Of a stretch of 64,000 bases of DNA, positions 1 through 64,000 are shown piece after piece. The number at the start of each line of letters is the position of its first letter. The stretch's first letter is position 1. A program made the position numbers and the translations under genes. Under the pieces are notes generated by a model. It did no database searches, was not told the DNA's origin, and saw nothing but the letters and a program-made list of their open reading frames with translations. This DNA is from Prochlorococcus marinus str. AS9601 (lineage in GTDB: Bacteria; Cyanobacteriota; Cyanobacteriia; PCC-6307; Cyanobiaceae): positions 682,001 to 746,000 of the forward strand of contig NC_008816.1 in assembly GCF_000015645.1 (NCBI RefSeq), given 5' to 3'.

Positions 1-178
1 TTAAATATCTTCCACTAATAAATCTCTTATTACTTTTTCCAGTTAGTAAATATATTGCCCATGAATTATCTATTGCATCATTAGATAAAAAATAATTCTT
101 TAAAACTTCAATTTTATTATTTGTACTATTAATTGAATCTAGATCGCCAAATAATTCTGAAAACTTTTTTAAGCTCAT
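1..178 (-). CDS. ATP-dependent DNA ligase, N-terminal part (cut by window edge)
   Basis: The 59 codons visible run off the left edge and start with ATG at 178, two bases after the stop of the exonuclease gene, so the two are almost certainly co-transcribed. The visible peptide opens MSLKKFSELF and continues with a helical stretch resembling the N-terminal domain of bacterial ATP-dependent ligases. The assignment rests mostly on context: the upstream gene belongs to the family of ligase-associated exonucleases, which normally sit directly beside such a ligase and an Lhr-like helicase. No nucleotidyltransferase motif (KxDG) lies inside the window, so the catalytic part is not seen. Confidence 0.6.
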   Translation of the reverse strand, partial: MSLKKFSELFGDLDSINSTNNKIEVLKNYFLSNDAIDNSWAIYLLTGKSNKRFISGRYL

Positions 179-180
179 AT

Positions 181-1167
181 TTATTTACCGAATAAAAGTA
201 CATTTATTGATTCCTTTTCAACCAAATATTTACTTAAGGCTTCACTATCTCCATGATGAAAAAATACATTTTTTGCTTCAGACTTTTTTACTACTTCCAG
301 AATTCCATCCCAATCAGCATGATCAGAGATTGCGAATCCTTTATCATATCCTGATCTTTTTCTTAGAGCTCTTATTGACATCCATCCACTCGCGAAAGCT
401 GTTTGAATATTTTTTAAATTTTTCAAATAAGAACCCTTACTTAAAGATGGCGGTAATAATATAAGACTTCCTTTAAGTTCATCAATTTTTTTTTTATTTT
501 CAATTTTTATAGTATCTTTAATATCAATTCCAAGTTCCCTATAACTTTTGTTCATTTTGTGAATACTGGCATGGGAATAAATATTGCCTTTAAAATTTGT
601 TTGACTAATTTCGTTTAACAATCTCTGAGCTTTTCCAAGTGAATAGCAGAAAAGTAAAGAAGTTTTTTCTGGTGTATTAGTTATCCATTTTGAAATATCA
701 TTTGCTATTTTATTTGATTCATCCCACTTAAATATTGGCAAACCAAAGGTACATTCGCTTATTAAATAATCAGTTTTTACTATTTCATATTGTTTGCAAG
801 TCTGATCTTTTTGAAGTTTAAAGTCACCTGAAATTAGCCATTTTTCTTCAGCAAAAATAAACCTTATTTGACTAGATCCAAGGATGTGACCGGATGGATG
901 AAAAGAAATATTAATGCCATTTATCTTAAATTCTTCTGCATATTCAAAAGTCTTGATTTTGATATTATCTCCAACTCTTTCTTTAAGAAGAATGGCAGTT
1001 TCCTTAGTAGAAATGTATTCTTCACAGCCAAATGTAAAGTGATCAAAATGAGCATGAGTTATTAATGCCTTTTTTACTGGCTTGCTTGGATCAATCCAAA
1101 TATCAGCAAGTTCACAATAAAGATTTCCATCTTTATATCTAATTAAATATTCTTGTTTAGTTCTCAA
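181..1167 (-). CDS. Ligase-associated DNA repair exonuclease (metallo-beta-lactamase fold)
   Basis: A 328-residue metallo-beta-lactamase/beta-CASP-type protein resembling the predicted 3' exonucleases linked to bacterial ATP-dependent ligases. The metal-binding motif HAHFDH is at residues 38-43, a GH motif (H94, followed by ILGSS) comes next, and SGDF places the metal-bridging aspartate near D115. A late DHADW segment supplies further ligands. The family is inferred to process DNA ends before ligation, acting in the cytoplasm with a ligase and an Lhr-type helicase. The ATG start is at 1167 and the ligase follows two bases after the stop, which supports a repair operon. The activity is known by family association, not shown here. 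Confidence 0.85.
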   Translation of the reverse strand: MRTKQEYLIRYKDGNLYCELADIWIDPSKPVKKALITHAHFDHFTFGCEEYISTKETAILLKERVGDNIKIKTFEYAEEFKINGINISFHPSGHILGSSQIRFIFAEEKWLISGDFKLQKDQTCKQYEIVKTDYLISECTFGLPIFKWDESNKIANDISKWITNTPEKTSLLFCYSLGKAQRLLNEISQTNFKGNIYSHASIHKMNKSYRELGIDIKDTIKIENKKKIDELKGSLILLPPSLSKGSYLKNLKNIQTAFASGWMSIRALRKRSGYDKGFAISDHADWDGILEVVKKSEAKNVFFHHGDSEALSKYLVEKESINVLLFGK

Positions 1168-1202
1168 AACTACATCTCTTACAATGAAGTTAATTTAGCT
1201 AA

Positions 1203-1616
1203 TTATGACCATGCTTGTTTTGATAAAGCTATGGCTGAAATTGTTAGTAAAGCAATAACTACAAATTTATTACTCCAACTAATCATGAACGAACTAATCT
1301 TGTTGAAAGAAACTCTATTAGATGGCTCAATCTTTTTTTTATTCATAATATGATGATTTTCATTATTTTCTAAGTAATTTAAATTTTTAATCTCATTTAT
1401 TAATTTAGTTTCGCAAGTTGAGAGTTTTTCTACTTGATTTAATAATTCAATATCTTCCGCTCTTAATAAAGAATTTAATTCTTTAATTTGGTTTTCGTTT
1501 TTCATAAGAAATTCATTAACTATCTCATCTGTCCCTAACCCTTTCTTTATATTTAAGAGAATATCATCTCTTTCCCAGGATTTTTCTAGTGAATTTAAAA
1601 TTTTGCTTATGCTCAT
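1203..1616 (-). CDS. Hypothetical protein with C-terminal membrane anchor
   Basis: A 137-residue protein that I do not recognise. Residues 1-75 are charged and mostly helical. A polar linker rich in N, H and K follows, and one hydrophobic helix near residues 115-133 (VVIALLTISAIALS) ends four residues before the C-terminus, so it looks like a tail-anchored membrane protein with its bulk in the cytoplasm. It lies 35 bases upstream of the exonuclease gene on the same strand and could share its transcript, though nothing in the sequence links the functions. Codon use and AT content match the neighbouring orphans. Confidence 0.6.
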   Translation of the reverse strand: MSISKILNSLEKSWERDDILLNIKKGLGTDEIVNEFLMKNENQIKELNSLLRAEDIELLNQVEKLSTCETKLINEIKNLNYLENNENHHIMNKKKIEPSNRVSFNKISSFMISWSNKFVVIALLTISAIALSKQAWS

Positions 1617-1700
1617 TTTAAGTATTTTTACTTATGATAATTTATTATTTTTTTCTTCTGTGGCTTATTCCTTTAAGTAATTAAAAAAAATTATTTTTAT

Positions 1701-1982
1701 TTAAGATTTACGAATAAGTCTGTTAGCAAAATATTTTATCTTTACCTTTTCTGCAATTTTTTTAGAACTACTTTTACTTTTAACTTTATTTAAATTGATC
1801 ACTTCATCTGACACATTTTTGCCCGTTTCAAAATAACTTTTAATTTTTTCTAATTCTTCTTTATTTAATCTTTTTGTCGCACCTTTTGCATTGATTCCAA
1901 GTTTCTTGCAGGCTAATAAAACTCTATTACTTTCGACATTAAGGTCTTTGGCAATTGTAAAAATGGGAGTGTTGATAGACAT
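1701..1982 (-). CDS. Stand-alone IF-2 N-terminal-like domain protein
   Basis: A 93-residue protein whose first ~50 residues resemble the small helical N-terminal domain of translation initiation factor IF-2: TPIFTIAKDLNVESNRVLLACKK, then LGINAKGATKRLNKEEL. In IF-2 this module is an appendage to the GTPase. Here no GTPase domain follows, only a basic, serine/lysine-rich tail of about 40 residues. The fold is plausible as a small nucleic-acid or ribosome-associated adaptor, but its role is unknown. It starts with ATG at 1982. It is intact rather than a decayed IF-2, because it ends in a normal stop and there is no infB remnant downstream. Confidence 0.65.
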   Translation of the reverse strand: MSINTPIFTIAKDLNVESNRVLLACKKLGINAKGATKRLNKEELEKIKSYFETGKNVSDEVINLNKVKSKSSSKKIAEKVKIKYFANRLIRKS

Positions 1983-2080
1983 TATTTCCTTAGCTATGGA
2001 ATTTATTATTAATATTATATTTATAAATCGGAAATTAAAAATATTTTAACTATTATTAATTTCAATAATTTTTTGTTTAA

Positions 2081-3400
2081 TTAGGCTACTTCATCTTCGA
2101 AATTATTTAAATCATTAAACTTTTTCTTCATGGTTGGGTTATTTCTAGTTAATTTTTTTACTGTCAAATCTTGAGATTTGCTGTCAGCAGATAAAAGATG
2201 TTTTTTTGAGAGAACTAAAGCCTCCTTAGTTTTTTGTAAATGAGTTATTGATTTATCAATTTCTGAAATTGCATCATTAAATCTATCTTGGGCAAGAGAA
2301 ACATTTTTACCAACTGCATTTTTGAATTGCTCAAGAGTACTTTCAAAATTAGTTATATCAAAATTCTCACGTTTCATTAAATCAATTTGTGATTTGTATT
2401 TTAAGGTTTCCATAGATGCATTTCTTAACAGAGAAATAATGGGTAAGAAAAATTGAGGTCTTATGACAAACATTTTTGGGAATCTATGAGAAACATCTAC
2501 TATGCCAGCATTATATAGTTCACTATCTGGTTCTAATAGAGAAACGAGTACTGCATATTCACAAGATTTTTGCCTTCTATCTTTATCTAATTCTTTTAAA
2601 AAATCTTCGTTTTTTCTTTTATTAGTTCCATTTAAACTTTCATTCTTCATCTCGAACATTATTGATACAACTTCAGTTTTATTTTCATCAAATTCTCTAA
2701 ATATATAGTCCCCTTTACTTCCAGAAGTGGCATCATTATCCTTTTCGAAATATGAGTTTTTAAACGCAGAGGCACGATTCAGATTAAATTGGGTTTCGCA
2801 ATGGATTTCTAATGTTTCTCCTATCATCTTTGTAGATAATCTGGATTTCATTTCTCTTAACTCCTGAATAGTCAAGTCCCTTTCACTAATTTTGCTTTTA
2901 AACTTTTCTTCAATTAATTTTTCATTAATTGAATGTTCAAGCCTCATCTTTTCAATGGAATTTGTTAATGATGAGTTTTCTTTTTCTAAATTATTAACAG
3001 CTTCACTAACTTTATTTTTTAAGGATAATTCTGAAATTAAAGACTGATTTTTAATTTCATCCTTTAACTTGATTAATTCATTATTCAGTGAATTAATTTT
3101 ATTTGTTGCTTGATTTTTTAAATCATTAAGAGCATTTGTTTTCTTTTCTTCAGCTATTTTTAATTTAGATTCAAGAGTTTGGATTTCGGACTCTTTAATA
3201 CGATTTTGCTCTATTAACTGTATTTTTAACTCTCGTTTTAAAATTTCCAAAGCTTTTTTATTATCTTCTTCAGCTAGAGTAAGTCTTTCTTTTATTTGTT
3301 TGTTAAACTCCTCGTCTTTTATCTGAAGAAGTATTTCTTCAAAGCTGCTGGGATCAATCCGGAAAGTTTTGCCGCATGAAGGACATTTAATATCTTTCAT
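2081..3400 (-). CDS. DUF2130 domain protein: zinc ribbon, long coiled coil, nuclease-like core
   Basis: A 439-residue protein matching the DUF2130 architecture. A CPSCG knuckle (C6, C9) opens it. A long coiled coil of heptad-rich E/K/L sequence spans about residues 25-190, followed by a globular C-terminal half. That half contains G230-D231 and E250-M-K252, a D...ExK arrangement of the PD-(D/E)XK nuclease type; this fold reading is my inference. The layout is reminiscent of RmuC-like proteins, in which a coiled coil precedes a nuclease-like core. No reaction is established for the family that I can state. It stands alone on the minus strand between orphan genes. Confidence 0.75.
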   Translation of the reverse strand: MKDIKCPSCGKTFRIDPSSFEEILLQIKDEEFNKQIKERLTLAEEDNKKALEILKRELKIQLIEQNRIKESEIQTLESKLKIAEEKKTNALNDLKNQATNKINSLNNELIKLKDEIKNQSLISELSLKNKVSEAVNNLEKENSSLTNSIEKMRLEHSINEKLIEEKFKSKISERDLTIQELREMKSRLSTKMIGETLEIHCETQFNLNRASAFKNSYFEKDNDATSGSKGDYIFREFDENKTEVVSIMFEMKNESLNGTNKRKNEDFLKELDKDRRQKSCEYAVLVSLLEPDSELYNAGIVDVSHRFPKMFVIRPQFFLPIISLLRNASMETLKYKSQIDLMKRENFDITNFESTLEQFKNAVGKNVSLAQDRFNDAISEIDKSITHLQKTKEALVLSKKHLLSADSKSQDLTVKKLTRNNPTMKKKFNDLNNFEDEVA

Positions 3401-3531
3401 TTTTTAATTACAAAATTAATATTAGAAAGGATTTAATATTCGAATTATGTAAAAAGAATATTATTCTTGACTAAGAATAAACAATGAACCAATATTATGC
3501 ATTAAAAAATAAAGTAATTACTCAATAAAAG

Positions 3532-3900
3532 TTATATTAATCCTGATTCCTTAAGAATGTTTATTTTATTTGCTAATTCTATATCTGCAGAAGATATTGA
3601 TCGGTCTAAAGTTTTGTGAGATGAAACTGTGTAACCACTGTCATCAACAAATTCGTCTTCCCCATCTTTTAAGTGGGCATTTTCATTTCGGAGATCTTTA
3701 AAATTATCCGACTTGAATTTATTTGACTTGCTGATATTACTATATCCAAAATTCGCAATTCCTCTGGCATCTAATGCTTCCTCAACTAATATTCCAACTA
3801 CTTTAGATCTACTTATAGATTCGCTCTTGGATATTTCATCAATAATTTCAAGTACTCTTTTTCTAGGAAGATATCCTATCCTTTTAACTTTATTTTCCAT
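3532..3900 (-). CDS. Ribbon-helix-helix-like small protein
   Basis: A 122-residue protein. Residues 5-45 fit a ribbon-helix-helix DNA-binding module: a short strand (VKRIGYLP), helix A (RKRVLEIIDEISKSE), a turn, and helix B (SRSKVVGILVEEALDARG). The remainder is polar and low in hydrophobic residues, ending in a short amphipathic helix. Proteins of this type are often small transcription regulators or antitoxins, but there is no toxin-like partner adjacent, so I only propose DNA binding. The ATG start is at 3900. The 230 bases upstream hold a divergent promoter for the next plus-strand gene. Confidence 0.55.
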   Translation of the reverse strand: MENKVKRIGYLPRKRVLEIIDEISKSESISRSKVVGILVEEALDARGIANFGYSNISKSNKFKSDNFKDLRNENAHLKDGEDEFVDDSGYTVSSHKTLDRSISSADIELANKINILKESGLI

Positions 3901-3997
3901 AAGTTTTTACATATGTCAATATTGTAACACTTCTGTCAAATCAACTCAAATTTTGATTAATAGTACTTTTTTATAAATTTAAATAGTAGGATTAAAG

Positions 3998-4003
3998 TAT
4001 AAT
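3998..4003 (+). promoter_or_regulatory. Putative -10 box (TATAAT)
   Basis: A perfect TATAAT lies in the 230-base divergent spacer, facing the small gene that starts at 4131. No good -35 hexamer is visible at 16-18 bases, which is common in Prochlorococcus. Transcription would begin near 4010 and leave a leader of about 120 bases. Confidence 0.45.
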
Positions 4004-4130
4004 TTCACAGAACACTCATTGAAAGTTATTTCTCAAATAATCATGGGGGATAGTTTAAAATGCTTCTTCTAGTTACTTTTTCAGTTTGGTTCTGATTTGT
4101 GAAATTTTCTAAATTTAAATTCCAAATATT

Positions 4131-4334
4131 ATGAGAGATAAACTATATGATAATGCTGATAGCTTTGCGATGTCATTTGATGAGGAATGGGAAAATGTTG
4201 ATTGTGATGATATACCATTAAAGATAGATAAGGTATTAGAACTTTTATCAGATCACCCTTTTTTAATATCTAATCCTAAAAATGCTAGAAAAATGGCAGA
4301 ATTTAGGGTATTTTCATTAAAAAAATTTCAATAA
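4131..4334 (+). CDS. Hypothetical acidic small protein (67 aa)
   Basis: A 67-residue, acidic, soluble protein without signal peptide or membrane segment. The middle reads as a helix rich in D, E, L and K (DIPLKIDKVLELLSDHPFL). I do not recognise a family. An ATG start follows a consensus -10 box and a leader of about 120 bases, and the downstream gene is on the other strand, so it appears to be its own transcription unit. It is supported as a gene by typical codon use and composition, not by homology. Confidence 0.5.
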   Translation: MRDKLYDNADSFAMSFDEEWENVDCDDIPLKIDKVLELLSDHPFLISNPKNARKMAEFRVFSLKKFQ

Positions 4335-4376
4335 TTATTTTTAAATTTTTTAAAAGAAATTTTAATTACTTAAGAT

Positions 4377-4550
4377 TTAAATAGTTGGGGAATTAAAAAA
4401 TCCCTTACTGTATAAAAATATTATTATGCCAATAATTGGACCTATCCCAAAAACAAAAAGTACTAATTTTGCAGAATTTTTTGTTTGACCTAATTTTTGA
4501 TCTTTTAAATTTGAATTAGTTTGTTTTTTTTTAGATTTTTTCTTTTTCAT
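4377..4550 (-). CDS. One-helix membrane microprotein (57 aa)
   Basis: A 57-codon gene that opens with a highly basic stretch (MKKKKSKKKQ) and then has a single transmembrane helix around residues 29-47 (LVLFVFGIGPIIGIIIFLYS), ending in a short polar tail. The basic N-terminus predicts that the N-terminus stays in the cytoplasm. It is convergent with the preceding plus-strand gene. The function is unknown. Small single-helix proteins of this kind are frequent around photosynthetic complexes, but no sequence feature ties this one to a complex. Confidence 0.5.
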   Translation of the reverse strand: MKKKKSKKKQTNSNLKDQKLGQTKNSAKLVLFVFGIGPIIGIIIFLYSKGFFNSPTI

Positions 4551-4661
4551 GAGGGATATATTACTACAAATTGACTTTAAAAGATTTTGATATGTTATTG
4601 GGTTTGAAAAAAATTTTTCAAATTGACAAAACTTGTATGGGAGTCAAAAAAGATCGTATTG

Positions 4662-4684
4662 TATAATGTAAAGAACATAAAGGA
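4662..4684 (+). promoter_or_regulatory. Promoter -10 box and ribosome-binding site of the 4688 gene
   Basis: TATAAT at 4662-4667 is followed by an AGGA Shine-Dalgarno element at 4681-4684 and ATG at 4688. The predicted transcript starts about 15 bases before the start codon, so the leader is minimal. A TTGACA at 4623-4628 lies 33 bases upstream of the -10 box, too far to be its -35 element. Confidence 0.5.
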
Positions 4685-4687
4685 AAT

Positions 4688-4885
4688 ATGAGTGCAACTA
4701 AGAGAGAGGAAGTTTGTTCTCACCTTAGATATATAAGGTTAGAACTTAGAGAGATGCATCAAATGCTCATCAAAGAAGATTTGTTGCCAGATCTTAATGA
4801 AGCAAAGGAAGTACTCGCTCAGCTTGATGCTTTATTGGATTTATTATCAGAAAAAAAAGTAACCAAGATAAAAAGCCAATTTTGA
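4688..4885 (+). CDS. Hypothetical helical small protein (65 aa)
   Basis: A 65-residue protein predicted to be almost entirely helical, with heptad-like spacing of leucines (LRYIRLELREMHQML, then VLAQLDALLDLLSEKK). It has no signal peptide or membrane span. One cysteine (C10) is present. The start is well supported by an AGGA ribosome-binding site and a TATAAT promoter immediately upstream. The two-helix pattern suggests a helical hairpin that may self-associate. I do not know its family or role. Confidence 0.6.
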   Translation: MSATKREEVCSHLRYIRLELREMHQMLIKEDLLPDLNEAKEVLAQLDALLDLLSEKKVTKIKSQF

Positions 4886-4908
4886 GATCTTTCAGTTTAA
4901 TAAATGTA

Positions 4909-5103
4909 TTAAAGATAATTTGTAGCTGATTCTATTTTTTTTCTATTGTCGTGCATCTGTTCTAATTTATTGTAAATTTCTTTAATTTGGATTTGTATTA
5001 GATCGGTCGAATGTATATTACTTAACGCATCTAATGTTGAAAGAAGGCTTTCTTTAGCTTCAATTAAATGTCTACATTCTTTACTGCCTGCTTCGTAGGA
5101 CAT
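4909..5103 (-). CDS. Hypothetical helical small protein (64 aa)
   Basis: A 64-residue soluble protein predicted to form two or three helices (HLIEAKESLLSTLDALSNI, then IQIKEIYNKLEQMHDNRKK). It is convergent with the 65-residue helical protein at 4688 and separated from it by 23 bases. It has one cysteine near the N-terminus and no membrane segment. No family is recognised. It is retained because it starts with ATG, is intact, and has the composition of a real soluble protein. Confidence 0.5.
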   Translation of the reverse strand: MSYEAGSKECRHLIEAKESLLSTLDALSNIHSTDLIQIQIKEIYNKLEQMHDNRKKIESATNYL

Positions 5104-5246
5104 AGGATTATTATAAAGAAAACTATTATCTTAAATATATTAAAAATTCTTCCGTATTGCTTGATACTCTTATTAAATCAACGCTTATTATTGTAATTTT
5201 CAATACAGAATAAGAAATTATTTTTACTAAGATTCAATAAAAACAA

Positions 5247-5429
5247 ATGAAAGAAAACTCCAACGATTATAAATTCTGTATTAGCATGGCACTAGATAAT
5301 GCAAAAAAAAGAATTAATTTATTAGATAATTTTGATAAGAAGTGTGTTCTAGAAGAATATAAAGAATGGATTAATGATGGTTTAAATAAGCATACGGTTT
5401 TACTACTAAGAGATGATCCGATCATCTAG
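5247..5429 (+). CDS. Hypothetical small protein (60 aa)
   Basis: A 60-residue, soluble, charged protein with an ATG start in an AT-rich leader. It has a helical centre (MALDNAKKRINLLDNFDKK) and a polar end. It is flanked by minus-strand genes on both sides and must have its own promoter in the 143 bases upstream, where I see no clear box. The function is unknown and no family is recognised. Confidence 0.45.
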   Translation: MKENSNDYKFCISMALDNAKKRINLLDNFDKKCVLEEYKEWINDGLNKHTVLLLRDDPII

Positions 5430-5449
5430 GAAAGATGTGAAAATATTTT

Positions 5450-5545
5450 TTAATTCTTTGTACTAGAAGTAACCCTAAATAAAAAATAAAGACTTAAGAT
5501 AAAAATTACTGACAGAATAAAAGTTAATGATGAAAAACTACCCAT
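5450..5545 (-). CDS. Single-helix membrane microprotein (31 aa)
   Basis: A 31-codon gene starting at ATG 5545. Almost the whole peptide is one hydrophobic helix (FSSLTFILSVIFILSLYFLF) followed by RVTSSTKN. The length and layout resemble small subunits of photosynthetic or respiratory membrane complexes, but the sequence matches none that I know. Confidence is limited by its size. Confidence 0.35.
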   Translation of the reverse strand: MGSFSSLTFILSVIFILSLYFLFRVTSSTKN

Positions 5546-5604
5546 ATCTATATTAATTAAAAAATTTCTTTAACTATAGCAGTTAAGTTAAATAAGTCCC
5601 GCAT

Positions 5605-5733
5605 TCAGTTTTCTTTGAAAAGTGAAAGAATAAATTTATTCAAACTTTCTTTTTCTAAAAATATTTTTTTCTTCTTATAGGTCTTTAATTTCTTAAAAAT
5701 TAAATCAACTAAGTGTTCTGATTTTGGAGTCAT
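5605..5733 (-). CDS. Basic microprotein (42 aa)
   Basis: A 42-codon gene starting at ATG 5733 and ending with TGA at 5605. The peptide begins MTPKSEHLVDLIFKK and is strongly basic in the middle (KKLKTYKKKK), with an amphipathic C-terminal helix and no membrane span. It lies ten bases downstream of the lipoprotein gene at 5743 on the same strand, so the two may share a transcript. The function is unknown. Confidence 0.35.
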   Translation of the reverse strand: MTPKSEHLVDLIFKKLKTYKKKKIFLEKESLNKFILSLFKEN

Positions 5734-5742
5734 ATATTAAAT

Positions 5743-6093
5743 TTATTTTTCCAATAAATAAATTTTCTCTTCACCTATTTTATCTGGCTTTGTTATTTTA
5801 CATCCTTTGTCTTTTTCCATATTGCAATCTTTTGTGGCAGGAACAGATTTCCAGGTACAAATTTTTTCTTGGGATTCTTCTTTTAAAATATTCCATCCAT
5901 CATCTAAGTATTCTGAAATACCATCCTCTCCACAAGAAAACTTTATTTCCATTCTTTTCTTTTCTGAGTTAGGATTATCCTCAATATTTTTTTCCAAGTT
6001 ATTTGTAGGATACTCTTTATTAGTGGATGTCCTACAAGAAATTAAGAAAATTGCGATTAGAATTAACACAGGAACTTGTTTTATTATTTTCAT
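5743..6093 (-). CDS. Putative lipoprotein
   Basis: A 116-residue protein with a classical lipoprotein signal: a basic start (MKIIKQ), a hydrophobic core, and a lipobox LISC with C20 as the predicted lipidated cysteine. The mature part is polar and contains four further cysteines (in FSCGED, ICTW, DCNM and GCKI), which could form two disulfides in an oxidising compartment. I do not recognise the family. It would be exported and anchored to a membrane facing the periplasm or thylakoid lumen. The opposite-strand frame over the same region looks like an antisense artefact. Confidence 0.65.
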   Translation of the reverse strand: MKIIKQVPVLILIAIFLISCRTSTNKEYPTNNLEKNIEDNPNSEKKRMEIKFSCGEDGISEYLDDGWNILKEESQEKICTWKSVPATKDCNMEKDKGCKITKPDKIGEEKIYLLEK

Positions 6094-6132
6094 TTTTTTA
6101 ACTTTTGATGATTGTATTATTTAAATTATAAT

Positions 6133-6309
6133 TTATTTTGATTCTATTAATTTTAATAGTTTATCCATTTTATCCATCAAGTCTTTTACATCCCCTGGCT
6201 TCGGTAATATTAATTCTTCCGTAACTTGTAAATGCATTTTCTTTAAGTTTTGCCTCAAATCTTTTAAATGGATTTTTACGTTTTCTTTCTTTTGTTTTAT
6301 ATCAGTCAT
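6133..6309 (-). CDS. Helical microprotein (58 aa)
   Basis: A 58-codon gene from ATG 6309 to TAA at 6133. The peptide is basic at the start (MTDIKQKKENVK) and predicted to be two helices with regular leucines (LRQNLKKMHLQV, then LMDKMDKLLKLIES) around a proline-glycine turn (LPKPGD). It has no signal peptide or membrane helix. It lies upstream of the lipoprotein gene on the same strand. Unknown function; possibly a small helical-hairpin partner protein. Confidence 0.4.
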   Translation of the reverse strand: MTDIKQKKENVKIHLKDLRQNLKKMHLQVTEELILPKPGDVKDLMDKMDKLLKLIESK

Positions 6310-6390
6310 AGGAAAAAAATTTAATCTTTATTAAACTTAAAGTTACTATCATAATATTGAGATGCTTATTTATAGAGAATAATTCAAAAT

Positions 6391-6828
6391 TTAATTTTTT
6401 AAATTTTCTATTTCGTAGATTTCTTCGCCACCATAACAAAAATTTGTAGATAACATTTTTATTTCTCTATTATTAATTCCGATTGTGTTTTTATTTTTAA
6501 TAATATAATTTTTAGCAATCGCTTCACAATCTAATTTATTTTTTGCATGTTTAATAACTGGATAAAAATATGCCAATGTAGTAATTACAAACAAAAATAT
6601 TATTATTGATTTTTTTTCATTTTTAATTAATTCTTTAGATGTTTTTTTGGCCTGTAATATTTTTATTAGTAATTTATCTGGTAATCCTATTTGAACAAAT
6701 AATAACTCTACCCACCATGGAAGCTCCTTATCTTTCTTTTTCTTTAAGTTTGAGGAAGTATTCATTTTCTTGGCTTCATAGTTTTGGTTTTTCAATTCTT
6801 TAGGATTAGTTGTTTCTTTTTTATTCAT
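6391..6828 (-). CDS. Hypothetical single-span membrane protein
   Basis: About 145 residues. The lysine/asparagine-rich N-terminal third is probably disordered. Next comes a WWVELLF patch, then one transmembrane helix (IIIFLFVITTLAYFYPVI), then a C-terminal domain with two cysteines (DCEAIAKN and FCYGG) that could pair outside the cytoplasm. I prefer ATG at 6828 over the in-frame TTG at 6837, which adds only three residues. The family is unknown. The layout resembles small regulatory or assembly proteins with a cytoplasmic tail and a short lumenal domain, but that is inference. Confidence 0.5.
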   Translation of the reverse strand: MNKKETTNPKELKNQNYEAKKMNTSSNLKKKKDKELPWWVELLFVQIGLPDKLLIKILQAKKTSKELIKNEKKSIIIFLFVITTLAYFYPVIKHAKNKLDCEAIAKNYIIKNKNTIGINNREIKMLSTNFCYGGEEIYEIENLKN

Positions 6829-6956
6829 ATCATCCAATGATTTATTTGGAATGTAGAGGTTTTATTTTGATTTGGAAACTATATCTTTATTTTATAAGTT
6901 TTAATTTAATTTATCTATGAATTTGAGTATTGTTAATCTGTATTTAGAAATTTTAA

Positions 6957-7226
6957 ATGGCAAAACAAAGAAGGAAGTTAAATAAAGATTTTGAGAGAAA
7001 AATATATTCATCAAAAAAAAATGTCGAATTAGTACTGGCAAAAATCTATGATATCGATGATGAAGACATACAAAAAGAATATATGAGCGCCTTTAACAAA
7101 GTTGTTTACTTATATGATGAATTAAAAGAAGATTACGATCGAAAAGGATTTTCTGATAATTCTGAAGAACTTCTCAAAAGCTATAAAAATGCATTTAATC
7201 TTTTCGAATCAGAATTTGAAATTTAA
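6957..7226 (+). CDS. Hypothetical helical acidic protein (89 aa)
   Basis: An 89-residue soluble protein with a basic N-terminus (MAKQRRKLNK) and an otherwise acidic, helical body rich in D, E, K and Y. It contains no cysteine and no membrane segment. It stands alone on the plus strand between minus-strand genes. I do not recognise a family. Its composition and uninterrupted length support a real gene. Confidence 0.5.
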   Translation: MAKQRRKLNKDFERKIYSSKKNVELVLAKIYDIDDEDIQKEYMSAFNKVVYLYDELKEDYDRKGFSDNSEELLKSYKNAFNLFESEFEI

Positions 7227-7239
7227 ATTCAATTCCTAA

Positions 7240-7446
7240 TTACCGTTTGTAAGGGGTTACAGGTATTTCAATTCGCTTTCCTTTTTGAAGATCAGATCTT
7301 CTCTCTTGTAAATTTTTGATACATAAAGATACTCTTTTCTCCTTTGCGCAAAATCTTTTTATTTTGTAATCAGTAAGTGATAATGATTTATTACTAAATG
7401 AAAAAAAGGCCAATAAAAACATAAAAAAATTTAATAAGAATTTCAT
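7240..7446 (-). CDS. Small secreted protein (68 aa)
   Basis: I start this gene at ATG 7446, because AGGGAAG lies at good ribosome-binding distance there and the peptide then begins with a clean signal sequence (MKFLLNFFMFLLAFFSFSN). Starting at the upstream ATG would add ten residues in front of the signal. The mature part is about 45 residues, basic, with two cysteines (FCAKEK and LCIKN) that may form a disulfide, and it ends IPVTPYKR. It is likely periplasmic or lumenal. Function unknown. Confidence 0.5.
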   Translation of the reverse strand: MKFLLNFFMFLLAFFSFSNKSLSLTDYKIKRFCAKEKRVSLCIKNLQERRSDLQKGKRIEIPVTPYKR

Positions 7447-7486
7447 TCGTTCTTCCCTAACTATTTTCCAATACACTTTAATTTAA

Positions 7487-7765
7487 TTACTTTTTATTAT
7501 AAAGATCTATGATTTCTTTTAATTCATCTTTACTTAACTCTGTTGAAATAAAAACTTCTTGAGCTGTATTACCCTTTCTTGCGATTGCTTTATATCCGTT
7601 TATAGTTTTAACTGACAATCTTATTATCAATTTAGAGGATCTTCCTCTGGCTCTTGAAATAACAGCTGGAGTTATTGTCTTGATATTATTTTCCAGTGCT
7701 AATTTTTGAAGTATTGGAATTAGACCTTCTAAATTTGTACTATGATTTAATACTAACCTTCCCAA
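7487..7765 (-). CDS. DUF2103 family protein
   Basis: A 92-residue protein whose opening GRLVLNHSTNLEGLIP is typical of the cyanobacterial DUF2103 family, often labelled a predicted metal-binding protein. The basic centre (SRARGRSSKLIIRLSVK) and the strand-rich pattern suggest a compact alpha/beta fold that may touch nucleic acid. The start is TTG at 7765, and it lies inside one arm of an 8-base inverted repeat, so initiation could depend on RNA structure. It is divergent from petN. The biochemical role is not established. Confidence 0.65.
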   Translation of the reverse strand: MGRLVLNHSTNLEGLIPILQKLALENNIKTITPAVISRARGRSSKLIIRLSVKTINGYKAIARKGNTAQEVFISTELSKDELKEIIDLYNKK

Positions 7766-7792
7766 TTTAGTTTTATTATAATTCTATTGGGA
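7758..7792. repeat. Inverted repeat over the DUF2103 start codon
   Basis: TTCCCAAT at 7758-7765 is the exact reverse complement of ATTGGGAA at 7785-7792, with a 19-base AT-rich loop. On the minus-strand transcript the second arm contains the TTG start codon of the DUF2103 gene, so the hairpin would hide the start. It may instead be an operator between two divergent genes. Confidence 0.5.
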
Positions 7793-7850
7793 AAATTTTG
7801 TTTCTGAGAAATTAACTTTAGCTTTAAAATGATTAAAAATTTTGAAGTTC

Positions 7851-7859
7851 TGTTATATT
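7851..7859 (+). promoter_or_regulatory. Extended -10 promoter element of petN
   Basis: TGTTATATT reads as an extended -10 element (TG, one base, TATATT) 22 bases before the petN start codon. Transcription would begin near 7866, giving a leader of about 15 bases. No convincing -35 box is visible. Confidence 0.45.
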
Positions 7860-7880
7860 TATAAAAACGATTAAATTCTA

Positions 7881-7982
7881 ATGATCTTTCAAATAGGCTG
7901 GGCAGCATTGGCTGCTATTTTTACTTTTTCAATTGCCATGGTTGTTTGGGGAAGAAATGGCGACGGATCTATTGATATATGA
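7881..7982 (+). CDS. petN: Cytochrome b6f complex subunit PetN
   Basis: A 33-residue single-helix protein with the conserved PetN core [14 protein letters not shown]. PetN is one of the small subunits at the periphery of the cytochrome b6f complex in the thylakoid membrane and is needed for its stability. The N-terminal helix ([18 protein letters not shown]) spans the membrane, and the C-terminal tail GDGSIDI is slightly longer than in many cyanobacteria, where it ends soon after RNG. The stop codon overlaps the start of the next small gene (ATATGA), implying translational coupling. Too short for most gene callers, but unmistakable by sequence. Confidence 0.9.
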
Positions 7983-8119
7983 TTTCATTTTTAACTTATG
8001 AAGTCTATTTAAGTAAATTTCTTATATTAACATCGTTTGTTTTGCTCATATTCATAACATTAGCTGTAATTTATATATCTTATGTCTCTTGGAAAGATAA
8101 AAGAAGATTAAAAAAATAG
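7979..8119 (+). CDS. Membrane microprotein overlapping petN (46 aa)
   Basis: A 46-codon gene whose ATG overlaps the petN stop codon by four bases, the usual mark of translational coupling. After a short polar start ([13 protein letters not shown]) comes one transmembrane helix ([20 protein letters not shown]) and a basic cytoplasmic-type tail ([10 protein letters not shown]). The shape resembles small b6f or photosystem subunits, but I recognise no family. Coupling to petN makes a role in b6f assembly, or in the neighbouring Thf1/FtsH quality-control group, a reasonable guess and nothing more. Confidence 0.55.
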
Positions 8120-8122
8120 TTA

Positions 8123-8734
8123 TTATTTTTTTTGGTTTTTATTCTTGTCCTTAATTCTGAGCTCTTCAATTAATTCTTTTGCTTGTTCCATTTTTGATAT
8201 GCTGCTTTTGTAGATTCCAATATCTTTTTCTGCTTTATTAGCAGATAAGCTTAACTTCTCAAAAATATCAGAGGTCATCTTATTTTTATCTGATTCATTT
8301 TTCTCTTTGAAATCTTGGGAGTTTGAAATTAATGTATATATCCCTAAGTTCAAGATCCTTGAAGGATAAAGTTTAGAATTATTTTTCTCTACTAATAATT
8401 TTAAAATATCTTTAGATGTTTTATCCACTAATTCTTTTTGAGACTTTTTAGATATTTCATTAATTTCCTTCGCTTCAAAATTTGTAGAACTGCATAAGGA
8501 TTCAAAAAGTAGATCCAAGTGTTTTTCAGGTTGATATCCTTTCATTAATTCTTTGAATGTTTCGGTGAGGCCGACACAAAAGAGATAATCCAGCGTAAAT
8601 TCATTTTGATGGTTCAAAAGATTAAGTTCGACAAGCATTTCATCAACTATTCTTTTGTATAAACCGGGAATGACGTAAGGAAATTTTTCATGAAATAACT
8701 TTTTGCTATCTGAAACAGTCAATTTTTCTTTCAA
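8123..8734 (-). CDS. thf1: Thylakoid formation / photosystem II biogenesis protein Thf1 (Psb29)
   Basis: A helical protein with the conserved Thf1/Psb29 core: TVSDSKKLFHEKFPYVIPGLYKRIVDEML, then the GLTETFKELMKGY and LFESLC segments, and a C-terminal coiled coil (KMEQAKELIEELRIKDKNK). In cyanobacteria and chloroplasts this protein is tied to photosystem II repair, and it affects FtsH protease abundance. I start it at TTG 8734, where family similarity begins (MKEKLTVSD). An in-frame TTG at 8779 would add 15 unconserved residues. It is divergent from clpP, and ftsH lies just beyond, so the three quality-control genes are neighbours. Confidence 0.9.
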   Translation of the reverse strand: MKEKLTVSDSKKLFHEKFPYVIPGLYKRIVDEMLVELNLLNHQNEFTLDYLFCVGLTETFKELMKGYQPEKHLDLLFESLCSSTNFEAKEINEISKKSQKELVDKTSKDILKLLVEKNNSKLYPSRILNLGIYTLISNSQDFKEKNESDKNKMTSDIFEKLSLSANKAEKDIGIYKSSISKMEQAKELIEELRIKDKNKNQKK

Positions 8735-8814
8735 TTTTTTATATGTAAACCTTAATAAGGTTAGCGTATGTTGACTCAATATCGTTAATATCTAATAAAC
8801 AGATAAATATTATT

Positions 8815-9402
8815 ATGATCCCTTTAGTTTTAGAAGAATCGGGCGGTAGTGAAAGAGTCTTTGATATTTATTCGAGACTATTAAGAGAGAGAATAATCTT
8901 TTTAGGTGAACAAGTTACTAGTGAAACTGCTAATAGAATTGTTGCTCAATTATTGTTCCTCGAGGCAGAGGATCCAGATAAGGACATTTATATGTACATA
9001 AATTCACCTGGCGGATCAGTATATGATGGATTGGGTATCTTTGACACAATGCAACATGTAAAGCCTGACATACATACAGTTTGTGTTGGTCTAGCAGCTA
9101 GTATGGGTGCATTTTTGCTCGCGGCAGGTACTAAAGGTAAAAGAAGCAGCCTTAGACATTCAAGAATAATGATTCATCAACCACTTGGAGGTGCTAGAGG
9201 GCAAGCAAGTGATATAAGAATTCAAGCAGATGAAATTTTGTTCTTAAAAGAACGACTAAATACTGAATTATCAGAAAGAACTGGAAAGGATTATGACACT
9301 ATCAAAGAAGATACTGATAGAGATTTTTATATGTCCCCAAACGAAGCCGTTGAGTACGGTTTAATTGATCTCGTGTTAGATAAGAAACCAATAAAAGTTT
9401 AG
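8815..9402 (+). CDS. clpP: ATP-dependent Clp protease proteolytic subunit ClpP
   Basis: A 195-residue serine peptidase that forms the double-heptameric chamber of the Clp protease, working with ClpC or ClpX unfoldases in the cytoplasm. The catalytic triad is complete: S96 in GLAASMG, H121 in MIHQPLGG and D170 in DTDRDFYMS. The oxyanion-forming glycines ([10 protein letters not shown]) are also present. Cyanobacteria carry several clpP paralogues and I cannot tell which one this is, although the full triad excludes the inactive ClpR. It starts with ATG after a short divergent spacer shared with thf1, and its last four bases overlap the end of ftsH on the other strand. Confidence 0.95.
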
Positions 9403-11330
9403 CTTAATAATTGAGGTGTTCTGTCTTTCTCAGGAATTTTGGTGAATTTGGAGAGAATACTTACAAATTCATCACCATCTAATGTCTCTTTTTCGATTAA
9501 TAGGTCAACTATCTTATCCATAGCTTCTCTATTTTTGCTTACTATATCGTAGGTCTCTTTATAACATTCTTTTACCATTATTCTTACACTTTCATCTATT
9601 TGTTTAGAAATTGAATCAGAAACTTCACTTCTAGTCATTAAATCTCTACCAACAAATACTTCTTGATTACCACTTTCTAAAGCTATCGGACCTAAATTAC
9701 TCATTCCAAATCTAGTAACCATTTGGCGAGCCATTGAAGCAACTTGTTGAAAATCACCTCCAGCTCCTGTTGTAATCTCACCTTCTCCAAAAACAACATC
9801 TTCAGCAGCTCTTCCACCTAAAGCACCCATTATCCTAGCTTTTAATTGCGCCCTGCTAACAAGGGTTTGTTCGTCATCTGGGGTAAACCAAGTTAATCCT
9901 TTAGCTTGACCTCTTGGAATGACGGTCACTTTTTGAACAGGATCATGGGCTTTGACAAGTGAACCTATGAGAGCATGGCCAACTTCATGATAAGCAATTA
10001 ATCTCTTACTTCTACCATCTGTTAATGGGGAACCTTCCATTCCTGCGACAATCCTATCTACAGAGTCATCAATTTCTGAGATACTTATAGAGTCTTTTCT
10101 CCTCCTGGCAGTTAATATAGCAGCCTCATTTAATAAATTTGCTAAATCTGCTCCAGTAAAACCTGGTGTTCTTCTCGCAATGCTTTCAAGCGTTAAATCC
10201 TCTTGAAGTTTCTTATTCCTTGCATGAACTTCCAATATTGATAGTCTGCCCTTGATATCAGGTGCATCTACAGTTACCTGCCTATCAAATCTGCCTGGTC
10301 TCATTAGCGCTGAGTCTAGAACATCGGGCCTGTTTGTGGCTGCAATTATTATTATGCCACTATTACCTTCGAAACCATCCATTTCAGTAAGTAATTGATT
10401 GAGAGTTTGTTCTCTCTCATCATTACCTCCACCAATACCTGCACCTCTTTGCCTTCCGACTGCGTCGATTTCATCAATAAAAATTAAACAGGGACTATTC
10501 TCTTTAGCTCTTTTGAAAAGGTCTCTTACTCTACTAGCTCCAACACCAACAAACATTTCAACAAATTCAGAACCTGATAATGAGAAGAATGGAACACCAG
10601 CTTCACCTGCAATTGCTTTAGCTAAAAGGGTTTTACCAGTACCAGGAGGTCCTACTAATAGAACCCCTTTGGGAATTCTTGCTCCTACAGAAGTAAATTT
10701 TTCTGGTTTTTTCAGAAAAGTAACAACTTCTTGCAAATCCTGTTTAGCTTCATTAACGCCTGCAACATCATCGAATACAACTCCTGTTTCAGCTTCCATT
10801 GCAAATCTTGCTTTAGTTTTCCCAAACTGCATTGCTTGTCCAGGCCCCCCAGGCATACCATTTGACCTCCTCGCTAACAAAATTAAACCTCCAATTAAGA
10901 TAGCCGGGAAGAGTAAATTACCTAAAATTCCTAATGCAGGGGGAGCTGTTTTTATTGGATGAACATCAAAACTAATTCCCTCTTTTTTTAAAATATTTAT
11001 AAGTTCTGGTGTTAAGCCGGGAAGATCTACACGCAACCTTTGAACTTTATTATCTAAATCCGAATCTATGGTCTCTATAACTGCATTTCTGCCTCCCTCA
11101 AAAATATCGACAGATGTAACCCTTCCCGAATTAATGTAATCTAAAAATCTGCCGTAACTAACTCTTGCTACCGCTGAATTTCTTGGCGCAACAGTAGTCC
11201 CGTTAGATTTAAGTGAATCAACGTTGCTTGAAGATAAAAATTGGTAGGAAAGTGCTATTACTAAAAGTATAGGTAAAGCCCATAAAATTAATGTTTTAAA
11301 TTTTTGATTCATTAATTTGGAGAAAGTCAA
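9399..11330 (-). CDS. ftsH: ATP-dependent zinc metalloprotease FtsH
   Basis: A 643-residue membrane-anchored AAA protease. Two transmembrane helices (about residues 12-33 and 134-154) flank a lumenal/periplasmic domain. The AAA module follows, with Walker A GPPGTGKT (227-234), Walker B FIDEID (284-289) and the second region of homology ending RPGRFDR near 344-350. The protease domain has the zinc motif HEVGH at 448-452. In cyanobacteria such hexamers degrade damaged D1 during photosystem II repair; which of the several FtsH paralogues this is cannot be told here. It is convergent with clpP and close to thf1, which genetically affects FtsH levels. No truncation or lost residue is seen. Confidence 0.96.
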
Positions 11331-11419
11331 TTCTAGGATTCTAGAATGAATCAGTGCATTTCGTTGATATTTTCTCTAACTTTATGCTTATACTACTCTT
11401 TGAGGTATCTAATTTATAA

Positions 11420-11629
11420 ATGAAATTTGAGATCAACGATAAGGTTAAGTTGATTGCTCCAGTCTCTTACTTGAAGACATCAGATAATATGCCTATGTTA
11501 AGACCACCTGATCTAGTGGCAATTGATGAAATTGGGGAAATCCTTTCAATTAAATCTCCAGATACTGTTGAAGTAAAGTTTAGGAGAGGTTCGTTTTTAA
11601 TAGATATTGATAAGATTGAGAAAAAATAA
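11420..11629 (+). CDS. sipA: SipA-like regulatory protein (DUF3148)
   Basis: A 69-residue SH3-like barrel protein resembling SipA, the partner of the NblS (Hik33) sensor kinase in cyanobacteria. The conserved pattern is present: a charged strand start (FEINDKVKL), the hallmark PMLRPPD segment (here NMPMLRPPDLVAIDEIGEI), and a C-terminal strand pair (VEVKFRRGSFLIDID). SipA binds the kinase and modulates signalling in high-light and nutrient stress, so its location next to ftsH is suggestive. It is divergent from ftsH across 89 bases. It has an ATG start and a likely -10 box (TATACT) near 11389. Confidence 0.8.
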   Translation: MKFEINDKVKLIAPVSYLKTSDNMPMLRPPDLVAIDEIGEILSIKSPDTVEVKFRRGSFLIDIDKIEKK

Positions 11630-11630
11630 T

Positions 11631-12848
11631 CTAAAAGTTTTTCTTCCACCTATTAGAAATTTCTAAACATATATTTTTATTTCCAGAAATACACAGAAAA
11701 GGTTTTGAAAAATACTTATTAGTTAATGTCAAAATATCTAACGAAGAAATTTCCTCTATTTTTGAATTTAATTCGTTCTCTGAAATTGGTGAAATACCAT
11801 AACTAACTAACTGTATCTTTCTGTGTAAAATTTCATCTAGTGATTGATTTCCTAATAAAAAAGAACCTTTTAGTTTTTCTTTTGCTAAAAATATTTCAGC
11901 ATCAGTCAACGGATTTAAAAGTAAATTTTTCCATAGTGTTGATAAAAGTTCAAAAGCAAAAAGTGCTTGATCATTAGATACGGATAAATAAATTAAAAAT
12001 GGGGCATTTCCACTCCTGATAGGATAATAAACACCTAAATCGTAAGTGATACCATGTTTTTCTCTAAAAAGTTTAAATAAAGCAGCGCTCATTCCATAAG
12101 ATAAATATGACTCCAAAACCTTAAGAGGAAAATATTCACTACTTCTTCGCGAGCAAGTTTGGTCACCCATCATTATTATTGTTTGATTTGTATCATTACT
12201 AATGTAATCAAATCTATTTGTAGTTTTTAAATTGTGATTTAAAGGATCTGATTTTTCTTTTAAGATTTTTTTTTCAAGTGTTCCATAATTTTCTCCATTT
12301 ATTTCAGGATTATTTGAAATTAAATACTTTTCTCTTTTTTTTAAATTTTTAAACTCAAGTAAAATATCTTCATAGGTAATCTTTGAGACATCACTAGCAT
12401 TGCCTATTGTGTTAAAGGCATAAGGATGATTTGAATAAACAATTTTTCTCCATTTTTCAAAACAGATATTGAATGGATTCTCTTTATCTTTTTTAATGTG
12501 ATCAATAGAAGATTTTTTTACTTTTTTAAATTCAGTTTCCGAAAGGATTGGCTTATTAATTATTAACTCTAATAAAGGGAATAATTTGCTGAAATGTTCA
12601 TTTAGGGATTTAATACTTATTGAAATTCCATCTTCAAATATTTCTTGATTTAATTCTGCTCCATAGGACTCAATATATTCAGAGAGAGTTAAATTGTTAA
12701 AACCTTCACATCCTCTGGTAAGTAATGAACAAAGGATCTTGTTAATACCTTTTTTGCCAGTACTATCCATATCACTCCCCCCTTTAATCCAAATTGAAGC
12801 AATTGAAAAATTTCTTTTTTTATTATTTAAAAAATATCTCTTTAACAT
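11631..12848 (-). CDS. M16 family peptidase-like protein, zinc site apparently lost
   Basis: A 405-residue protein of the pitrilysin/processing-peptidase family, second of two tandem M16 genes. The segment aligned with the zinc motif reads INKILCSLLTRGCEGF, so HxxEH is not there, although the following fold elements are kept (LSEYIESYGAELN, and the later NPLTDAEIFLAKEKLKGSFLLG). In M16 systems one active and one inactive subunit commonly pair, as in mitochondrial processing peptidase. Its start ATG overlaps the upstream gene's stop by seven bases (12842-12848), supporting tight co-translation. The substrate is unknown. Confidence 0.85.
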   Translation of the reverse strand: MLKRYFLNNKKRNFSIASIWIKGGSDMDSTGKKGINKILCSLLTRGCEGFNNLTLSEYIESYGAELNQEIFEDGISISIKSLNEHFSKLFPLLELIINKPILSETEFKKVKKSSIDHIKKDKENPFNICFEKWRKIVYSNHPYAFNTIGNASDVSKITYEDILLEFKNLKKREKYLISNNPEINGENYGTLEKKILKEKSDPLNHNLKTTNRFDYISNDTNQTIIMMGDQTCSRRSSEYFPLKVLESYLSYGMSAALFKLFREKHGITYDLGVYYPIRSGNAPFLIYLSVSNDQALFAFELLSTLWKNLLLNPLTDAEIFLAKEKLKGSFLLGNQSLDEILHRKIQLVSYGISPISENELNSKIEEISSLDILTLTNKYFSKPFLCISGNKNICLEISNRWKKNF

Positions 12849-14092
12849 TTACCAGGGGATGCAACTAATGTAAATTTCTCTCCACGGATATATTCTGTGA
12901 TCTCTTTGAAATTTTCCAAGTTATTCCAATATTTTAAATGACTCTCTATACTATTTATTGAAGATTTTCTCCCCCAAAGAAGTTCATTCCCATAGAATGA
13001 AGTGAGTTGTGTAGATGTCTCTAAATTAAAGATATAATTACTTTTAACAATATTTATTGCTTTTTTTATTTCATCCAAAGCCAAGAGTTTACAATTTGAT
13101 ATCTCATCTATTGTTTTATTAATTTGCTTTTCTACTAAATCAATATCTTTGGACTCACAACTTGCTTCCATTATAAATAATCCTCCTAATTCTCCAGCAT
13201 TTACATCTACATATATCGATTCAACAAGATTATTATCTTCTTTTAAAATTTTAACTAATCTGCTGTTTCTTCCAACAGAGAGTATGGATGCTAATATCTC
13301 AAGTCCAATAATATTTTTTTGATCATTTAGGTTTGGTATAAACCAAGCCATAAATATTCTTGAAAACTCTAAATTTTCAAACTTAACTGACTCTCTACCA
13401 TTCCTTATTTTTAAAGAAGGTTTATTTTTTAGATTTATTAAATTTGGACTTTCTTTTATACCAGATAGATCACTTTTTTCAAAAATTTTATAAATTTCTT
13501 CGGAGAGATTCCCCGCAATTGCGATACAAATTTTTTCGGTAGTGTAATGTTTGCTATGAAATTTCGTAAGGTCATTTATCTCTAAGTTTTTAATGCTATG
13601 TTCAGTTCCCAAGATCGAATTGGCATAATTAGGACTTAACCAAACCCTTTTTAAAAAATAATTAAATAGTCTCTCTTCAGGCTGATCATTTTGTTGTTTT
13701 ATTTCATCAATAACTACCCCTTTTTCTTTTATAAACTCATCAGGATTAAAAACTGGAGCAACGACTATATTTGTCAAAAGAGCAAGTGATTCTTTAAAGT
13801 TATTGGGTGGAACTAAGACATGGTAATGTACATCATCATAACCAGTTGAAGCGTTACTTACTCCGCCTAGTGATTCAATTTTATGGTCAAACTCACCTGG
13901 CATTATTTTGTTAGATCCTTTAAAAATCATATGTTCTAGAAAATGAGCAGTGCCATTTTTATCAACATCCTCAAATGAAGAACCTGCTTTGCACCAAATA
14001 TCAATGCTTATAAGCGGCAATTCTTTATTGTCCACAAAAACACATCTAGTTTTGCTTGAATGGGTGTAGTAGTTAACATCTCCTACTTTCAT
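12842..14092 (-). CDS. M16 family zinc peptidase (active subunit)
   Basis: A 416-residue metallopeptidase with the inverted zinc motif HFLEH at residues 50-54 and the downstream glutamate expected in the family (FIKEKGVVIDEIKQQNDQPEERL). The two-lobed layout of M16B peptidases is visible, with a second domain that keeps the fold but not the motif. It is predicted to cleave peptides or unfolded segments and most likely works with the product of the next gene, whose own zinc motif is missing. No signal peptide is evident, so it is probably cytoplasmic. It is divergent from pcyA with only 41 bases between the starts. Confidence 0.92.
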   Translation of the reverse strand: MKVGDVNYYTHSSKTRCVFVDNKELPLISIDIWCKAGSSFEDVDKNGTAHFLEHMIFKGSNKIMPGEFDHKIESLGGVSNASTGYDDVHYHVLVPPNNFKESLALLTNIVVAPVFNPDEFIKEKGVVIDEIKQQNDQPEERLFNYFLKRVWLSPNYANSILGTEHSIKNLEINDLTKFHSKHYTTEKICIAIAGNLSEEIYKIFEKSDLSGIKESPNLINLKNKPSLKIRNGRESVKFENLEFSRIFMAWFIPNLNDQKNIIGLEILASILSVGRNSRLVKILKEDNNLVESIYVDVNAGELGGLFIMEASCESKDIDLVEKQINKTIDEISNCKLLALDEIKKAINIVKSNYIFNLETSTQLTSFYGNELLWGRKSSINSIESHLKYWNNLENFKEITEYIRGEKFTLVASPGKC

Positions 14093-14109
14093 TTCGGTTC
14101 TCTCTTTAA

Positions 14110-14858
<749 letters not shown>

Positions 14859-14859
<1 letters not shown>

Positions 14860-15773
14860 TGAAATTAAAAATATTAAAAAATTTATTTATTTATTTTTTA
14901 TTATTTACACCAATATCTCTTGGTGTTATCTCTTGTTCTGGAAACAATAAATCTAGTTCAAAATTTAAAGAGGAAATAACTTCAGATTTCATACCTCCTA
15001 TTACAGCTGTTGCCGCACTTGGTCAACTTTCTCCTTCGGGGGAGATTAGACAATTGGCCGCTCCAATAAGTCAGTTTGGTTCTTCCCCCCGAATTGTCGA
15101 AATTTTAGTAAATGAAGGGGATTTCGTAAAAAAAGGTGATATCCTCGCAATCTTTGAAAATGGTGAAAAATTAATCGCTGATCTTGAAAGAAATGAAAAT
15201 CTAATTAATACTATTAACGAAGAAATTACCCTAAAGAAAGATCAAATCCAAAGGTATGAGCTGGCTTTGAACAAAGATGTATATTCTTTTGTAGAGTTTT
15301 CACAGAGGAAAGATGAATTATTAAAATTGCAAAAACAGAAAATAAACCTTATCGGTGATCAAAAAAACATCAAGATAGATCTATTTAATTCAAAACTAAG
15401 GAGTCCAATCGATGGTTTTATCCTTGGAATAAACACGAGAGTTGGTGAAAGGCCTCAAAATGAGGGGATTTTGGATATTGGTTCTAGTCAAAAAATGGAA
15501 GCTTTGATAGAGGTTTATGAATCTGACATCGATAGGGTCTTTATCTCTCAGAATGTTGAATTGAGTAGTGAGAATGGAGGTTTCCAAAAAAATCTTAAGG
15601 GAAAAGTGATTAGGATTAGTCCTCAGGTAAAACAAAGAAAAGTTCTATCTACTGATCCAACAGGGGATGCTGATTCACGAATTATCGAGGTACTAGTAAA
15701 ACTAGATCAAGATTCTATAGATATCGTTCAAAACTATGCAGGAATGAAAGTGATTGCAAAATTTATTCCCTAA
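14859..15773 (+). CDS. DevB-like membrane fusion protein of an ABC exporter
   Basis: A 304-residue HlyD/DevB-type periplasmic adaptor. An N-terminal membrane segment (FIYFLLFTPISLGVISC) ends in a cysteine that looks like a lipobox. A lipoyl-like hairpin (VEILVNEGDFVKKGDILAIFE), a coiled coil of about 70 residues and a beta-barrel domain follow. Such proteins bridge an inner-membrane ABC pump to the periplasm or outer membrane. In filamentous cyanobacteria DevBCA exports heterocyst glycolipids; in unicellular ones the cargo is uncertain. It overlaps the pcyA stop by one base and its last base is the first of the permease gene. Confidence 0.85.
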
Positions 15774-16945
15774 TGAGTTTTTCTTTTTTTAAATTTAGAA
15801 AAATACCATTAGCTTGGTTGTTATTAACTAGGCAACCATTAAGGTTAGCAGTTGCAATAGCTGGAATCAGTTTTGCAGGGATTTTGATGTTTATGCAATT
15901 AGGTTTTAGAGATGGTTTATTTGACACGAGCGTAACTATTCATAAACTTCTAGATGCAGATCTTGTTTTGATAAGTCCCAGATCAAAAAGTTCTATAAGC
16001 ATGAGTGGATTCCCAAAAAGAAGATTAATTCAAACTCTCGCAGTAGAGGATGTTGAAAAAACTGCTCCTGTTAATCTGAATTATTTACTTTGGAGAAATC
16101 CCGAAAATCTTAAAACTAGATCTATACTTGCATTAGGTTTTAATCCCTCCGATTCACTTCTTTTAGATGAGGGATTCTCAAGTAAAGCTTATAAATTAAG
16201 AAATCCATCAAGAGTTCTTTTTGACAAATTATCTAGACCTGAATTTGGACCGATTGAAGAATGGTTCTTATCTGAAAAAAAAGTTGAGACTGAGGTTGCT
16301 GGAAAAAGAGTAATTGTTGAGGGCCTTGTGGAGTTGGGACCATCTTTCGGTGCAGATGGTAATTTGATAACTAGTCGAGAAACCTTCTTAAGACTTTTTC
16401 CTGCTAATCCTCCTGGCAGTATAGAAATTGGCTTGGTAAAGCTAAAAAAAGGATCTGATCCTGAATTGATTTCAATGATATTAAATAACTCACTCCCAAA
16501 TGATGTTAGGGTTCTTACAAAAAATCAATTTATAGAATTTGAGAAGAATTACTGGAAAAATAGTACTGCAATAGGTTTTATATTTAGTTTGGGAGCATTG
16601 ATGGGTTTCGTTGTAGGGTGTGTGGTTGTTTATCAAATTCTTTATAGTGACGTTACAGATCACCTCCCAGAGTATGCCACCTTATTGGCAATGGGATATA
16701 GACTTAAGTCCCTTTTCTTTGTTGTAGCTAGAGAGGGGTTTTTATTGGCATTGTTTGGTTATTTACCTGCTTATTTTTCTGGCCAGATACTTTACTCAGT
16801 TATAAGAAGTTCAACTAAGCTGCCAATAATAATGGATGCAGATAAAACTGTTTTAATTTTCGTATTAGTTTTAGTTATGTGTATGGGGTCCGCAGCTGTA
16901 GCGATGCGCAAATTAGTTGATGCTGATCCTGCCGAAATTTTTTAA
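15773..16945 (+). CDS. DevC-like ABC transporter permease
   Basis: A 390-residue MacB/FtsX-type permease. One helix near the N-terminus (VAIAGISFAGILMFMQLG) is followed by a large periplasmic domain of about 200 residues and then three C-terminal helices (near 265-290, 310-340 and 360-380). The terminal motif RKLVDADPAEIF is typical of DevC proteins. It would form the membrane part of an exporter with the adjacent adaptor and ATPase. It starts at the stop of the adaptor gene and is followed 13 bases later by the ATPase gene. Confidence 0.9.
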   Translation: MSFSFFKFRKIPLAWLLLTRQPLRLAVAIAGISFAGILMFMQLGFRDGLFDTSVTIHKLLDADLVLISPRSKSSISMSGFPKRRLIQTLAVEDVEKTAPVNLNYLLWRNPENLKTRSILALGFNPSDSLLLDEGFSSKAYKLRNPSRVLFDKLSRPEFGPIEEWFLSEKKVETEVAGKRVIVEGLVELGPSFGADGNLITSRETFLRLFPANPPGSIEIGLVKLKKGSDPELISMILNNSLPNDVRVLTKNQFIEFEKNYWKNSTAIGFIFSLGALMGFVVGCVVVYQILYSDVTDHLPEYATLLAMGYRLKSLFFVVAREGFLLALFGYLPAYFSGQILYSVIRSSTKLPIIMDADKTVLIFVLVLVMCMGSAAVAMRKLVDADPAEIF

Positions 16946-16958
16946 TAATTGAAGATAA

Positions 16959-17687
16959 ATGGTTAAAGTTAATAAATTTAAAAATAATGTTAAAAACCTT
17001 AAAACCGTCTCAATAAATAATTTGAGTCACTTTTATGGAAAAAATGAGAATAAAAAACAAGTTCTTAATGACGTTAATTTAAATATTGATAAAGGAGAGT
17101 TGGTCCTTTTGAAAGGACCTTCTGGATGCGGTAAAACGACTCTTCTAACATTGATTGGTGCTTTGAGAACCTGTCAAAGTGGAGATTTAACTGTATTAAA
17201 TAATCAGTTAAATGGAGCATCAAGGAAAACTCGTCAGATTCTTAGAAGAAGTATTGGAATGATTTTTCAAGGTCACAATCTTCTTAGATGTTTAACAGCA
17301 GAACAAAATGTCCAGATGGGCGCCGATTTAATAAAAGGTTTAACATATTTGCAAAGACGTGAGATAGCACGTAATTGGTTGTCAGCAGTAGGATTAGAAG
17401 AACATCATAAAAAATTGCCAAATGACTTATCTGGTGGGCAGAAACAGAGAGTAGCAATTGCTCGAGCTTTATCTGCTAAGCCAAAACTCTTATTAGCTGA
17501 TGAACCCACTTCTGCATTAGATAGCGTCACAGGAAGGGAAATAGTAACCCTTTTAAGGAAACTAGCAAAAGAACAAAATTGTTCTGTACTTATGGTGACC
17601 CATGATCCAAGAATTTCTGATATGGCTGATAGGATATTAAATATGGAAGATGGTAAAATATATAGTGCTCATAGTGAGCTAATATAA
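16959..17687 (+). CDS. DevA-like ABC transporter ATP-binding protein
   Basis: A 242-residue ATPase with Walker A GPSGCGKT (53-60), a Q-loop (FQGHNLLRCLT), signature LSGGQKQRVAIARAL, Walker B LLLADEPTSALD and a switch histidine (MVTHDPR). It belongs to the LolD/MacB/DevA branch, which powers exporters by mechanotransmission rather than a conventional channel. It completes the pcyA-devB-devC-devA unit. The first 15 residues are basic and variable, so the true start could be slightly downstream. Confidence 0.92.
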   Translation: MVKVNKFKNNVKNLKTVSINNLSHFYGKNENKKQVLNDVNLNIDKGELVLLKGPSGCGKTTLLTLIGALRTCQSGDLTVLNNQLNGASRKTRQILRRSIGMIFQGHNLLRCLTAEQNVQMGADLIKGLTYLQRREIARNWLSAVGLEEHHKKLPNDLSGGQKQRVAIARALSAKPKLLLADEPTSALDSVTGREIVTLLRKLAKEQNCSVLMVTHDPRISDMADRILNMEDGKIYSAHSELI

Positions 17688-17705
17688 TTAAAAGTTAAAA
17701 ATTTT

Positions 17706-17855
17706 ATGTCTAAGAGAAGGAATCTAAAAAAAGAAAAGCAGGAACGTAATAGAGCCTATGCTAGAAAATTCAAAAAAAGGAAATTAAGAACTGATGGAAG
17801 ACCTGATGGTGGAAACGTTACTGGTACAGCAAATAATGGCGGTGCGGCTGATTAG
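17706..17855 (+). CDS. Small basic protein with glycine-rich tail (49 aa)
   Basis: A 49-codon gene 18 bases after the DevA gene. The first half is extremely basic (MSKRRNLKKEKQERNRAYAR, then KFKKRKLR), and the tail is uncharged and rich in G, N and A (GGNVTGTANNGGAAD). The pattern suggests an RNA- or ribosome-binding microprotein, but the family is not recognised. It may ride on the exporter transcript. It is probably real because its composition differs sharply from random AT-rich sequence. Confidence 0.6.
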   Translation: MSKRRNLKKEKQERNRAYARKFKKRKLRTDGRPDGGNVTGTANNGGAAD

Positions 17856-17916
17856 GGAATATCTTTTATTTTTATCTTTTGGAGTTCAAAATATTATGCA
17901 TATTTAAGACTTAATC

Positions 17917-18828
17917 ATGAATGTAAGTATTGTTATACCGACTTACAATAGATTACCCATACTAGAGAAATGTCTTTTTGCGCTTGAGAATCAAAAATTA
18001 AGTACAAATATAAGTAATTATGAAGTAATAGTAGTTGATGATGGATCAACTGATGGGACAACCTCATGGATAGATAAAAACAAAGCTAATCTCCCACACG
18101 TTATTCTATTTCAGCAAGAACATGGAGGGCCTGCACTTGGAAGAAATCTGGGAGTGATTAAATCGAAATATGAAATTATTATATTCATTGATAGTGATCT
18201 TATTGTTTTAGATAATTTTATAAATTGCCACGTAGAAAAACTACTTGCCTCTTGGAAAAAAAATGATAAAAAATGTTTTACCTATGGCTCTGTAGTCAAT
18301 ACATCTAATTTTCTGAATCCTCAGAGTGAAAAACATAAAATAATGGACACTTCTTTTGCCTATTTTGCTACTGGGAATGTAGCGATATCAAAAGAATTGA
18401 TTTTAAGTGTGGGATTATTTGATACTTCTTTTAGTCTTTACGGTTGGGAGGATTTAGAACTTGGAGAAAGATTAAAAAAAATTGGGACAAAATTAATCAA
18501 ATGTCCAAATGCAGTAGGTTTTCATTGGCATCCGCCATTTAATTGCGAACAAATAGATTCATTAATATCTCAAGAAAAAGAGAGAGCAAAAATGGCTTTA
18601 GTGTTTTATAAGAAACACCCAAATTTAAGGGTTAGATTTATGATTCAATTAACTCCGCTACATAATTTACTTTGGCAAATTCTTTGCTTGGGAGGACTAA
18701 TCAGTGTGGATAGAATTCTTCCTTTATTGAGATTCCTAGTAAAGATAAGAAGAAATAGACTTGCACTTGAGATACTTAGGATCCCTCTAAATATGATTTA
18801 CGTTAAACAATTAACTAAATCAAGATAA
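17917..18828 (+). CDS. Family 2 glycosyltransferase
   Basis: A 303-residue GT-A fold enzyme. The nucleotide-binding start SIVIPTYNRLPILEKCL is followed by VVDDGSTDGT, the metal-binding DSD in IFIDSDLIV, and the acceptor-site GWEDLELGERL. A hydrophobic, basic C-terminal third (about 225-300) suggests membrane association. It would transfer a sugar from a nucleotide donor to a surface polysaccharide, lipid or other acceptor, but donor and acceptor cannot be read from the sequence. It stands alone between the exporter unit and rpsB. Confidence 0.9.
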   Translation: MNVSIVIPTYNRLPILEKCLFALENQKLSTNISNYEVIVVDDGSTDGTTSWIDKNKANLPHVILFQQEHGGPALGRNLGVIKSKYEIIIFIDSDLIVLDNFINCHVEKLLASWKKNDKKCFTYGSVVNTSNFLNPQSEKHKIMDTSFAYFATGNVAISKELILSVGLFDTSFSLYGWEDLELGERLKKIGTKLIKCPNAVGFHWHPPFNCEQIDSLISQEKERAKMALVFYKKHPNLRVRFMIQLTPLHNLLWQILCLGGLISVDRILPLLRFLVKIRRNRLALEILRIPLNMIYVKQLTKSR

Positions 18829-18854
18829 AAAAACTTTTAGAAATACACATCACT

Positions 18855-18863
18855 TGCTAGAAT
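18855..18863 (+). promoter_or_regulatory. Putative extended -10 element of rpsB
   Basis: TGCTAGAAT reads as TG, one base, TAGAAT. It would place the transcription start near 18870, so that both inverted-repeat pairs of the rpsB leader lie inside the transcript. The leader would be about 88 bases. Confidence 0.35.
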
Positions 18864-18882
18864 AATCGAAATAAATTTCACA

Positions 18883-18945
18883 CATCTGACAGTTTCGGGT
18901 GAATTATTAATTTAATTCCCCGTCAGATGGAGGCTAACCCGAAAC
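18883..18945 (+). promoter_or_regulatory. rpsB leader with two interlocked inverted repeats (H-type pseudoknot candidate)
   Basis: Two perfect complementary pairs occur in the order A, B, A', B'. A is CATCTGAC (18883-18890) with A' GTCAGATG (18922-18929). B is GTTTCGGGT (18892-18900) with B' ACCCGAAAC (18937-18945). This order cannot form two nested hairpins; both stems together make a pseudoknot, or they alternate. A GGAGG sits between A' and B' (18929-18933), 24 bases before the rpsB ATG. The arms are GC-richer than their surroundings. S2 feedback on rpsB-tsf is established in Escherichia coli, so an autoregulatory leader is the natural reading. Confidence 0.7.
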
Positions 18946-18957
18946 CCTTTTTAAATT

Positions 18958-19662
18958 ATGGCTGTTGTATCACTATCAGAAATGATGGAAGCTGGTGCTC
19001 ATTTCGGGCACCAAACTAGACGTTGGAATCCCAAGATGTCTAAGTATATATATTGCGCGAGAAATGGAGTTCATATTATTGATCTTGTAAAAACAGCATT
19101 GTGTATGAACAACGCTTATAAATGGACGAGAAACGCTGCAAAAAGCGGTAAACGTTTCTTATTCGTCGGTACAAAAAAACAAGCATCAGATGTAGTAGCG
19201 CAGGAAGCTACACGCTGTGGAGCTGCATATGTAAATCAAAGATGGCTTGGAGGGATGTTGACTAATTGGACAACAATGAAAGCTAGGATTGAAAGATTAA
19301 AGGATCTAGAAAGAATGGAAAGTAGTGGTTCAATAGCAATGAGGCCTAAAAAAGAAGCTGCAGTATTAAGGAGAGAACTTGAAAGATTACAAAAATACTT
19401 AGGTGGACTTAAGGGTATGAGAAGATTACCAGATGTAGTTGTATTAGTTGATCAGAGGAGAGAATCTAATGCAGTCTTAGAAGCTAGAAAATTAGATATT
19501 TCATTAGTATCAATGTTGGATACTAATTGCGATCCAGATTTGTGTGAAGTTCCAATTCCATGTAACGATGATGCCGTTAGATCTGTGCAACTTATTCTAG
19601 GAAGACTTGCAGATGCCATAAATGAGGGTAGAAAGGGCTCTAATGCTGAAAGGAAAAATTAA
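18958..19662 (+). CDS. rpsB: 30S ribosomal protein S2
   Basis: A 234-residue S2 protein with the diagnostic start [19 protein letters not shown], the FVGTKKQA and [11 protein letters not shown] segments, and the late [18 protein letters not shown]2 binds the head/body junction of the 30S subunit. The C-terminus ([11 protein letters not shown]) is short. It is followed 44 bases later by tsf, the usual bacterial pairing. Its 5' leader carries a pseudoknot-capable element described separately, suggesting translational control of both genes. Confidence 0.97.
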
Positions 19663-19706
19663 GCTCTAATTTAAAACTTACTATTCACTATTTTTTATTA
19701 CTTCAA

Positions 19707-20363
19707 ATGGGAAACATTACAGCAAAACTTGTAAAAGATCTTAGAGACAAAACTGGTGCAGGAATGATGGACTGCAAAAAAGCACTTAACGAAACTGAAG
19801 GGAATCTAGATAAAGCTTTGGAATGGTTAAGAAAGAAAGGCATAGCTAGTGCTGAAAAGAAATCGGGAAGAGTAGCGGCTGAAGGGTCAATTGGCAGTTA
19901 TATACATACTGGATCAAGAGTTGGAGTTTTACTAGAGTTAAATTGTGAAACTGATTTTGTTGCTAGAGGTGATATTTTTCAATCTCTTTTGAAGGATGTC
20001 TCAATGCAAGTAGCAGCATGCCCAAATGTTGAGTATGTATCAATTGATGAAATACCAGAAGATGTTGTGGAAAAAGAAAAGCAGATTGAAATGGGTAGGG
20101 ATGATTTATCTGGAAAACCAGAACAAATTAAAGAAAAAATAGTTGAAGGGAGAATAGCAAAAAGACTTAATGAGCTTGTTCTGCTCTCACAACCCTACAT
20201 TAAAGATAGTTCTCTAACAGTTGAGGATCTTGTTAAACAAGCAGCTGCAAAAATTGGGGAAAATATCAAAGTAAGACGCTTTACAAGATATACATTGGGT
20301 GAAGGTATCGAAAAAAATCAGATGGACTTTGCTGAAGAGGTCGCATCAATGCAAAAAAACTAG
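19707..20363 (+). CDS. tsf: Elongation factor Ts
   Basis: A 218-residue EF-Ts, the short form usual in cyanobacteria. It recycles EF-Tu by catalysing GDP release. The N-terminal UBA-like domain is clear ([22 protein letters not shown]), including the TDF core ([11 protein letters not shown]) that contacts EF-Tu, followed by a single dimerisation-type domain and [12 protein letters not shown]. It is co-transcribed with rpsB. The next gene's open frame overlaps its 3' end, but the likely start of that gene is 14 bases after this stop. Confidence 0.96.
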
Positions 20364-20376
20364 TCACTTTAATGAT

Positions 20377-21453
20377 TTGAATAATTTCAATAATTACATA
20401 GATATAAATAAAATTAATTCTCAATTAGAGAGAGCAGACATACAAAAAGGACTATTAACTAGAAATATCTATAGGGAATATGAACTTTATCTTAATCTAG
20501 TAAGAGATCTACTTTTCATCTCTGTAGAAAAAGGCCTTAATCAAATATATAGTTATCCAACAATAAATGATAATTTCTTAAATGAAAATGAATCCTATAG
20601 TCTTTTTGAAAAAAAAATAAGTAATTTAATATACACGAATTTGCCCTTTTTAACAGTAGAACAATTAAAGATTAATGAAATTGAAAAAAATATAAATAAG
20701 GAAATTAACTTTACTATTTTTGATGGTTCCACAAAAACAAAGGATGATCAAAAAGAAAAATTTCAATACGAAGAAGGTTTTCAATTAAAAGAACCCTCTC
20801 AGTTCGAGATTACTGAAGACTTTTCAAATACTTCTGAATATTATCAAGCTCATAATTATGAAAAATTCGGATCACTTGATTTAGATAATAACCACCATAA
20901 TAATTATTTATCTACAAACAATATTTTTGAAAATTTAGGAGTTGAAAAACAATTTATTTCCTCCTTACTTGAATTAATAGGAGAAGAAAAAGTGGAAAAA
21001 CAAAGATATCAAGTAAAAGAAAATATAAATCAAATGGATAATTTACCAAAAAATAAGATTCTTAATAATTTTGATTTAATTGACAAGTCATTGGAAAATT
21101 TACTATTGAATCTTTCATATAATATTAACCAAGAATTATTTAAGGTAAATCTAATAAAAAAGATGATATCTAAAGATTCCTTTGATTACTTAGTAGGCAA
21201 AAATTTCATGATAAAACATCCATATCCTTTTGTTATTAATTTCGAATTAAACTTAAATCGTTCCTCATTAACCGGCAATAATATTCCAAGCATTATTTTT
21301 TTCAATATATCTACTGTTGAGTTAGAGTTTAAAAATTTAAATCTTTCTATTCAAAGGAACAAAATAAATGAGCTAAAAAATCAATTTCAGCGTTTGATTA
21401 AAAAAGAGACATATTGGAGGCAAAAAGAAATAACCTTGAATAAGATACGTTGA
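20377..21453 (+). CDS. Conserved-looking orphan protein between tsf and recG
   Basis: About 358 residues, starting at TTG 20377 in a frame that is open further back into tsf; no ATG is available near the front. The N-terminal 100 residues are helical (LERADIQKGLLTRNIYREYELYLNLVR). A long polar, asparagine-rich centre (about 120-230) looks disordered, and the C-terminal part is strand-rich. I recognise no domain. Its place directly upstream of recG on the same strand, with 22 bases between, suggests a shared transcript, but I would not infer a repair role from that alone. Confidence 0.6.
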   Translation: MNNFNNYIDINKINSQLERADIQKGLLTRNIYREYELYLNLVRDLLFISVEKGLNQIYSYPTINDNFLNENESYSLFEKKISNLIYTNLPFLTVEQLKINEIEKNINKEINFTIFDGSTKTKDDQKEKFQYEEGFQLKEPSQFEITEDFSNTSEYYQAHNYEKFGSLDLDNNHHNNYLSTNNIFENLGVEKQFISSLLELIGEEKVEKQRYQVKENINQMDNLPKNKILNNFDLIDKSLENLLLNLSYNINQELFKVNLIKKMISKDSFDYLVGKNFMIKHPYPFVINFELNLNRSSLTGNNIPSIIFFNISTVELEFKNLNLSIQRNKINELKNQFQRLIKKETYWRQKEITLNKIR

Positions 21454-21475
21454 AAAAATAACTCTTTTTTCAAAT

Positions 21476-23923
21476 GTGACTATTAGCGGGAATAATAATA
21501 AATTAATTAAAGATTGGATAAGACCTCTTCAAAAATCTCTTACTATTGAAACTGAAAATAAATTTATTAACACTTTAGGAAGAGAAAAATATTTTAATGA
21601 TTATTTGCATGAATCACTAAAAAAACTAGATAATCTAAATCTCTCAGGCGAATATTTAAGGATATTTGATGAATTTTCTAAAAAATATAATGAATATAAT
21701 AAATTAGATGAAAATCAAAGAAAAAGGTTAGTTATAGATACAAGAAAAAATCTTTATAAACTAGGTAAAACCTTAGAAATAGAAAGTTCTAATAATAATG
21801 TTTTTCTGGATAAAGCTGATGCAAGTTTGTCTATTGATTCAGATATTTCATTAATAAAAAATGTAGGAAAAGTTTATAAAAATAAGCTTAATGAATTAGG
21901 GATATTTCATATAAAAGATCTAATTAATTATTTCCCAAGAACATATCTAGACTATACGAATAGAGTAAAGATAATAAATTTAAAACCAGATAATTTATAC
22001 ACGTGCATTGCAAACGTTAAAAGGTTTTATATTCATAAGAGTAAAAAAAATAGTAATTTATCAATAATGAATATTGTTGTTTTTGATGAAACGTCTTCAA
22101 TAAAGGTTACAAAATTTTTTTTAGGAAAAAGATTTAGATCTTACTCCTTCTTCACATCTCAAAAATCTTTGTATACTCCTGGAACTAAATTAGCAATTTC
22201 CGGTAAGGTTAAATTGACAGAGTATGGCAAAACTTTTGTAGATCCGCAGATTGAAATTCTTAAGGACAACAATGATAATTTTAATTTCTCAGGCAAAATA
22301 TTACCCTTGTATTCATTAGGTGAAGCATTATCGAATATGAGTTTTATAAAACTTATGAAAAAGGTACTAATTTATGCAAAGCAATATCCAGAAATTTTAA
22401 ATAAAAAGCAACTTGATTCATTATCTTTATTATCAAAAGGAGAGTCGTTGATTAATATTCATTTTCCACCAACTCAACAGGCACTTATTGAGTCAAAAAA
22501 ACGTTTGGTTTTTGATGAGTTATTCCTACTTCAAATAAAGTTCCTACTTAGAAAAAGAAAGACGAAAAAAAATGTAAATCCCCAACAATTACCTCAAAAG
22601 AAATCTTTATTAAAAGAATTTTTAGATACTTTTCCTTTTGAATTAACAAAATCTCAAGAAAACGTTTTAAATGAAATTAAGAAAGATTTATCTAATCCCG
22701 TACCAATGTCTAGATTGCTTCAGGGAGATGTGGGAAGCGGTAAAACTATAATTGCAATAGCGTCTCTTTTGCTTGTAATTGAAAAAAACCTGCAAGGTGC
22801 AATTATGGTCCCAACTGAGGTATTGGCAGAACAGCATTATAAAAATTTATTAAAATATTTGAACCCCCTTTTTGTTTCTGTTGAATTACTTACTGGGAAT
22901 ACTCCTCAAAAAAAGAGAAAAGAAATTTTCTCTAATTTGAACAATGGATTAGTTGATATCCTCGTAGGTACTCATGCATTATTTGAGGATAAAGTCATCT
23001 TTAATGCATTAGGCATGGTGGTAATTGATGAACAACATAGATTTGGAGTTACTCAAAGAAATAGATTACTAAATAAAGGAGAAAATACTAACTTGTTATC
23101 AATGACAGCAACACCAATTCCAAGAACTCTTGCGCTTTCTATTTATGGTGATTTAGATGTGAGTCAAATTACAGAACTACCTCCTGGGAGAGTTCCAATA
23201 ACAACAAAAATAATTTCAGAAGACGATTTAACTAACTTGTTCAAGATTGTTGAAGATGAGATCAATAAGGGAAAGCAAGCTTATGTTATTTTGCCACTTA
23301 TAGAAGATTCAGAAAAAATGAATTTAAGCTCCGCAAAGAAAACATTCAAACATTTATCAGAAGAGGTCTTTTTTAATAAAAAAGTTGGATTATTACATGG
23401 CAAATTAAGTTCACAAGAAAAAAATGAAGTAATTAATTCTTTTTTAAAGAATGAAATTAATATATTGGTTTCAACCACAGTAATTGAGGTTGGTATTGAT
23501 GTCCCTAACGCCACAATTATGATTATTTATAATTCGGATAGATTTGGATTGTCCCAGCTACATCAATTAAGGGGGAGAGTTGGTAGAGGATCAACCAAAT
23601 CTTTTTGTTATCTGGTAACCCCCGATAAAAATGGATTAGAAAATAAACGACTTTGTGTTTTGCAAAAATCTAATGATGGCTTTTATATTGCTGAAAAAGA
23701 CTTGGAGCTTAGAGGTCCAGGTCAGATTTTAGGATATAGACAATCTGGATTGCCTGATTTTGTACTGGACAATTTACCTAATAATAAATTTCTTATTGAT
23801 AAGGCCCGTGAAGAGGCTATTAAGATTGTTAGTGATGATCCTGATTTAAAAGAAAATATTGTTTTAAGGAAAATACTTATTGATAATTCTGATAATAAAT
23901 TCATTCATGATTTCTTAAATTGA
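21476..23923 (+). CDS. recG: ATP-dependent DNA helicase RecG
   Basis: An 815-residue helicase that remodels stalled forks and branched DNA. A wedge/OB domain occupies about residues 150-290. Walker A GDVGSGKT is at 417-424, followed by the DEQH box (VIDEQHRFGVTQR), motif III MTATPIPRTLAL and the TRG-type end motif LRGRVGRG. The N-terminal 120 residues are an extension typical of cyanobacterial RecG. The start is GTG at 21476, since the overlapping ATG runs at once into a stop. It lies downstream of the orphan gene in one transcript. Confidence 0.95.
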   Translation: MTISGNNNKLIKDWIRPLQKSLTIETENKFINTLGREKYFNDYLHESLKKLDNLNLSGEYLRIFDEFSKKYNEYNKLDENQRKRLVIDTRKNLYKLGKTLEIESSNNNVFLDKADASLSIDSDISLIKNVGKVYKNKLNELGIFHIKDLINYFPRTYLDYTNRVKIINLKPDNLYTCIANVKRFYIHKSKKNSNLSIMNIVVFDETSSIKVTKFFLGKRFRSYSFFTSQKSLYTPGTKLAISGKVKLTEYGKTFVDPQIEILKDNNDNFNFSGKILPLYSLGEALSNMSFIKLMKKVLIYAKQYPEILNKKQLDSLSLLSKGESLINIHFPPTQQALIESKKRLVFDELFLLQIKFLLRKRKTKKNVNPQQLPQKKSLLKEFLDTFPFELTKSQENVLNEIKKDLSNPVPMSRLLQGDVGSGKTIIAIASLLLVIEKNLQGAIMVPTEVLAEQHYKNLLKYLNPLFVSVELLTGNTPQKKRKEIFSNLNNGLVDILVGTHALFEDKVIFNALGMVVIDEQHRFGVTQRNRLLNKGENTNLLSMTATPIPRTLALSIYGDLDVSQITELPPGRVPITTKIISEDDLTNLFKIVEDEINKGKQAYVILPLIEDSEKMNLSSAKKTFKHLSEEVFFNKKVGLLHGKLSSQEKNEVINSFLKNEINILVSTTVIEVGIDVPNATIMIIYNSDRFGLSQLHQLRGRVGRGSTKSFCYLVTPDKNGLENKRLCVLQKSNDGFYIAEKDLELRGPGQILGYRQSGLPDFVLDNLPNNKFLIDKAREEAIKIVSDDPDLKENIVLRKILIDNSDNKFIHDFLN

Positions 23924-23980
23924 AAACTATCATTGTAATTTTTGATATTTATGCCACTATAAATCAATTGCAAATTTCAA

Positions 23981-24663
23981 TTGAAAGTTTGGAATAAAAT
24001 ACCAATTAAAGATAATGGAGATAAATTAATAGCTATACCTAGCTGCCTAAAGTTTTTAGATCCCCACCCTTACTTTCATTTAGGAGCACCTTACAAAGAT
24101 AAAACTTCTATTTGGAAATTAAGAGAGGAGGTTGTAAATAGATTAGTAAAAGTAAATGATTATTTGATATCAAAGAGTAGTTTTAACCTTTTGATTTATG
24201 ACAGTTGGCGACCTTTAGAAGTCCAAGAATTTATGTTTAAAAGAGCATTTTTATTGGAGTGTGAAAAATCCGATATTGATACTTCTTTTGAAAACATAAA
24301 ATCTTATCCATCCATTTTAAAAAAGTTGAAAAATTTTGGGCATATCCTTCTTATGACACTAGGTGTCCTCCCCCTCATTCAACTGGGGGTGCATTGGATG
24401 TTTGTTTATCAGATAAAGAAGGAAATCTTGTTGAAATGGGTAGCATGGTTGATCAAATGGATGAGACCTCAAATCCTTATTTTTTTGCAAACATAAAGAA
24501 TGAAGAAGCAATTATTTGGAATAGTAGAAGAAATTTATTAAGGGAAATTATGACTAAATTCGGATTTGCTCAACATCCTAATGAATGGTGGCATTTTAGT
24601 TATGGTGATCAATTATGGGCTTGGAAAAATAAAAAAGCAAATGCCCTTTATGGAAAAATTTAA
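23981..24663 (+). pseudogene. D-alanyl-D-alanine dipeptidase (VanX/M15D-like), broken by one frameshift
   Basis: Two frames together make one VanX-type zinc dipeptidase. The first (TTG 23981 onward) gives the N-terminal half with PHPYFHLGAPY and IYDSWRPLEVQEFMF. At 24331-24337 the sequence A-AAT-TTT ends useful coding in that frame; shifting back one base at 24337 restores WAYPSYDTRCPPPHSTGGAL, and then the second zinc/catalytic motif EWWHFSYGDQLWAW to 24663. Without the shift the first frame runs on as nonsense to 24496. It is either a recent one-base loss in an A/T run, a sequence error, or -1 frameshifting at a canonical slippery heptamer. The intact enzyme would split D-Ala-D-Ala in cell-wall recycling. 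Confidence 0.75.
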
Positions 24664-24666
24664 ATT

Positions 24667-26454
24667 CTATTGATTTTTATTTAGTAAATTAAATATATAA
24701 TTTTCATCTTGAGTATTTATAAAATCCCCGAAATCCAAATCCAAATTACTCTTCCAATTATTAAATAATGGTTGAAGAGTTTTTTCTAAATCGTTAAGTT
24801 CCATTCTTTGTAAAAATGGTTTAGCAAGCCTCTGTAGATTTTTACTTCCTCCCAACCATAGTTGGTATTTGTTTTGACCACTTCCAACCAGTGCTAATTC
24901 AGCCATATAAGGCCTAGTACATCCATTCGGACATCCTGTCATTCTGAATAATATTGTCTTTTGTATTTTTAGATCTAATAGTAAATTTTCAATCCTTTTT
25001 AATACATCAGGTAATATTCTTTCAGCTTCAGTCATTGCAAGGCCACAAAGTGGTAAAGCAGGACAAGCTAAAGCGTGTCTTTGTATTTCATTAATGTTTT
25101 CTAAATTTTCGTATCCAATTTTTGATAGAGATTTTTGAATTTCACCTTTGTTTTCATTGGCGATATTACAAAGTAAAATATCTTGATTAGGTGTGAGTCT
25201 TAAATCTAAATTATATTTTTTAACAATAGTTGTGATGGTATTCTTCTTCTCTCCAGATAATCTCCCTGATAATAATGGTAAACCTACGAAATAGGAGGTT
25301 TTATTTTGTTTATGCCAACCAAGGTAATCAATAAGAACATTATCAGGTTCTTTTCTGATTTTTTTAATTTCTTTTTTGAAATACTTATCAGAAAGTATCT
25401 TTTTGAACCATTTAATACCTTTTCTATGAAGAAGATATTTCATTCTAGAATTTTTTCTTGATTTCCTATCACCATAATCTCTTTGAATAGCCACAATGCT
25501 TTGTATTAATTCATAAACATCAGGTTCTTCAACATATCCAAGTGGATCTGCAATTCTGGCAAAGGTCTCCTCATTATTATGTGTGCGACCCATACCACCT
25601 CCAACATAGAAGTTGCACCCTTCTAAGTTTCCATTTTTAGAAGTAAAGGCAACTATTCCTATGTCATTGGTAAGAAGATCAACAGAATTGTCACCAGGAA
25701 CTGTCACGGCACATTTGAATTTTCTCGGTAAATAAGTTGAACCATAAAGAGGCTCATCTTTTATCCCACTAAAAACATTATCTTTGAATTGGAGCTTCCT
25801 AATTGCTTCAATATCTTTGTCGGGCTTTATGGTGTACTCTAAATCTCCATCAGCCCAAAGCTCTAAAAAAGTGCCTTGGCCAGCCATTGGGGTGAGAAGA
25901 TCTGCAACTTTTTTTGCTAATGCTCTTGCAATGTTATAGTCTGGCGAATCAAATGGAGCCGCAGGGGCCATAACGTTTCTATTAATGTCTCCACATGCAG
26001 CTAATGTGGAACCCATTGAATTTACTATTGTTTTAATTACTTCCTTTAGATTCTCCTTTCTGATTCCGTGCATTTGAAAGGCTTGTCTTGTAGTGGCCCT
26101 AAGTGTTCCATTACCTAATTTGTCAGATAATTCATCTAATGCTAAAAATAATTTCCCAGGGACTTCACCTCCTGGGTTTCTTAACCTAAGCATCATTTGC
26201 CAATCTTTACTTTTGCCAGGCCTTCTATTTTCCCTGTTATCTTGTTGATAACTACCGTGAAATTTTAATAACTGAACTGCATCATTAGTAAAATGATCAC
26301 TTTCATTGACTAATTCTGTAGCAAGTGGTTCTTTAAGAAATTGGCTACTTTTTTTGAAATTTTCAAATTTAGAGACTTCTAGTCCATTTGCTAAACAAAC
26401 GGTCTCTTCCTTTGCAGAATCTTTTTTCTTTTTTACTTTCTCAACCTTGATCAA
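24667..26454 (-). CDS. sir: Ferredoxin-dependent sulfite reductase
   Basis: A 595-residue assimilatory sulfite reductase that makes sulfide from sulfite using ferredoxin electrons. The siroheme/4Fe-4S ligands are seen as C464 and C470 (ACPALPLCGLAMTEAER) and C508 and C512 (TGCPNGCTRPYMAEL). Conserved arginine/lysine segments of the active site also occur (LRATTRQAFQMHGI, CGDINRNVMAP). Length and architecture fit the plant/cyanobacterial ferredoxin type rather than CysI. It ends four bases from the broken dipeptidase and is divergent from glyS across 87 bases. Confidence 0.95.
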   Translation of the reverse strand: MIKVEKVKKKKDSAKEETVCLANGLEVSKFENFKKSSQFLKEPLATELVNESDHFTNDAVQLLKFHGSYQQDNRENRRPGKSKDWQMMLRLRNPGGEVPGKLFLALDELSDKLGNGTLRATTRQAFQMHGIRKENLKEVIKTIVNSMGSTLAACGDINRNVMAPAAPFDSPDYNIARALAKKVADLLTPMAGQGTFLELWADGDLEYTIKPDKDIEAIRKLQFKDNVFSGIKDEPLYGSTYLPRKFKCAVTVPGDNSVDLLTNDIGIVAFTSKNGNLEGCNFYVGGGMGRTHNNEETFARIADPLGYVEEPDVYELIQSIVAIQRDYGDRKSRKNSRMKYLLHRKGIKWFKKILSDKYFKKEIKKIRKEPDNVLIDYLGWHKQNKTSYFVGLPLLSGRLSGEKKNTITTIVKKYNLDLRLTPNQDILLCNIANENKGEIQKSLSKIGYENLENINEIQRHALACPALPLCGLAMTEAERILPDVLKRIENLLLDLKIQKTILFRMTGCPNGCTRPYMAELALVGSGQNKYQLWLGGSKNLQRLAKPFLQRMELNDLEKTLQPLFNNWKSNLDLDFGDFINTQDENYIFNLLNKNQ

Positions 26455-26541
26455 AGGACCAAAACATATCTCTTTTTATACATTAGCGAAAAGCTTATTT
26501 AACTGGTAGTAAATTATAGTAAGTGAAGTCATATTTTTTTC

Positions 26542-28704
26542 TTGTCTAAATATTTACTTGAGATAGGAACAGAAGAGTTGCCCGCAAATTTTTCTCATGC
26601 TGTTCTAGAGCAATTTAAATCTCTAATAGAATTTGAATTGGATAAAAAGTTAATCAAATTCGAACATATAGTTGTTACCTCAACACCAAGGAGAATAGTT
26701 CTACTTCTCGAAGGTTTAGTTGATTATGCAGAAGATAAGATAATAGAAAGAAAAGGGCCTAAAGCAAATTCAGCTTATTTAAATGGATGTCCTACTAATG
26801 CTGCTTTAGGATTTGCTAATAGCTTAGGTATAGATGTTGGTGAGCTAGAAATAAAAAAGACAGAAAAGGGTGATTTTGTATTTGGAAAGAAAATTGAGAA
26901 AGGACTATCAACAAAAATTTCTTTGTCTTCGATTATCCCAAAATTAGTAAAGAGTCTTCAAGGCCCTCGATTTATGAAGTGGGGGGCCGGGAACATGAAA
27001 TTTTCAAGACCTATTAGGTGGATTGCCTCAATTTATAATGATGAAATTCTTGATTTTGAATTTGATGAATGTGATCCAAAGATTAAAATAAATAATAAAA
27101 CAAAAAGTCATAGGCTAATCAATGAAGTTTTAGAACTTCAGAATCCGGATGATTTTTTTGAATTATTGAAACGAAATAGAGTAATAGCTATTCGAAAAGA
27201 AAGAAAAGAAAAAATTGAAAGTTTAATAAATCAGGCATCTAAATCTTTAAATTTGAAACCTGACCTTTCAGAAGGGTTATTAAATGAACTAACTGATTTG
27301 GTTGAATGGCCAGACTTAATTATTGGCAAATTTAGTGATGAATTTCTTGAGCTTCCGGTTGAAGTTCTTTCAACAGTCATGAAAAGTCATCAGAGATACG
27401 TTCCTCTTTTATTGAAAAACAAAAGTTTTTCTAAACTAGATTTAAGCTCTGAAAAAAATATTAGTACAACTTTCTGTGTTATTTCAAATGGTCTTGAAGA
27501 ATCAAATAATAATATTGCCAAAGGGAATGAGAAAGTTTTAAAGGCAAGGTTTTCAGATGCAAAGTTTTTCGTAGAAAGTGACAAAAAAGTTGCTTCAATC
27601 AAAAGAAATGAAAAGCTTAAATCTGTTTCATATTTGAAAGGACTTGGAAATATATTTCAGAGGGTAGAGAGGATAGAGGAAGTTACTAAAAAAATTCTTA
27701 AATTTTTAAATGATAAGTCTTTAGAAGAAAAAAAGATAATAGAAGCTGCTAAATACTGTAAAAACGACTTATGTAGTGAAATTGTTTTCGAATTCCCTGA
27801 GCTGCAAGGAATAATGGGTGGTAAATATCTTAAATATGAGGGATTTAGTGAGGATGTTTGCCTGGCTGTCGCGGAACATTATTTACCTTCTTTTTATAAG
27901 GATGCTTTGCCCTCCACAAAATATGGTGCAATAGTTTCTATAGCAGATAAGGTCGAAACTTTAATTAGTATTTTTATTTCTGGTAAGCGCCCAAGTGGAT
28001 CATCTGATCCCTATGCTTTAAGAAGAAATTTGAATGGAGTGATTAAAATAATTTGGGATTATGAACTTGATTTGCCTTTAGATAAATTATTCAACGAACT
28101 TATTGATTTTTGGAAAATCGTATTTCCGAATTTAAACTTCTCAAGAGTAACAGTATTTAATGATTTAAATGAATTTTTAGTTCAAAGAATTGTTAGTCAT
28201 CTAGAAGAAATATCACTAAGTAAAGAATTAATAAAGGCCGTTTGCTCTTCTGATGAATTATCTCAAAAAAGAGTATTGAATATTGTTGATCTTAAAAATA
28301 GGGTTAATTCTATTATCAAATTTAATAAAAAAGATAATTTTGTTGAAATACAGAAGGTAATTACTAGGGTAAGCAAATTAGCAAATAAAAGTGATATTTC
28401 CAGAGACGTTCTCTCAACAAGAGATTATGTAAATACAAAACTTTTTGAAAAAGATTGTGAATTCAAAGTTTTTGAATTTATTGGCGAATTAGAAAAACTT
28501 TTTTCAGAAGGTTATTCCAATTATTTGGAACTTCTAAATTTGTTTGAGATTAATGTAAACACTATCGAGGATTTATTTGATAACGAAAAGGGAGTCCTAA
28601 TAATGTCAGAGGATTTAAAAATAAGAAATAATAGACTCAATTTGTTGAGCTTAATTAGAAACTATTCTTTAAAAATTGCCGACTTTACACTTTTGAACTC
28701 TTAA
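26542..28704 (+). CDS. glyS: Glycyl-tRNA synthetase beta subunit
   Basis: A 720-residue beta chain of the alpha2-beta2 bacterial glycyl-tRNA synthetase. It starts at TTG with the hallmark YLLEIGTEELPANF, and keeps GPKANSAYLNG, KWGAGNMKFSRPIRW, KSHQRYVPLL and the HD-like region (ADKVETLISIFISGKRPSGSSDPYALRR). The beta chain binds the tRNA and carries the anticodon-binding end; the alpha subunit (glyQ) is not in this window. The 3' end overlaps chlP on the other strand by 20 bases. Confidence 0.95.
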   Translation: MSKYLLEIGTEELPANFSHAVLEQFKSLIEFELDKKLIKFEHIVVTSTPRRIVLLLEGLVDYAEDKIIERKGPKANSAYLNGCPTNAALGFANSLGIDVGELEIKKTEKGDFVFGKKIEKGLSTKISLSSIIPKLVKSLQGPRFMKWGAGNMKFSRPIRWIASIYNDEILDFEFDECDPKIKINNKTKSHRLINEVLELQNPDDFFELLKRNRVIAIRKERKEKIESLINQASKSLNLKPDLSEGLLNELTDLVEWPDLIIGKFSDEFLELPVEVLSTVMKSHQRYVPLLLKNKSFSKLDLSSEKNISTTFCVISNGLEESNNNIAKGNEKVLKARFSDAKFFVESDKKVASIKRNEKLKSVSYLKGLGNIFQRVERIEEVTKKILKFLNDKSLEEKKIIEAAKYCKNDLCSEIVFEFPELQGIMGGKYLKYEGFSEDVCLAVAEHYLPSFYKDALPSTKYGAIVSIADKVETLISIFISGKRPSGSSDPYALRRNLNGVIKIIWDYELDLPLDKLFNELIDFWKIVFPNLNFSRVTVFNDLNEFLVQRIVSHLEEISLSKELIKAVCSSDELSQKRVLNIVDLKNRVNSIIKFNKKDNFVEIQKVITRVSKLANKSDISRDVLSTRDYVNTKLFEKDCEFKVFEFIGELEKLFSEGYSNYLELLNLFEINVNTIEDLFDNEKGVLIMSEDLKIRNNRLNLLSLIRNYSLKIADFTLLNS

Positions 28705-30025
28705 CTTTAATCCCTCCCTTTATTGAATAATTTTCTAGCATTTTTTCTACCTCTTTATTTTCCCTAACAGCACTATCAACAGGTTTATATTTTAGAGGCG
28801 CTAGGGCTTTCCCTCTTAAAATCGAACCAAGTGTAAGCATCGTAATTTTAAGTTGCTGTAATGGTTTCATAGAGACAACTCTTTTGTATAAGTAACTATC
28901 AAAAGTAAGTCTTTGAACATCCATGTCATCACACATCTCAACAAAGGCTTCTCTAGCAGAATCATTTCTGTAGAAAATATTTTGAAGGATTTCTAGCACC
29001 TTATAAGTTGTGCCATATTTTTTATCCCATTTTTTAAGATAGTTTTTTAAATCTTTTTCTGATGGAATTACTTGACCATTTTTTGATGCTTCAACAATTT
29101 CTTCAGCACACATTCTTCCGCTTTTTGCAGCAAAATAAATACCCTCTCCAGAACTTTTTGTAACATAACCAGCTGCATCACCAACCAATGCCATTCTCCC
29201 AACTACCCTTCTTGGCCTTGGATGCTCTGGAATAGGGTGAGCTTCTACCTTTATTACTTCACCATTAACAAGTCTTTTCTTTGCTCTATTTCTTACACCC
29301 TCTTGAAGTCCTTTAATTAATGACTGATTCTTCTGCATGGTTCCTGTGCCCACAGCCACATGATCATATTTAGGAAATACCCACCCATAAAAATCAGGAG
29401 AAACATCTGTTCCAACATACATTTCAGCAAGATCTTCGTAGTAACCCATTTCTTCTTTAGGCAATTTAATTCTTTCCTGAAATGCAATGGCAACTTTGTA
29501 ATCTCCTGCATCCATTGCTTTTGCTACTCTGCTATTGGCTCCATCAGCTCCGATTAAAAGGTCAACAGTAAGCTCTTTGAGTTCCCCTTTTTTATCTCCA
29601 TTGGTGAAATCTGAGTAGGAAAGCTTATATGGCCCTTGATTATTATCGCCAGTATCAATTGAAGTAACTAATCCATTTATTAAAGTAGCACCAAGATCTG
29701 ACGCTCTATTGCGCATAAAGGCATCCATAACTTCTCTTCTACACATCCCAATAAACTCATTATCACTTTTCCCATAAACTCTATCTAAGCTAATATCTAC
29801 CTCTCTATTTGATGGGGATATCATTCTCATATGCCTTACTTTTCTATCAATAATTGACTCAGGTAAATCAAATTCTTCCACCATGCAAAGTGGAATTGCT
29901 CCTCCGCATGGTTTTGCATTATCTAATTTTCTCTCGAAGAGCCAAGTTTTTATTCCAGCTTTAGCTAGTATTTCTGCCGCACATGAACCACTTGGACCTC
30001 CACCAATAACAGCTACCCTCAACAT
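28685..30025 (-). CDS. chlP: Geranylgeranyl reductase ChlP
   Basis: A 446-residue flavoprotein that reduces geranylgeranyl groups to phytyl for chlorophyll and tocopherol. The FAD-binding start VAVIGGGPSGSCAAEILAKAG is intact, followed by the substrate-side segment ERKLDNAKPCGGAIP and the second FAD contact GRMALVGDAAGYVTKSSGEGI. In Prochlorococcus it makes the phytyl tail of divinyl chlorophylls. It is convergent with glyS with a 20-base overlap, and divergent from the VanY-like gene. Nothing unusual is seen in length or motifs. Confidence 0.95.
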   Translation of the reverse strand: MLRVAVIGGGPSGSCAAEILAKAGIKTWLFERKLDNAKPCGGAIPLCMVEEFDLPESIIDRKVRHMRMISPSNREVDISLDRVYGKSDNEFIGMCRREVMDAFMRNRASDLGATLINGLVTSIDTGDNNQGPYKLSYSDFTNGDKKGELKELTVDLLIGADGANSRVAKAMDAGDYKVAIAFQERIKLPKEEMGYYEDLAEMYVGTDVSPDFYGWVFPKYDHVAVGTGTMQKNQSLIKGLQEGVRNRAKKRLVNGEVIKVEAHPIPEHPRPRRVVGRMALVGDAAGYVTKSSGEGIYFAAKSGRMCAEEIVEASKNGQVIPSEKDLKNYLKKWDKKYGTTYKVLEILQNIFYRNDSAREAFVEMCDDMDVQRLTFDSYLYKRVVSMKPLQQLKITMLTLGSILRGKALAPLKYKPVDSAVRENKEVEKMLENYSIKGGIKVKSSKV

Positions 30026-30138
30026 ATGAAAAAAAAATAATACTGTATATAAAAACTACATCTTTTTTGCTTATAAAAGTGCATTTCTTAAAATAATAGT
30101 TAATATCGAAATATCTTTTCCAAATTCACTTCTAAATA

Positions 30139-30852
30139 TTGGAACTAAACAAAGATATCGATCAAATTGATATACCACTTGCCAAAAGAACTTACTTAAA
30201 CAACCCAAATTCAACATTATTAAAAAAATTATTAATATTTTCTCCATTTCTTTTCCTTATATTTTCTATCGCTGCATTGCGATTTATTAGAAATGTAGAA
30301 TTAATACCTCTCAGTAATCTCAAATTTGAGGTTAAAAGAAATCATAATGCCAGAATACTGGGCCATCTTCCCTATGAGGAAACTCCTAAAGAGAAACTAG
30401 TTTTAATTGAGCCTAATATTGAAGTCCATATGGATATGCGCGATTCTCTACTAAAAATGAGAGAAGAAGCCAAAAAGGATGGGATATATTTGGTCTTCTT
30501 AAGTGGTTATAGATCAATAAATTTGCAAAACGATATTTTTTATTCTTTAAAATCTATTAGAAATCAAGAAGCGGCAGAAAGAGCTAGAGTTTCAGCCCCT
30601 CCTGGATATTCTGAACATAGTACAGGTTTCGCAATCGATATTGGTGATGCTACTCAAAGAGAGACAGACTTTGAAACCGACTTCGAAAATACTGACGCCT
30701 TTAGATGGCTCAAAAAAAATGCAGCTAAGTTTCACTTTAAGTTATCGTTCAACAAAGATAATAAATATATAGATTACGAACCCTGGCATTGGAGATATGA
30801 GGGGTCAATTGAAGCATTAAAAGTTTTTGAAAGCGCTAATAGAAAATTATAA
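30139..30852 (+). CDS. Membrane-anchored D-alanyl-D-alanine carboxypeptidase (VanY/M15B-like)
   Basis: A 237-residue zinc peptidase with a single N-terminal transmembrane helix (about 32-50) that displays the catalytic domain outside the cytoplasm. The M15 motif SxHxxGxAxD is present as S158, H160, G163, A165 and D167, with the second site E214-P-W-H217 completing zinc and acid residues. It would trim the terminal D-Ala from peptidoglycan stem peptides. The start is TTG at 30139. With the dipeptidase at 23981 it would form a D-Ala salvage pair, although the two genes are 6 kb apart and the latter is frameshifted here. Confidence 0.88.
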   Translation: MELNKDIDQIDIPLAKRTYLNNPNSTLLKKLLIFSPFLFLIFSIAALRFIRNVELIPLSNLKFEVKRNHNARILGHLPYEETPKEKLVLIEPNIEVHMDMRDSLLKMREEAKKDGIYLVFLSGYRSINLQNDIFYSLKSIRNQEAAERARVSAPPGYSEHSTGFAIDIGDATQRETDFETDFENTDAFRWLKKNAAKFHFKLSFNKDNKYIDYEPWHWRYEGSIEALKVFESANRKL

Positions 30853-30854
30853 AC

Positions 30855-30883
30855 CTAATTGATTGATTTAATTATTCAATTAG
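30855..30883. terminator. Weak hairpin after the carboxypeptidase gene
   Basis: CTAATTGA (30855-30862) pairs exactly with TCAATTAG (30876-30883) around a 13-base loop, starting three bases after the stop codon. A T-rich run follows with interruptions. The stem is AT-rich, so termination would be inefficient; it may only protect the 3' end. Confidence 0.3.
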
Positions 30884-30981
30884 ATTATATTTTTCAAAGT
30901 CTTAAAGAGAAAATTCTCATAATAAGCATACTTTGAGTTAGCCTTAATAAAGCCAATCTACTATTTATATAAATTCTATAA

Positions 30982-32778
30982 ATGTCATCTTCGATAAAAG
31001 AAATTAGAAATGTTGCAATTATTGCTCACGTAGATCATGGGAAGACAACGCTTGTAGATGCATTGTTATCTCAATCAGGAATATTTAGAGACAATGAAGT
31101 TATACCTACATGTGTAATGGATTCAAATGATCTTGAGAGAGAAAGGGGGATAACAATACTCTCAAAAAATACTGCAGTTAACTACAAAGACACCAGAATT
31201 AATATTATAGATACACCTGGACATGCTGATTTTGGAGGAGAAGTTGAAAGGGTTTTGGGAATGGTGGATGGTTGTCTGCTTATTGTTGATGCAAATGAGG
31301 GACCTATGCCTCAAACAAGATTTGTTTTAAAAAAAGCATTAGAAAAAGGACTTAGACCTATCGTCTTTGTAAATAAAATTGATAGACCACGAGTAGTACC
31401 AGAAATAGCAATTGATAAGGTCCTTGATTTGTTTTTGGAGTTAGGAGCTGATGATGATCAATGTGATTTCCCTTATCTTTTTGGGAGTGGATTATCTGGT
31501 TTTGCAAAAGAAGAGATGGAATCTAATAGTGACAATATGATGCCTCTTTTTGAAGCTATTATCAGACACGTTCCTCCTCCAGTAGGTGACTCTAATAAGC
31601 CTCTTCAGCTACAAATAACTACTTTGGACTATTCTGATTTCTTAGGCAGAATAGTAATCGGAAAGATCCACAACGGGACTATAAAAAATGGCCAACAGGC
31701 TAGTTTAATAAAGGAAAACGGAAAAACTATTAAAGGTAAGGTTAGTAAACTTTTAGGATTTGAAGGATTACAAAGAATTGATATAAATGAAGCATTTGCA
31801 GGTGATATTGTTGCTGTTTCTGGTTTCGATGACGTCAATATTGGTGAGACCATAGCATGTCCCGACTCTCCTCATCCTCTTCCATTAATCAAAGTAGATG
31901 AACCTACCTTAAATATGACTTTTGTTGTAAATGATTCACCATTTGCGGGTAAGGAAGGGAAATTTGTTACTAGTAGACAATTAAAAAATAGATTGGAGAG
32001 GGAACTTTTAACAAATGTTGCCTTGAGAGTGGAAGAAACTGATTCTCCCGATAAGTTCTCAGTTTCAGGAAGAGGAGAATTACATTTAGGTATTTTGATT
32101 GAAACCATGAGAAGAGAAGGGTTCGAGTTTCAAATCTCACAACCTCAAGTAATTTTTAGAGAAATTGATAATGTTGAATGTGAGCCTATAGAGACTTTGG
32201 TCCTTGATGTGCCTGAAGTATCCGTTGGTTCTTGTATAGAAAAACTTGGATCGAGAAAGGCAGAGATGAAAAATATGCAGACAAGTTCAGATGGGAGAAC
32301 CCAATTAGAGTTCCTTGTGCCATCAAGGGGACTAATTGGATTTCGTGGAGAATTTGTCCGGATAACAAGAGGTGAAGGTATCATGAGTCATTCGTTTTAT
32401 GAATACAAACCTAAAACAGGAGATTTTGAAACTAGAAGAAATGGAGTCCTTATAGCTTTTGAGGAAGGTGTGGCCACGTTCTATGCATTAAAGAATGCTG
32501 AAGATAGGGGAGTCTATTTCATTAAACCTGGAGTTAAAGTTTATAAGGGAATGATAATTGGAGAGAATAATCGACCTCAAGATCTTGAGTTAAATATATG
32601 TAAAACTAAGCAGTTGACTAATATGAGGTCTGCAGGGGCAGAAGAACTTGATACTTTGCAGTCACCTGTTGACATTACCCTTGAAAGAGCACTCGAATAT
32701 ATTGGTCCAGATGAAATGCTTGAGGTAACACCAGATTCAATAAGAATGAGAAAAATAAATAAAAAGAAAAGAAATTAA
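30982..32778 (+). CDS. typA: Ribosome-associated GTPase TypA (BipA)
   Basis: A 598-residue translational GTPase of the EF-G superfamily. Its G motifs are [10 protein letters not shown] (15-24), the switch region [15 protein letters not shown] and NKID. It lacks EF-G domain IV and has the TypA C-terminal domain ([11 protein letters not shown] tail). TypA helps 50S assembly and translation under stress such as cold or oxidative conditions. It starts with ATG after a 129-base spacer, and the DUF309 gene follows after 11 bases, probably in the same transcript. Confidence 0.96.
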
Positions 32779-32789
32779 TAATTAGCTTC

Positions 32790-33158
32790 ATGAACGAAGA
32801 AAGTGCAAAAAGTTTAAAAGATTCTCTTTTTAATGCTTTAAATCTTTTTAACAATCATGAATGGTATGAGGCCCATGATGCTTTTGAAGAAATATGGAAT
32901 TCCGTTGATGGTGATGAAAGACAAGTTATCCAGGGAATTTTACAAGTATCTGTTTCTCAGTTTCACTTAAGTAAGGGTAATTTAAATGGAGCTACTATTC
33001 TGCTTGGAGAGGGTTTAGGTAGAATAAAAACTAGAACTAAGATTAATTTAGGAATTGATCTTGAATCATTCTGCCTAAGTTTGGAAGATTTATTGAGGAA
33101 ATTGCAATATAAAGAGCAATTAAGTGAGAACGATAAGCCTTTTTTGAAACCTCTTTGA
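32790..33158 (+). CDS. DUF309 domain protein
   Basis: A 122-residue all-helical protein with the DUF309 signature: H23-E-W-Y-E27-A-H29 followed by the EEIW end of the same helix, then QGILQVSVSQFHLSKGN. The paired histidine/glutamate helices look like a possible metal site, but no activity is established for the family. It follows typA by 11 bases on the same strand. It is a common companion of housekeeping genes in cyanobacteria, and I cannot assign a role. Confidence 0.8.
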   Translation: MNEESAKSLKDSLFNALNLFNNHEWYEAHDAFEEIWNSVDGDERQVIQGILQVSVSQFHLSKGNLNGATILLGEGLGRIKTRTKINLGIDLESFCLSLEDLLRKLQYKEQLSENDKPFLKPL

Positions 33159-33258
33159 TAAATTTGAATATTATGAAAATATCTTTATCTTGAATAAATA
33201 TTATTTTCTATCCCATTTTTTTTCAAGAAAACAAGAAAACTAATCGATCTCAAGAAAA

Positions 33259-33987
33259 ATGAACCTAAAGATTCATAATGTATCGCTTTCAATTAAAGGA
33301 AGATTAATAGTAAATGATGTTTCCATAACTGTTAATCCAGGGGAGGTTGTAGGTTTGATGGGGCCTAATGGTGCTGGGAAAACTACAACTTTTAATCTTG
33401 CAGTTGGGAATATAAAACCAGATAAAGGTCAAATTTTAATGAATGGGAAAAATATAACCAATCTTCCTCTTCCGATTAGATCAAGACTTGGGTTAGGGTA
33501 CTTAACTCAAGAAGCGAGTATATTTAGAGACCTCACTGTTAAGGATAATATAGATTTGGCTTTACAAAATTCATCCTATAGTAGAGCAGCGATAAGAAAT
33601 AGAAGAGAACAATTAATTAATGAATTTAATTTGAACAACTTTGTAGAAAATTATGGTTATCAACTTTCAGGAGGAGAGAGGAGGAGGTGTGAGATAGCTA
33701 GAGCTCTCACTGTAGGCAGAAAAGGACCTAAATATTTGTTATTAGACGAACCTTTTGCTGGGATCGATCCTTTAGCTGTGAATGATCTAAAGAAACTAAT
33801 TCTTAAATTAAGTAGTGATGGGGTGGGGATTCTCATTACAGACCATAATGTGAGGGAAACCCTTCTTATTACTAATAAATCATATGTATTAAGTGAAGGA
33901 AAAATTTTAGCTAACGGTTCATCAACTGAATTGGCTGATAATCCAATAGTCAAGAAGTATTATCTTGGAGATAATTTCAGACTTTGA
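33259..33987 (+). CDS. lptB: LPS export ABC transporter ATP-binding protein LptB
   Basis: A 242-residue ATPase with Walker A GPNGAGKT (35-42), signature LSGGERRRCEIARAL, Walker B YLLLDEPFAGIDP and switch TDHNVRETL. The combination is characteristic of LptB, which drives extraction of lipopolysaccharide from the inner membrane with LptF/LptG. No lptA, lptC, lptF or lptG lies beside it; the preceding 100-base spacer has no room for one. The lipid A gene lpxD lies 21 kb away in the same window, so LPS transport is consistent. Confidence 0.88.
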   Translation: MNLKIHNVSLSIKGRLIVNDVSITVNPGEVVGLMGPNGAGKTTTFNLAVGNIKPDKGQILMNGKNITNLPLPIRSRLGLGYLTQEASIFRDLTVKDNIDLALQNSSYSRAAIRNRREQLINEFNLNNFVENYGYQLSGGERRRCEIARALTVGRKGPKYLLLDEPFAGIDPLAVNDLKKLILKLSSDGVGILITDHNVRETLLITNKSYVLSEGKILANGSSTELADNPIVKKYYLGDNFRL

Positions 33988-34101
33988 AATGCTTTTTAAA
34001 AAATAAATTAAAACTTTATTATTAAAGATTTACTCATATAAGAATGATTTTAATTATTATTTGTTTGTCATTGAATATTAAAACTTGAGAAATTTCTAGA
34101 A

Positions 34102-35031
34102 ATGATACTAGATAATTTTTTTAAAAATTTAATATATGAACCGGTTTCAGTTTTAGGTCTTTTAGTTTTTTATTTTTTATTAATTAACTTGCCGATTTCT
34201 TTGGGTGCAGTTTTTAAAAAAAAGTCTTCTTCTGCGGTAAGACTTATTACGATTTTAGTGAACTTATTAATAACATTACAATTACTTTTTAGGTGGTCAA
34301 TTTCTGGACATTTTCCTATTAGCAATTTGTATGAATCTCTCTATTTCCTTACTTGGGGTATCACATTAGGTCAACTATTGGTTGAAAGAGAATACCAAGC
34401 TCCAATAATTCCCTCAATTGCCATACCTATTGAGTTACTGACGGTGGCTTTTGCTTGTTTCGTTTTACCTGAGGATTTGAAATTATCATCCAACTTAGTT
34501 CCAGCTTTAAGGTCTAGTTGGTTAGTTATGCATGTTAGCGTGGTAATGCTTAGTTATGCAGCATTAATAATAGGTTCTTTACTTTCAATGTCCGTTTTGT
34601 TTATTAATAAAAATAAGCCGCTTCAAATCAGAAGTAGTTCTACAGGTATAGGAGGATTTAAACTTTCAAATAGCTATCCTGTAAATGATTTAGTTGAACC
34701 TATTGAATTTTCTCATTCAGAAGAATTAGATACATTAAGTTATCGTTCTATATTAGTAGGTTTTGTTCTTTTGACTCTCGGTTTAATTTCAGGTGCAGTT
34801 TGGGCTAATGAGGCTTGGGGCACATGGTGGAGTTGGGATCCAAAAGAAACATGGGCATTTATATCATGGTTGTTTTATGCGGCTTATCTGCATATGAGAA
34901 TTAGTAAGGGTTGGCAAGGACGCAAACCAGCATTATTAGCATCTACAGGCTTTTTAGTTGTTTTAGTTTGTTATTTAGGAGTTAATTTTTTAGGAATAGG
35001 GTTACATAGTTATGGATGGATATTTGGGTGA
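34102..35031 (+). CDS. ccsA: Cytochrome c biogenesis protein CcsA
   Basis: A 309-residue polytopic membrane protein of the System II heme-delivery complex, which attaches heme to c-type cytochromes on the lumenal side with CcsB. The heme-binding WWD domain (WGTWWSWDPKETWAFISW) is near residues 235-252. Conserved histidines lie in flanking helices (VMHVSVVMLSYAAL, and the C-terminal GLHSYGW). About eight hydrophobic helices are visible. It is convergent with rpe; a hairpin covers the stop codon. It supplies mature cytochrome f and other c cytochromes. Confidence 0.93.
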   Translation: MILDNFFKNLIYEPVSVLGLLVFYFLLINLPISLGAVFKKKSSSAVRLITILVNLLITLQLLFRWSISGHFPISNLYESLYFLTWGITLGQLLVEREYQAPIIPSIAIPIELLTVAFACFVLPEDLKLSSNLVPALRSSWLVMHVSVVMLSYAALIIGSLLSMSVLFINKNKPLQIRSSSTGIGGFKLSNSYPVNDLVEPIEFSHSEELDTLSYRSILVGFVLLTLGLISGAVWANEAWGTWWSWDPKETWAFISWLFYAAYLHMRISKGWQGRKPALLASTGFLVVLVCYLGVNFLGIGLHSYGWIFG

Positions 35032-35044
35032 TTAAGAAATCACC
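35027..35044. terminator. Hairpin between convergent ccsA and rpe
   Basis: GGTGATT (35027-35033) and AATCACC (35038-35044) form a perfect 7-base stem with a four-base loop over the ccsA stop codon. There is no T tract on either strand, so it is more likely a 3'-end stabiliser than a strong intrinsic terminator. Confidence 0.35.
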
Positions 35045-35056
35045 AACCCTTATTGA

Positions 35057-35812
35057 TTAAGGCTCTGAAAGAACATTCCCCTTTTGCGCTTCTTGTGCAA
35101 CTTTTCTTAAGTCATCACATCCTTCTTTTAATGTTGGGTAAGCAAACATTCCACTACCTGCAATAAAACAATTGGCACCAGCATCGGCACATTGTGAAAT
35201 GGTCCAATTTGCTTTTATCCCCCCATCAACTTCAATGTCGACATCTAAGTTTTTTTCGATAATAAAGTTTCTTATCTCTCTGATTTTATTAAGCATTGTT
35301 GGTATATAAGCTTGTCCTCCAAAGCCTGGATTAACTGTCATAACCAAAACATGATCAACCATATCCATTATGTTTTTAATCATTTCAAAAGGGGTATGAG
35401 GGTTTAATGCAACAGAAGGAGATCCTCCTAAATCTCTTATTCTTCCGAGAACTCTATGCAAATGAATATTTGCTTCGGCATGAGCTATTACTACTCCAGG
35501 TTCACCATTCGGCCCTTTTGTGGCTTTTACATAAGATTCAAGCATGGTTTCACAGTTATATTGGCTCACCATTAATTGAGTTTCAAAAGGGACATTGCAA
35601 TATTTCCGGCATGCGGAAATCATTTCAGGACCAAATGTAAGATTTGGCACGAAATTTCCATCCATTACATCAAATTGAATTCTATCTACTCCAGCCTCCT
35701 CGAGCTCTTTCACACATGCCCCCATATTTGCCCAATCTGCTGGTAAAACTGAAGGAATTATTTGAATTGGTCTATTAGCACCAGTTAAATTTTCTTGATT
35801 TGACTCAGTCAT
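35057..35812 (-). CDS. rpe: Ribulose-phosphate 3-epimerase
   Basis: A 251-residue TIM-barrel enzyme that interconverts ribulose 5-phosphate and xylulose 5-phosphate in the Calvin and pentose phosphate cycles. Conserved parts are IIPSVLPADWANMG, QFDVMDGNFVPNLTFGP, the catalytic VMTVNPGFGGQAYIP, and DIEVDGGIKANW with the second catalytic aspartate. The N-terminal 15 residues are a non-conserved extension, so the start could be internal. It is divergent from glpX, giving a pair of Calvin-cycle genes around one 187-base control region. Confidence 0.95.
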   Translation of the reverse strand: MTESNQENLTGANRPIQIIPSVLPADWANMGACVKELEEAGVDRIQFDVMDGNFVPNLTFGPEMISACRKYCNVPFETQLMVSQYNCETMLESYVKATKGPNGEPGVVIAHAEANIHLHRVLGRIRDLGGSPSVALNPHTPFEMIKNIMDMVDHVLVMTVNPGFGGQAYIPTMLNKIREIRNFIIEKNLDVDIEVDGGIKANWTISQCADAGANCFIAGSGMFAYPTLKEGCDDLRKVAQEAQKGNVLSEP

Positions 35813-35930
35813 TTAAATTTTAAAATATTTAATAAAGATACTATATTTAGTTGTTTATTCCTAATTTCAAGTCACGGCCTGATAAAGTAACAGCTGTAAA
35901 GAGTTAAAAAAAGCTTACTAGCATAATAAT

Positions 35931-35959
35931 TCTCATAAAAAATGTCATTTTTTATGAGA
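35931..35959. repeat. Perfect 14-1-14 palindrome before glpX
   Basis: TCTCATAAAAAATG (35931-35944) is followed by one T and its exact reverse complement CATTTTTTATGAGA (35946-35959). It ends 40 bases before the GTG start of glpX and just after a CATAAT -10-like box at 35922-35927, so it would sit at the very start of the glpX transcript. It may be a repressor operator or a stabilising 5' hairpin. It is the longest perfect palindrome I noticed in the window. Confidence 0.7.
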
Positions 35960-35999
35960 TCATACTCAAAACCTTTTAGAAAATCCTCAAAATTTAATT

Positions 36000-37001
36000 G
36001 TGAATCAAACTTTAATTCAAGAAATTCTCGAAGTTGTCGAGCAAGCTGCTATTGCCTCAGCAAAACTAACAGGACTTGGTCAAAAAGATGAAGCTGATGC
36101 TGCAGCAGTCGAGGCAATGAGATTGCGAATGGGCAAAATTGAAATGAAAGGGAAAATTGTTATTGGAGAAGGTGAAAGAGATGAAGCACCTATGCTTTAT
36201 ATAGGTGAAGAGGTTGGAAGTGGAAGTGGTCCAGGGGTCGACTTTGCAGTAGATCCTTGTGAAGGAACTAATCTTTGTGCGAATAATCAAAGAGGATCTA
36301 TGGCTGTTTTAGCTGCCTCTGATACGGGTGGTCTTTTCAATGCTCCTGATTTTTACATGAACAAATTAGCAGCGCCTCCTGCAGCCAAAGGTAAAGTAGA
36401 TATTAGAAATTCAGCGACTGAAAACTTGAAGATACTAAGTGATTGCTTGGGTCTTTCTATTGATGAGCTTACTGTTGTTGTAATGGATAGAACTAGGCAT
36501 AAAGATTTAATTAAAGAGATTCGAGGATGTGGTGCTAAAGTTCAACCGATTTCTGATGGTGATGTTCAAGCTGCGATTGCATGTGGTTTTGCAGGAATTG
36601 GAACACATTGCTTGATGGGTATTGGTGCAGCTCCAGAGGGTGTTATTTCAGCTGCTGCAATGAGAGCTCTTGGCGGACACTTTCAAGGACAACTAGTTTA
36701 TGATCCAGCAATCGCTCAAACTTCTGAATGGGCTGATTACACAAAAGAAGGAAATATAAAACGTCTTAATGAAATGGGCATAACCGATATAGATAAAATT
36801 TATGAAGCTAATGAATTGGCATCGGGAGAAAATGTTGTTTTCGCTGGAAGTGGAATAACTGATGGATTACTATTTGACGGAGTTAAATTTGAAAGGGATT
36901 GTGTTAGAACAAGTAGTTTGGTTATTAGTACATTAGATAGTACTGCAAGGTTCACAAATACTGTCCATATAAAAGATGGTGCTAAGAGTATCAGCCTTTA
37001 A
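36000..37001 (+). CDS. glpX: Fructose-1,6-/sedoheptulose-1,7-bisphosphatase, class II
   Basis: A 333-residue GlpX-type bifunctional phosphatase, the main FBPase/SBPase of the cyanobacterial Calvin cycle. Metal and substrate residues lie in [26 protein letters not shown] and [11 protein letters not shown], followed by the characteristic [17 protein letters not shown] and [18 protein letters not shown]. The start is GTG at 36000. Upstream is the rpe-glpX divergent spacer with a perfect 29-base palindrome, which may set its expression. hemA follows 18 bases after the stop, probably on the same transcript. Confidence 0.96.
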
Positions 37002-37019
37002 AAATTCATTGTTGATATT

Positions 37020-38330
37020 ATGCATATTGTTGTCGTCGGACTGAGTCATCGCACGGCACCTGTTGAAGTGCGTGAGAAATTAAGTATTCCTGACCAATCC
37101 ATAACAGAATCATTGAAAGCATTAAAAGCTTTCTCTGATGTATTAGAGGTGTCAATCTTAAGTACTTGTAATAGGATGGAAATATATGCACTAGTAAAGG
37201 ATAAAAATACTGGAATTTCATCTATAAAGGAATTTATATCAGAATATTCTGGAATTATTTTTGAAGATTTAAATCCACATCTTTTTTGCTTTAGACAGGA
37301 AGAAGCAGTTTTGCATTTGATGAAAGTCTCGGCAGGACTCGATAGCCTCGTTTTAGGTGAAGGACAAATCCTTTCGCAGGTAAAAAAAATGATGAGGTTA
37401 GGTCAAGAAAATCAATCTACTGGCCCAATTCTTAATAGATTATTAACACAATCAGTTAGTACAGGTAAAAAAGTAAGATCTGAAACAAATTTAGGAACTG
37501 GAGCCGTATCAATTAGTTCAGCAGCTGTAGAACTTGCCCAATTAAAAATTGGACAAGAAAAGGGTTTTGATACTCTCGTAAGTTTGGAATCAGAGAACGT
37601 TCTTGTTGTTGGCGCTGGACGAATGAGTAGGCTATTAATAACTCATTTAAAATCAAAAGGATGTCATAAACTTATCCTTTTAAATAGAAATATTGATAGA
37701 GCATTAAATCTTGCTCAAGACTTTCCTGATTTAGAGATTGTTTGTAGAGGGTTAAATGAATTAGAAGAAAACATATCACTATCTTCCATTGTTTTCACCA
37801 GTACTGCTTCTGAAGAGCCAATTATTGATCTCGCAAAAATTGAAAAATTAAATTTGAGTAATAGACTTAAATTTATTGATATTGGTGTACCGAGAAATAT
37901 ATCTAATGATGTCAAACAACATCAATTTGTAAAATCATTTGATGTTGATGACTTACAAGAGGTAGTTTCAAGAAATCAAGAATTTAGACAGAAAATAGCA
38001 AAGGAAGCGGAATCTTTAGTAGAAGAAGAAAGGATCATTTTTCTAGAATGGTGGGCAAGTTTAGAGGCCGTTCCAGTAATTAATAAACTTAGATCAGATT
38101 TGGAGTTGATTAGAAAAGAGGAATTGCAAAAAGCACTTAGCAGAATGGGACCAGATTTTTCGGCTCGAGAAAGAAAAGTTGTGGAAGCTCTGACTAAAGG
38201 AATAATTAATAAAATACTTCATACGCCGGTCACCAAGTTGAGAAGTCCTCAATCAAGAGAAGAAAGACAAGTTTCTTTGAAAATCGTTGAAAAATTGTTT
38301 TCTTTGGTAGAAGAGGAACAAAATAACTAA
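37020..38330 (+). CDS. hemA: Glutamyl-tRNA reductase
   Basis: A 436-residue enzyme for the first committed step of C5 tetrapyrrole synthesis (glutamyl-tRNA to glutamate 1-semialdehyde), feeding chlorophyll and heme. The catalytic cysteine is C50 in LSTCNRMEIY. The substrate pocket GLDSLVLGEGQILSQVK and the NADPH-binding VLVVGAGRMSRLL are present, and the C-terminal dimerisation helices follow. It lies 18 bases after glpX, coupling pigment synthesis to a Calvin-cycle gene. Nothing is missing. Confidence 0.96.
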   Translation: MHIVVVGLSHRTAPVEVREKLSIPDQSITESLKALKAFSDVLEVSILSTCNRMEIYALVKDKNTGISSIKEFISEYSGIIFEDLNPHLFCFRQEEAVLHLMKVSAGLDSLVLGEGQILSQVKKMMRLGQENQSTGPILNRLLTQSVSTGKKVRSETNLGTGAVSISSAAVELAQLKIGQEKGFDTLVSLESENVLVVGAGRMSRLLITHLKSKGCHKLILLNRNIDRALNLAQDFPDLEIVCRGLNELEENISLSSIVFTSTASEEPIIDLAKIEKLNLSNRLKFIDIGVPRNISNDVKQHQFVKSFDVDDLQEVVSRNQEFRQKIAKEAESLVEEERIIFLEWWASLEAVPVINKLRSDLELIRKEELQKALSRMGPDFSARERKVVEALTKGIINKILHTPVTKLRSPQSREERQVSLKIVEKLFSLVEEEQNN

Positions 38331-38460
38331 CTTTTTTCGATTTATATTAAGTTTTTCCAGTGATTTATCGAAATACCTTTGTAAACTGACCATTTGTATT
38401 TCTAAATATGCACATAATCAGTTACTTTAAGTAGTTGTATATCTACCTCCATTAGATTGA

Positions 38461-39756
38461 ATGAAGCGTGTGTTGGCCATAATCCTCGGAGGAGGAAAAG
38501 GTTCTAGACTTTACCCTCTAACTAAAATGAGGGCTAAACCTGCTGTGCCATTGGCAGGTAAGTATCGTTTGATAGATATTCCGATTAGTAATTGTATAAA
38601 TTCAGGCATTGAAAAAATGTACGTATTGACTCAGTTCAATAGTGCATCTCTAAATAGACATATAGGAAGAACCTATAATTTAAATGGCCCTTTCGGTCAA
38701 GGATTTGTGGAGGTTTTAGCGGCACAACAGACTCCTGATAGTCCGAAGTGGTTTGAAGGTACTGCTGATGCTGTAAGAAAATATCAATGGTTATTTCAAG
38801 AATGGGATGTTGATGAATATTTAATATTGTCAGGTGATCAACTGTACAGAATGGACTACAGTTTATTTGTTCAACATCATAGAGATAATGGGTCTGATTT
38901 AACTGTTGCAGCTTTGCCTGTTGATGAAGCTCAGGCAGAAGGTTTTGGTCTAATGAGAACCGATGATGTAGGAAATATTAAAGAATTCAGTGAAAAGCCT
39001 TCTGGAGAGAAGTTGAAGGCAATGGCAGTAGATACTTCAAAATTTGGATTAAGTAAGGAGTCAGCGGCCGAAAAACCGTACCTAGCCTCTATGGGTATTT
39101 ACGTTTTCAGCAGAAATACTCTTTTCGATCTTCTAAATAAATTTCCTAATTATACTGACTTTGGTAAGGATATAATTCCAGAAGCCCTCAATAGAGGCGA
39201 TACTCTTAAAAGTTATGTATTCGATGATTATTGGGAAGATATCGGCACCATTGGGGCATTCTTTGAGTCAAACCTTGCATTGACTGAGCAACCAAAACCT
39301 CCATTTAGTTTTTATGATGAGAAATTTCCAATTTATACAAGACCTAGATTTCTCCCCCCTTCTAAACTTGTTGATGCTCAAATTACTGATTCAATAGTTT
39401 GTGAAGGTACAATCTTGAAGTCATGCAGTATTTTACATTGTGTTTTAGGTGTAAGAAGCAGGATTGAGAGTGATTCGGTTCTTGAGGACACTCTTGTTAT
39501 GGGTGCCGATTTCTTTGAATCTCCTGAAGAGAGGATTGAATTAAGAAAAGGAGGCGGAACCCCTCTTGGAGTAGGTGAAGGAACTACTGTAAAAAGAGCA
39601 ATCCTTGATAAGAATACAAGAATTGGTGATAATGTCGTGATCATTAATAAAGATCGAGTAGAGGAAGCAGATAAGCCAGAATTAGGCTTTTATATCAGAA
39701 ATGGAATTGTCGTAGTAGTTAAAAATGCAACCATTGCAAACGGAACTGTTATTTAA
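38461..39756 (+). CDS. glgC: Glucose-1-phosphate adenylyltransferase
   Basis: A 431-residue ADP-glucose pyrophosphorylase, the control step of glycogen synthesis. The nucleotide-binding [21 protein letters not shown] is complete, as are [23 protein letters not shown], the sugar-phosphate region [10 protein letters not shown], and a C-terminal left-handed beta helix with regulatory lysines (in [15 protein letters not shown]). The cyanobacterial enzyme is activated by 3-phosphoglycerate and inhibited by phosphate. It has its own 130-base upstream region and is followed by gnd. Confidence 0.96.
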
Positions 39757-39852
39757 TTCTTTTCGATCATTTTTCGCTGACATAAGTATTTTTTTTTGAG
39801 CAATTTTGTTGAGTTGGATGCACACTATATTTATTGAGTTTTTTAATTTTTT

Positions 39853-41271
39853 ATGTCCAAGGCACATTTTGGTTTAATAGGTCTTGGTGTTATGGGCGAA
39901 AACTTAGTTCTTAACGCAGAGAGAAATGGATTTTCTAGTGTAGTTTTTAATAGGACTTACTCAAAAACTGAGGAATTTTTGCAAGGTCGTGGCCTTGGTA
40001 AGAGTATAGAGGGAGCTGAAACTCTTCAAGAATTTGTTAATAAGCTTGAGAGACCTAGAAGAATTCTCATGATGGTAAAAGCTGGGCCAGCAACAGATGC
40101 TGTCATTGATAATATTTCTGGATATCTCGAGGAAGGAGATTTATTAATAGATGGCGGTAATTCTCAATTTAAAGATACAGAAAGAAGGGTGAATACCCTT
40201 GAAAGTAAAAGTTTTGGATACATTGGGATGGGAGTCTCTGGAGGTGCCAAAGGAGCTCTAGAGGGTCCAAGTATGATGCCCGGTGGTACTAAGGCTTCAT
40301 ATGATGCAATAGAAAGCTTACTAACGAAAATGGCTGCCAAAGTTGAAGACGGACCATGTGTTGCATATGTTGGCCCAGGAGGCTCAGGTCATTTTGTAAA
40401 AACTGTTCATAACGGAATTGAATATGGAATTGAACAAATACTTGCAGAAGCTTATGACCTTATGAAGAGAGTCAAAGGTATGAATGGACAGCAGATGTCA
40501 GAGGTATTTGGTATTTGGAATAATACTGATGAATTAGCTTCTTATCTTGTTGAGATAACAGAGATTTGTCTAAATACAAAAGATGAGATGACTGGAGATG
40601 ATGTCGTGGAAAAAATATTAGATAAAGCTGGCCAGAAAGGTACAGGTCTATGGACTGTTGTAAGTGCTCTAGAACTGGGGGTATCAGTCCCAACTATTTA
40701 TGCATCTTTAAATGCAAGAGTAATGAGTTCTTTAAAAGAGCAACGTACTGAGATTGAAAAAACTATTCCATCTAAAGATATAGAGGATTTTGATTTAGGA
40801 AATATATCAGATGGAATGAAACCTTTATTTGATGCTGTAGTCCTTGCCACAATTGCTAGCTATGCCCAAGGTATGGATATTTTAAGAGAAGCATCTGCAG
40901 TATATAACTATGGTTTGAATATGCCGTCAATTGCACAAATATGGAAAGGTGGTTGCATAATTAGATCAAAATTATTAAGTAAAATTCAAGATGCTTATAA
41001 CAAAGACCCTGATCTAAAAAATTTAATTTTTGATGATTGGTTTAACAATGAAATTGCGACAAGATTAGATAACTTAGCTAAGGTGGTTTCTCTATCCACA
41101 AAGGCAGGTATACCAGTCCCATGTTTATCCAGTACTTTAGATTATTTGAATAGTTATAGAACTAATAGACTTCCTCAGAATCTTGTTCAGGCAATGAGAG
41201 ACTGTTTTGGCTCCCATACATATGAAAGAATTGATAGGGAAGGTAGTTTTCATACTGAATGGATGAAATGA
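39853..41271 (+). CDS. gnd: 6-phosphogluconate dehydrogenase (decarboxylating)
   Basis: A 472-residue dehydrogenase of the oxidative pentose phosphate pathway, producing NADPH and ribulose 5-phosphate. The NADP-binding start FGLIGLGVMGENLVLNAERNG is followed by GMGVSGGAKGALEGPSMMPG and the catalytic GSGHFVKTVHNGIEYG with its lysine and histidine/asparagine. The C-terminal substrate segment SYRTNRLPQNLVQAMRDCFG is present. It overlaps pgl, so the second and third steps of the pathway are made together; these genes are typically used at night in cyanobacteria. Confidence 0.96.
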   Translation: MSKAHFGLIGLGVMGENLVLNAERNGFSSVVFNRTYSKTEEFLQGRGLGKSIEGAETLQEFVNKLERPRRILMMVKAGPATDAVIDNISGYLEEGDLLIDGGNSQFKDTERRVNTLESKSFGYIGMGVSGGAKGALEGPSMMPGGTKASYDAIESLLTKMAAKVEDGPCVAYVGPGGSGHFVKTVHNGIEYGIEQILAEAYDLMKRVKGMNGQQMSEVFGIWNNTDELASYLVEITEICLNTKDEMTGDDVVEKILDKAGQKGTGLWTVVSALELGVSVPTIYASLNARVMSSLKEQRTEIEKTIPSKDIEDFDLGNISDGMKPLFDAVVLATIASYAQGMDILREASAVYNYGLNMPSIAQIWKGGCIIRSKLLSKIQDAYNKDPDLKNLIFDDWFNNEIATRLDNLAKVVSLSTKAGIPVPCLSSTLDYLNSYRTNRLPQNLVQAMRDCFGSHTYERIDREGSFHTEWMK

Positions 41272-41996
41272 TTGAAAAGGTCAAAAATGGATACACCTTA
41301 AATATATGCAAAGACAAGTTAGAACTATCAACAGCGGTTTTTAAGTTTATTCAAAGCCATATTATTCATACTTTAAAAAAGAAAGACAGATTCAAATTTT
41401 GTGTAAGTGGAGGTTCAACTCCTAAATCTGTTTATCATCTCTTATCTCATAATGATCTTCAATGGGATATGGTTGATGTCTTTTTAGGAGATGAAAGATG
41501 TGTTGATCCAAATTCAGAATTAAGTAACTCGTTAATGTTGAGAAATTCTTTGCTAACTAATTTTGGATCTAAAGCTTATTTTTATGAAATTTTCAATGAT
41601 TTAAACGCTGATGATGAAACTACTAAAAATCAATTTATTTCTAAATTATTTGAAAAATGCGGATCAAACCCTCCAACTTTTGATTTAACATTATTAGGCC
41701 TTGGAGATGATGGCCATACAGCCTCACTATTCCCTTATCAAAAAAATAATAATGTAGATGATTTTGTTATTTTTAATGAAGGTAAAGGTTTAAAAAGAAT
41801 TTCATTAACTCCAAAGGTTCTTTCAGCTTCTTCAAAGATAGTATTTTTAGTTAGTGGAGCTTCTAAAAGAATTGCTCTTGAGAGGTTATTAGATGAAAAA
41901 GAGCCACCAGATAGAACACCATCAAAATTAATAAAATCTAATAATCAAATTTCAATATTTTGTGATCAGGAATCAGCAAAAGAATTAGAAATTTAG
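41268..41996 (+). CDS. pgl: 6-phosphogluconolactonase
   Basis: About 242 residues. It hydrolyses 6-phosphogluconolactone, the step before gnd. Conserved parts are CVSGGSTPKSVYHLL, VFLGDERCVDPNSELSN and LGLGDDGHTASLFP, the last carrying the catalytic histidine. I prefer ATG 41268 because it gives the ATGA overlap with the gnd stop; an in-frame ATG at 41259 would add three residues. A CIA30 gene follows 30 bases after the stop. Confidence 0.94.
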   Translation: MIEKVKNGYTLNICKDKLELSTAVFKFIQSHIIHTLKKKDRFKFCVSGGSTPKSVYHLLSHNDLQWDMVDVFLGDERCVDPNSELSNSLMLRNSLLTNFGSKAYFYEIFNDLNADDETTKNQFISKLFEKCGSNPPTFDLTLLGLGDDGHTASLFPYQKNNNVDDFVIFNEGKGLKRISLTPKVLSASSKIVFLVSGASKRIALERLLDEKEPPDRTPSKLIKSNNQISIFCDQESAKELEI

Positions 41997-42026
41997 TTAA
42001 AGTCTATTAATAATTTAAATTATTTA

Positions 42027-42575
42027 ATGAGTAAGAAAAAATTTTTATTCCAGAAAAAGGAGTTCGATGGTTGGAAAACATTAAATGATACTGTTATGGG
42101 CGGATCAAGTTCAGCTTTTTGTGAAACCTCAAATTCGGGTTTGATATTAAAGGGTAATATTGTCGAGAAAGCAGGAGGATTTGTTAGTTGTAGATCTTCT
42201 ATATATAAACCTTCTTTAAATGTATCTGAGTATTCATCCTTTGAATTAAATATTGATGGACAAGGAAGAACTTTTAAATTTGCTGTCGCTTGTGAAGATG
42301 ATCTACTAGGACTAACCGAATTTATTCCTGGTGGTCTTAGATGGATTAAATCATTTCCAACAAAAAAATTCGGGACAACAAATGTTCAAATTCCTTTTAG
42401 TGAGTTAAAACCTTCAGTAAGAGCTAATAAAGTACGTTTTCCATTTAAATTCAAGCCATCTAAAATTAAAAGATTGCAACTACTACACTCTAAGTTCGGT
42501 GATGATGGATTACTTAATAATGAGTTTAAACAGGGTTCAATAAAAGTTTTAATTAAATCAATAAGTGTTATTTGA
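42027..42575 (+). CDS. CIA30 family protein
   Basis: A 182-residue beta-sandwich protein of the CIA30 (complex I intermediate-associated) family, recognised from DGWKTLNDTVMGGSSSAF near the start, LKGNIVEKAGGFVSCRS, and FTLNI-like strands to the end. In mitochondria CIA30 is an assembly chaperone of complex I; in cyanobacteria and plastids relatives of unknown target occur. There is no signal peptide. It overlaps the next gene by 11 bases and follows pgl, so it probably shares that transcript. Linking it to NDH-1 assembly is only an inference. Confidence 0.82.
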   Translation: MSKKKFLFQKKEFDGWKTLNDTVMGGSSSAFCETSNSGLILKGNIVEKAGGFVSCRSSIYKPSLNVSEYSSFELNIDGQGRTFKFAVACEDDLLGLTEFIPGGLRWIKSFPTKKFGTTNVQIPFSELKPSVRANKVRFPFKFKPSKIKRLQLLHSKFGDDGLLNNEFKQGSIKVLIKSISVI

Positions 42576-42951
42576 AAATCCACCTAAAAATATAGAGAGC
42601 TTAATCGCTAAGTCAGCAGATTTAACAAATAAACCTTTTGTGCATTCTGTCGTAAAAATAAATGGTGAATACGAATTCGAAGATGAAGATATTGATTTAA
42701 CAGTTAATATCTTATGTAGAGATAAAGAAGGTAAAAGATTAGAAATTTATGATCTTGAATTAGAACTTTTTAAATCAAATAAAGAGTTGGTTTTAGTAAT
42801 CTCTAAGCTTAACTTCCCTGATGAACCAATATTATGGTGTGGAGTTAAAACATTATGGATGGATAGCAATAATGGGAAAAAATGCAATTCACCGAAATAC
42901 AGCGCTAGATTGGAAAATTTAGCAAATAGGATAAAAAGTTTTATTGATTAA
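42565..42951 (+). CDS. Hypothetical protein (128 aa)
   Basis: A 128-residue soluble protein beginning at GTG 42565, overlapping the CIA30 gene by 11 bases. Predicted structure is alternating strands (FVHSVVKING, DIDLTVNILC, LEIYDLELELF) with a C-terminal helix. Two segments look well-ordered: LPDEPILWCGVKTLWM-like (FPDEPILWCGVKTLW) and SARLENLANRIKSF. I do not recognise the family. The overlap suggests translational coupling with CIA30. Confidence 0.6.
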   Translation: MLFENPPKNIESLIAKSADLTNKPFVHSVVKINGEYEFEDEDIDLTVNILCRDKEGKRLEIYDLELELFKSNKELVLVISKLNFPDEPILWCGVKTLWMDSNNGKKCNSPKYSARLENLANRIKSFID

Positions 42952-42952
42952 G

Positions 42953-42982
42953 AAAAAAAATTTGAGCTGATTTATAAATCAG
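42953..42982 (-). terminator. Palindrome and T tract at the 3' end of ilvD
   Basis: CTGATTTATAAATCAG at 42967-42982 is a perfect 16-base palindrome covering the ilvD stop. On the minus strand it is followed after six bases by eight consecutive T (42960-42953). This can act as a weak intrinsic terminator for ilvD, converging on the plus-strand gene that ends at 42951. Confidence 0.45.
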
Positions 42983-44645
42983 TAACAGCCCCTAAACTTG
43001 ATGTGCTTACGATTCTCGAATATTTTGAAAGAATTCCTCTTTTGTATTTTTGAATAGGTTTTACCCAATCTTTTTTTCTTTTTTCTAATTCTTCGTCAGA
43101 TAAATCAACTTCAATTAGTTGTTTTACAGCATCTACTGTAATTAAATCACCTTGTTTTATTAGAGCAATATTTCCTCCTACAGCAGCCTCTGGAGCTATG
43201 TGACCCACAACAAGACCATAGGTACCGCCGCTAAATCTGCCATCGGTAATTAAAGCCACCTTCTCTCCTAGCCCTTGACCAACAATTGCAGATGTTGGAG
43301 CTAACATCTCTCTCATACCTGGTCCTCCTACAGGACCTTCGTTTCTAATAACAACAACATCACCAGCTTTGATATCGTTATTTAATATCGATTTTAAACA
43401 ATCTTCTTCACTTTCAAAAATTTTTGCGGGACCTGTTAATACAGGGTTTTTTACTCCGCTAATTTTGGCTACAGAACCTTCGCTCGCTAAGTTACCTTTT
43501 AATATCGCTAGATGTCCTTTTTTATAAAGAGGGTTATCTATGTCTCTTATGACATTTTGATTTGTTGGAGGCTTATCTGGAATATTTTGTAAGTATTCTG
43601 AGATGGTTTTTCCTTCAATGTTTTTGCAATCGCCATGAATTAATCCTGCATTCAAAAGTATTTTCATTACTTGTGGAATCCCACCTGCCTTATGAAGATC
43701 CACCGTCACATATTTACCACTCGGTTTAAGGTCACAAATAACGGGTACTTTTTGTCTGATTCTCTCAAAATCATTAATGTTGATATCTATTCCTGCAGTA
43801 TTCGCGATAGCTAAGATGTGCAATACCGCATTTGTTGATCCGCCAATTGCCATAATTACTGATATTGCATTTTCAAATGCTTTCTTAGTCATTAGGTCTA
43901 GAGGTCTTATATCTTTTTCTATTGCGGAGACTAATATCTCAGCACTTTTGTCTGCACTTAGTTCTTTTTCAAGATCTTCAGCAGCCATAGTGGAACTGTG
44001 AGGAAGACTTAACCCTAATACTTCAATAACCGCAGACATTGTATTAGCTGTAAACATTCCTCCACAGCTACCAGCACCAGGAATACAATTTTTCTCAACT
44101 TGGATTAGCCTTTCTTCATTAATTTTGCCTGATGTTAATTGTCCAACAGCTTCAAATGCACTAACAACAGTAAGATCTTCTCCATGCAATTTCCCAGGCT
44201 TTATTGTTCCTCCATAAATGAAAATTGATGGAATATTCATTCTTGCAATCGCAATCATGGCACCCGGCATATTTTTATCACATCCACCTATAGCAAGTAC
44301 TCCATCCATACTCTGAGCATTGCATGCTGTTTCAATTGAATCAGCAATAACTTCTCTTGAAACTAGGGAATATTTCATGCCCTCTGTTCCCATAGAAATC
44401 CCATCACTTACTGTTATAGTCCCAAACATCTGAGGCATCCCACCTGATCTTTTTATAGACTCTTCAGCTTTTAGAGCTAACTTATTTAAACCCATATTGC
44501 ATGGTGTTATGGTGCTGTATCCATTTGCAACTCCAATAATAGGTTTATTAAAATCTTCATCATTAAATCCAACAGCTCTTAACATCGATCTGTTAGGTGA
44601 TCTTTGCACACCTTGGGTTATTGCAGATGATCTGAGTTTATTCAT
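42972..44645 (-). CDS. ilvD: Dihydroxy-acid dehydratase
   Basis: A 557-residue Fe-S dehydratase of branched-chain amino acid synthesis. Cluster cysteines are C49 (TITPCNMG), C122 ([11 protein letters not shown]) and C194 ([14 protein letters not shown]), the three-cysteine pattern of the 2Fe-2S type enzymes. The C-terminal [28 protein letters not shown] segment is intact. The product feeds valine, isoleucine and leucine; leuB occurs elsewhere in the window. A small membrane protein gene lies 23 bases upstream on the same strand. Confidence 0.96.
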
Positions 44646-44668
44646 ATTATTTGAGAACCTTTTTTATT

Positions 44669-44959
44669 CTATTGCCCCAACTCTTCAAGTTGCTTCCTCA
44701 CATCAGCAATTGCAGAATTAAGTTGCTCAACTTTCTTCTCCAGATTCTCTCCTTCAACTTCATTTATATTTTCATTTGAATCAATCGCTTCTGAGCCGTC
44801 TTGAATTCTGGAGGAATACATCATTGCTTTTTGTTTTTTTTCCTCTTTTCTTTTGTCTGCTTCAGATATTAACCACCATGCTAGACCTGCTGCTCCAATA
44901 AAAGCACCACTTATTAATGATAAAAGATTATTTGAAGACGAATCTCTGTATTCAGACAT
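44669..44959 (-). CDS. Membrane protein with C-terminal coiled coil (96 aa)
   Basis: A 96-residue protein. A short polar start precedes one membrane helix (LLSLISGAFIGAAGLAWWLI), then an acidic/basic linker, then a C-terminal coiled coil (NLEKKVEQLNSAIADVRKQLEELG). The layout recalls small cyanobacterial thylakoid or plasma membrane proteins of unknown job. It sits 23 bases before ilvD on the same strand and 29 bases after the phosphoribosyltransferase-like gene, so all three may be co-transcribed. Confidence 0.6.
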   Translation of the reverse strand: MSEYRDSSSNNLLSLISGAFIGAAGLAWWLISEADKRKEEKKQKAMMYSSRIQDGSEAIDSNENINEVEGENLEKKVEQLNSAIADVRKQLEELGQ

Positions 44960-44988
44960 TGGTAAAATATTTACTCCTATATTCTATA

Positions 44989-45606
44989 TTAGTTCTTATC
45001 TTGAAATATAGTACTTAAACGCGATAAAGGATTCCCAATACCGGGTACCAATAATGGTTTTTTTTCGTCTTCCTCATCTATGCAAGAAGTGTAAATTACC
45101 TGATTCGGGAATAATTTCGCAATTTCATTTAACCCTTTATTTGAGCAAATAGCAGTTATTAAAAGAATCCTATTTGAATCAACACCTAATTCCTTTAATT
45201 TAATTAAGGTTTCTAATGTGGTTGATTTTGTCGTTATTTGTTCTGAATAAAATATAACTCCTTCATTTGATTCAATAGTTTTAGGAAGTTCTCCTAATGA
45301 GAGGGTTGAATTAGGAATTACTTCTTTAGATCCAAACCAAAGAGATAACCCTTCGGGCAACATTGCGAGCACTTTTATTGGATAATCAGTATTAATAAAG
45401 AATCCATCTGTGTCCCCATTATCAGTATTTACTATTTCTTTTTTATATGGCAGCCAATTACGTAATGCTTCATATGTAAGCCATTTCCCTAATTGCTCAT
45501 ATCCTGTTGAGTACAAAATATCTGGAGTATTTTTTTCTCGCAATATTGAAAGCCAATGTTTTATTAATGGATGAGGAGGAACAATAACCTTTATTGACAT
45601 TGCCAT
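44989..45606 (-). CDS. Uracil phosphoribosyltransferase-like protein, catalytic loops degenerate
   Basis: A 205-residue protein with the UPRT overall plan: the opening VIVPPHPLIKHWLSILREK, the YEALRNWLP region and a C-terminal loop. The PRPP-binding loop, normally an acidic strand followed by ATGGS, reads GVIFYSEQITTKSTTLE (about 116-132). The uracil/pyrophosphate loop, normally VPGLGDAGDR, reads VPGIGNPLSR (187-196). Both catalytic signatures are therefore altered. It may have lost transferase activity or may bind another ligand. It is divergent from the pentapeptide gene and upstream of the small membrane protein and ilvD. Confidence 0.78.
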   Translation of the reverse strand: MAMSIKVIVPPHPLIKHWLSILREKNTPDILYSTGYEQLGKWLTYEALRNWLPYKKEIVNTDNGDTDGFFINTDYPIKVLAMLPEGLSLWFGSKEVIPNSTLSLGELPKTIESNEGVIFYSEQITTKSTTLETLIKLKELGVDSNRILLITAICSNKGLNEIAKLFPNQVIYTSCIDEEDEKKPLLVPGIGNPLSRLSTIFQDKN

Positions 45607-45669
45607 ATATTTTCCTATAGGATACTCTTACAAACTTTAAATACTTAAGTTCTAAAATACAGTCTTATT

Positions 45670-46182
45670 ATGATTAAATCAATTGTTTTCCCCTCACTAA
45701 AGAATGCATTAATTACTTTGTTGTTCGTTGGAATTTTATTTTTTAATTCTGTAAATTCTGCATGGGCTAAACGACCTCCTGAGATTAGAAACCAGCAAGA
45801 CCTTAATTTAGAGCCAGATATGCATGGTCAAGATTTAAGCGGTAACGAATACGTTAAGTTTGATTTGAATGGATTTAATTTTAGTGAAAGTAATTTAGAA
45901 GGCGCGGTGTTCAATAATAGTAAATTGCAAAATTCAAAGTTTAATGGAGCCAATTTAAGAGATGCACTAGCTTATGCAACAGATTTTACAGATGCAGATC
46001 TTTCGGATGTTAATTTTACAAATGCTTTATTAATGGAGAGTAATTTTGAAGGAGCAAAAATAGATGGTGCAGATTTTACTGATGCAGTTCTTAGTCGTAC
46101 ACAACAAAAACAATTATGTGCGATTGCTAATGGCACAAATAGTTCTACAGGAGAGAGTACAGAATATAGCTTAGGTTGTTAA
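45670..46182 (+). CDS. Secreted pentapeptide repeat protein
   Basis: A 170-residue protein with an N-terminal signal peptide (hydrophobic LITLLFVGILFFNSVNSAWA, cut after AWA). The repeat domain is built on A(D/N)LXX units such as FNGANLRDALAYATDF, TDADLSDVNFTNAL and EGAKIDGADFTDAV, which fold as a right-handed quadrilateral beta helix. Two cysteines at the end (LCAIANG, SLGC) may pair. Similar lumenal pentapeptide proteins are known in thylakoids without assigned function. The CobW GTPase gene follows nine bases later. Confidence 0.85.
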   Translation: MIKSIVFPSLKNALITLLFVGILFFNSVNSAWAKRPPEIRNQQDLNLEPDMHGQDLSGNEYVKFDLNGFNFSESNLEGAVFNNSKLQNSKFNGANLRDALAYATDFTDADLSDVNFTNALLMESNFEGAKIDGADFTDAVLSRTQQKQLCAIANGTNSSTGESTEYSLGC

Positions 46183-46191
46183 TCATAAAAA

Positions 46192-47256
46192 ATGAAAAAA
46201 AAAATACCAGTTATAGTTGTTTCAGGATTTCTTGGTTCAGGTAAAACAACTTTTCTAAGATATTTATTAAAAGAGAGTAATAAAAAATTTGGTTTAATAA
46301 TTAATGAATTTGGTGATGTTGGAATTGACGGTGATTTGATTAAAAGTTGTGATAAATGTGATGAATCTGAAGACGACTGCGTAATCGAATTAAACAATGG
46401 ATGTTTATGTTGTACTGTTCAAGATGATTTTGTTCCATCAATAAAAGCTCTCCTAGAATTTAATCCTCCTATCGAATCAATAATTATCGAAACAAGTGGC
46501 TTGGCACTACCAATTCCCTTAATTCAAGCACTTAACTGGCCTGAAATTAGGTCTTCCATTTACCTTGATGTTGTTGTTGGTATCGTTAATGGAGAATCAA
46601 TGCTTAATGGTTCACCAATTAATGATTTAAATAAAATAACAAAACAATATAATGAAACAGATAAAATTGATCATAACGCCACTATAGATGAACTTTTTGA
46701 GGAGCAACTAGAAGTTTCTGATATCGTTTTAGTCTCTAGATCAGATATCTTAAATGATGATCAGTTTGAAGTTGTAAAACATAAAATTCAAGGAAGTCTA
46801 AACTCATCTACTCCAGTCCTTAAATCCAATAATGGCAAAATTGATTTGAACTATCTATTTGATTTTAATTTTAAAAAAGAGACTTATAAAGAGTTTTTAA
46901 CTGAAGAACATGACCATAATCATGTTGAACTTGTATCAGATTCAATTAAATTAAATTATTTCCTTGAAAAAAATGACTTTGAAAAGGAGATGTCAAAAAT
47001 TTTGGATGAATTAAACATTCTTCGAATAAAAGGACGTATTTGGATACCAAACAAATCATTACCTTTACAAATACAAATTGTTGGAAAGAAAATTAATACT
47101 TGGTTTGAAGAAGCTCCAGACAATTGTTGGAGACCAAATGATAATGCTGGGCTTGAATTAGTAATAATTTCCTTTGATGAAAATTCTATAAAAACTTTCA
47201 ATAAAATAATTAAAGAGAAATTTAAGATTTTAAGTGACCCAAAAATAGCAATTTGA
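46192..47256 (+). CDS. G3E family (CobW-like) metallochaperone GTPase
   Basis: A 354-residue GTPase with Walker A GFLGSGKT (12-19), an ETSGL Mg site and an SRSD-type guanine motif. The metal site CLCC is at 71-74, preceded by an unusual extra cysteine set (C53, C56, C63). A histidine-rich stretch EEHDHNHVEL lies near 243-252, and the CobW C-terminal domain follows (WFEEAPDNCWRPND). Such proteins insert Zn or Co into target enzymes. The target is unknown; the next gene encodes a zinc-finger-like peptide. It shares a strand with the pentapeptide gene nine bases upstream. Confidence 0.9.
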   Translation: MKKKIPVIVVSGFLGSGKTTFLRYLLKESNKKFGLIINEFGDVGIDGDLIKSCDKCDESEDDCVIELNNGCLCCTVQDDFVPSIKALLEFNPPIESIIIETSGLALPIPLIQALNWPEIRSSIYLDVVVGIVNGESMLNGSPINDLNKITKQYNETDKIDHNATIDELFEEQLEVSDIVLVSRSDILNDDQFEVVKHKIQGSLNSSTPVLKSNNGKIDLNYLFDFNFKKETYKEFLTEEHDHNHVELVSDSIKLNYFLEKNDFEKEMSKILDELNILRIKGRIWIPNKSLPLQIQIVGKKINTWFEEAPDNCWRPNDNAGLELVIISFDENSIKTFNKIIKEKFKILSDPKIAI

Positions 47257-47297
47257 CATTATAGTTAGCTGTCGGGATACTTACTACAGTAGACAGC
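47253..47297 (+). promoter_or_regulatory. Promoter with overlapping inverted repeat
   Basis: TTGACA (47253-47258), a 17-base spacer and GATACT (47276-47281) make a good sigma-70-type promoter for the 54-residue peptide at 47303. GCTGTC (47268-47273) and GACAGC (47292-47297) flank the -10 box as a 6-18-6 dyad, with a nested TACT-N6-AGTA inside. The arrangement is what a repressor operator would look like. Confidence 0.5.
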
Positions 47298-47302
47298 CCA
47301 AG

Positions 47303-47467
47303 ATGGAAAATCCAAAAATTTCTTTAAAACAAATAATCTCTGAAGAAGTAACATCAATTGATAAAATAAAATGTTCAAAATGTGGAGGGGCAGGAAATTT
47401 TAAAACACCTGAAAATTCAAGAAAAACTTGCCTAGTTTGTTTTGGTAGAGGCTACATAGACATTTAA
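47303..47467 (+). CDS. DnaJ-type zinc-finger-like microprotein (54 aa)
   Basis: A 54-codon gene with two CxxCxGxG-like knuckles: C24-S-K-C27-GGAGN and C43-L-V-C46-FGRG. These are the half-sites of the DnaJ central zinc-binding domain, here alone without a J domain. It would bind one zinc ion. It sits between a CobW-type metallochaperone and purS, under its own strong-looking promoter with a dyad. Function unknown; similar stand-alone CxxCxGxG proteins in photosynthetic organisms can assist assembly factors, but I cannot claim identity. Confidence 0.65.
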   Translation: MENPKISLKQIISEEVTSIDKIKCSKCGGAGNFKTPENSRKTCLVCFGRGYIDI

Positions 47468-47566
47468 TAACTCAGAAAACCTTAATTTAAAAAAATATTT
47501 GTTTATTAATCAATAGTACTTTTTATTAAAATTTAAACTAATCTTCTAGTAGAAATTAATTTTTAA

Positions 47567-47821
47567 TTGGACCAATTTGCTGTAAAAGTTTTTGTAAGAC
47601 TAAGACCCTCAGTTTTAGATCCAGCAGGGGAAGCTACTAAATCTGCTTCTATAAAACTTGGAGCCGAGGGAATAAAATCATTACGTATAGGAAAAATGAT
47701 TGAGGTTAAAATAGAAGGTAATGGTGAAGACGAAGTAAGGAAAAAAATTGATTTATTGTGTGATAGGTTATTCGCAAATATTGTTATTGAAGATTATGAG
47801 TATTCACTAGAAAAATTATAA
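47567..47821 (+). CDS. purS: Phosphoribosylformylglycinamidine synthase subunit PurS
   Basis: An 84-residue small subunit that bridges PurQ and PurL in purine synthesis. The ferredoxin-like fold is evident: strand [18 protein letters not shown], helix [11 protein letters not shown], strand [16 protein letters not shown]. The start is TTG at 47567; no ATG is available before the conserved FAVKV. It is followed one base later by purQ. PurL is not in this window. Confidence 0.94.
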
Positions 47822-47822
47822 G

Positions 47823-48488
47823 ATGGATAATTTTACTGTAGGAGTTGTTGTCTTCCCTGGTTCTAATTGTGATCGTGATGTTTCATGGGCATTGGAAGGT
47901 TGTTTAGACATAAGAACAAAATACTTGTGGCATGAGTCTTCAGATTTAAGTGATGTAGATGCAATAGTTTTACCCGGAGGATTTAGCTATGGTGATTATT
48001 TAAGATGCGGAGCAATTGCGAGATTCTCTCCATTAATAAATGCCTTGGATGAGTTTGTTAAAAGCGGGAAAAGAGTTTTAGGAATTTGTAATGGGTTTCA
48101 AATTTTGACAGAATCAGGGTTTTTGCCTGGTGCGCTTGTTGCAAATAAAAATCTTAATTTTATCTGTGATGACGTTGAACTGGACATCATTTCTTCAAAA
48201 GGAGGTTGGTTCAATAATGTAGATGAAAAACAAACAATTAAGTTGCCAATAGCGCATGGGGAAGGAAGATATCATTGTGATTCTGATACTTTAAAGAAAC
48301 TTGTAGATAATGAATTGATCGCTTTGAGATATAGAAATAATCCCAATGGATCCTCATTCGATATCGCGGGCATAACTAATGAGAAGGGAAATGTTCTTGG
48401 TTTAATGCCTCATCCAGAGCGAGCATGCGACGAGACAATTGGTGGGACTGATGGTCTCTTTACATTAAAATCATTAATATTGAAATAA
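47823..48488 (+). CDS. purQ: Phosphoribosylformylglycinamidine synthase subunit PurQ
   Basis: A 221-residue class I glutamine amidotransferase supplying ammonia to PurL. The triad is C89 ([10 protein letters not shown]), H197 and E199 (MPHPERA), and the oxyanion region is [15 protein letters not shown]. It begins one base after purS, so the pair is co-expressed. A strong bidirectional terminator separates it from the class II aldolase on the other strand. Confidence 0.96.
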
Positions 48489-48520
48489 AAAAAGACCTCC
48501 AATTTTGGTGGTCTTTTTTT
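48487..48520. terminator. Bidirectional terminator between purQ and the class II aldolase gene
   Basis: A stem at 48494-48513 has four outer pairs (GACC with GGTC), one mismatch and inner CC/GG and AA/TT pairs. It is flanked by a seven-base A run on the left and an eight-base T run on the right. It therefore ends in a U tract on both transcripts and serves purQ (plus) and the aldolase (minus). Confidence 0.8.
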
Positions 48521-48538
48521 ATTTAATTTGGGAAGAAA

Positions 48539-49612
48539 TTAAACAGTAGCTTTTACTTTTGGATCCAAATCACCTTTTGCGTAAAGATCAGCAAAATAAT
48601 TAGTGCTATTTTGTTTGATCTTACTTGCTTGACCTTCACACCAGAACTGCTTGTATCTATCAAGACAAACTTGCTTCATGTATTTTCTAGCAGGCTTGTT
48701 GAAATGTCTTGGGTCGAAGTTTGCCTTATCAGCAAATGCTGCCTCTCTAACCGCGGCAGTGAAAGCAAGTCTGTTATCAGTATCAATGTTGACTTTCCTA
48801 ACTCCATTTCTTATTCCCTCTTGAATTTCTTCAACAGGAACACCATATGTTTGAGGAATTTCACCGCCAAATTTGTTAATGATATCCAACCATTCTTGAG
48901 GAACTGAACTAGATCCATGCATTACAAGATGGGTATTTGGAAGTGCTTTATGAATTTCAGCAATTCTGCTTATTGCAAGAACTTCTCCTGTAGGTTTTCT
49001 TGTAAATTTATAAGCACCATGACTTGTTCCTATAGCAATAGCTAAAGCATCGACTTTTGTTTTAGCTACAAAATCTGCAGCTTCTTCAGGATCAGTCAGA
49101 AGCATATCTGTAGAAAGTTCACCTTCAAATCCATGACCATCTTCCGCTTCACCTTTTCCTGTCTCTAATGAACCTAAGCAACCCAACTCTCCTTCAACAC
49201 TAACTCCAACTGAATGAGCAAAATCTACTACTTTTTTAGTAACTGCAACATTGTATTCGTAACTAGCGGGTGTTTTTGCATCTGCCTCTAGAGAACCGTC
49301 CATCATTACTGATGTGAAACCATTTATTGCTGCTGAATAACATGTTGATGGCTCATTACCGTGGTCTTGGTGCATTACTACTGGAATATTAGGATATGTT
49401 TCTGTAGCAGCAAGGATTAGATGACGTAGGAAAATTTCTCCTGCATAATTTCTTGCCCCTCTTGAAGCTTGGAGGATTACAGGACTATCAGTTTCATATG
49501 CTGCTTCCATGATTGCTTGAACTTGTTCAAGGTTATTAACATTGAAAGCTGGAATACCGTAACCATTCTCAGCAGCGTGATCTAAAAGTAGTCTTAGTGG
49601 AACGAGGGCCAT
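48539..49612 (-). CDS. Fructose-bisphosphate aldolase, class II
   Basis: A 357-residue zinc aldolase of the Calvin/glycolytic type. The signature segments are VVMHQDHGN with metal histidine, [33 protein letters not shown] and [12 protein letters not shown], with INVDTD-like phosphate binding ([10 protein letters not shown]). It joins dihydroxyacetone phosphate to glyceraldehyde 3-phosphate or erythrose 4-phosphate. The metal-independent class I aldolase lies 147 bases upstream on the same strand, so both enzyme types are adjacent. It is terminated by the shared hairpin near 48500. Confidence 0.95.
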
Positions 49613-49759
49613 AATTAAAATAAGTTAAATGCTATATAAAGCATATGTTTCCGAGAGTTTAGTATAAAGAGGTATCAAATGTCACGTCATTAGATATACA
49701 AAATACTAAATTAAAGAAACTTATTTTATGACCCAGAGTACATTTTTAGGAGTTTTTAG

Positions 49760-50827
49760 TTAATAAGTGTAGCCGGCCACAAACAATTGCTCATCAGATG
49801 AAGGTTGAGATCCTGCTACATAGGCACCTTTTGAAGCTTCAGAGTTTGCTTGAGCTCTTGCTATTAATGCTTTTTGACCTCCTTCAACATCGCTTCCTTT
49901 CCAGGCCTTTAAGCATGAATGTTGTAATGCTCTTCCATAGGAGAATGAAACATTCCATAAAGCTTTCCTGTAAAGAGTGTTCATATTATTTAGATAAACT
50001 GAAGCAGCTTCTTCGCTTAACCCTCCTGATAAGAAAACTATTCCAGGAACAGATGCAGGAACGCATCTTTCCATAGTTCTAATTGTCATTTCAGCAACCT
50101 TCATAGGATCAGCCTTTGTTGGACAATCTGCTCCATTAACAGTCATAGAAGGTTTTAATAGAGTACCTTCTAGAAATACTCCATTTGCTTGACAGGCAAT
50201 ATAAACCTGCTTTATTACCTCTTCTTGAACTTCAGCAGTTTTTTCAATAGTATGGTCGCCGTCCATTAAGATTTCTGGTTCAATAATTGGTACTAACCCA
50301 GATTCTTGAACTGATCTTGCATACCTTGCTAATCCCCAAGCATTCTCTTGAATTGATAGTTTTGAAGGACAACCATCATTTGTAATTTGCAGAACTGCTC
50401 TCCACTTTGCAAATCTGGCACCTTGTTCATAATATTTTGCGGCTCTTTCAACTAACCCATCTAGGCCAGAGCAAAAAGTTTCTACATCTCCTCCTCCTGG
50501 AAGTGGATTTAGGCCTTTATCGACCTTTATACCTGGAATAATACCTAAATCATTTAGTTTCTTAACCATTGACTCGCCATCTTGGTGATTCTGATAAAGA
50601 GTTTCTTCGAAGAGGATTGCTCCACTTATATATTTGCCAAGACCTTGTGTAGTAAAAAGCATTCCTCTATATGCCTTCCTATTGTCTTCAGTATTCTCAA
50701 CGCCAATTCCAGCGAGTCTTTTACCTACTGTTTTAGTGGATTCATCTACCGCTAATATTCCTTTTCCTTTAGAAGCTAGTAATTGAGCATTTTCTTTAAG
50801 CTCATTTTTGTAATAATTTAAAGCCAT
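49760..50827 (-). CDS. Fructose-bisphosphate aldolase, class I
   Basis: A 355-residue Schiff-base aldolase. Typical segments are GKGILAVDESTKTVGKRL, ISGAILFEETLYQ, the catalytic lysine regions FAKWRAVLQIT and LLKPSMTVNG, and FLSGGLSEEAAS. The C-terminal tail ends in GYTY, the tyrosine end important in this class. Metal-independence may matter where zinc or iron is scarce. It precedes the class II aldolase gene by 147 bases, a spacer with no obvious terminator, so read-through is possible. Confidence 0.94.
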   Translation of the reverse strand: MALNYYKNELKENAQLLASKGKGILAVDESTKTVGKRLAGIGVENTEDNRKAYRGMLFTTQGLGKYISGAILFEETLYQNHQDGESMVKKLNDLGIIPGIKVDKGLNPLPGGGDVETFCSGLDGLVERAAKYYEQGARFAKWRAVLQITNDGCPSKLSIQENAWGLARYARSVQESGLVPIIEPEILMDGDHTIEKTAEVQEEVIKQVYIACQANGVFLEGTLLKPSMTVNGADCPTKADPMKVAEMTIRTMERCVPASVPGIVFLSGGLSEEAASVYLNNMNTLYRKALWNVSFSYGRALQHSCLKAWKGSDVEGGQKALIARAQANSEASKGAYVAGSQPSSDEQLFVAGYTY

Positions 50828-50930
50828 TCTTTAATAATTCAGTTCAATTGATTTTTCCAGAATATGAAAAAAAAATAAAATCAATTCAATACTTTATGGG
50901 GTGATAATTGCTACTTATAAATGTATAGCC

Positions 50931-52028
50931 TTAAATTTTGATACTTAATCCACTTTTGGAAGATTCTCTTATGGCTTCGCAAACTTTATGACTAGCAAGT
51001 CCCTCGCATAAGCCTGGGATTACAGGTGTTCCGTTAATTATACTCTGAGCCCATAAATTTTGAATTCTCAAAACTGGAGCTATTCTCCCATCAGTCCATG
51101 TTTTTTCAAAATTAAAACTTGAATCTGCAGTTAGATTTTGTATTTTATTTTCGTTGTTTGAATATTTCAAATTAAAACCATGTACATAATCTTTTTGGTT
51201 TTCGCTTTTAAGAATTAGTGAACCTTCGCTTCCATATATTTCTAAACAAAATCCTCTACCATTTTTAGAAATTGATGATAAAGATACCTGACATGGAATA
51301 AGATTCGAGCTGTAGTTTGTTATTTCTATATTGGCTAAACATACATCCTCACTCGTAACAGCATTTAAATCAGATGAATTAGGTAAAGGTCTTTTTTTTA
51401 TTGATGTTGCTAACTTGCCAGATACGTTTATTGCTTCTCCAAAAAACCAATTCAACATATCGAATGCATGAGTACCTAAAGCACCAATAACTCCTCCACC
51501 TTTTTCTTCCAATGAATACCAATTCCAGAATCTTTTGGGGTCGGATCTACTGCCCATTAACCAATCTAATTTGACTAAATATATATCTCCTAAGATATTT
51601 TCATCAATAAGTTTTTTTGTCTGAAGGAAAAGAGGTACTGCTCTATATTCAAAATCAACACATACGCTTAAATTATTAATCAAAGATATTCTCTGAAGCT
51701 CTTCAATTTCTGAGGAGGATATTGAAACGGGTTTTTCTAGGAGCAGATTTTTATTATTCTCAAGAGCTTGTTTTGCTAACTTAAATCTTGATTCAGGAGG
51801 AGTGGCAATAATAATTCCATCAATTTTTGGAGATTTAACTAAGTCTTCCCAATTATGAAAAAAATCTAAGCCCGTTTCTTTTTCTAATATCGATTTTTGC
51901 TTTTTATCGTAATGATAAATTGCTACAGGAGTTAAGTGATCAGACTCTTTTAATGCCTCTAAATGAACTTTTTTCCCAAACCCTAGTCCAGCGATTGCTA
52001 TTTTTAATTTTTTATTTTTAGTATTCAT
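50931..52028 (-). CDS. Gfo/Idh/MocA family oxidoreductase
   Basis: A 365-residue NAD(P)-dependent oxidoreductase. The Rossmann start KIAIAGLGFGKKVHLEAL is followed by GIIIATPPESRFKLAKQAL and the catalytic EKPVS lysine segment. A C-terminal alpha/beta substrate domain includes GGGVIGALGTHAFDMLNWFFG with the expected histidine. Substrates in this family are sugars or cyclitols and cannot be read here. It starts two bases before the small secreted protein gene and would be co-transcribed with accD and that gene. Confidence 0.88.
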   Translation of the reverse strand: MNTKNKKLKIAIAGLGFGKKVHLEALKESDHLTPVAIYHYDKKQKSILEKETGLDFFHNWEDLVKSPKIDGIIIATPPESRFKLAKQALENNKNLLLEKPVSISSSEIEELQRISLINNLSVCVDFEYRAVPLFLQTKKLIDENILGDIYLVKLDWLMGSRSDPKRFWNWYSLEEKGGGVIGALGTHAFDMLNWFFGEAINVSGKLATSIKKRPLPNSSDLNAVTSEDVCLANIEITNYSSNLIPCQVSLSSISKNGRGFCLEIYGSEGSLILKSENQKDYVHGFNLKYSNNENKIQNLTADSSFNFEKTWTDGRIAPVLRIQNLWAQSIINGTPVIPGLCEGLASHKVCEAIRESSKSGLSIKI

Positions 52029-52030
52029 TC

Positions 52031-52423
52031 TTATTTATTAATAAACTCTGAACAGCTGTTTTCAATAACAACATCTATAAGTTCATCATTATTAGAAGTT
52101 TGCCATTTTGAATTGAATTGAGGAATTCCATTTATTGATGTATCTTTGAATTTTTTTTCATTGCAATTAATTCTCATTACATAAAGTGATAACTCTCCAT
52201 CATCATCTGAATTAGTTGGATTCTTAAAGAACTTTGTTAATACACTTATTTCACCATTTGGGAGCGACTTAATACTCCCTTGATCAAGCCATTCTTTCCC
52301 AACATAATTCTCTTTAAGGAGAACCCAATCAACATTTCCTATCGCATAAGAATAGGAGGCAAAGTTTAAAATAAAGAGTAGAAAGCTTAAAGAAAAATAA
52401 AATAAATTAGAAATTTTTCTCAT
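52031..52423 (-). CDS. Small secreted protein
   Basis: About 130 residues from ATG 52423, one base beyond the accD stop; an upstream in-frame start would put seven residues ahead of the signal sequence. A signal peptide (NLFYFSLSFLLFILNFASYSYA) is followed by a strand-rich mature domain (VDWVLLKENYVGKEWLDQGS, ISVLTKFFKNP, ELSLYVMRINCNEKK) with two cysteines that could pair. The pattern resembles a cyanobacterial family of small exported proteins of unknown role. It sits between accD and the oxidoreductase on one transcript. Confidence 0.6.
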   Translation of the reverse strand: MRKISNLFYFSLSFLLFILNFASYSYAIGNVDWVLLKENYVGKEWLDQGSIKSLPNGEISVLTKFFKNPTNSDDDGELSLYVMRINCNEKKFKDTSINGIPQFNSKWQTSNNDELIDVVIENSCSEFINK

Positions 52424-52424
52424 T

Positions 52425-53306
52425 TTATGTATTTGCTTCTGCAAGTTCTTTTACACCATGAATTTTTAAAATTTTAGTCAGAGTATCCTTGAGATCTTTC
52501 CTTTTCACTATTACATCAACAAAACCATGCTCAAGCAGATATTCAGCTGTTTGAAAATTATCGGGTAATTTTTCTCTTAATGTTTGTTCTATAACCCTTC
52601 TTCCAGCAAATCCAATAAGTGCTTTAGGTTCCGCCAAAATTAAATCACCTAACATCGCAAAGCTGGCTGTTACCCCTCCAGTAGTTGGATGAGTTAACAA
52701 GGGCATATATAAGAGATTTTTCTCTTTATGTTTTTTTAGTGCTCCAGATATTTTTGCCATTTGCATGAGACTTAACATGCCTTCTTGCATCCTTGCTCCT
52801 CCTGATGCGCAAACAATAAGAATTGGAAAATTTTCCAAAGTTGCTCTCTCAATTATCCTTGTAATTTTTTCACCAACTACTGAACCCATGGATCCTCCCA
52901 TAAATCTAAAATCCATAACAGCTAATGCTAAAGGCATTGAATTCACAGAACAGATACCTGTTACGACTCCATCTCTTAAACCTGTACCTGCTTGACTTTC
53001 TTTAATTCGATCAGCATACGCTCTTCTATCTTTAAAACCCAAAGGATCTGTAGGACTTAGTAAACTATCAAATTCTTTGAATGAATTTTTATCAGCAATT
53101 ATATTTATCCTTTCATCGCTATTAATCCTATTGTGGTGTCCACAATTATTACAAACATTGAAATTTGAAATTAGGTCTTTTCTGTAGGCTACTTGCGAAC
53201 ACTCTGAACATTTAACCCACAAACCATCTCCTTCGTCAGTATCTTGGGAAACTTTCCCAACAAATTGATCTTTACGCCTTGCGGCAAACCAGTCGATTAA
53301 TGACAC
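52425..53306 (-). CDS. accD: Acetyl-CoA carboxylase carboxyltransferase subunit beta
   Basis: A 293-residue beta subunit of carboxyltransferase, making malonyl-CoA for fatty acids. The N-terminal zinc ribbon has C33, C36, C52 and C55 (VKCSECS and VCNNCGHH). The crotonase-like core contains [29 protein letters not shown] and [12 protein letters not shown]. The partner accA is outside the window. It is followed by the small secreted gene and the oxidoreductase. Confidence 0.96.
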
Positions 53307-53445
53307 AACTTTTCCTGTTTTTTCTATTTAAATCTAAGTAAGGTACTTTTATCAAGAAAGATATATAAAAATTTGAGATCCTCTAGATTAAAAACTTCTC
53401 AAAGTTAAAAAATAATGATTTGAGTTGTTAATCGAAAATTAATTA

Positions 53446-54342
53446 TTATTTATTTTTCTCCTCAATCATTTTATGAATTATTGGAGTGAGAATTAGTTCC
53501 ATTGCGAATCCCATTTTTCCTCCATTTACAACGATACTTGTTGGACTTGACATAAATGAATCATTAATCATTCCAAGCAAGTATTGAAAATCAATCCCCC
53601 ATTTCTCTCTTGCCCCTTTTCTGAAATGTATGATCACAAAGCTCTCATCAGGAGTTGGGATATTCCTGCATATGAAAGGATTAGAAGTGTCAATTGTGGG
53701 AATTCTTTGGAAATTAATATCGGTTTTGCTGAATTGTGGGCATATATGATTTATATAATCAGGCATTCTTCTCAATATTGTATCCACAATGGTTTCCGCT
53801 GAGTAACCTCTTTCTGCGTTATCTCTATGGATTTTTTGAATCCACTCTAAATTTGTTATCGGAACAACGCCAACAAGTAAATCCGCATAAGAGGCAACAT
53901 TGTATCCATCACCTTCTACCCCGCCATGCAAACCTTCATAAAAAAGTACATCTGTTCCCTCAGGAATATCTTCCCATGGAGTAAATTGCCCAGGTTCTAG
54001 GGATGTCCCAAGTCTTGTATTATGTTCTTCTGCTTCTTCAAGACTATGTAGATAATATCTTTTCTTTCCTCCTCCAGTTTCACCATAGATTTTAAAAAGT
54101 TCTTCTAACTTGTCAAAAAGATTAGCCTCTGGACCAAAATGAGAGAAATTTTCACCTTTTGAAAGAGCTTCTGCCATAGCTTTTTTCATAGGCATTCTTT
54201 CAAATCTGTGGTAACTATCACCTTCTACAACTGCTGGAACAATATCTTCTCTGGCAAAAATATGCTCAAAGGCTCTTTTTACTGTACTTGTTCCTGCTCC
54301 TGAAGATCCTGTTACAGCGACTACTGGATGACGTTTTGACAT
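53446..54342 (-). CDS. prk: Phosphoribulokinase
   Basis: A 298-residue kinase forming ribulose 1,5-bisphosphate for Rubisco. The P-loop is GSSGAGTS (12-19), and the substrate region is EGDSYHRFER with later DVLFYEGLHGG. The length is short; this bacterial-type form differs from the ~330-residue cyanobacterial/plant enzyme, and no paired redox cysteines of the plant type are seen near the P-loop. That suggests it is not controlled by thioredoxin in the classic way. It stands alone on the minus strand. Confidence 0.93.
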   Translation of the reverse strand: MSKRHPVVAVTGSSGAGTSTVKRAFEHIFAREDIVPAVVEGDSYHRFERMPMKKAMAEALSKGENFSHFGPEANLFDKLEELFKIYGETGGGKKRYYLHSLEEAEEHNTRLGTSLEPGQFTPWEDIPEGTDVLFYEGLHGGVEGDGYNVASYADLLVGVVPITNLEWIQKIHRDNAERGYSAETIVDTILRRMPDYINHICPQFSKTDINFQRIPTIDTSNPFICRNIPTPDESFVIIHFRKGAREKWGIDFQYLLGMINDSFMSSPTSIVVNGGKMGFAMELILTPIIHKMIEEKNK

Positions 54343-54431
54343 TTTTTAAAAACAATATCTAATGATTCTGACAGGTCATATGCCAACTTTATGTTTTACT
54401 TAAAAATATTTTTTTATTTATTAATTTTTTT

Positions 54432-55505
54432 TTAAATTTCATACATTATTTTATCTCCGATTTCACTGCAAGATAAAACTTCAGTAGACCCATCAGCTAA
54501 ATCTGCTGTTCTAAATCCTTTTGATAAAACTTTATCAATGGCAGTTTCTAAATTTTCTGCAGCTTCTTCTTCATTTAATCCAATTTTTAACATCATGGAA
54601 GCAGATAAAAGCATTGCAATAGGATTAGCTATGTTTTTACCAGCTATATCAGGAGCCGAACCATGAACAGGTTCAAAAACGCCTGGGCCATTATTGTTTA
54701 AAGAAGCAGATGGAAGCATACCAATAGAACCAGTTAACATTGCTGCTAAATCGCTTAAAATATCTCCAAATAAATTACTAGTTAAAATCACATCAAATTG
54801 ACCAGGATCTCTAACTAATTGCATTGCTGCATTATCAACGTACATATTGCTTAGGGATATATTTTTATCTTTTGAGGTGATATTTAAAACTGTATCTCTC
54901 CATAATTGACTAACCTCAAGAACGTTTGATTTATCAACAGAACATATTTTTTTATTTCTTTGGTTAGCAATTTTTATTGCTATTTCAGTTATTCTTTCTA
55001 TTTCGGTCAAATCATAAACCATTGTATTGAAAGCTTTTGGGATTTTTGTATTTGTTATATGTCCTCTTGGTTTTCCAAAATAAATTCCCCCTATTAATTC
55101 TCTTACAACAATAAGATCTACATTCTCAACGATTTCTTTTTTTAATGTACTTGCTTCCAAGAGAGATTTTCTTATTTTGACAGGCCTGATATTTGCAAAA
55201 AGGTTTAGAGCAGATCTTAACTTTAGTAACCCACTTTCTGGCCTTAATTCTCTTGCAAGAGAATCATATTTTATATCTCCAACACATGCTAAAAGTACTG
55301 CATCACTTTTTTTGCATTGATCTAGTGTCTCATCTGGAGCAGGAGTACCATATTTTTCATATGCTATCCCTCCAAATAATTTTTCAATAATCTCAATATC
55401 GAAATTATGATTTTTTGAAAGCTTTTTTAAAACTTTTTTTGAAACTTCTGAAATCTCTGGTCCAATTCCGTCTCCTGACAATAAAACAATCTTATAATTT
55501 TTCAT
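54432..55505 (-). CDS. leuB: 3-isopropylmalate dehydrogenase
   Basis: A 357-residue NAD-dependent dehydrogenase of leucine synthesis. Conserved parts are VLLSGDGIGPEISEVSKKVL, RPESGLLKLRSAL, the VRELIGGIYFGKPRG switch, CSVDKSNVLEVSQLWRD and FEPVHGSAPDIAGKNIANPIA. It is the last gene of a long same-strand run that includes lpxD and proB, 28 bases after lpxD. The typical length and complete motifs make the call safe. Confidence 0.96.
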   Translation of the reverse strand: MKNYKIVLLSGDGIGPEISEVSKKVLKKLSKNHNFDIEIIEKLFGGIAYEKYGTPAPDETLDQCKKSDAVLLACVGDIKYDSLARELRPESGLLKLRSALNLFANIRPVKIRKSLLEASTLKKEIVENVDLIVVRELIGGIYFGKPRGHITNTKIPKAFNTMVYDLTEIERITEIAIKIANQRNKKICSVDKSNVLEVSQLWRDTVLNITSKDKNISLSNMYVDNAAMQLVRDPGQFDVILTSNLFGDILSDLAAMLTGSIGMLPSASLNNNGPGVFEPVHGSAPDIAGKNIANPIAMLLSASMMLKIGLNEEEAAENLETAIDKVLSKGFRTADLADGSTEVLSCSEIGDKIMYEI

Positions 55506-55533
55506 TTAAATTTTTATTTAATAGAACAATAAA

Positions 55534-56568
55534 TTATTGCTTGTCTAATTGTCTAAGTTTTTTTGCTAATTCTGGTAATTTTTTAAAAATACTTGAACTC
55601 CTTAGCCATGATTTATTTTCCATAGCGGGGAAACCACTTATTACCTTGCCATCTTCAATGTCACAATGGATTCCGCATTTTGAACTCGCAATGACATTAT
55701 TACCAACTTTTACTCTATTATTGACTCCTACTTGCCCTGCCAAAATAACACCATCTCCAATATTTGCGCCTCCAGCGATACCAACTTGAGCTGCAAATGC
55801 ACAATTCTTTCCAATTTTTACGCCATGACCTATTTGTATTAAATTATCCAACTTTGTTCCCTCATCAATAAAAGTAAATCCAACTGCAGGTCTATCAATA
55901 CAACAATTAGTTCCAATTTCTACAAAACTCATTATTTTTACACCACCTTTTTGCGGCATCTTTACCCATTTGCCATTTTCAGGAATATAACCAAATCCCT
56001 CTGATCCAATAACAGAATTTGAATTAATTACACAATTATTTTTTAGAGTGGTATTTTCGTAAATAACACAATTTGGATGAATTATATTATTATTTCCTAT
56101 TTGAACATTGCCTAAAATTGATGATCCAGGAAGAATATGATTATTGTCTCCAATTACGGTATTTTCTCCAATATAGACATTAGGTCCAATATGGCAATCT
56201 GCTCCAATTATTGCTGTTTTATCTATAACTGCTGAAGCATGAATTCCTGGTTTGAAATTGATAGTTTTATATAAATAATCCAATACTTCTGCAAATGCAA
56301 TTCTTGGATTTTTAACGATTATGCTAGATATATTGAGTTTTTTTAGAGCACTAACGATTTCATCGTTGTTAGTAGTTATTATTGCTGATGCTTTAGTTTG
56401 ATCTAATTTTTCTTTAAGGATATTATTTTCCTCTAAAAAAGATATTTGATGTTTAACTGCAGCATCTAATGAGGCAGCATCATCTATATTTAAATCTTCG
56501 AAAATATTGGCACTAATAAAATTTGAATTTCCTTTTTTTATTAGATCAACTAAATCACTTAAAAGCAT
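55534..56568 (-). CDS. lpxD: UDP-3-O-acylglucosamine N-acyltransferase
   Basis: A 344-residue LpxD that adds the second acyl chain in lipid A synthesis. It has an N-terminal uridine-binding domain (about 1-100) and a left-handed beta helix of hexapeptide repeats (HIGPNVYIGENTVIGDNN, and later GHGVKIGKNCAFAAQVGIAG, carrying the catalytic histidine). A C-terminal helix ends it. The product feeds lipopolysaccharide, for which lptB is also in the window. It lies 19 bases after proB on the same strand. Confidence 0.94.
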   Translation of the reverse strand: MLLSDLVDLIKKGNSNFISANIFEDLNIDDAASLDAAVKHQISFLEENNILKEKLDQTKASAIITTNNDEIVSALKKLNISSIIVKNPRIAFAEVLDYLYKTINFKPGIHASAVIDKTAIIGADCHIGPNVYIGENTVIGDNNHILPGSSILGNVQIGNNNIIHPNCVIYENTTLKNNCVINSNSVIGSEGFGYIPENGKWVKMPQKGGVKIMSFVEIGTNCCIDRPAVGFTFIDEGTKLDNLIQIGHGVKIGKNCAFAAQVGIAGGANIGDGVILAGQVGVNNRVKVGNNVIASSKCGIHCDIEDGKVISGFPAMENKSWLRSSSIFKKLPELAKKLRQLDKQ

Positions 56569-56587
56569 TTTTCAGTTTTAATTTTTT

Positions 56588-57670
56588 CTAAGAGAGAGCA
56601 AGAACATCTCTATGAACGACAATTATCGAGGAGTTGTTATTTTCTTTATTATTTAAGATACTTCTTAATTTGTCGCTACTTATTGATACTAAACCTTTTG
56701 CAACTTCTTTATCATTTGTATTTACGATTTTAACTGCCTGATTAATCGTAAAGTTTCCTTCTACATTCTTAACACCAACCGCTAAAAGTGAGGCACCTTT
56801 TTTTTTAATTGCAAAAGAAGCGCCATCATCTAAAGTAATTTTCCCTACTGTTTGAATTGCGTGTGAAAGCCAACTTTTTTTGTTTCCAATAGGTTTTTCT
56901 ACTGGATAAAATAAAGTTCCAATTTTATTATCATTAAATATTTCAATTAAGTTTTTTTTATTAGTTCCATCAACTAGTTGGACTTCGACTCCTCCTTTTG
57001 TTGCTATTTCTGCAGAAATTAATTTTGTAGAAATTCCTCCTGTTCCCCATTCATTATTTGAGTTTTGAATATTTTTATCTTTAATTTCCTTTAATTCACT
57101 ATTATGAACTTCTTTGATAGGTTGCGCATCTTTATTATTACGTGGATCTTTTGAGTATAGATTTTCAATATCGGTTAATAAAATAAGCTTGTTAGCATTT
57201 ATAGCCAAGGCAACTAAAGCAGAGAGGGTATCATTATCTCCATATTTAAGCTCTTCATTTGCTACGGTATCATTTTCATTTACTATTGGAATAACATTCA
57301 AATCGATTAATCTTTTTAAAGTTTTAGAAGCGTTATTAAAGGATTCTCGTGAATTGAAATCAGCTTTAGTTATTAAAATTTGAGCAATATTAAGACCTAA
57401 TCTATTAAATACTTTATCGTATAAGGACATTAAATTAACTTGACCTACTGCAGCAGTAGCTTGAAGGGTACTTAAATCATTTGGTCTTGTTTTAATATTT
57501 AACTTTTGGCAACCTAATCCAACGGCTCCACTAGTTACTAAAATTAACTTGTTTCCTTTTGAAAGAAAACTTGTAAAGGATCTAGAAAGGTTTTCAATAA
57601 CTTCTTCTGTAGATGTTTCCTCTGTTCCTCTTAAAATACTAGTACCAATTTTTATAACCCAAGTTTTCAT
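56588..57670 (-). CDS. proB: Glutamate 5-kinase
   Basis: A 360-residue kinase for the first step of proline synthesis. The amino acid kinase start is [51 protein letters not shown] and the [15 protein letters not shown] segment follow. A C-terminal PUA domain occupies about 275-360. Feedback inhibition by proline is usual in this enzyme. Its start overlaps the yqeG stop by four bases (ATGA), so it is translationally coupled to that gene. Confidence 0.95.
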
Positions 57671-58161
57671 TTTATAAAATGAGAAATTAATTTTTCTATT
57701 GTCAAAGTTAAATTAAATTTTATAGGCAGGCCATCTCTATTTAATCTCTTAACTAATATTGTTTTTATATCACATCTATTCCCAACAATAATATCTGTAA
57801 AAATTCTGTCGCCAATAATGGCTATATTTTTTGGCTCTCTGCCAATTTCTTTGATAGCAGACAAAGTTACTTTTTTTCTGGGTTTTGATGCATTGTATTT
57901 ATAACTTAAATTTAATTCTTTCGCTATTTTTTCGATTCTTTTTTTTGATGGATTATTACTTATTAGATATAAGGAGAAAAGTTTTTTAGATTCTATGATC
58001 CAATTTTTTACAGCTTTTGGGATCATATTTGATTTTCTATTTACTAGAGTCCCATCAACGTCTAGCAATAAAGAATTAATTCCTTTTTTTTGCAACTCAG
58101 ATTGAGAAATATTATATATTGGTAAGTTTGAATCCCAATTGATATTTAGGATAGATCTCAT
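57667..58161 (-). CDS. YqeG-family HAD phosphatase
   Basis: A 164-residue HAD hydrolase with the nucleophile motif [10 protein letters not shown] (D34 and D36), a second motif YLISNNPSK and a final [16 protein letters not shown] with the metal aspartates. It belongs to the YqeG/PGPMT1-like subfamily, of which some members dephosphorylate phosphatidylglycerol phosphate in mitochondria and plastids. That function is plausible but unproven here. It overlaps proB by four bases and follows the DUF3727 gene by five. Confidence 0.88.
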
Positions 58162-58166
58162 TTATT

Positions 58167-58703
58167 TTAAGAACTACTTTTTTCAAGCTCAGTTTCAATC
58201 AAAGGTTGAATTTTATCGAACTCATCATCTTCAACTAATAAGGCACCTTTGTCTTTTAATTTACCAACAATAAAAAAAGGATCTAGTGGTATATATAAGC
58301 CATATTCTTGGTCAAAAAGATTAAAGTTAACTAGCAATTCATAACTCTCACTATCATCATCGACGTAATCTTCTTCTAATTCATCGTAAATTGGTTCTTC
58401 AAGTTCTCCTGAAACTGTTAATGTAACCGCTGATCTGATAAGTCTTAAATCATGTTCTTGAAGGACTGCTTCAGCATTTTTTAGTATTTGTTCATTTTTA
58501 TCTATTTTCTCAATTAGTTCAGGTTCATCTTTTTCATTTATCTTAAAAAGACTTACTGGTGTATCAACTGGCGTTAATAAAGCATATTCTTGGCCTTCAA
58601 CACTTACTAATTGTTCAAGATAACAGAATAGCTCGTTTCCATTTGAGTCATTTAATAAAAGAGTCTGTGCATCATAATTATCATTTGAATTGGCTTCTTT
58701 CAT
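58167..58703 (-). CDS. DUF3727 domain protein
   Basis: A 178-residue acidic protein with the cyanobacterial/plastid DUF3727 pattern. An N-terminal DUF1292-like strand region (TLLLNDSNGNELFCYLEQLV, YALLTPVDTPVSLFKI) is followed by an acidic linker (DELEEDYVDDDSE) and a C-terminal region with YGLYIPLDPFFIVGKL. It has no catalytic motif or signal peptide. It is found next to ruvX and yqeG and is translated in the same run of genes. Its role is unknown. Confidence 0.8.
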   Translation of the reverse strand: MKEANSNDNYDAQTLLLNDSNGNELFCYLEQLVSVEGQEYALLTPVDTPVSLFKINEKDEPELIEKIDKNEQILKNAEAVLQEHDLRLIRSAVTLTVSGELEEPIYDELEEDYVDDDSESYELLVNFNLFDQEYGLYIPLDPFFIVGKLKDKGALLVEDDEFDKIQPLIETELEKSSS

Positions 58704-58729
58704 TTAAAAATTATCTATCCTTTTTAATA

Positions 58730-59191
58730 CTAATATTTTATCTGACGTTTACCAGCTATTTCTTCTAATTCAGGACCTTCTTCGATCCATTGTTCAAGTA
58801 TTATTTTTGCTGAAAAACTATCAATCAATCCAGATTTATCTTTTTTTATTCCAAATCTTTCTGAAGATTCCCAAGTTGAACTATGTTCGTTGACATAAGA
58901 AAATGGAAGCTTTAATTCATTTGAAAGTAATTGACCGTAATTTTTACAGTCAATAGCTTGAGTGGTCATTTTACCTTTCTCATCTAGCGGAATACCCACA
59001 ATAAAACCAGTCAAATTAAATTCATTTATATAATTTCTAATGATTTTAATCTCTTGATTATTTTCAAATCGTTTTACTGCTGGAAGTATATTTGATGTTA
59101 TGCAAAGGGGATCACAATAAGCTAATCCTATTCTTTTGGTGCCTATATCCAAACTCAAAATTGACTTGGGCTTGGGTTTGCAAAATTTCAC
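58730..59191 (-). CDS. ruvX: RuvX/YqgF-type Holliday junction resolvase
   Basis: A 153-residue RNase H-fold protein with the start [18 protein letters not shown] (first catalytic aspartate), [16 protein letters not shown] and the late acidic patch [13 protein letters not shown]. The family is annotated as a putative Holliday junction resolvase and has been linked to 16S rRNA 5' processing, so both views should be kept in mind. It overlaps the upstream GNAT-like gene by four bases and is followed by DUF3727. Confidence 0.9.
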
Positions 59192-60243
59192 TTTGTTTTT
59201 AATGGAAAAGGAGATGGATATGGATTACCTTGTGGGCTTAATTTTTCAAAGATTGATTCCAAAGATTGATTTATTATATTTACTTGTTTGGCTTCATTCT
59301 TAATTATTGTGTTCCTAATAAGAATTATTTCTTGATTTTTTTCTTTGATATTACACTCTTCAAGAAAAACATTTAATTGAGAATTTTCTTTATAGGTTTT
59401 TAAATATGAAACAGGTGATTTTTCAAAAAATCTTTTTATAAATTCTTTTAAAATAGAATTGAATCTGTTATCCCAATATCTACTAATAGTTAAAGTATAA
59501 ATTTCTTCATTTTGATAATTAATATCTTTTAAAATTGTACATAAAACTGAATTTTCATATATTAAGGTACCACTCTTAGAGTTATTTCTTTTAAGAATGT
59601 CGTCTTGATCAAAATCTAAAATATTTCTTATTAAAGGAGATTGATTTGATCTTATGAAATTAACTATTTTTAATATATTTTGTTTATTAATGTTTTGGAA
59701 TTCATTAATTAATGTATAGGCATTGGTATTTTGATTTTTAGGTTTATTTAGATCAGAACCATCCCAAAGGATTATCTCTCCTAAAGGTTGAAAGCCTAAT
59801 TCTCTTGCGTTTGATATGAGGTCAACATTATTTATATCTGAATTAATTATCCAACTTGAAGTTTTGATTTCTTTTATTGAGATGGATTTTTTTATCAATC
59901 CTAAAGTTAATTGTTTATCGGTTAAAGAACACTTGCTTTTAATCAACTTGGGTTTAGATATTTTTAAGCAAGTCTCTTTTTTGTTTAAAGGAAAAATATT
60001 TAAATAACCAATAATTTCGTTTCCATATATAGCAATTATGCATTTATTTTTATTTTTCTTAAGATTATTCAAGAAGATTTTTAAGTCATCAAAGGTATTG
60101 ATAATTGCCATCTTTAAAAACCAATTATTCAATTCCTTATTTTTAATATCTATTAAAAGATTAATGTGCCGTATATGGAGTTCTTCAAAAGTTACTTCCA
60201 TTCCTTTTTTAGATTGAAAAGAATAAGAGGTATCTTTTTTCAT
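59188..60243 (-). CDS. GNAT-like hypothetical protein
   Basis: A 351-residue protein with two weakly similar alpha/beta halves. The first half contains [15 protein letters not shown]-type helix and [18 protein letters not shown]-like strands, as in acetyltransferases; the second has [22 protein letters not shown]-like segments. No clear acetyl-CoA binding RxxGxG/A is seen, so catalysis is doubtful. It abuts the CofE-like gene and overlaps ruvX by four bases, which places it in the operon. The acyltransferase reading is inference. Confidence 0.55.
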
Positions 60244-61410
60244 TTACTTTTTTTCTCTTATTAATACTATAGGGGTTTTTTCATCTCCATTGCCAGCTGG
60301 ATTAGATAATAAGTTTTTTTTAAGTATTTTATTTACTTTTTTATTTGAACTTGCTAAGACTTTCACACCTCCAAGATCATTAACATCGACAACTGCAACA
60401 TCTATCTTTAGATAGTTCGAGACCTCCTTACAAAATAAATCCGCATTGAGAGGACCCATAACTATACTCTTGTCGTAAGGTGTAACTGTGCCGCTTATAT
60501 CATCAATGAGGGATGATTCTGAACCAGTTAACCTATAAAACATACCTTTAATCCCAACTAATTTGAAGAGATATCCAACAAATAGTGCAAAGGTTATTCT
60601 TGTGACTCCGATTTTATTTATTAATAATTGCATCCCGCAAGCTGTTGCGAGACTGCTTGTAGGGTGAAAAAAATAACATAAAGCTTTCGAAAATAAACTA
60701 TATTCTAAATTTTGAGGGGAAATATATCTATTTTGCATAATCGCTAGCGGACTCTCACCGATAGTTAAAATATCATTTTTTTCTACAATTCCTTTGCAGT
60801 ATTTAATCACAGTATTTACTGGGTTATCAAAGCAACCAAGTAAATCAGTTTTAATAGCAAGTGCTTTATATTTATTATTTATTGGAATTTCAAAAACCTC
60901 TTTCGGCCTTTGTTTTTGACCATCTAAATTAATTAAGAAACAATCCTTATTATTTGAAATACCAAAATGTCCATAGTTCTCCCAATATATTTTTAACCAT
61001 AGATATTTTATTTTTTTTCTAAAGTTATCATTGCTAAATTTATATATGATTCTTACAAATAATTCTGAATTTGACTTGATAATTGTTGTTGGCCAGTAAT
61101 TATTTAAATTCTTAATTTTATTATTTTCATATATGTAAATATCTTGTTGATAATTAAAATTTTGGCAATATTCGTTACCTTTACTTTTAAAACAATCTAA
61201 CTCAAAATTTATATTAGAAACCATCGTCTCTTTAGTTTTACTTTTATTAGTTATTTTTAAATCAATAATTAATTCGTTTAAACCATCCTTTTTTTTGATT
61301 TTGTAATTTATAGGTACCAGATTTAACTTTGATTTGGGTGAGTTTTTAATATATAAATCTGAAATAATTAAAAAAATTAAAAGAACTAAGAAGATATTTA
61401 TTAATATCAT
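60244..61410 (-). CDS. CofE-like (F420-0:gamma-glutamyl ligase-like) membrane protein
   Basis: A 388-residue protein. An N-terminal membrane helix (LINIFLVLLIFLIISDLYI) is followed by a beta-rich domain of about 130 residues. A region similar to F420-0:gamma-glutamyl ligase comes next: KALAIKTDLLGCFDNP, VEKNDILTIGESPLAIMQ, SSLIDDISGTVTPYDKSIVMGP, then DVAVVDVNDLGGVKVLAS and NPAGNGDEKTP. No other F420 biosynthesis gene is in the window, so the ligase may act on another acceptor. It joins the GNAT-like gene without a gap and follows the thioredoxin-fold gene by ten bases. Confidence 0.8.
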   Translation of the reverse strand: MILINIFLVLLIFLIISDLYIKNSPKSKLNLVPINYKIKKKDGLNELIIDLKITNKSKTKETMVSNINFELDCFKSKGNEYCQNFNYQQDIYIYENNKIKNLNNYWPTTIIKSNSELFVRIIYKFSNDNFRKKIKYLWLKIYWENYGHFGISNNKDCFLINLDGQKQRPKEVFEIPINNKYKALAIKTDLLGCFDNPVNTVIKYCKGIVEKNDILTIGESPLAIMQNRYISPQNLEYSLFSKALCYFFHPTSSLATACGMQLLINKIGVTRITFALFVGYLFKLVGIKGMFYRLTGSESSLIDDISGTVTPYDKSIVMGPLNADLFCKEVSNYLKIDVAVVDVNDLGGVKVLASSNKKVNKILKKNLLSNPAGNGDEKTPIVLIREKK

Positions 61411-61420
61411 TTTTTTTTAA

Positions 61421-61969
61421 TTAATTTTTGTTTTTATTTTTTTTTTCAGAAATGATACTGTTGTATTCATTAAAACTTTCTACAGAAAATGTCGTTTCTT
61501 CTATATCAATTCCCTTTAGTTCTCCAATAACTTTGTTTAATTCATCGATATTAATCATTCCATTTTTATCAAATTTAACTGCACCATCACTATTTAAAAT
61601 AATGGTTTGTGGAATTAATCCGTTCCAATAATAATTAGGTTCATTTCTAAGATCAGACTTTTCTTTATCCTGTAAATCATCAGTAGTTAGAGCAATGATA
61701 TCTATATTATTTCTCCATATCAAATCTAAACCGGATATTATCGGAGCCATAGCTTTACTATCCGAGCTGTCGTCAAGATAAAAAAATAAAACTGAAACTC
61801 TTTTATTTTTTAATGATTCCTGAAGAGTTGTCTGGGGAGGAACTATAGCCCCATTACCTGAGTATATTGGGAAAATGTTGCCATCGTAACTATCAGTATC
61901 TCTAGAGGCATTTGCTTTAAATGGGCTTAAGAAAATTAATGCTATCAGGATCCATTGAATTATTTTCAT
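61421..61969 (-). CDS. Lumenal thioredoxin-fold protein without CxxC
   Basis: A 182-residue protein with a signal peptide (IIQWILIALIFLSPFKANA) for export to lumen or periplasm. The mature part fits a thioredoxin fold: RVSVLFFYLDDSSDSKAMAP, IDIIALTTDDLQ and the cis-proline region LIPQTIILNSDGAVKF. Where CxxC should be, the sequence reads DDSSDSK, so it cannot do thiol redox chemistry in the usual way. It resembles a cyanobacterial family proposed to help photosystem I accumulate, an assignment I hold loosely. It is in line with DUF3685 upstream and the CofE-like gene downstream. Confidence 0.7.
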   Translation of the reverse strand: MKIIQWILIALIFLSPFKANASRDTDSYDGNIFPIYSGNGAIVPPQTTLQESLKNKRVSVLFFYLDDSSDSKAMAPIISGLDLIWRNNIDIIALTTDDLQDKEKSDLRNEPNYYWNGLIPQTIILNSDGAVKFDKNGMINIDELNKVIGELKGIDIEETTFSVESFNEYNSIISEKKNKNKN

Positions 61970-61983
61970 TAAAGTTTAATAAC

Positions 61984-63600
61984 TTACTTTGAACTTGATC
62001 TTCCTAATCCTTGAAGGATTCCTTTCCCCACTAAACCGATAGCTTTACCAACGACCTTTGTAAGGAAAGTTACGAAAAGATTACCGATATATTTTACAGC
62101 AACTTCTAACTGTGGTGCTACGGCATCTCTTATCTCAACTAACAATGTAACTTGTTTTTGTAGCCATTCTAGATTCTCTAATTCTTTCTCTCTATTTTCA
62201 TTTTTAAAGTAACGGGTAAATTTTTTATCGATAATATCAATATATTCTCTTTTACTCTCATACAAGTAGATAGGCATATAAATATAGTCATGCCAGCGAT
62301 TGTAGTTATTAATATTATTTCTAAATCTTTCAAAATTTCTTGTCGATTGTAATTCGGGATTTATAAGTACAGTTCTTAATTCAGGCCAAGAAGAACAAAT
62401 ATTAAAGATTTCAGAAGCTAATAAATTACAGTTCCTTATTGTCCAGTTTGAAATAATATTTTCAAGGATCAAAAACGATTCTGTTTCATATAGAGGGAGT
62501 AATTTTCCATCATAGTCAAGAGCTTCATTTTTAATAATTGGCTCAATAAACATTATTGATTCGTGTGATTCTCTATCTATCTCTTCGCAACTTACCTCAC
62601 TATAAATAAAATCATTTATTGAAATAGATTCGCCACCTTTTTTTAATCGAAAATAACTGTCTGTGATATTTGAAATTGTATTAACTTTAAGTTCTTTTAT
62701 AAGAGAATTTAAATCATCTTTAAAATCTTTCTCCTTATAGTTTTCCTTAATATTTTTGACTAAATTATCTAACTCATCTAACATTTTGCAAATTAGTCGC
62801 GAAATGAATTCTTTCTTTATTCCAGAGAGAATTATTGATGAATTATTAAATTCAACCTGTAAGTTAGTTGAGCTATACCTTTCTTTTAGTCTATCTAAAA
62901 TCAAATTCCATATTTCTGCGGTGTTTTTATCTTTAATGAAAACAGTGTTCTTATTTTCAAGATTTATTTTATTTTCAGTGTAAACTGCCTCTGTATAAAG
63001 TTCTAGTGAATTACCCCATAAGAAAATTAGAAAAGATTTTGCAGTAATAAGTTCTCTTAATCTTCCTTTTAAAATGAATTTATAAAATTCTGGTGTTGAA
63101 TCAGAGTTGACATATTTGAATATATAGTTAATTTCAGAATCTATTTGTTTAAGACCTGAAGTTAGAATTTTTTGACTAAAACTGAGAGGCTTATTTTTGT
63201 TTAATTGAACTCGGGAATTATTTTCAATATCAAATACCCTTCCTCCATTTAAAATGGTTTCAATAGATTCAAGAACTTTTTCTGCACTAGGATTTAAAAG
63301 AAAACCTTCAGCATTTAACGATGTGGGGGTATTTGCTTCATAAACAAGTTCGCCAGAAAGAATTATAAGAAACTTTGACTCATCATATCTTTCTCTTAAT
63401 TTTAATAATTCTAAACTTATAAGATCTTCTGATTGGAAATTAAGAACATTCCATATAACTAAATCTGGAGTTTTATTACCTTTTCCATTACTAAAATTAA
63501 TGTCTAAATTTTGGTCTAGTGATGTTAACTTAAGCGATAAAGATTCTGCTATTAAGCTTGGAGCAATAATCAATATCGATTTTTTTGAAATTAATTCCAA
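61984..63600 (-). CDS. DUF3685 (Ycf55-like) protein
   Basis: A 538-residue protein. Its N-terminal ~120 residues look like a response-regulator receiver that has lost the phosphate site: where the aspartate should lie the sequence reads PDLVIWNVLNF (N51), and the FLLNPS segment replaces the usual lysine-proline. The long helical middle and end (HDYIYMPIYLYESKREYIDII, VAVKYIGNLFVTFLTKVVG) match the DUF3685 family, related to Ycf55 of red algal plastids. Role unknown. It appears to head the minus-strand run that continues to leuB. Confidence 0.75.
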   Translation of the reverse strand: MELISKKSILIIAPSLIAESLSLKLTSLDQNLDINFSNGKGNKTPDLVIWNVLNFQSEDLISLELLKLRERYDESKFLIILSGELVYEANTPTSLNAEGFLLNPSAEKVLESIETILNGGRVFDIENNSRVQLNKNKPLSFSQKILTSGLKQIDSEINYIFKYVNSDSTPEFYKFILKGRLRELITAKSFLIFLWGNSLELYTEAVYTENKINLENKNTVFIKDKNTAEIWNLILDRLKERYSSTNLQVEFNNSSIILSGIKKEFISRLICKMLDELDNLVKNIKENYKEKDFKDDLNSLIKELKVNTISNITDSYFRLKKGGESISINDFIYSEVSCEEIDRESHESIMFIEPIIKNEALDYDGKLLPLYETESFLILENIISNWTIRNCNLLASEIFNICSSWPELRTVLINPELQSTRNFERFRNNINNYNRWHDYIYMPIYLYESKREYIDIIDKKFTRYFKNENREKELENLEWLQKQVTLLVEIRDAVAPQLEVAVKYIGNLFVTFLTKVVGKAIGLVGKGILQGLGRSSSK

Positions 63601-63679
63601 GACTAGATTTCTTATCTCTTATACAAAATTAACTAACAATTACTGCAAACACCAGCCTTAAATCAATTTTTATACTCTT

Positions 63680-64000
63680 TTAAGCGTAGTAATTTGTGTT
63701 TAAATCAATGTCATTTAATCTCTCTGCTGACAATACATTATTCGCTTCGTTTATCGTGAATTTATTTTCATATAGAGCTTTACCTACTATTACTCCAAAT
63801 AGGCCAGAGTTTTCAAATTTTACTAAGGATAATAAATCAGAAATTGAACCAACACCTCCTGAGGCTATTACTGGAATATCTGTAATTTCAAGTATGCTTT
63901 TTATGAATTCTTCATTTGTCCCTTCCAACGTCCCATCTGTATTTATATCCGTAACAATAAAACTAGCAATTTTAAATGAAGAAAACTCCTTTACTAGATC
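63680..64000 (-). CDS. hisA: HisA isomerase, C-terminal part (cut by window edge)
   Basis: The last ~106 codons of phosphoribosylformimino-5-aminoimidazole carboxamide ribotide isomerase, a (beta/alpha)8 enzyme of histidine synthesis. Visible are the catalytic-side segment IVTDINTDGTLEGTN, then PVIASGGVGSISDLL and GVIVGKALYENKF, both phosphate-binding loops of the barrel. The frame stays open to the window edge; the internal TTG at 63928 is not a start. It is upstream of DUF3685 on the same strand with a 79-base gap. Confidence 0.92.
   Translation of the reverse strand, partial: DLVKEFSSFKIASFIVTDINTDGTLEGTNEEFIKSILEITDIPVIASGGVGSISDLLSLVKFENSGLFGVIVGKALYENKFTINEANNVLSAERLNDIDLNTNYYA

Follow-up and report, generated by a model that had tools for sequence, protein, structure and literature searches.

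A conserved pseudoknot leader upstream of rpsB in Prochlorococcus marinus AS9601 and its probable role in S2 control of a gene lacking a Shine-Dalgarno site

The rpsB gene of Prochlorococcus marinus str. AS9601, encoding ribosomal protein S2, is preceded by two interlocked inverted repeats and a GGAGG, which raises the question of whether these bases fold into a pseudoknot and, if so, whether the fold gates a ribosome-binding site or serves S2 control in another way. The locus lies in a stretch of 64,000 nucleotides, hereafter called the window. In it, rpsB (18958-19662, + strand; 234 amino acids, ATG at 18958; Pfam Ribosomal_S2, E 3.6e-91) is followed by tsf for elongation factor Ts (19707-20363, +; Pfam EF_TS, E 1.3e-35), with which it is presumably co-transcribed, and a glycosyltransferase ORF (17917-18828; Pfam Glycos_transf_2) lies upstream. 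A promoter scan proposed TGCTAGAAT (18855-18863, +), with TG before TAGAAT, as a likely extended -10 element, and a -10-like word of the permissive pattern TGcTAnaaT was present no more than 45 bases from the repeat element in 80 of 84 near relatives. Because the TG-extended box ends at 18863 and a similar word recurs in relatives, the transcription start would lie near 18870 (18869-18871), upstream of both stems.

The first repeat, stem A or P1, pairs CATCTGAC (18883-18890, +) with GTCAGATG (A', 18922-18929, +; parse and alignment), and the second, stem B, pairs the pseudoknot 5' arm GTTTCGGGT (18892-18900, +; inspection, parse, alignment and folding) with the 3' arm ACCCGAAAC (B', 18937-18945, +; parse and alignment). 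The A-B-A'-B' order of exact 8- and 9-bp repeats within 18883-18945, reported in an earlier note on this DNA, was reproduced. That note had also placed a GGAGG between A' and B', 24 bases from the ATG; the distance is correct, but the word occupies 18929-18933 (+) and its first G is the last base of A'. Between B' and the start codon stands a 12-base spacer, CCTTTTTAAATT (18946-18957, +), in which inspection found no Shine-Dalgarno site, and the same interval holds AGGAG-like words in other cyanobacteria. The earlier note had overlooked an inner hairpin, P3, whose arms GAATTA (18901-18906, +) and TAATTC (18913-18918, +) were recognised by folding and inspection. It had likewise missed that, by folding and alignment, the CCC at 18919-18921 (+) is able to pair with the GGG at 18897-18899 (+) and so compete with stem B. 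In pseudoknot geometry a connection of one base leaves little room to span a stem of nine pairs, so not all 17 pairs (eight of P1 and nine of B) need form together.

For comparison, the family was defined as the window's own genome family plus the best 80 S2 relatives listed, which were 98-100% identical and comprised 78 Prochlorococcus and 2 Synechococcaceae. The 208 family leaders were drawn from 78 of these 80 loci, 30 further loci and 100 fetched leaders; L051 and L059, with no leader in the record, and the repeat genomes L211-L216 were dropped, and 176 of the 208 elements were distinct, some species possibly being counted twice between the genome sets. Other leaders of the phylum numbered 57 (17 loci and 40 fetched), and 35 more were then added from three early-branching orders, a number reached after L280, L289, L290 and L294 (contig ends), L307 and L310 (leader absent) and L282, L291, L298 and L313 (repeats) had been dropped. 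Ten of 265 leaders went unparsed in the stem parse and 19 of 300 in the spacing parse; 13 of these 19 were class members in which GGGT/ACCC and AGGAG were present by eye, and the other six (L268-L273), from outside the class, showed no clear element.

The fold is conserved throughout the family. The interlocked arrangement was parsed in all 208 leaders, in keeping with the proposal of an H-type pseudoknot before rpsB, and the E. coli leader is related. Stem A was paired at positions 1-6 in 208/208, at position 7 in 202/208 and at position 8 in 168/208 leaders, through 41 distinct arm pairs that include CATCTGAC/GTCAGATG, CACCTGTC/GGCAGGTG, CACTTGCC/GGCAAGTG and CACCCGCA/GGCGGGTG; relative to the window, one to three pairs were changed on both sides in 124 of the 208, and the observed pairing was reached by 0/2000 whole-arm shuffles. 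Stem B was complete in 208/208 with an invariant core. It took four forms in all, being GTTTCGGGT/ACCCGAAAC in 199 leaders and differing in the remaining nine by one base with the pair preserved as G-U, and thus showed no covariation inside the family. The spacing was 1-2 bases from P1 to stem B and 16-138 bases from B to A', with a variable P3 and no P2. The family leader L196 carried the ACCCGGAAC variant of B'.

Outside the family, the GGGT/ACCC core was near-invariant and the outer pairs of stem B varied; the core's conservation in these counts is partly by construction, because the two words served as parse anchors. Among 46 distinct non-family leaders, stem B pairing was no better than that of shuffled arms (844/2000 as high). 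Compensating forms were found in divergent leaders, namely CTACGGGT/ACCCGTAG in L276, L277 and L279 and TGGGT/ACCCA in L288, L304 and L308, and E. coli has GGGGT/ACCCC. A combined alignment of 105 sequences, E. coli included (all but L277, L288 and E. coli chosen among the parsed leaders), reached 94.1% paired cells and 227 two-sided changes, where shuffles gave 83.1% and 77; 0/500 shuffles were as high, and the whole structure also exceeded all slid versions of itself. In this alignment, all 8 stem A pairs showed two-sided changes, with 98.6% of cells paired; in stem B such changes were seen at the single outer pair, where 60.2% of cells were paired, and at 3 of the 8 pairs that make up the long part. 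The covariation in relatives that the earlier note had asked for in both stems was thus rich in stem A, while stem B was near-invariant in the family and compensated only in divergent lineages.

Searches with existing and new models were used to place the element among known RNAs. At gathering thresholds, an Rfam search of the window returned zero matches. A lax search placed t44 (RF00127) at 18861-18939 on a score of 27.5 bits, under its cut-off of 44 (E 0.00048 for 251 bases), the alignment covering CACA, GGGTG, TGGAGGC and AAC. The model is that of the E. coli rpsB leader, where it scores 83.5 bits, with tff at 189712-189847 before rpsB at 189874. When 20 sources were searched at E <= 1, RF01815 (rpsB), which we take to be the same motif as the rpsB motif described in 2009 and discussed below, gave hits of 25-28 bits (cut-off 40) in 4 of 11 non-family cyanobacterial leaders; none of 8 family leaders was matched by either this model or t44. 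Under strict filters, t44 yielded one match at E <= 1 in 117 class genomes, below the cut-off and not in the window's own genome, and is consequently unfit for counting presence. Falling short of the curated thresholds characterises the models rather than the RNA. Matches to SNORD12, Afu_263 and SAM_alpha in the window were below their cut-offs and were taken as chance.

A covariance model, R1, was built from an alignment (A2) of 32 cyanobacteria, all outside the family. With a score of 50.6 bits and an E of 1.3e-10 in 74 kb, it recovered the whole element at 18879-18945 (+) of the window. Against the whole genome of 1.67 Mb the match had an E of 3e-9 and the next an E of 7, and an exact pattern likewise found the element in single copy. 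The E. coli rpsB leader, searched as a 1.2-kb stretch only, was matched weakly, in the right place, with a score of 21.4 bits and an E of 0.003 in 74 kb. With strict filters R1 matched 107 of 146 class genomes, at one place each; the 39 that it missed include, among the listed rows, 8 family genomes, all 8 of which bear the element by parse. The match lay just upstream of rpsB in 7/7 top-scoring genomes compared by eye (G190, G174, G196, G169, G194, G164 and G172); the relatives' leaders had been fetched via rpsB and hold that position by construction. Of the leaders outside the class but inside the phylum, L268 gave a weak match (217-290, 18.6 bits, E 0.016), and five others outside the class, L269-L273, were unmatched by R1.

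The rpsB motif consists of P1, P2, P3 and a pseudoknot between the P2-P3 junction and a 3' extension of P1, and it occurs in Cyanobacteria, where P2 is absent or very short (Meyer 2009, PMC2704228). Considering the model matches together with this description, the window element is, as judged from its sequence, a member of the described motif, with which it shares the place before rpsB, P1, a variable P3, a junction pseudoknot with bases 3' of P1 and the absence of P2. It differs in a pseudoknot of nine pairs instead of the five described, in the lack of a downstream Shine-Dalgarno site and in a P3 extension that competes with the pseudoknot. The kind of element, Cyanobacteria included, has thus been known since 2009, and what is new is modest: a series of cyanobacterial leaders some of which have the ribosome site and some of which do not, a GGAGG that has been retained, and a P3 extension in competition with stem B. 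The literature covered on cyanobacterial S2 leaders, start sites and Shine-Dalgarno loss at rpsB, which left most subscription journals outside its scope, yielded no paper on the subject other than Meyer 2009, where Cyanobacteria are named, and five passages of PMC7368042 contained nothing on an rpsB leader. The alignment could seed a cyanobacterial Rfam model, the present models falling below thresholds on the leaders tested.

Homology to the S2-regulated leader of E. coli makes S2 control the best explanation of the element, and it is probable that the window carries a picocyanobacterial rpsB leader RNA whose pseudoknot, when stabilised by S2, lowers initiation at rpsB. The autoregulation of E. 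coli rpsB-tsf by S2 through its leader, cited in the earlier note, is reported in a review (PMC10931766), according to which excess S2 represses the operon through the 5' UTR, S1 is needed as a companion, the ribosome site is outside the operator and the mechanism is unclear. By analogy, S2 in excess over 30S subunits would bind the leader, perhaps with S1 as in E. coli, and the bound protein would stabilise the pseudoknot, whose last pair at 18945 is 12 bases before the ATG. The folded stem would then occupy the space needed by a 30S subunit loading at the start codon, and initiation at rpsB would fall, that at tsf with it. Weighing against this explanation, stem B shows no covariation inside the family, and its support comes from the mixed set and the divergent lineages. 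Leaders of the rpsO/S15 type, in which the repressor stabilises a pseudoknot near the start codon, are comparable in how they work; they differ in gene, fold and sequence, and no membership is claimed.

The P3 extension complicates the assignment of the S2-bound state. In the window the GGG in stem B has an alternative partner in the C run that precedes A'; pairing there lengthens P3 past a bulged U, and the nested minimum-energy fold of the leader uses this extension. When the stretch from B to A' was folded alone, the GGG was paired inside it with a mean probability above 0.5 in 208/208 family leaders; the corresponding non-family figure of 52/65, with 8 rows left out, is rough owing to a shift in the A' frame, and the aligned rows were counted for that reason. 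At least two extension pairs were possible in 42/43 family, 55/61 other and 0/1 E. coli aligned rows, and column 85, the C facing the last G, was C in 43/43 family rows and 27/61 others. The energies calculated for the window were -19.8 kcal/mol for P1 with the extended P3, -12.3 for P1 with the short P3 and -13.0 for the isolated B duplex, and once a pseudoknot penalty is allowed for, the two folds may be of the same order. A two-state switch in which P3 extension and stem B share the GGG is therefore plausible on these models. The fuller proposition, that S2 (with S1) locks the 9-pair pseudoknot of such a two-state RNA and so represses a gene without a Shine-Dalgarno site, is offered tentatively. 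If true, autogenous control would have outlived the ribosome site that it once covered, retuned to S1-dependent initiation, and this lineage, which comprises the most abundant photosynthetic cells, would have a two-state S2 leader.

The same folding results could also be read in reverse, with S2 binding the nested hairpin (P1 and P3 extended by GGG/CCC, with the bulged U and an internal loop) and the pseudoknot representing the unbound state. This assignment, for which the pairing of the GGG throughout the family and the minimum-energy fold speak, is considered rather unlikely: the C side is variable outside the family, the E. coli row lacks the extension, and the invariance of B' would need another reason. 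Covariation cannot decide on GGG/CCC pairing, because the GGG is invariant.

S2-stabilised closure of the pseudoknot would act differently from what the earlier note had supposed, namely that the fold hides or presents GGAGG as the ribosome-binding site of rpsB. In its favour, GGAGG is the only strong anti-Shine-Dalgarno complement near the rpsB start, with none between the pseudoknot and the ATG. The word ends, however, 18-28 bases before the ATG in the family (median 23). Moreover, in E. coli and in cyanobacteria outside the family it is accompanied by a distinct site that is well placed: the E. coli leader reads GTGGAGGCATAACCCC followed by TATAGAGGTTTTAATCATG, and here too the motif GGAGG precedes the pseudoknot 3' arm and a separate GAGG stands 8 bases before the ATG, the upper part of the structure being longer than in the window. 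When a Shine-Dalgarno-like word was defined as GGAG, GAGG, AGGA or AAGG between the ACCC core and the ATG, it was present in 73/73 parsed non-family leaders, often abutting or overlapping B' (ACCCGAATAGGAG, ACCCGTAGGAG), against 1/208 family leaders, the sole exception being L196 with an AAGG ending one base before the ATG. The distance from ACCC to ATG was nevertheless kept, with a median of 20 (15-24) in the family and 22 (16-28) outside. The spacing parse had an A' frame shifted by about 2 bases in 26 non-family rows and the family row L210, leaving the Shine-Dalgarno count and the alignment unaffected.

The loss of the Shine-Dalgarno site at rpsB is part of a wider loss in the lineage. Such a word preceded tsf, where its start was recognised, at 0/111 family loci against 46/55 others, and it preceded 3/37 ATG-start ORFs of at least 150 amino acids in the window. 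Prochlorococcus is thought not to depend on Shine-Dalgarno sites, according to PMC5607370. The motif word was retained in 208/208 family leaders despite this loss, as GGAGG in 196 and GGTGG in 12. For this reason it is read as a conserved part of the RNA motif and is probably not a ribosome site; such retention would fit a role in the structure or in protein contact. Not every leader has the word, and some, such as L277 and L288, carry GGTTT or GGTTG instead. Gating of GGAGG as a ribosome site by the fold is accordingly improbable, and a Shine-Dalgarno-sequestering leader is not supported as the type of control: the purine run is 18-28 bases from the ATG, the relatives use another site and the lineage rarely has such sites.

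In early-branching leaders the motif is without its GGAGG, and an AGGAG either shares bases with the pseudoknot 3' arm (ACCCGTAGGAG; L276-L279, L281) or lies directly against it (ACCCATAGGAG; L288, L304, L308); in the first of these groups, part of the ribosome site would be masked once the pseudoknot closed. S2-stabilised closure could thus cover a Shine-Dalgarno site in other cyanobacteria, where it abuts or overlaps the pseudoknot 3' arm. In the window's lineage the site is gone, the stem has nine pairs and the spacing is kept, so that repression would have to act on a site-independent, probably S1-dependent, loading of the ribosome. The cyanobacterial series forms a natural experiment, the same RNA occurring with a Shine-Dalgarno site that overlaps, abuts or is absent, and could show which features S2 control depends on (the fold, the spacing and the GGAGG motif) and which it can do without (the ribosome site).

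Sensing of a ligand other than S2, such as S1, EF-Ts, the 30S subunit itself or a small molecule, appears still less probable. The requirement of E. coli S2 for S1 as a companion, given in PMC10931766, would allow for it, but R1 found one place per matching genome, upstream of rpsB wherever this was compared, and the related E. coli leader answers to S2 (PMC10931766; PMC2704228).

Chance repeats, a DNA-level element or a terminator can hardly be entertained, despite a terminator-like match at 18883-18901 and the frequency of short interlocked repeats in AT-rich DNA, given the stem A covariation, the absence of equally high values among 500 structure and 2000 arm shuffles, and the single genome copy. 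The stem of the terminator-like match combines bases of P1 with bases of B, a pairing other than the conserved one. The earlier note's remark that chance was unlikely holds insofar as 39/20000 dinucleotide shuffles of the 129-base leader contained interlocked exact repeats of at least 8 and at least 9; shuffles alone do not settle the matter. The 64-kb window has 43 merged places, this element included, where repeats of 7 and 7 interlock within 80 bases, and it is conservation with covariation that rejects chance.

A few irregularities were met among the annotated frames. The rpsB of genome G100 (L103) contains one in-frame TAA and that of G424 (L310, L311) gave two matches in a shifted arrangement, both probably assembly errors. 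In the window, the mechanical ORF list includes a 384-amino-acid frame with a GTG start (20299-21453) that overlaps the end of tsf by 65 bases, and its true start is probably further downstream.
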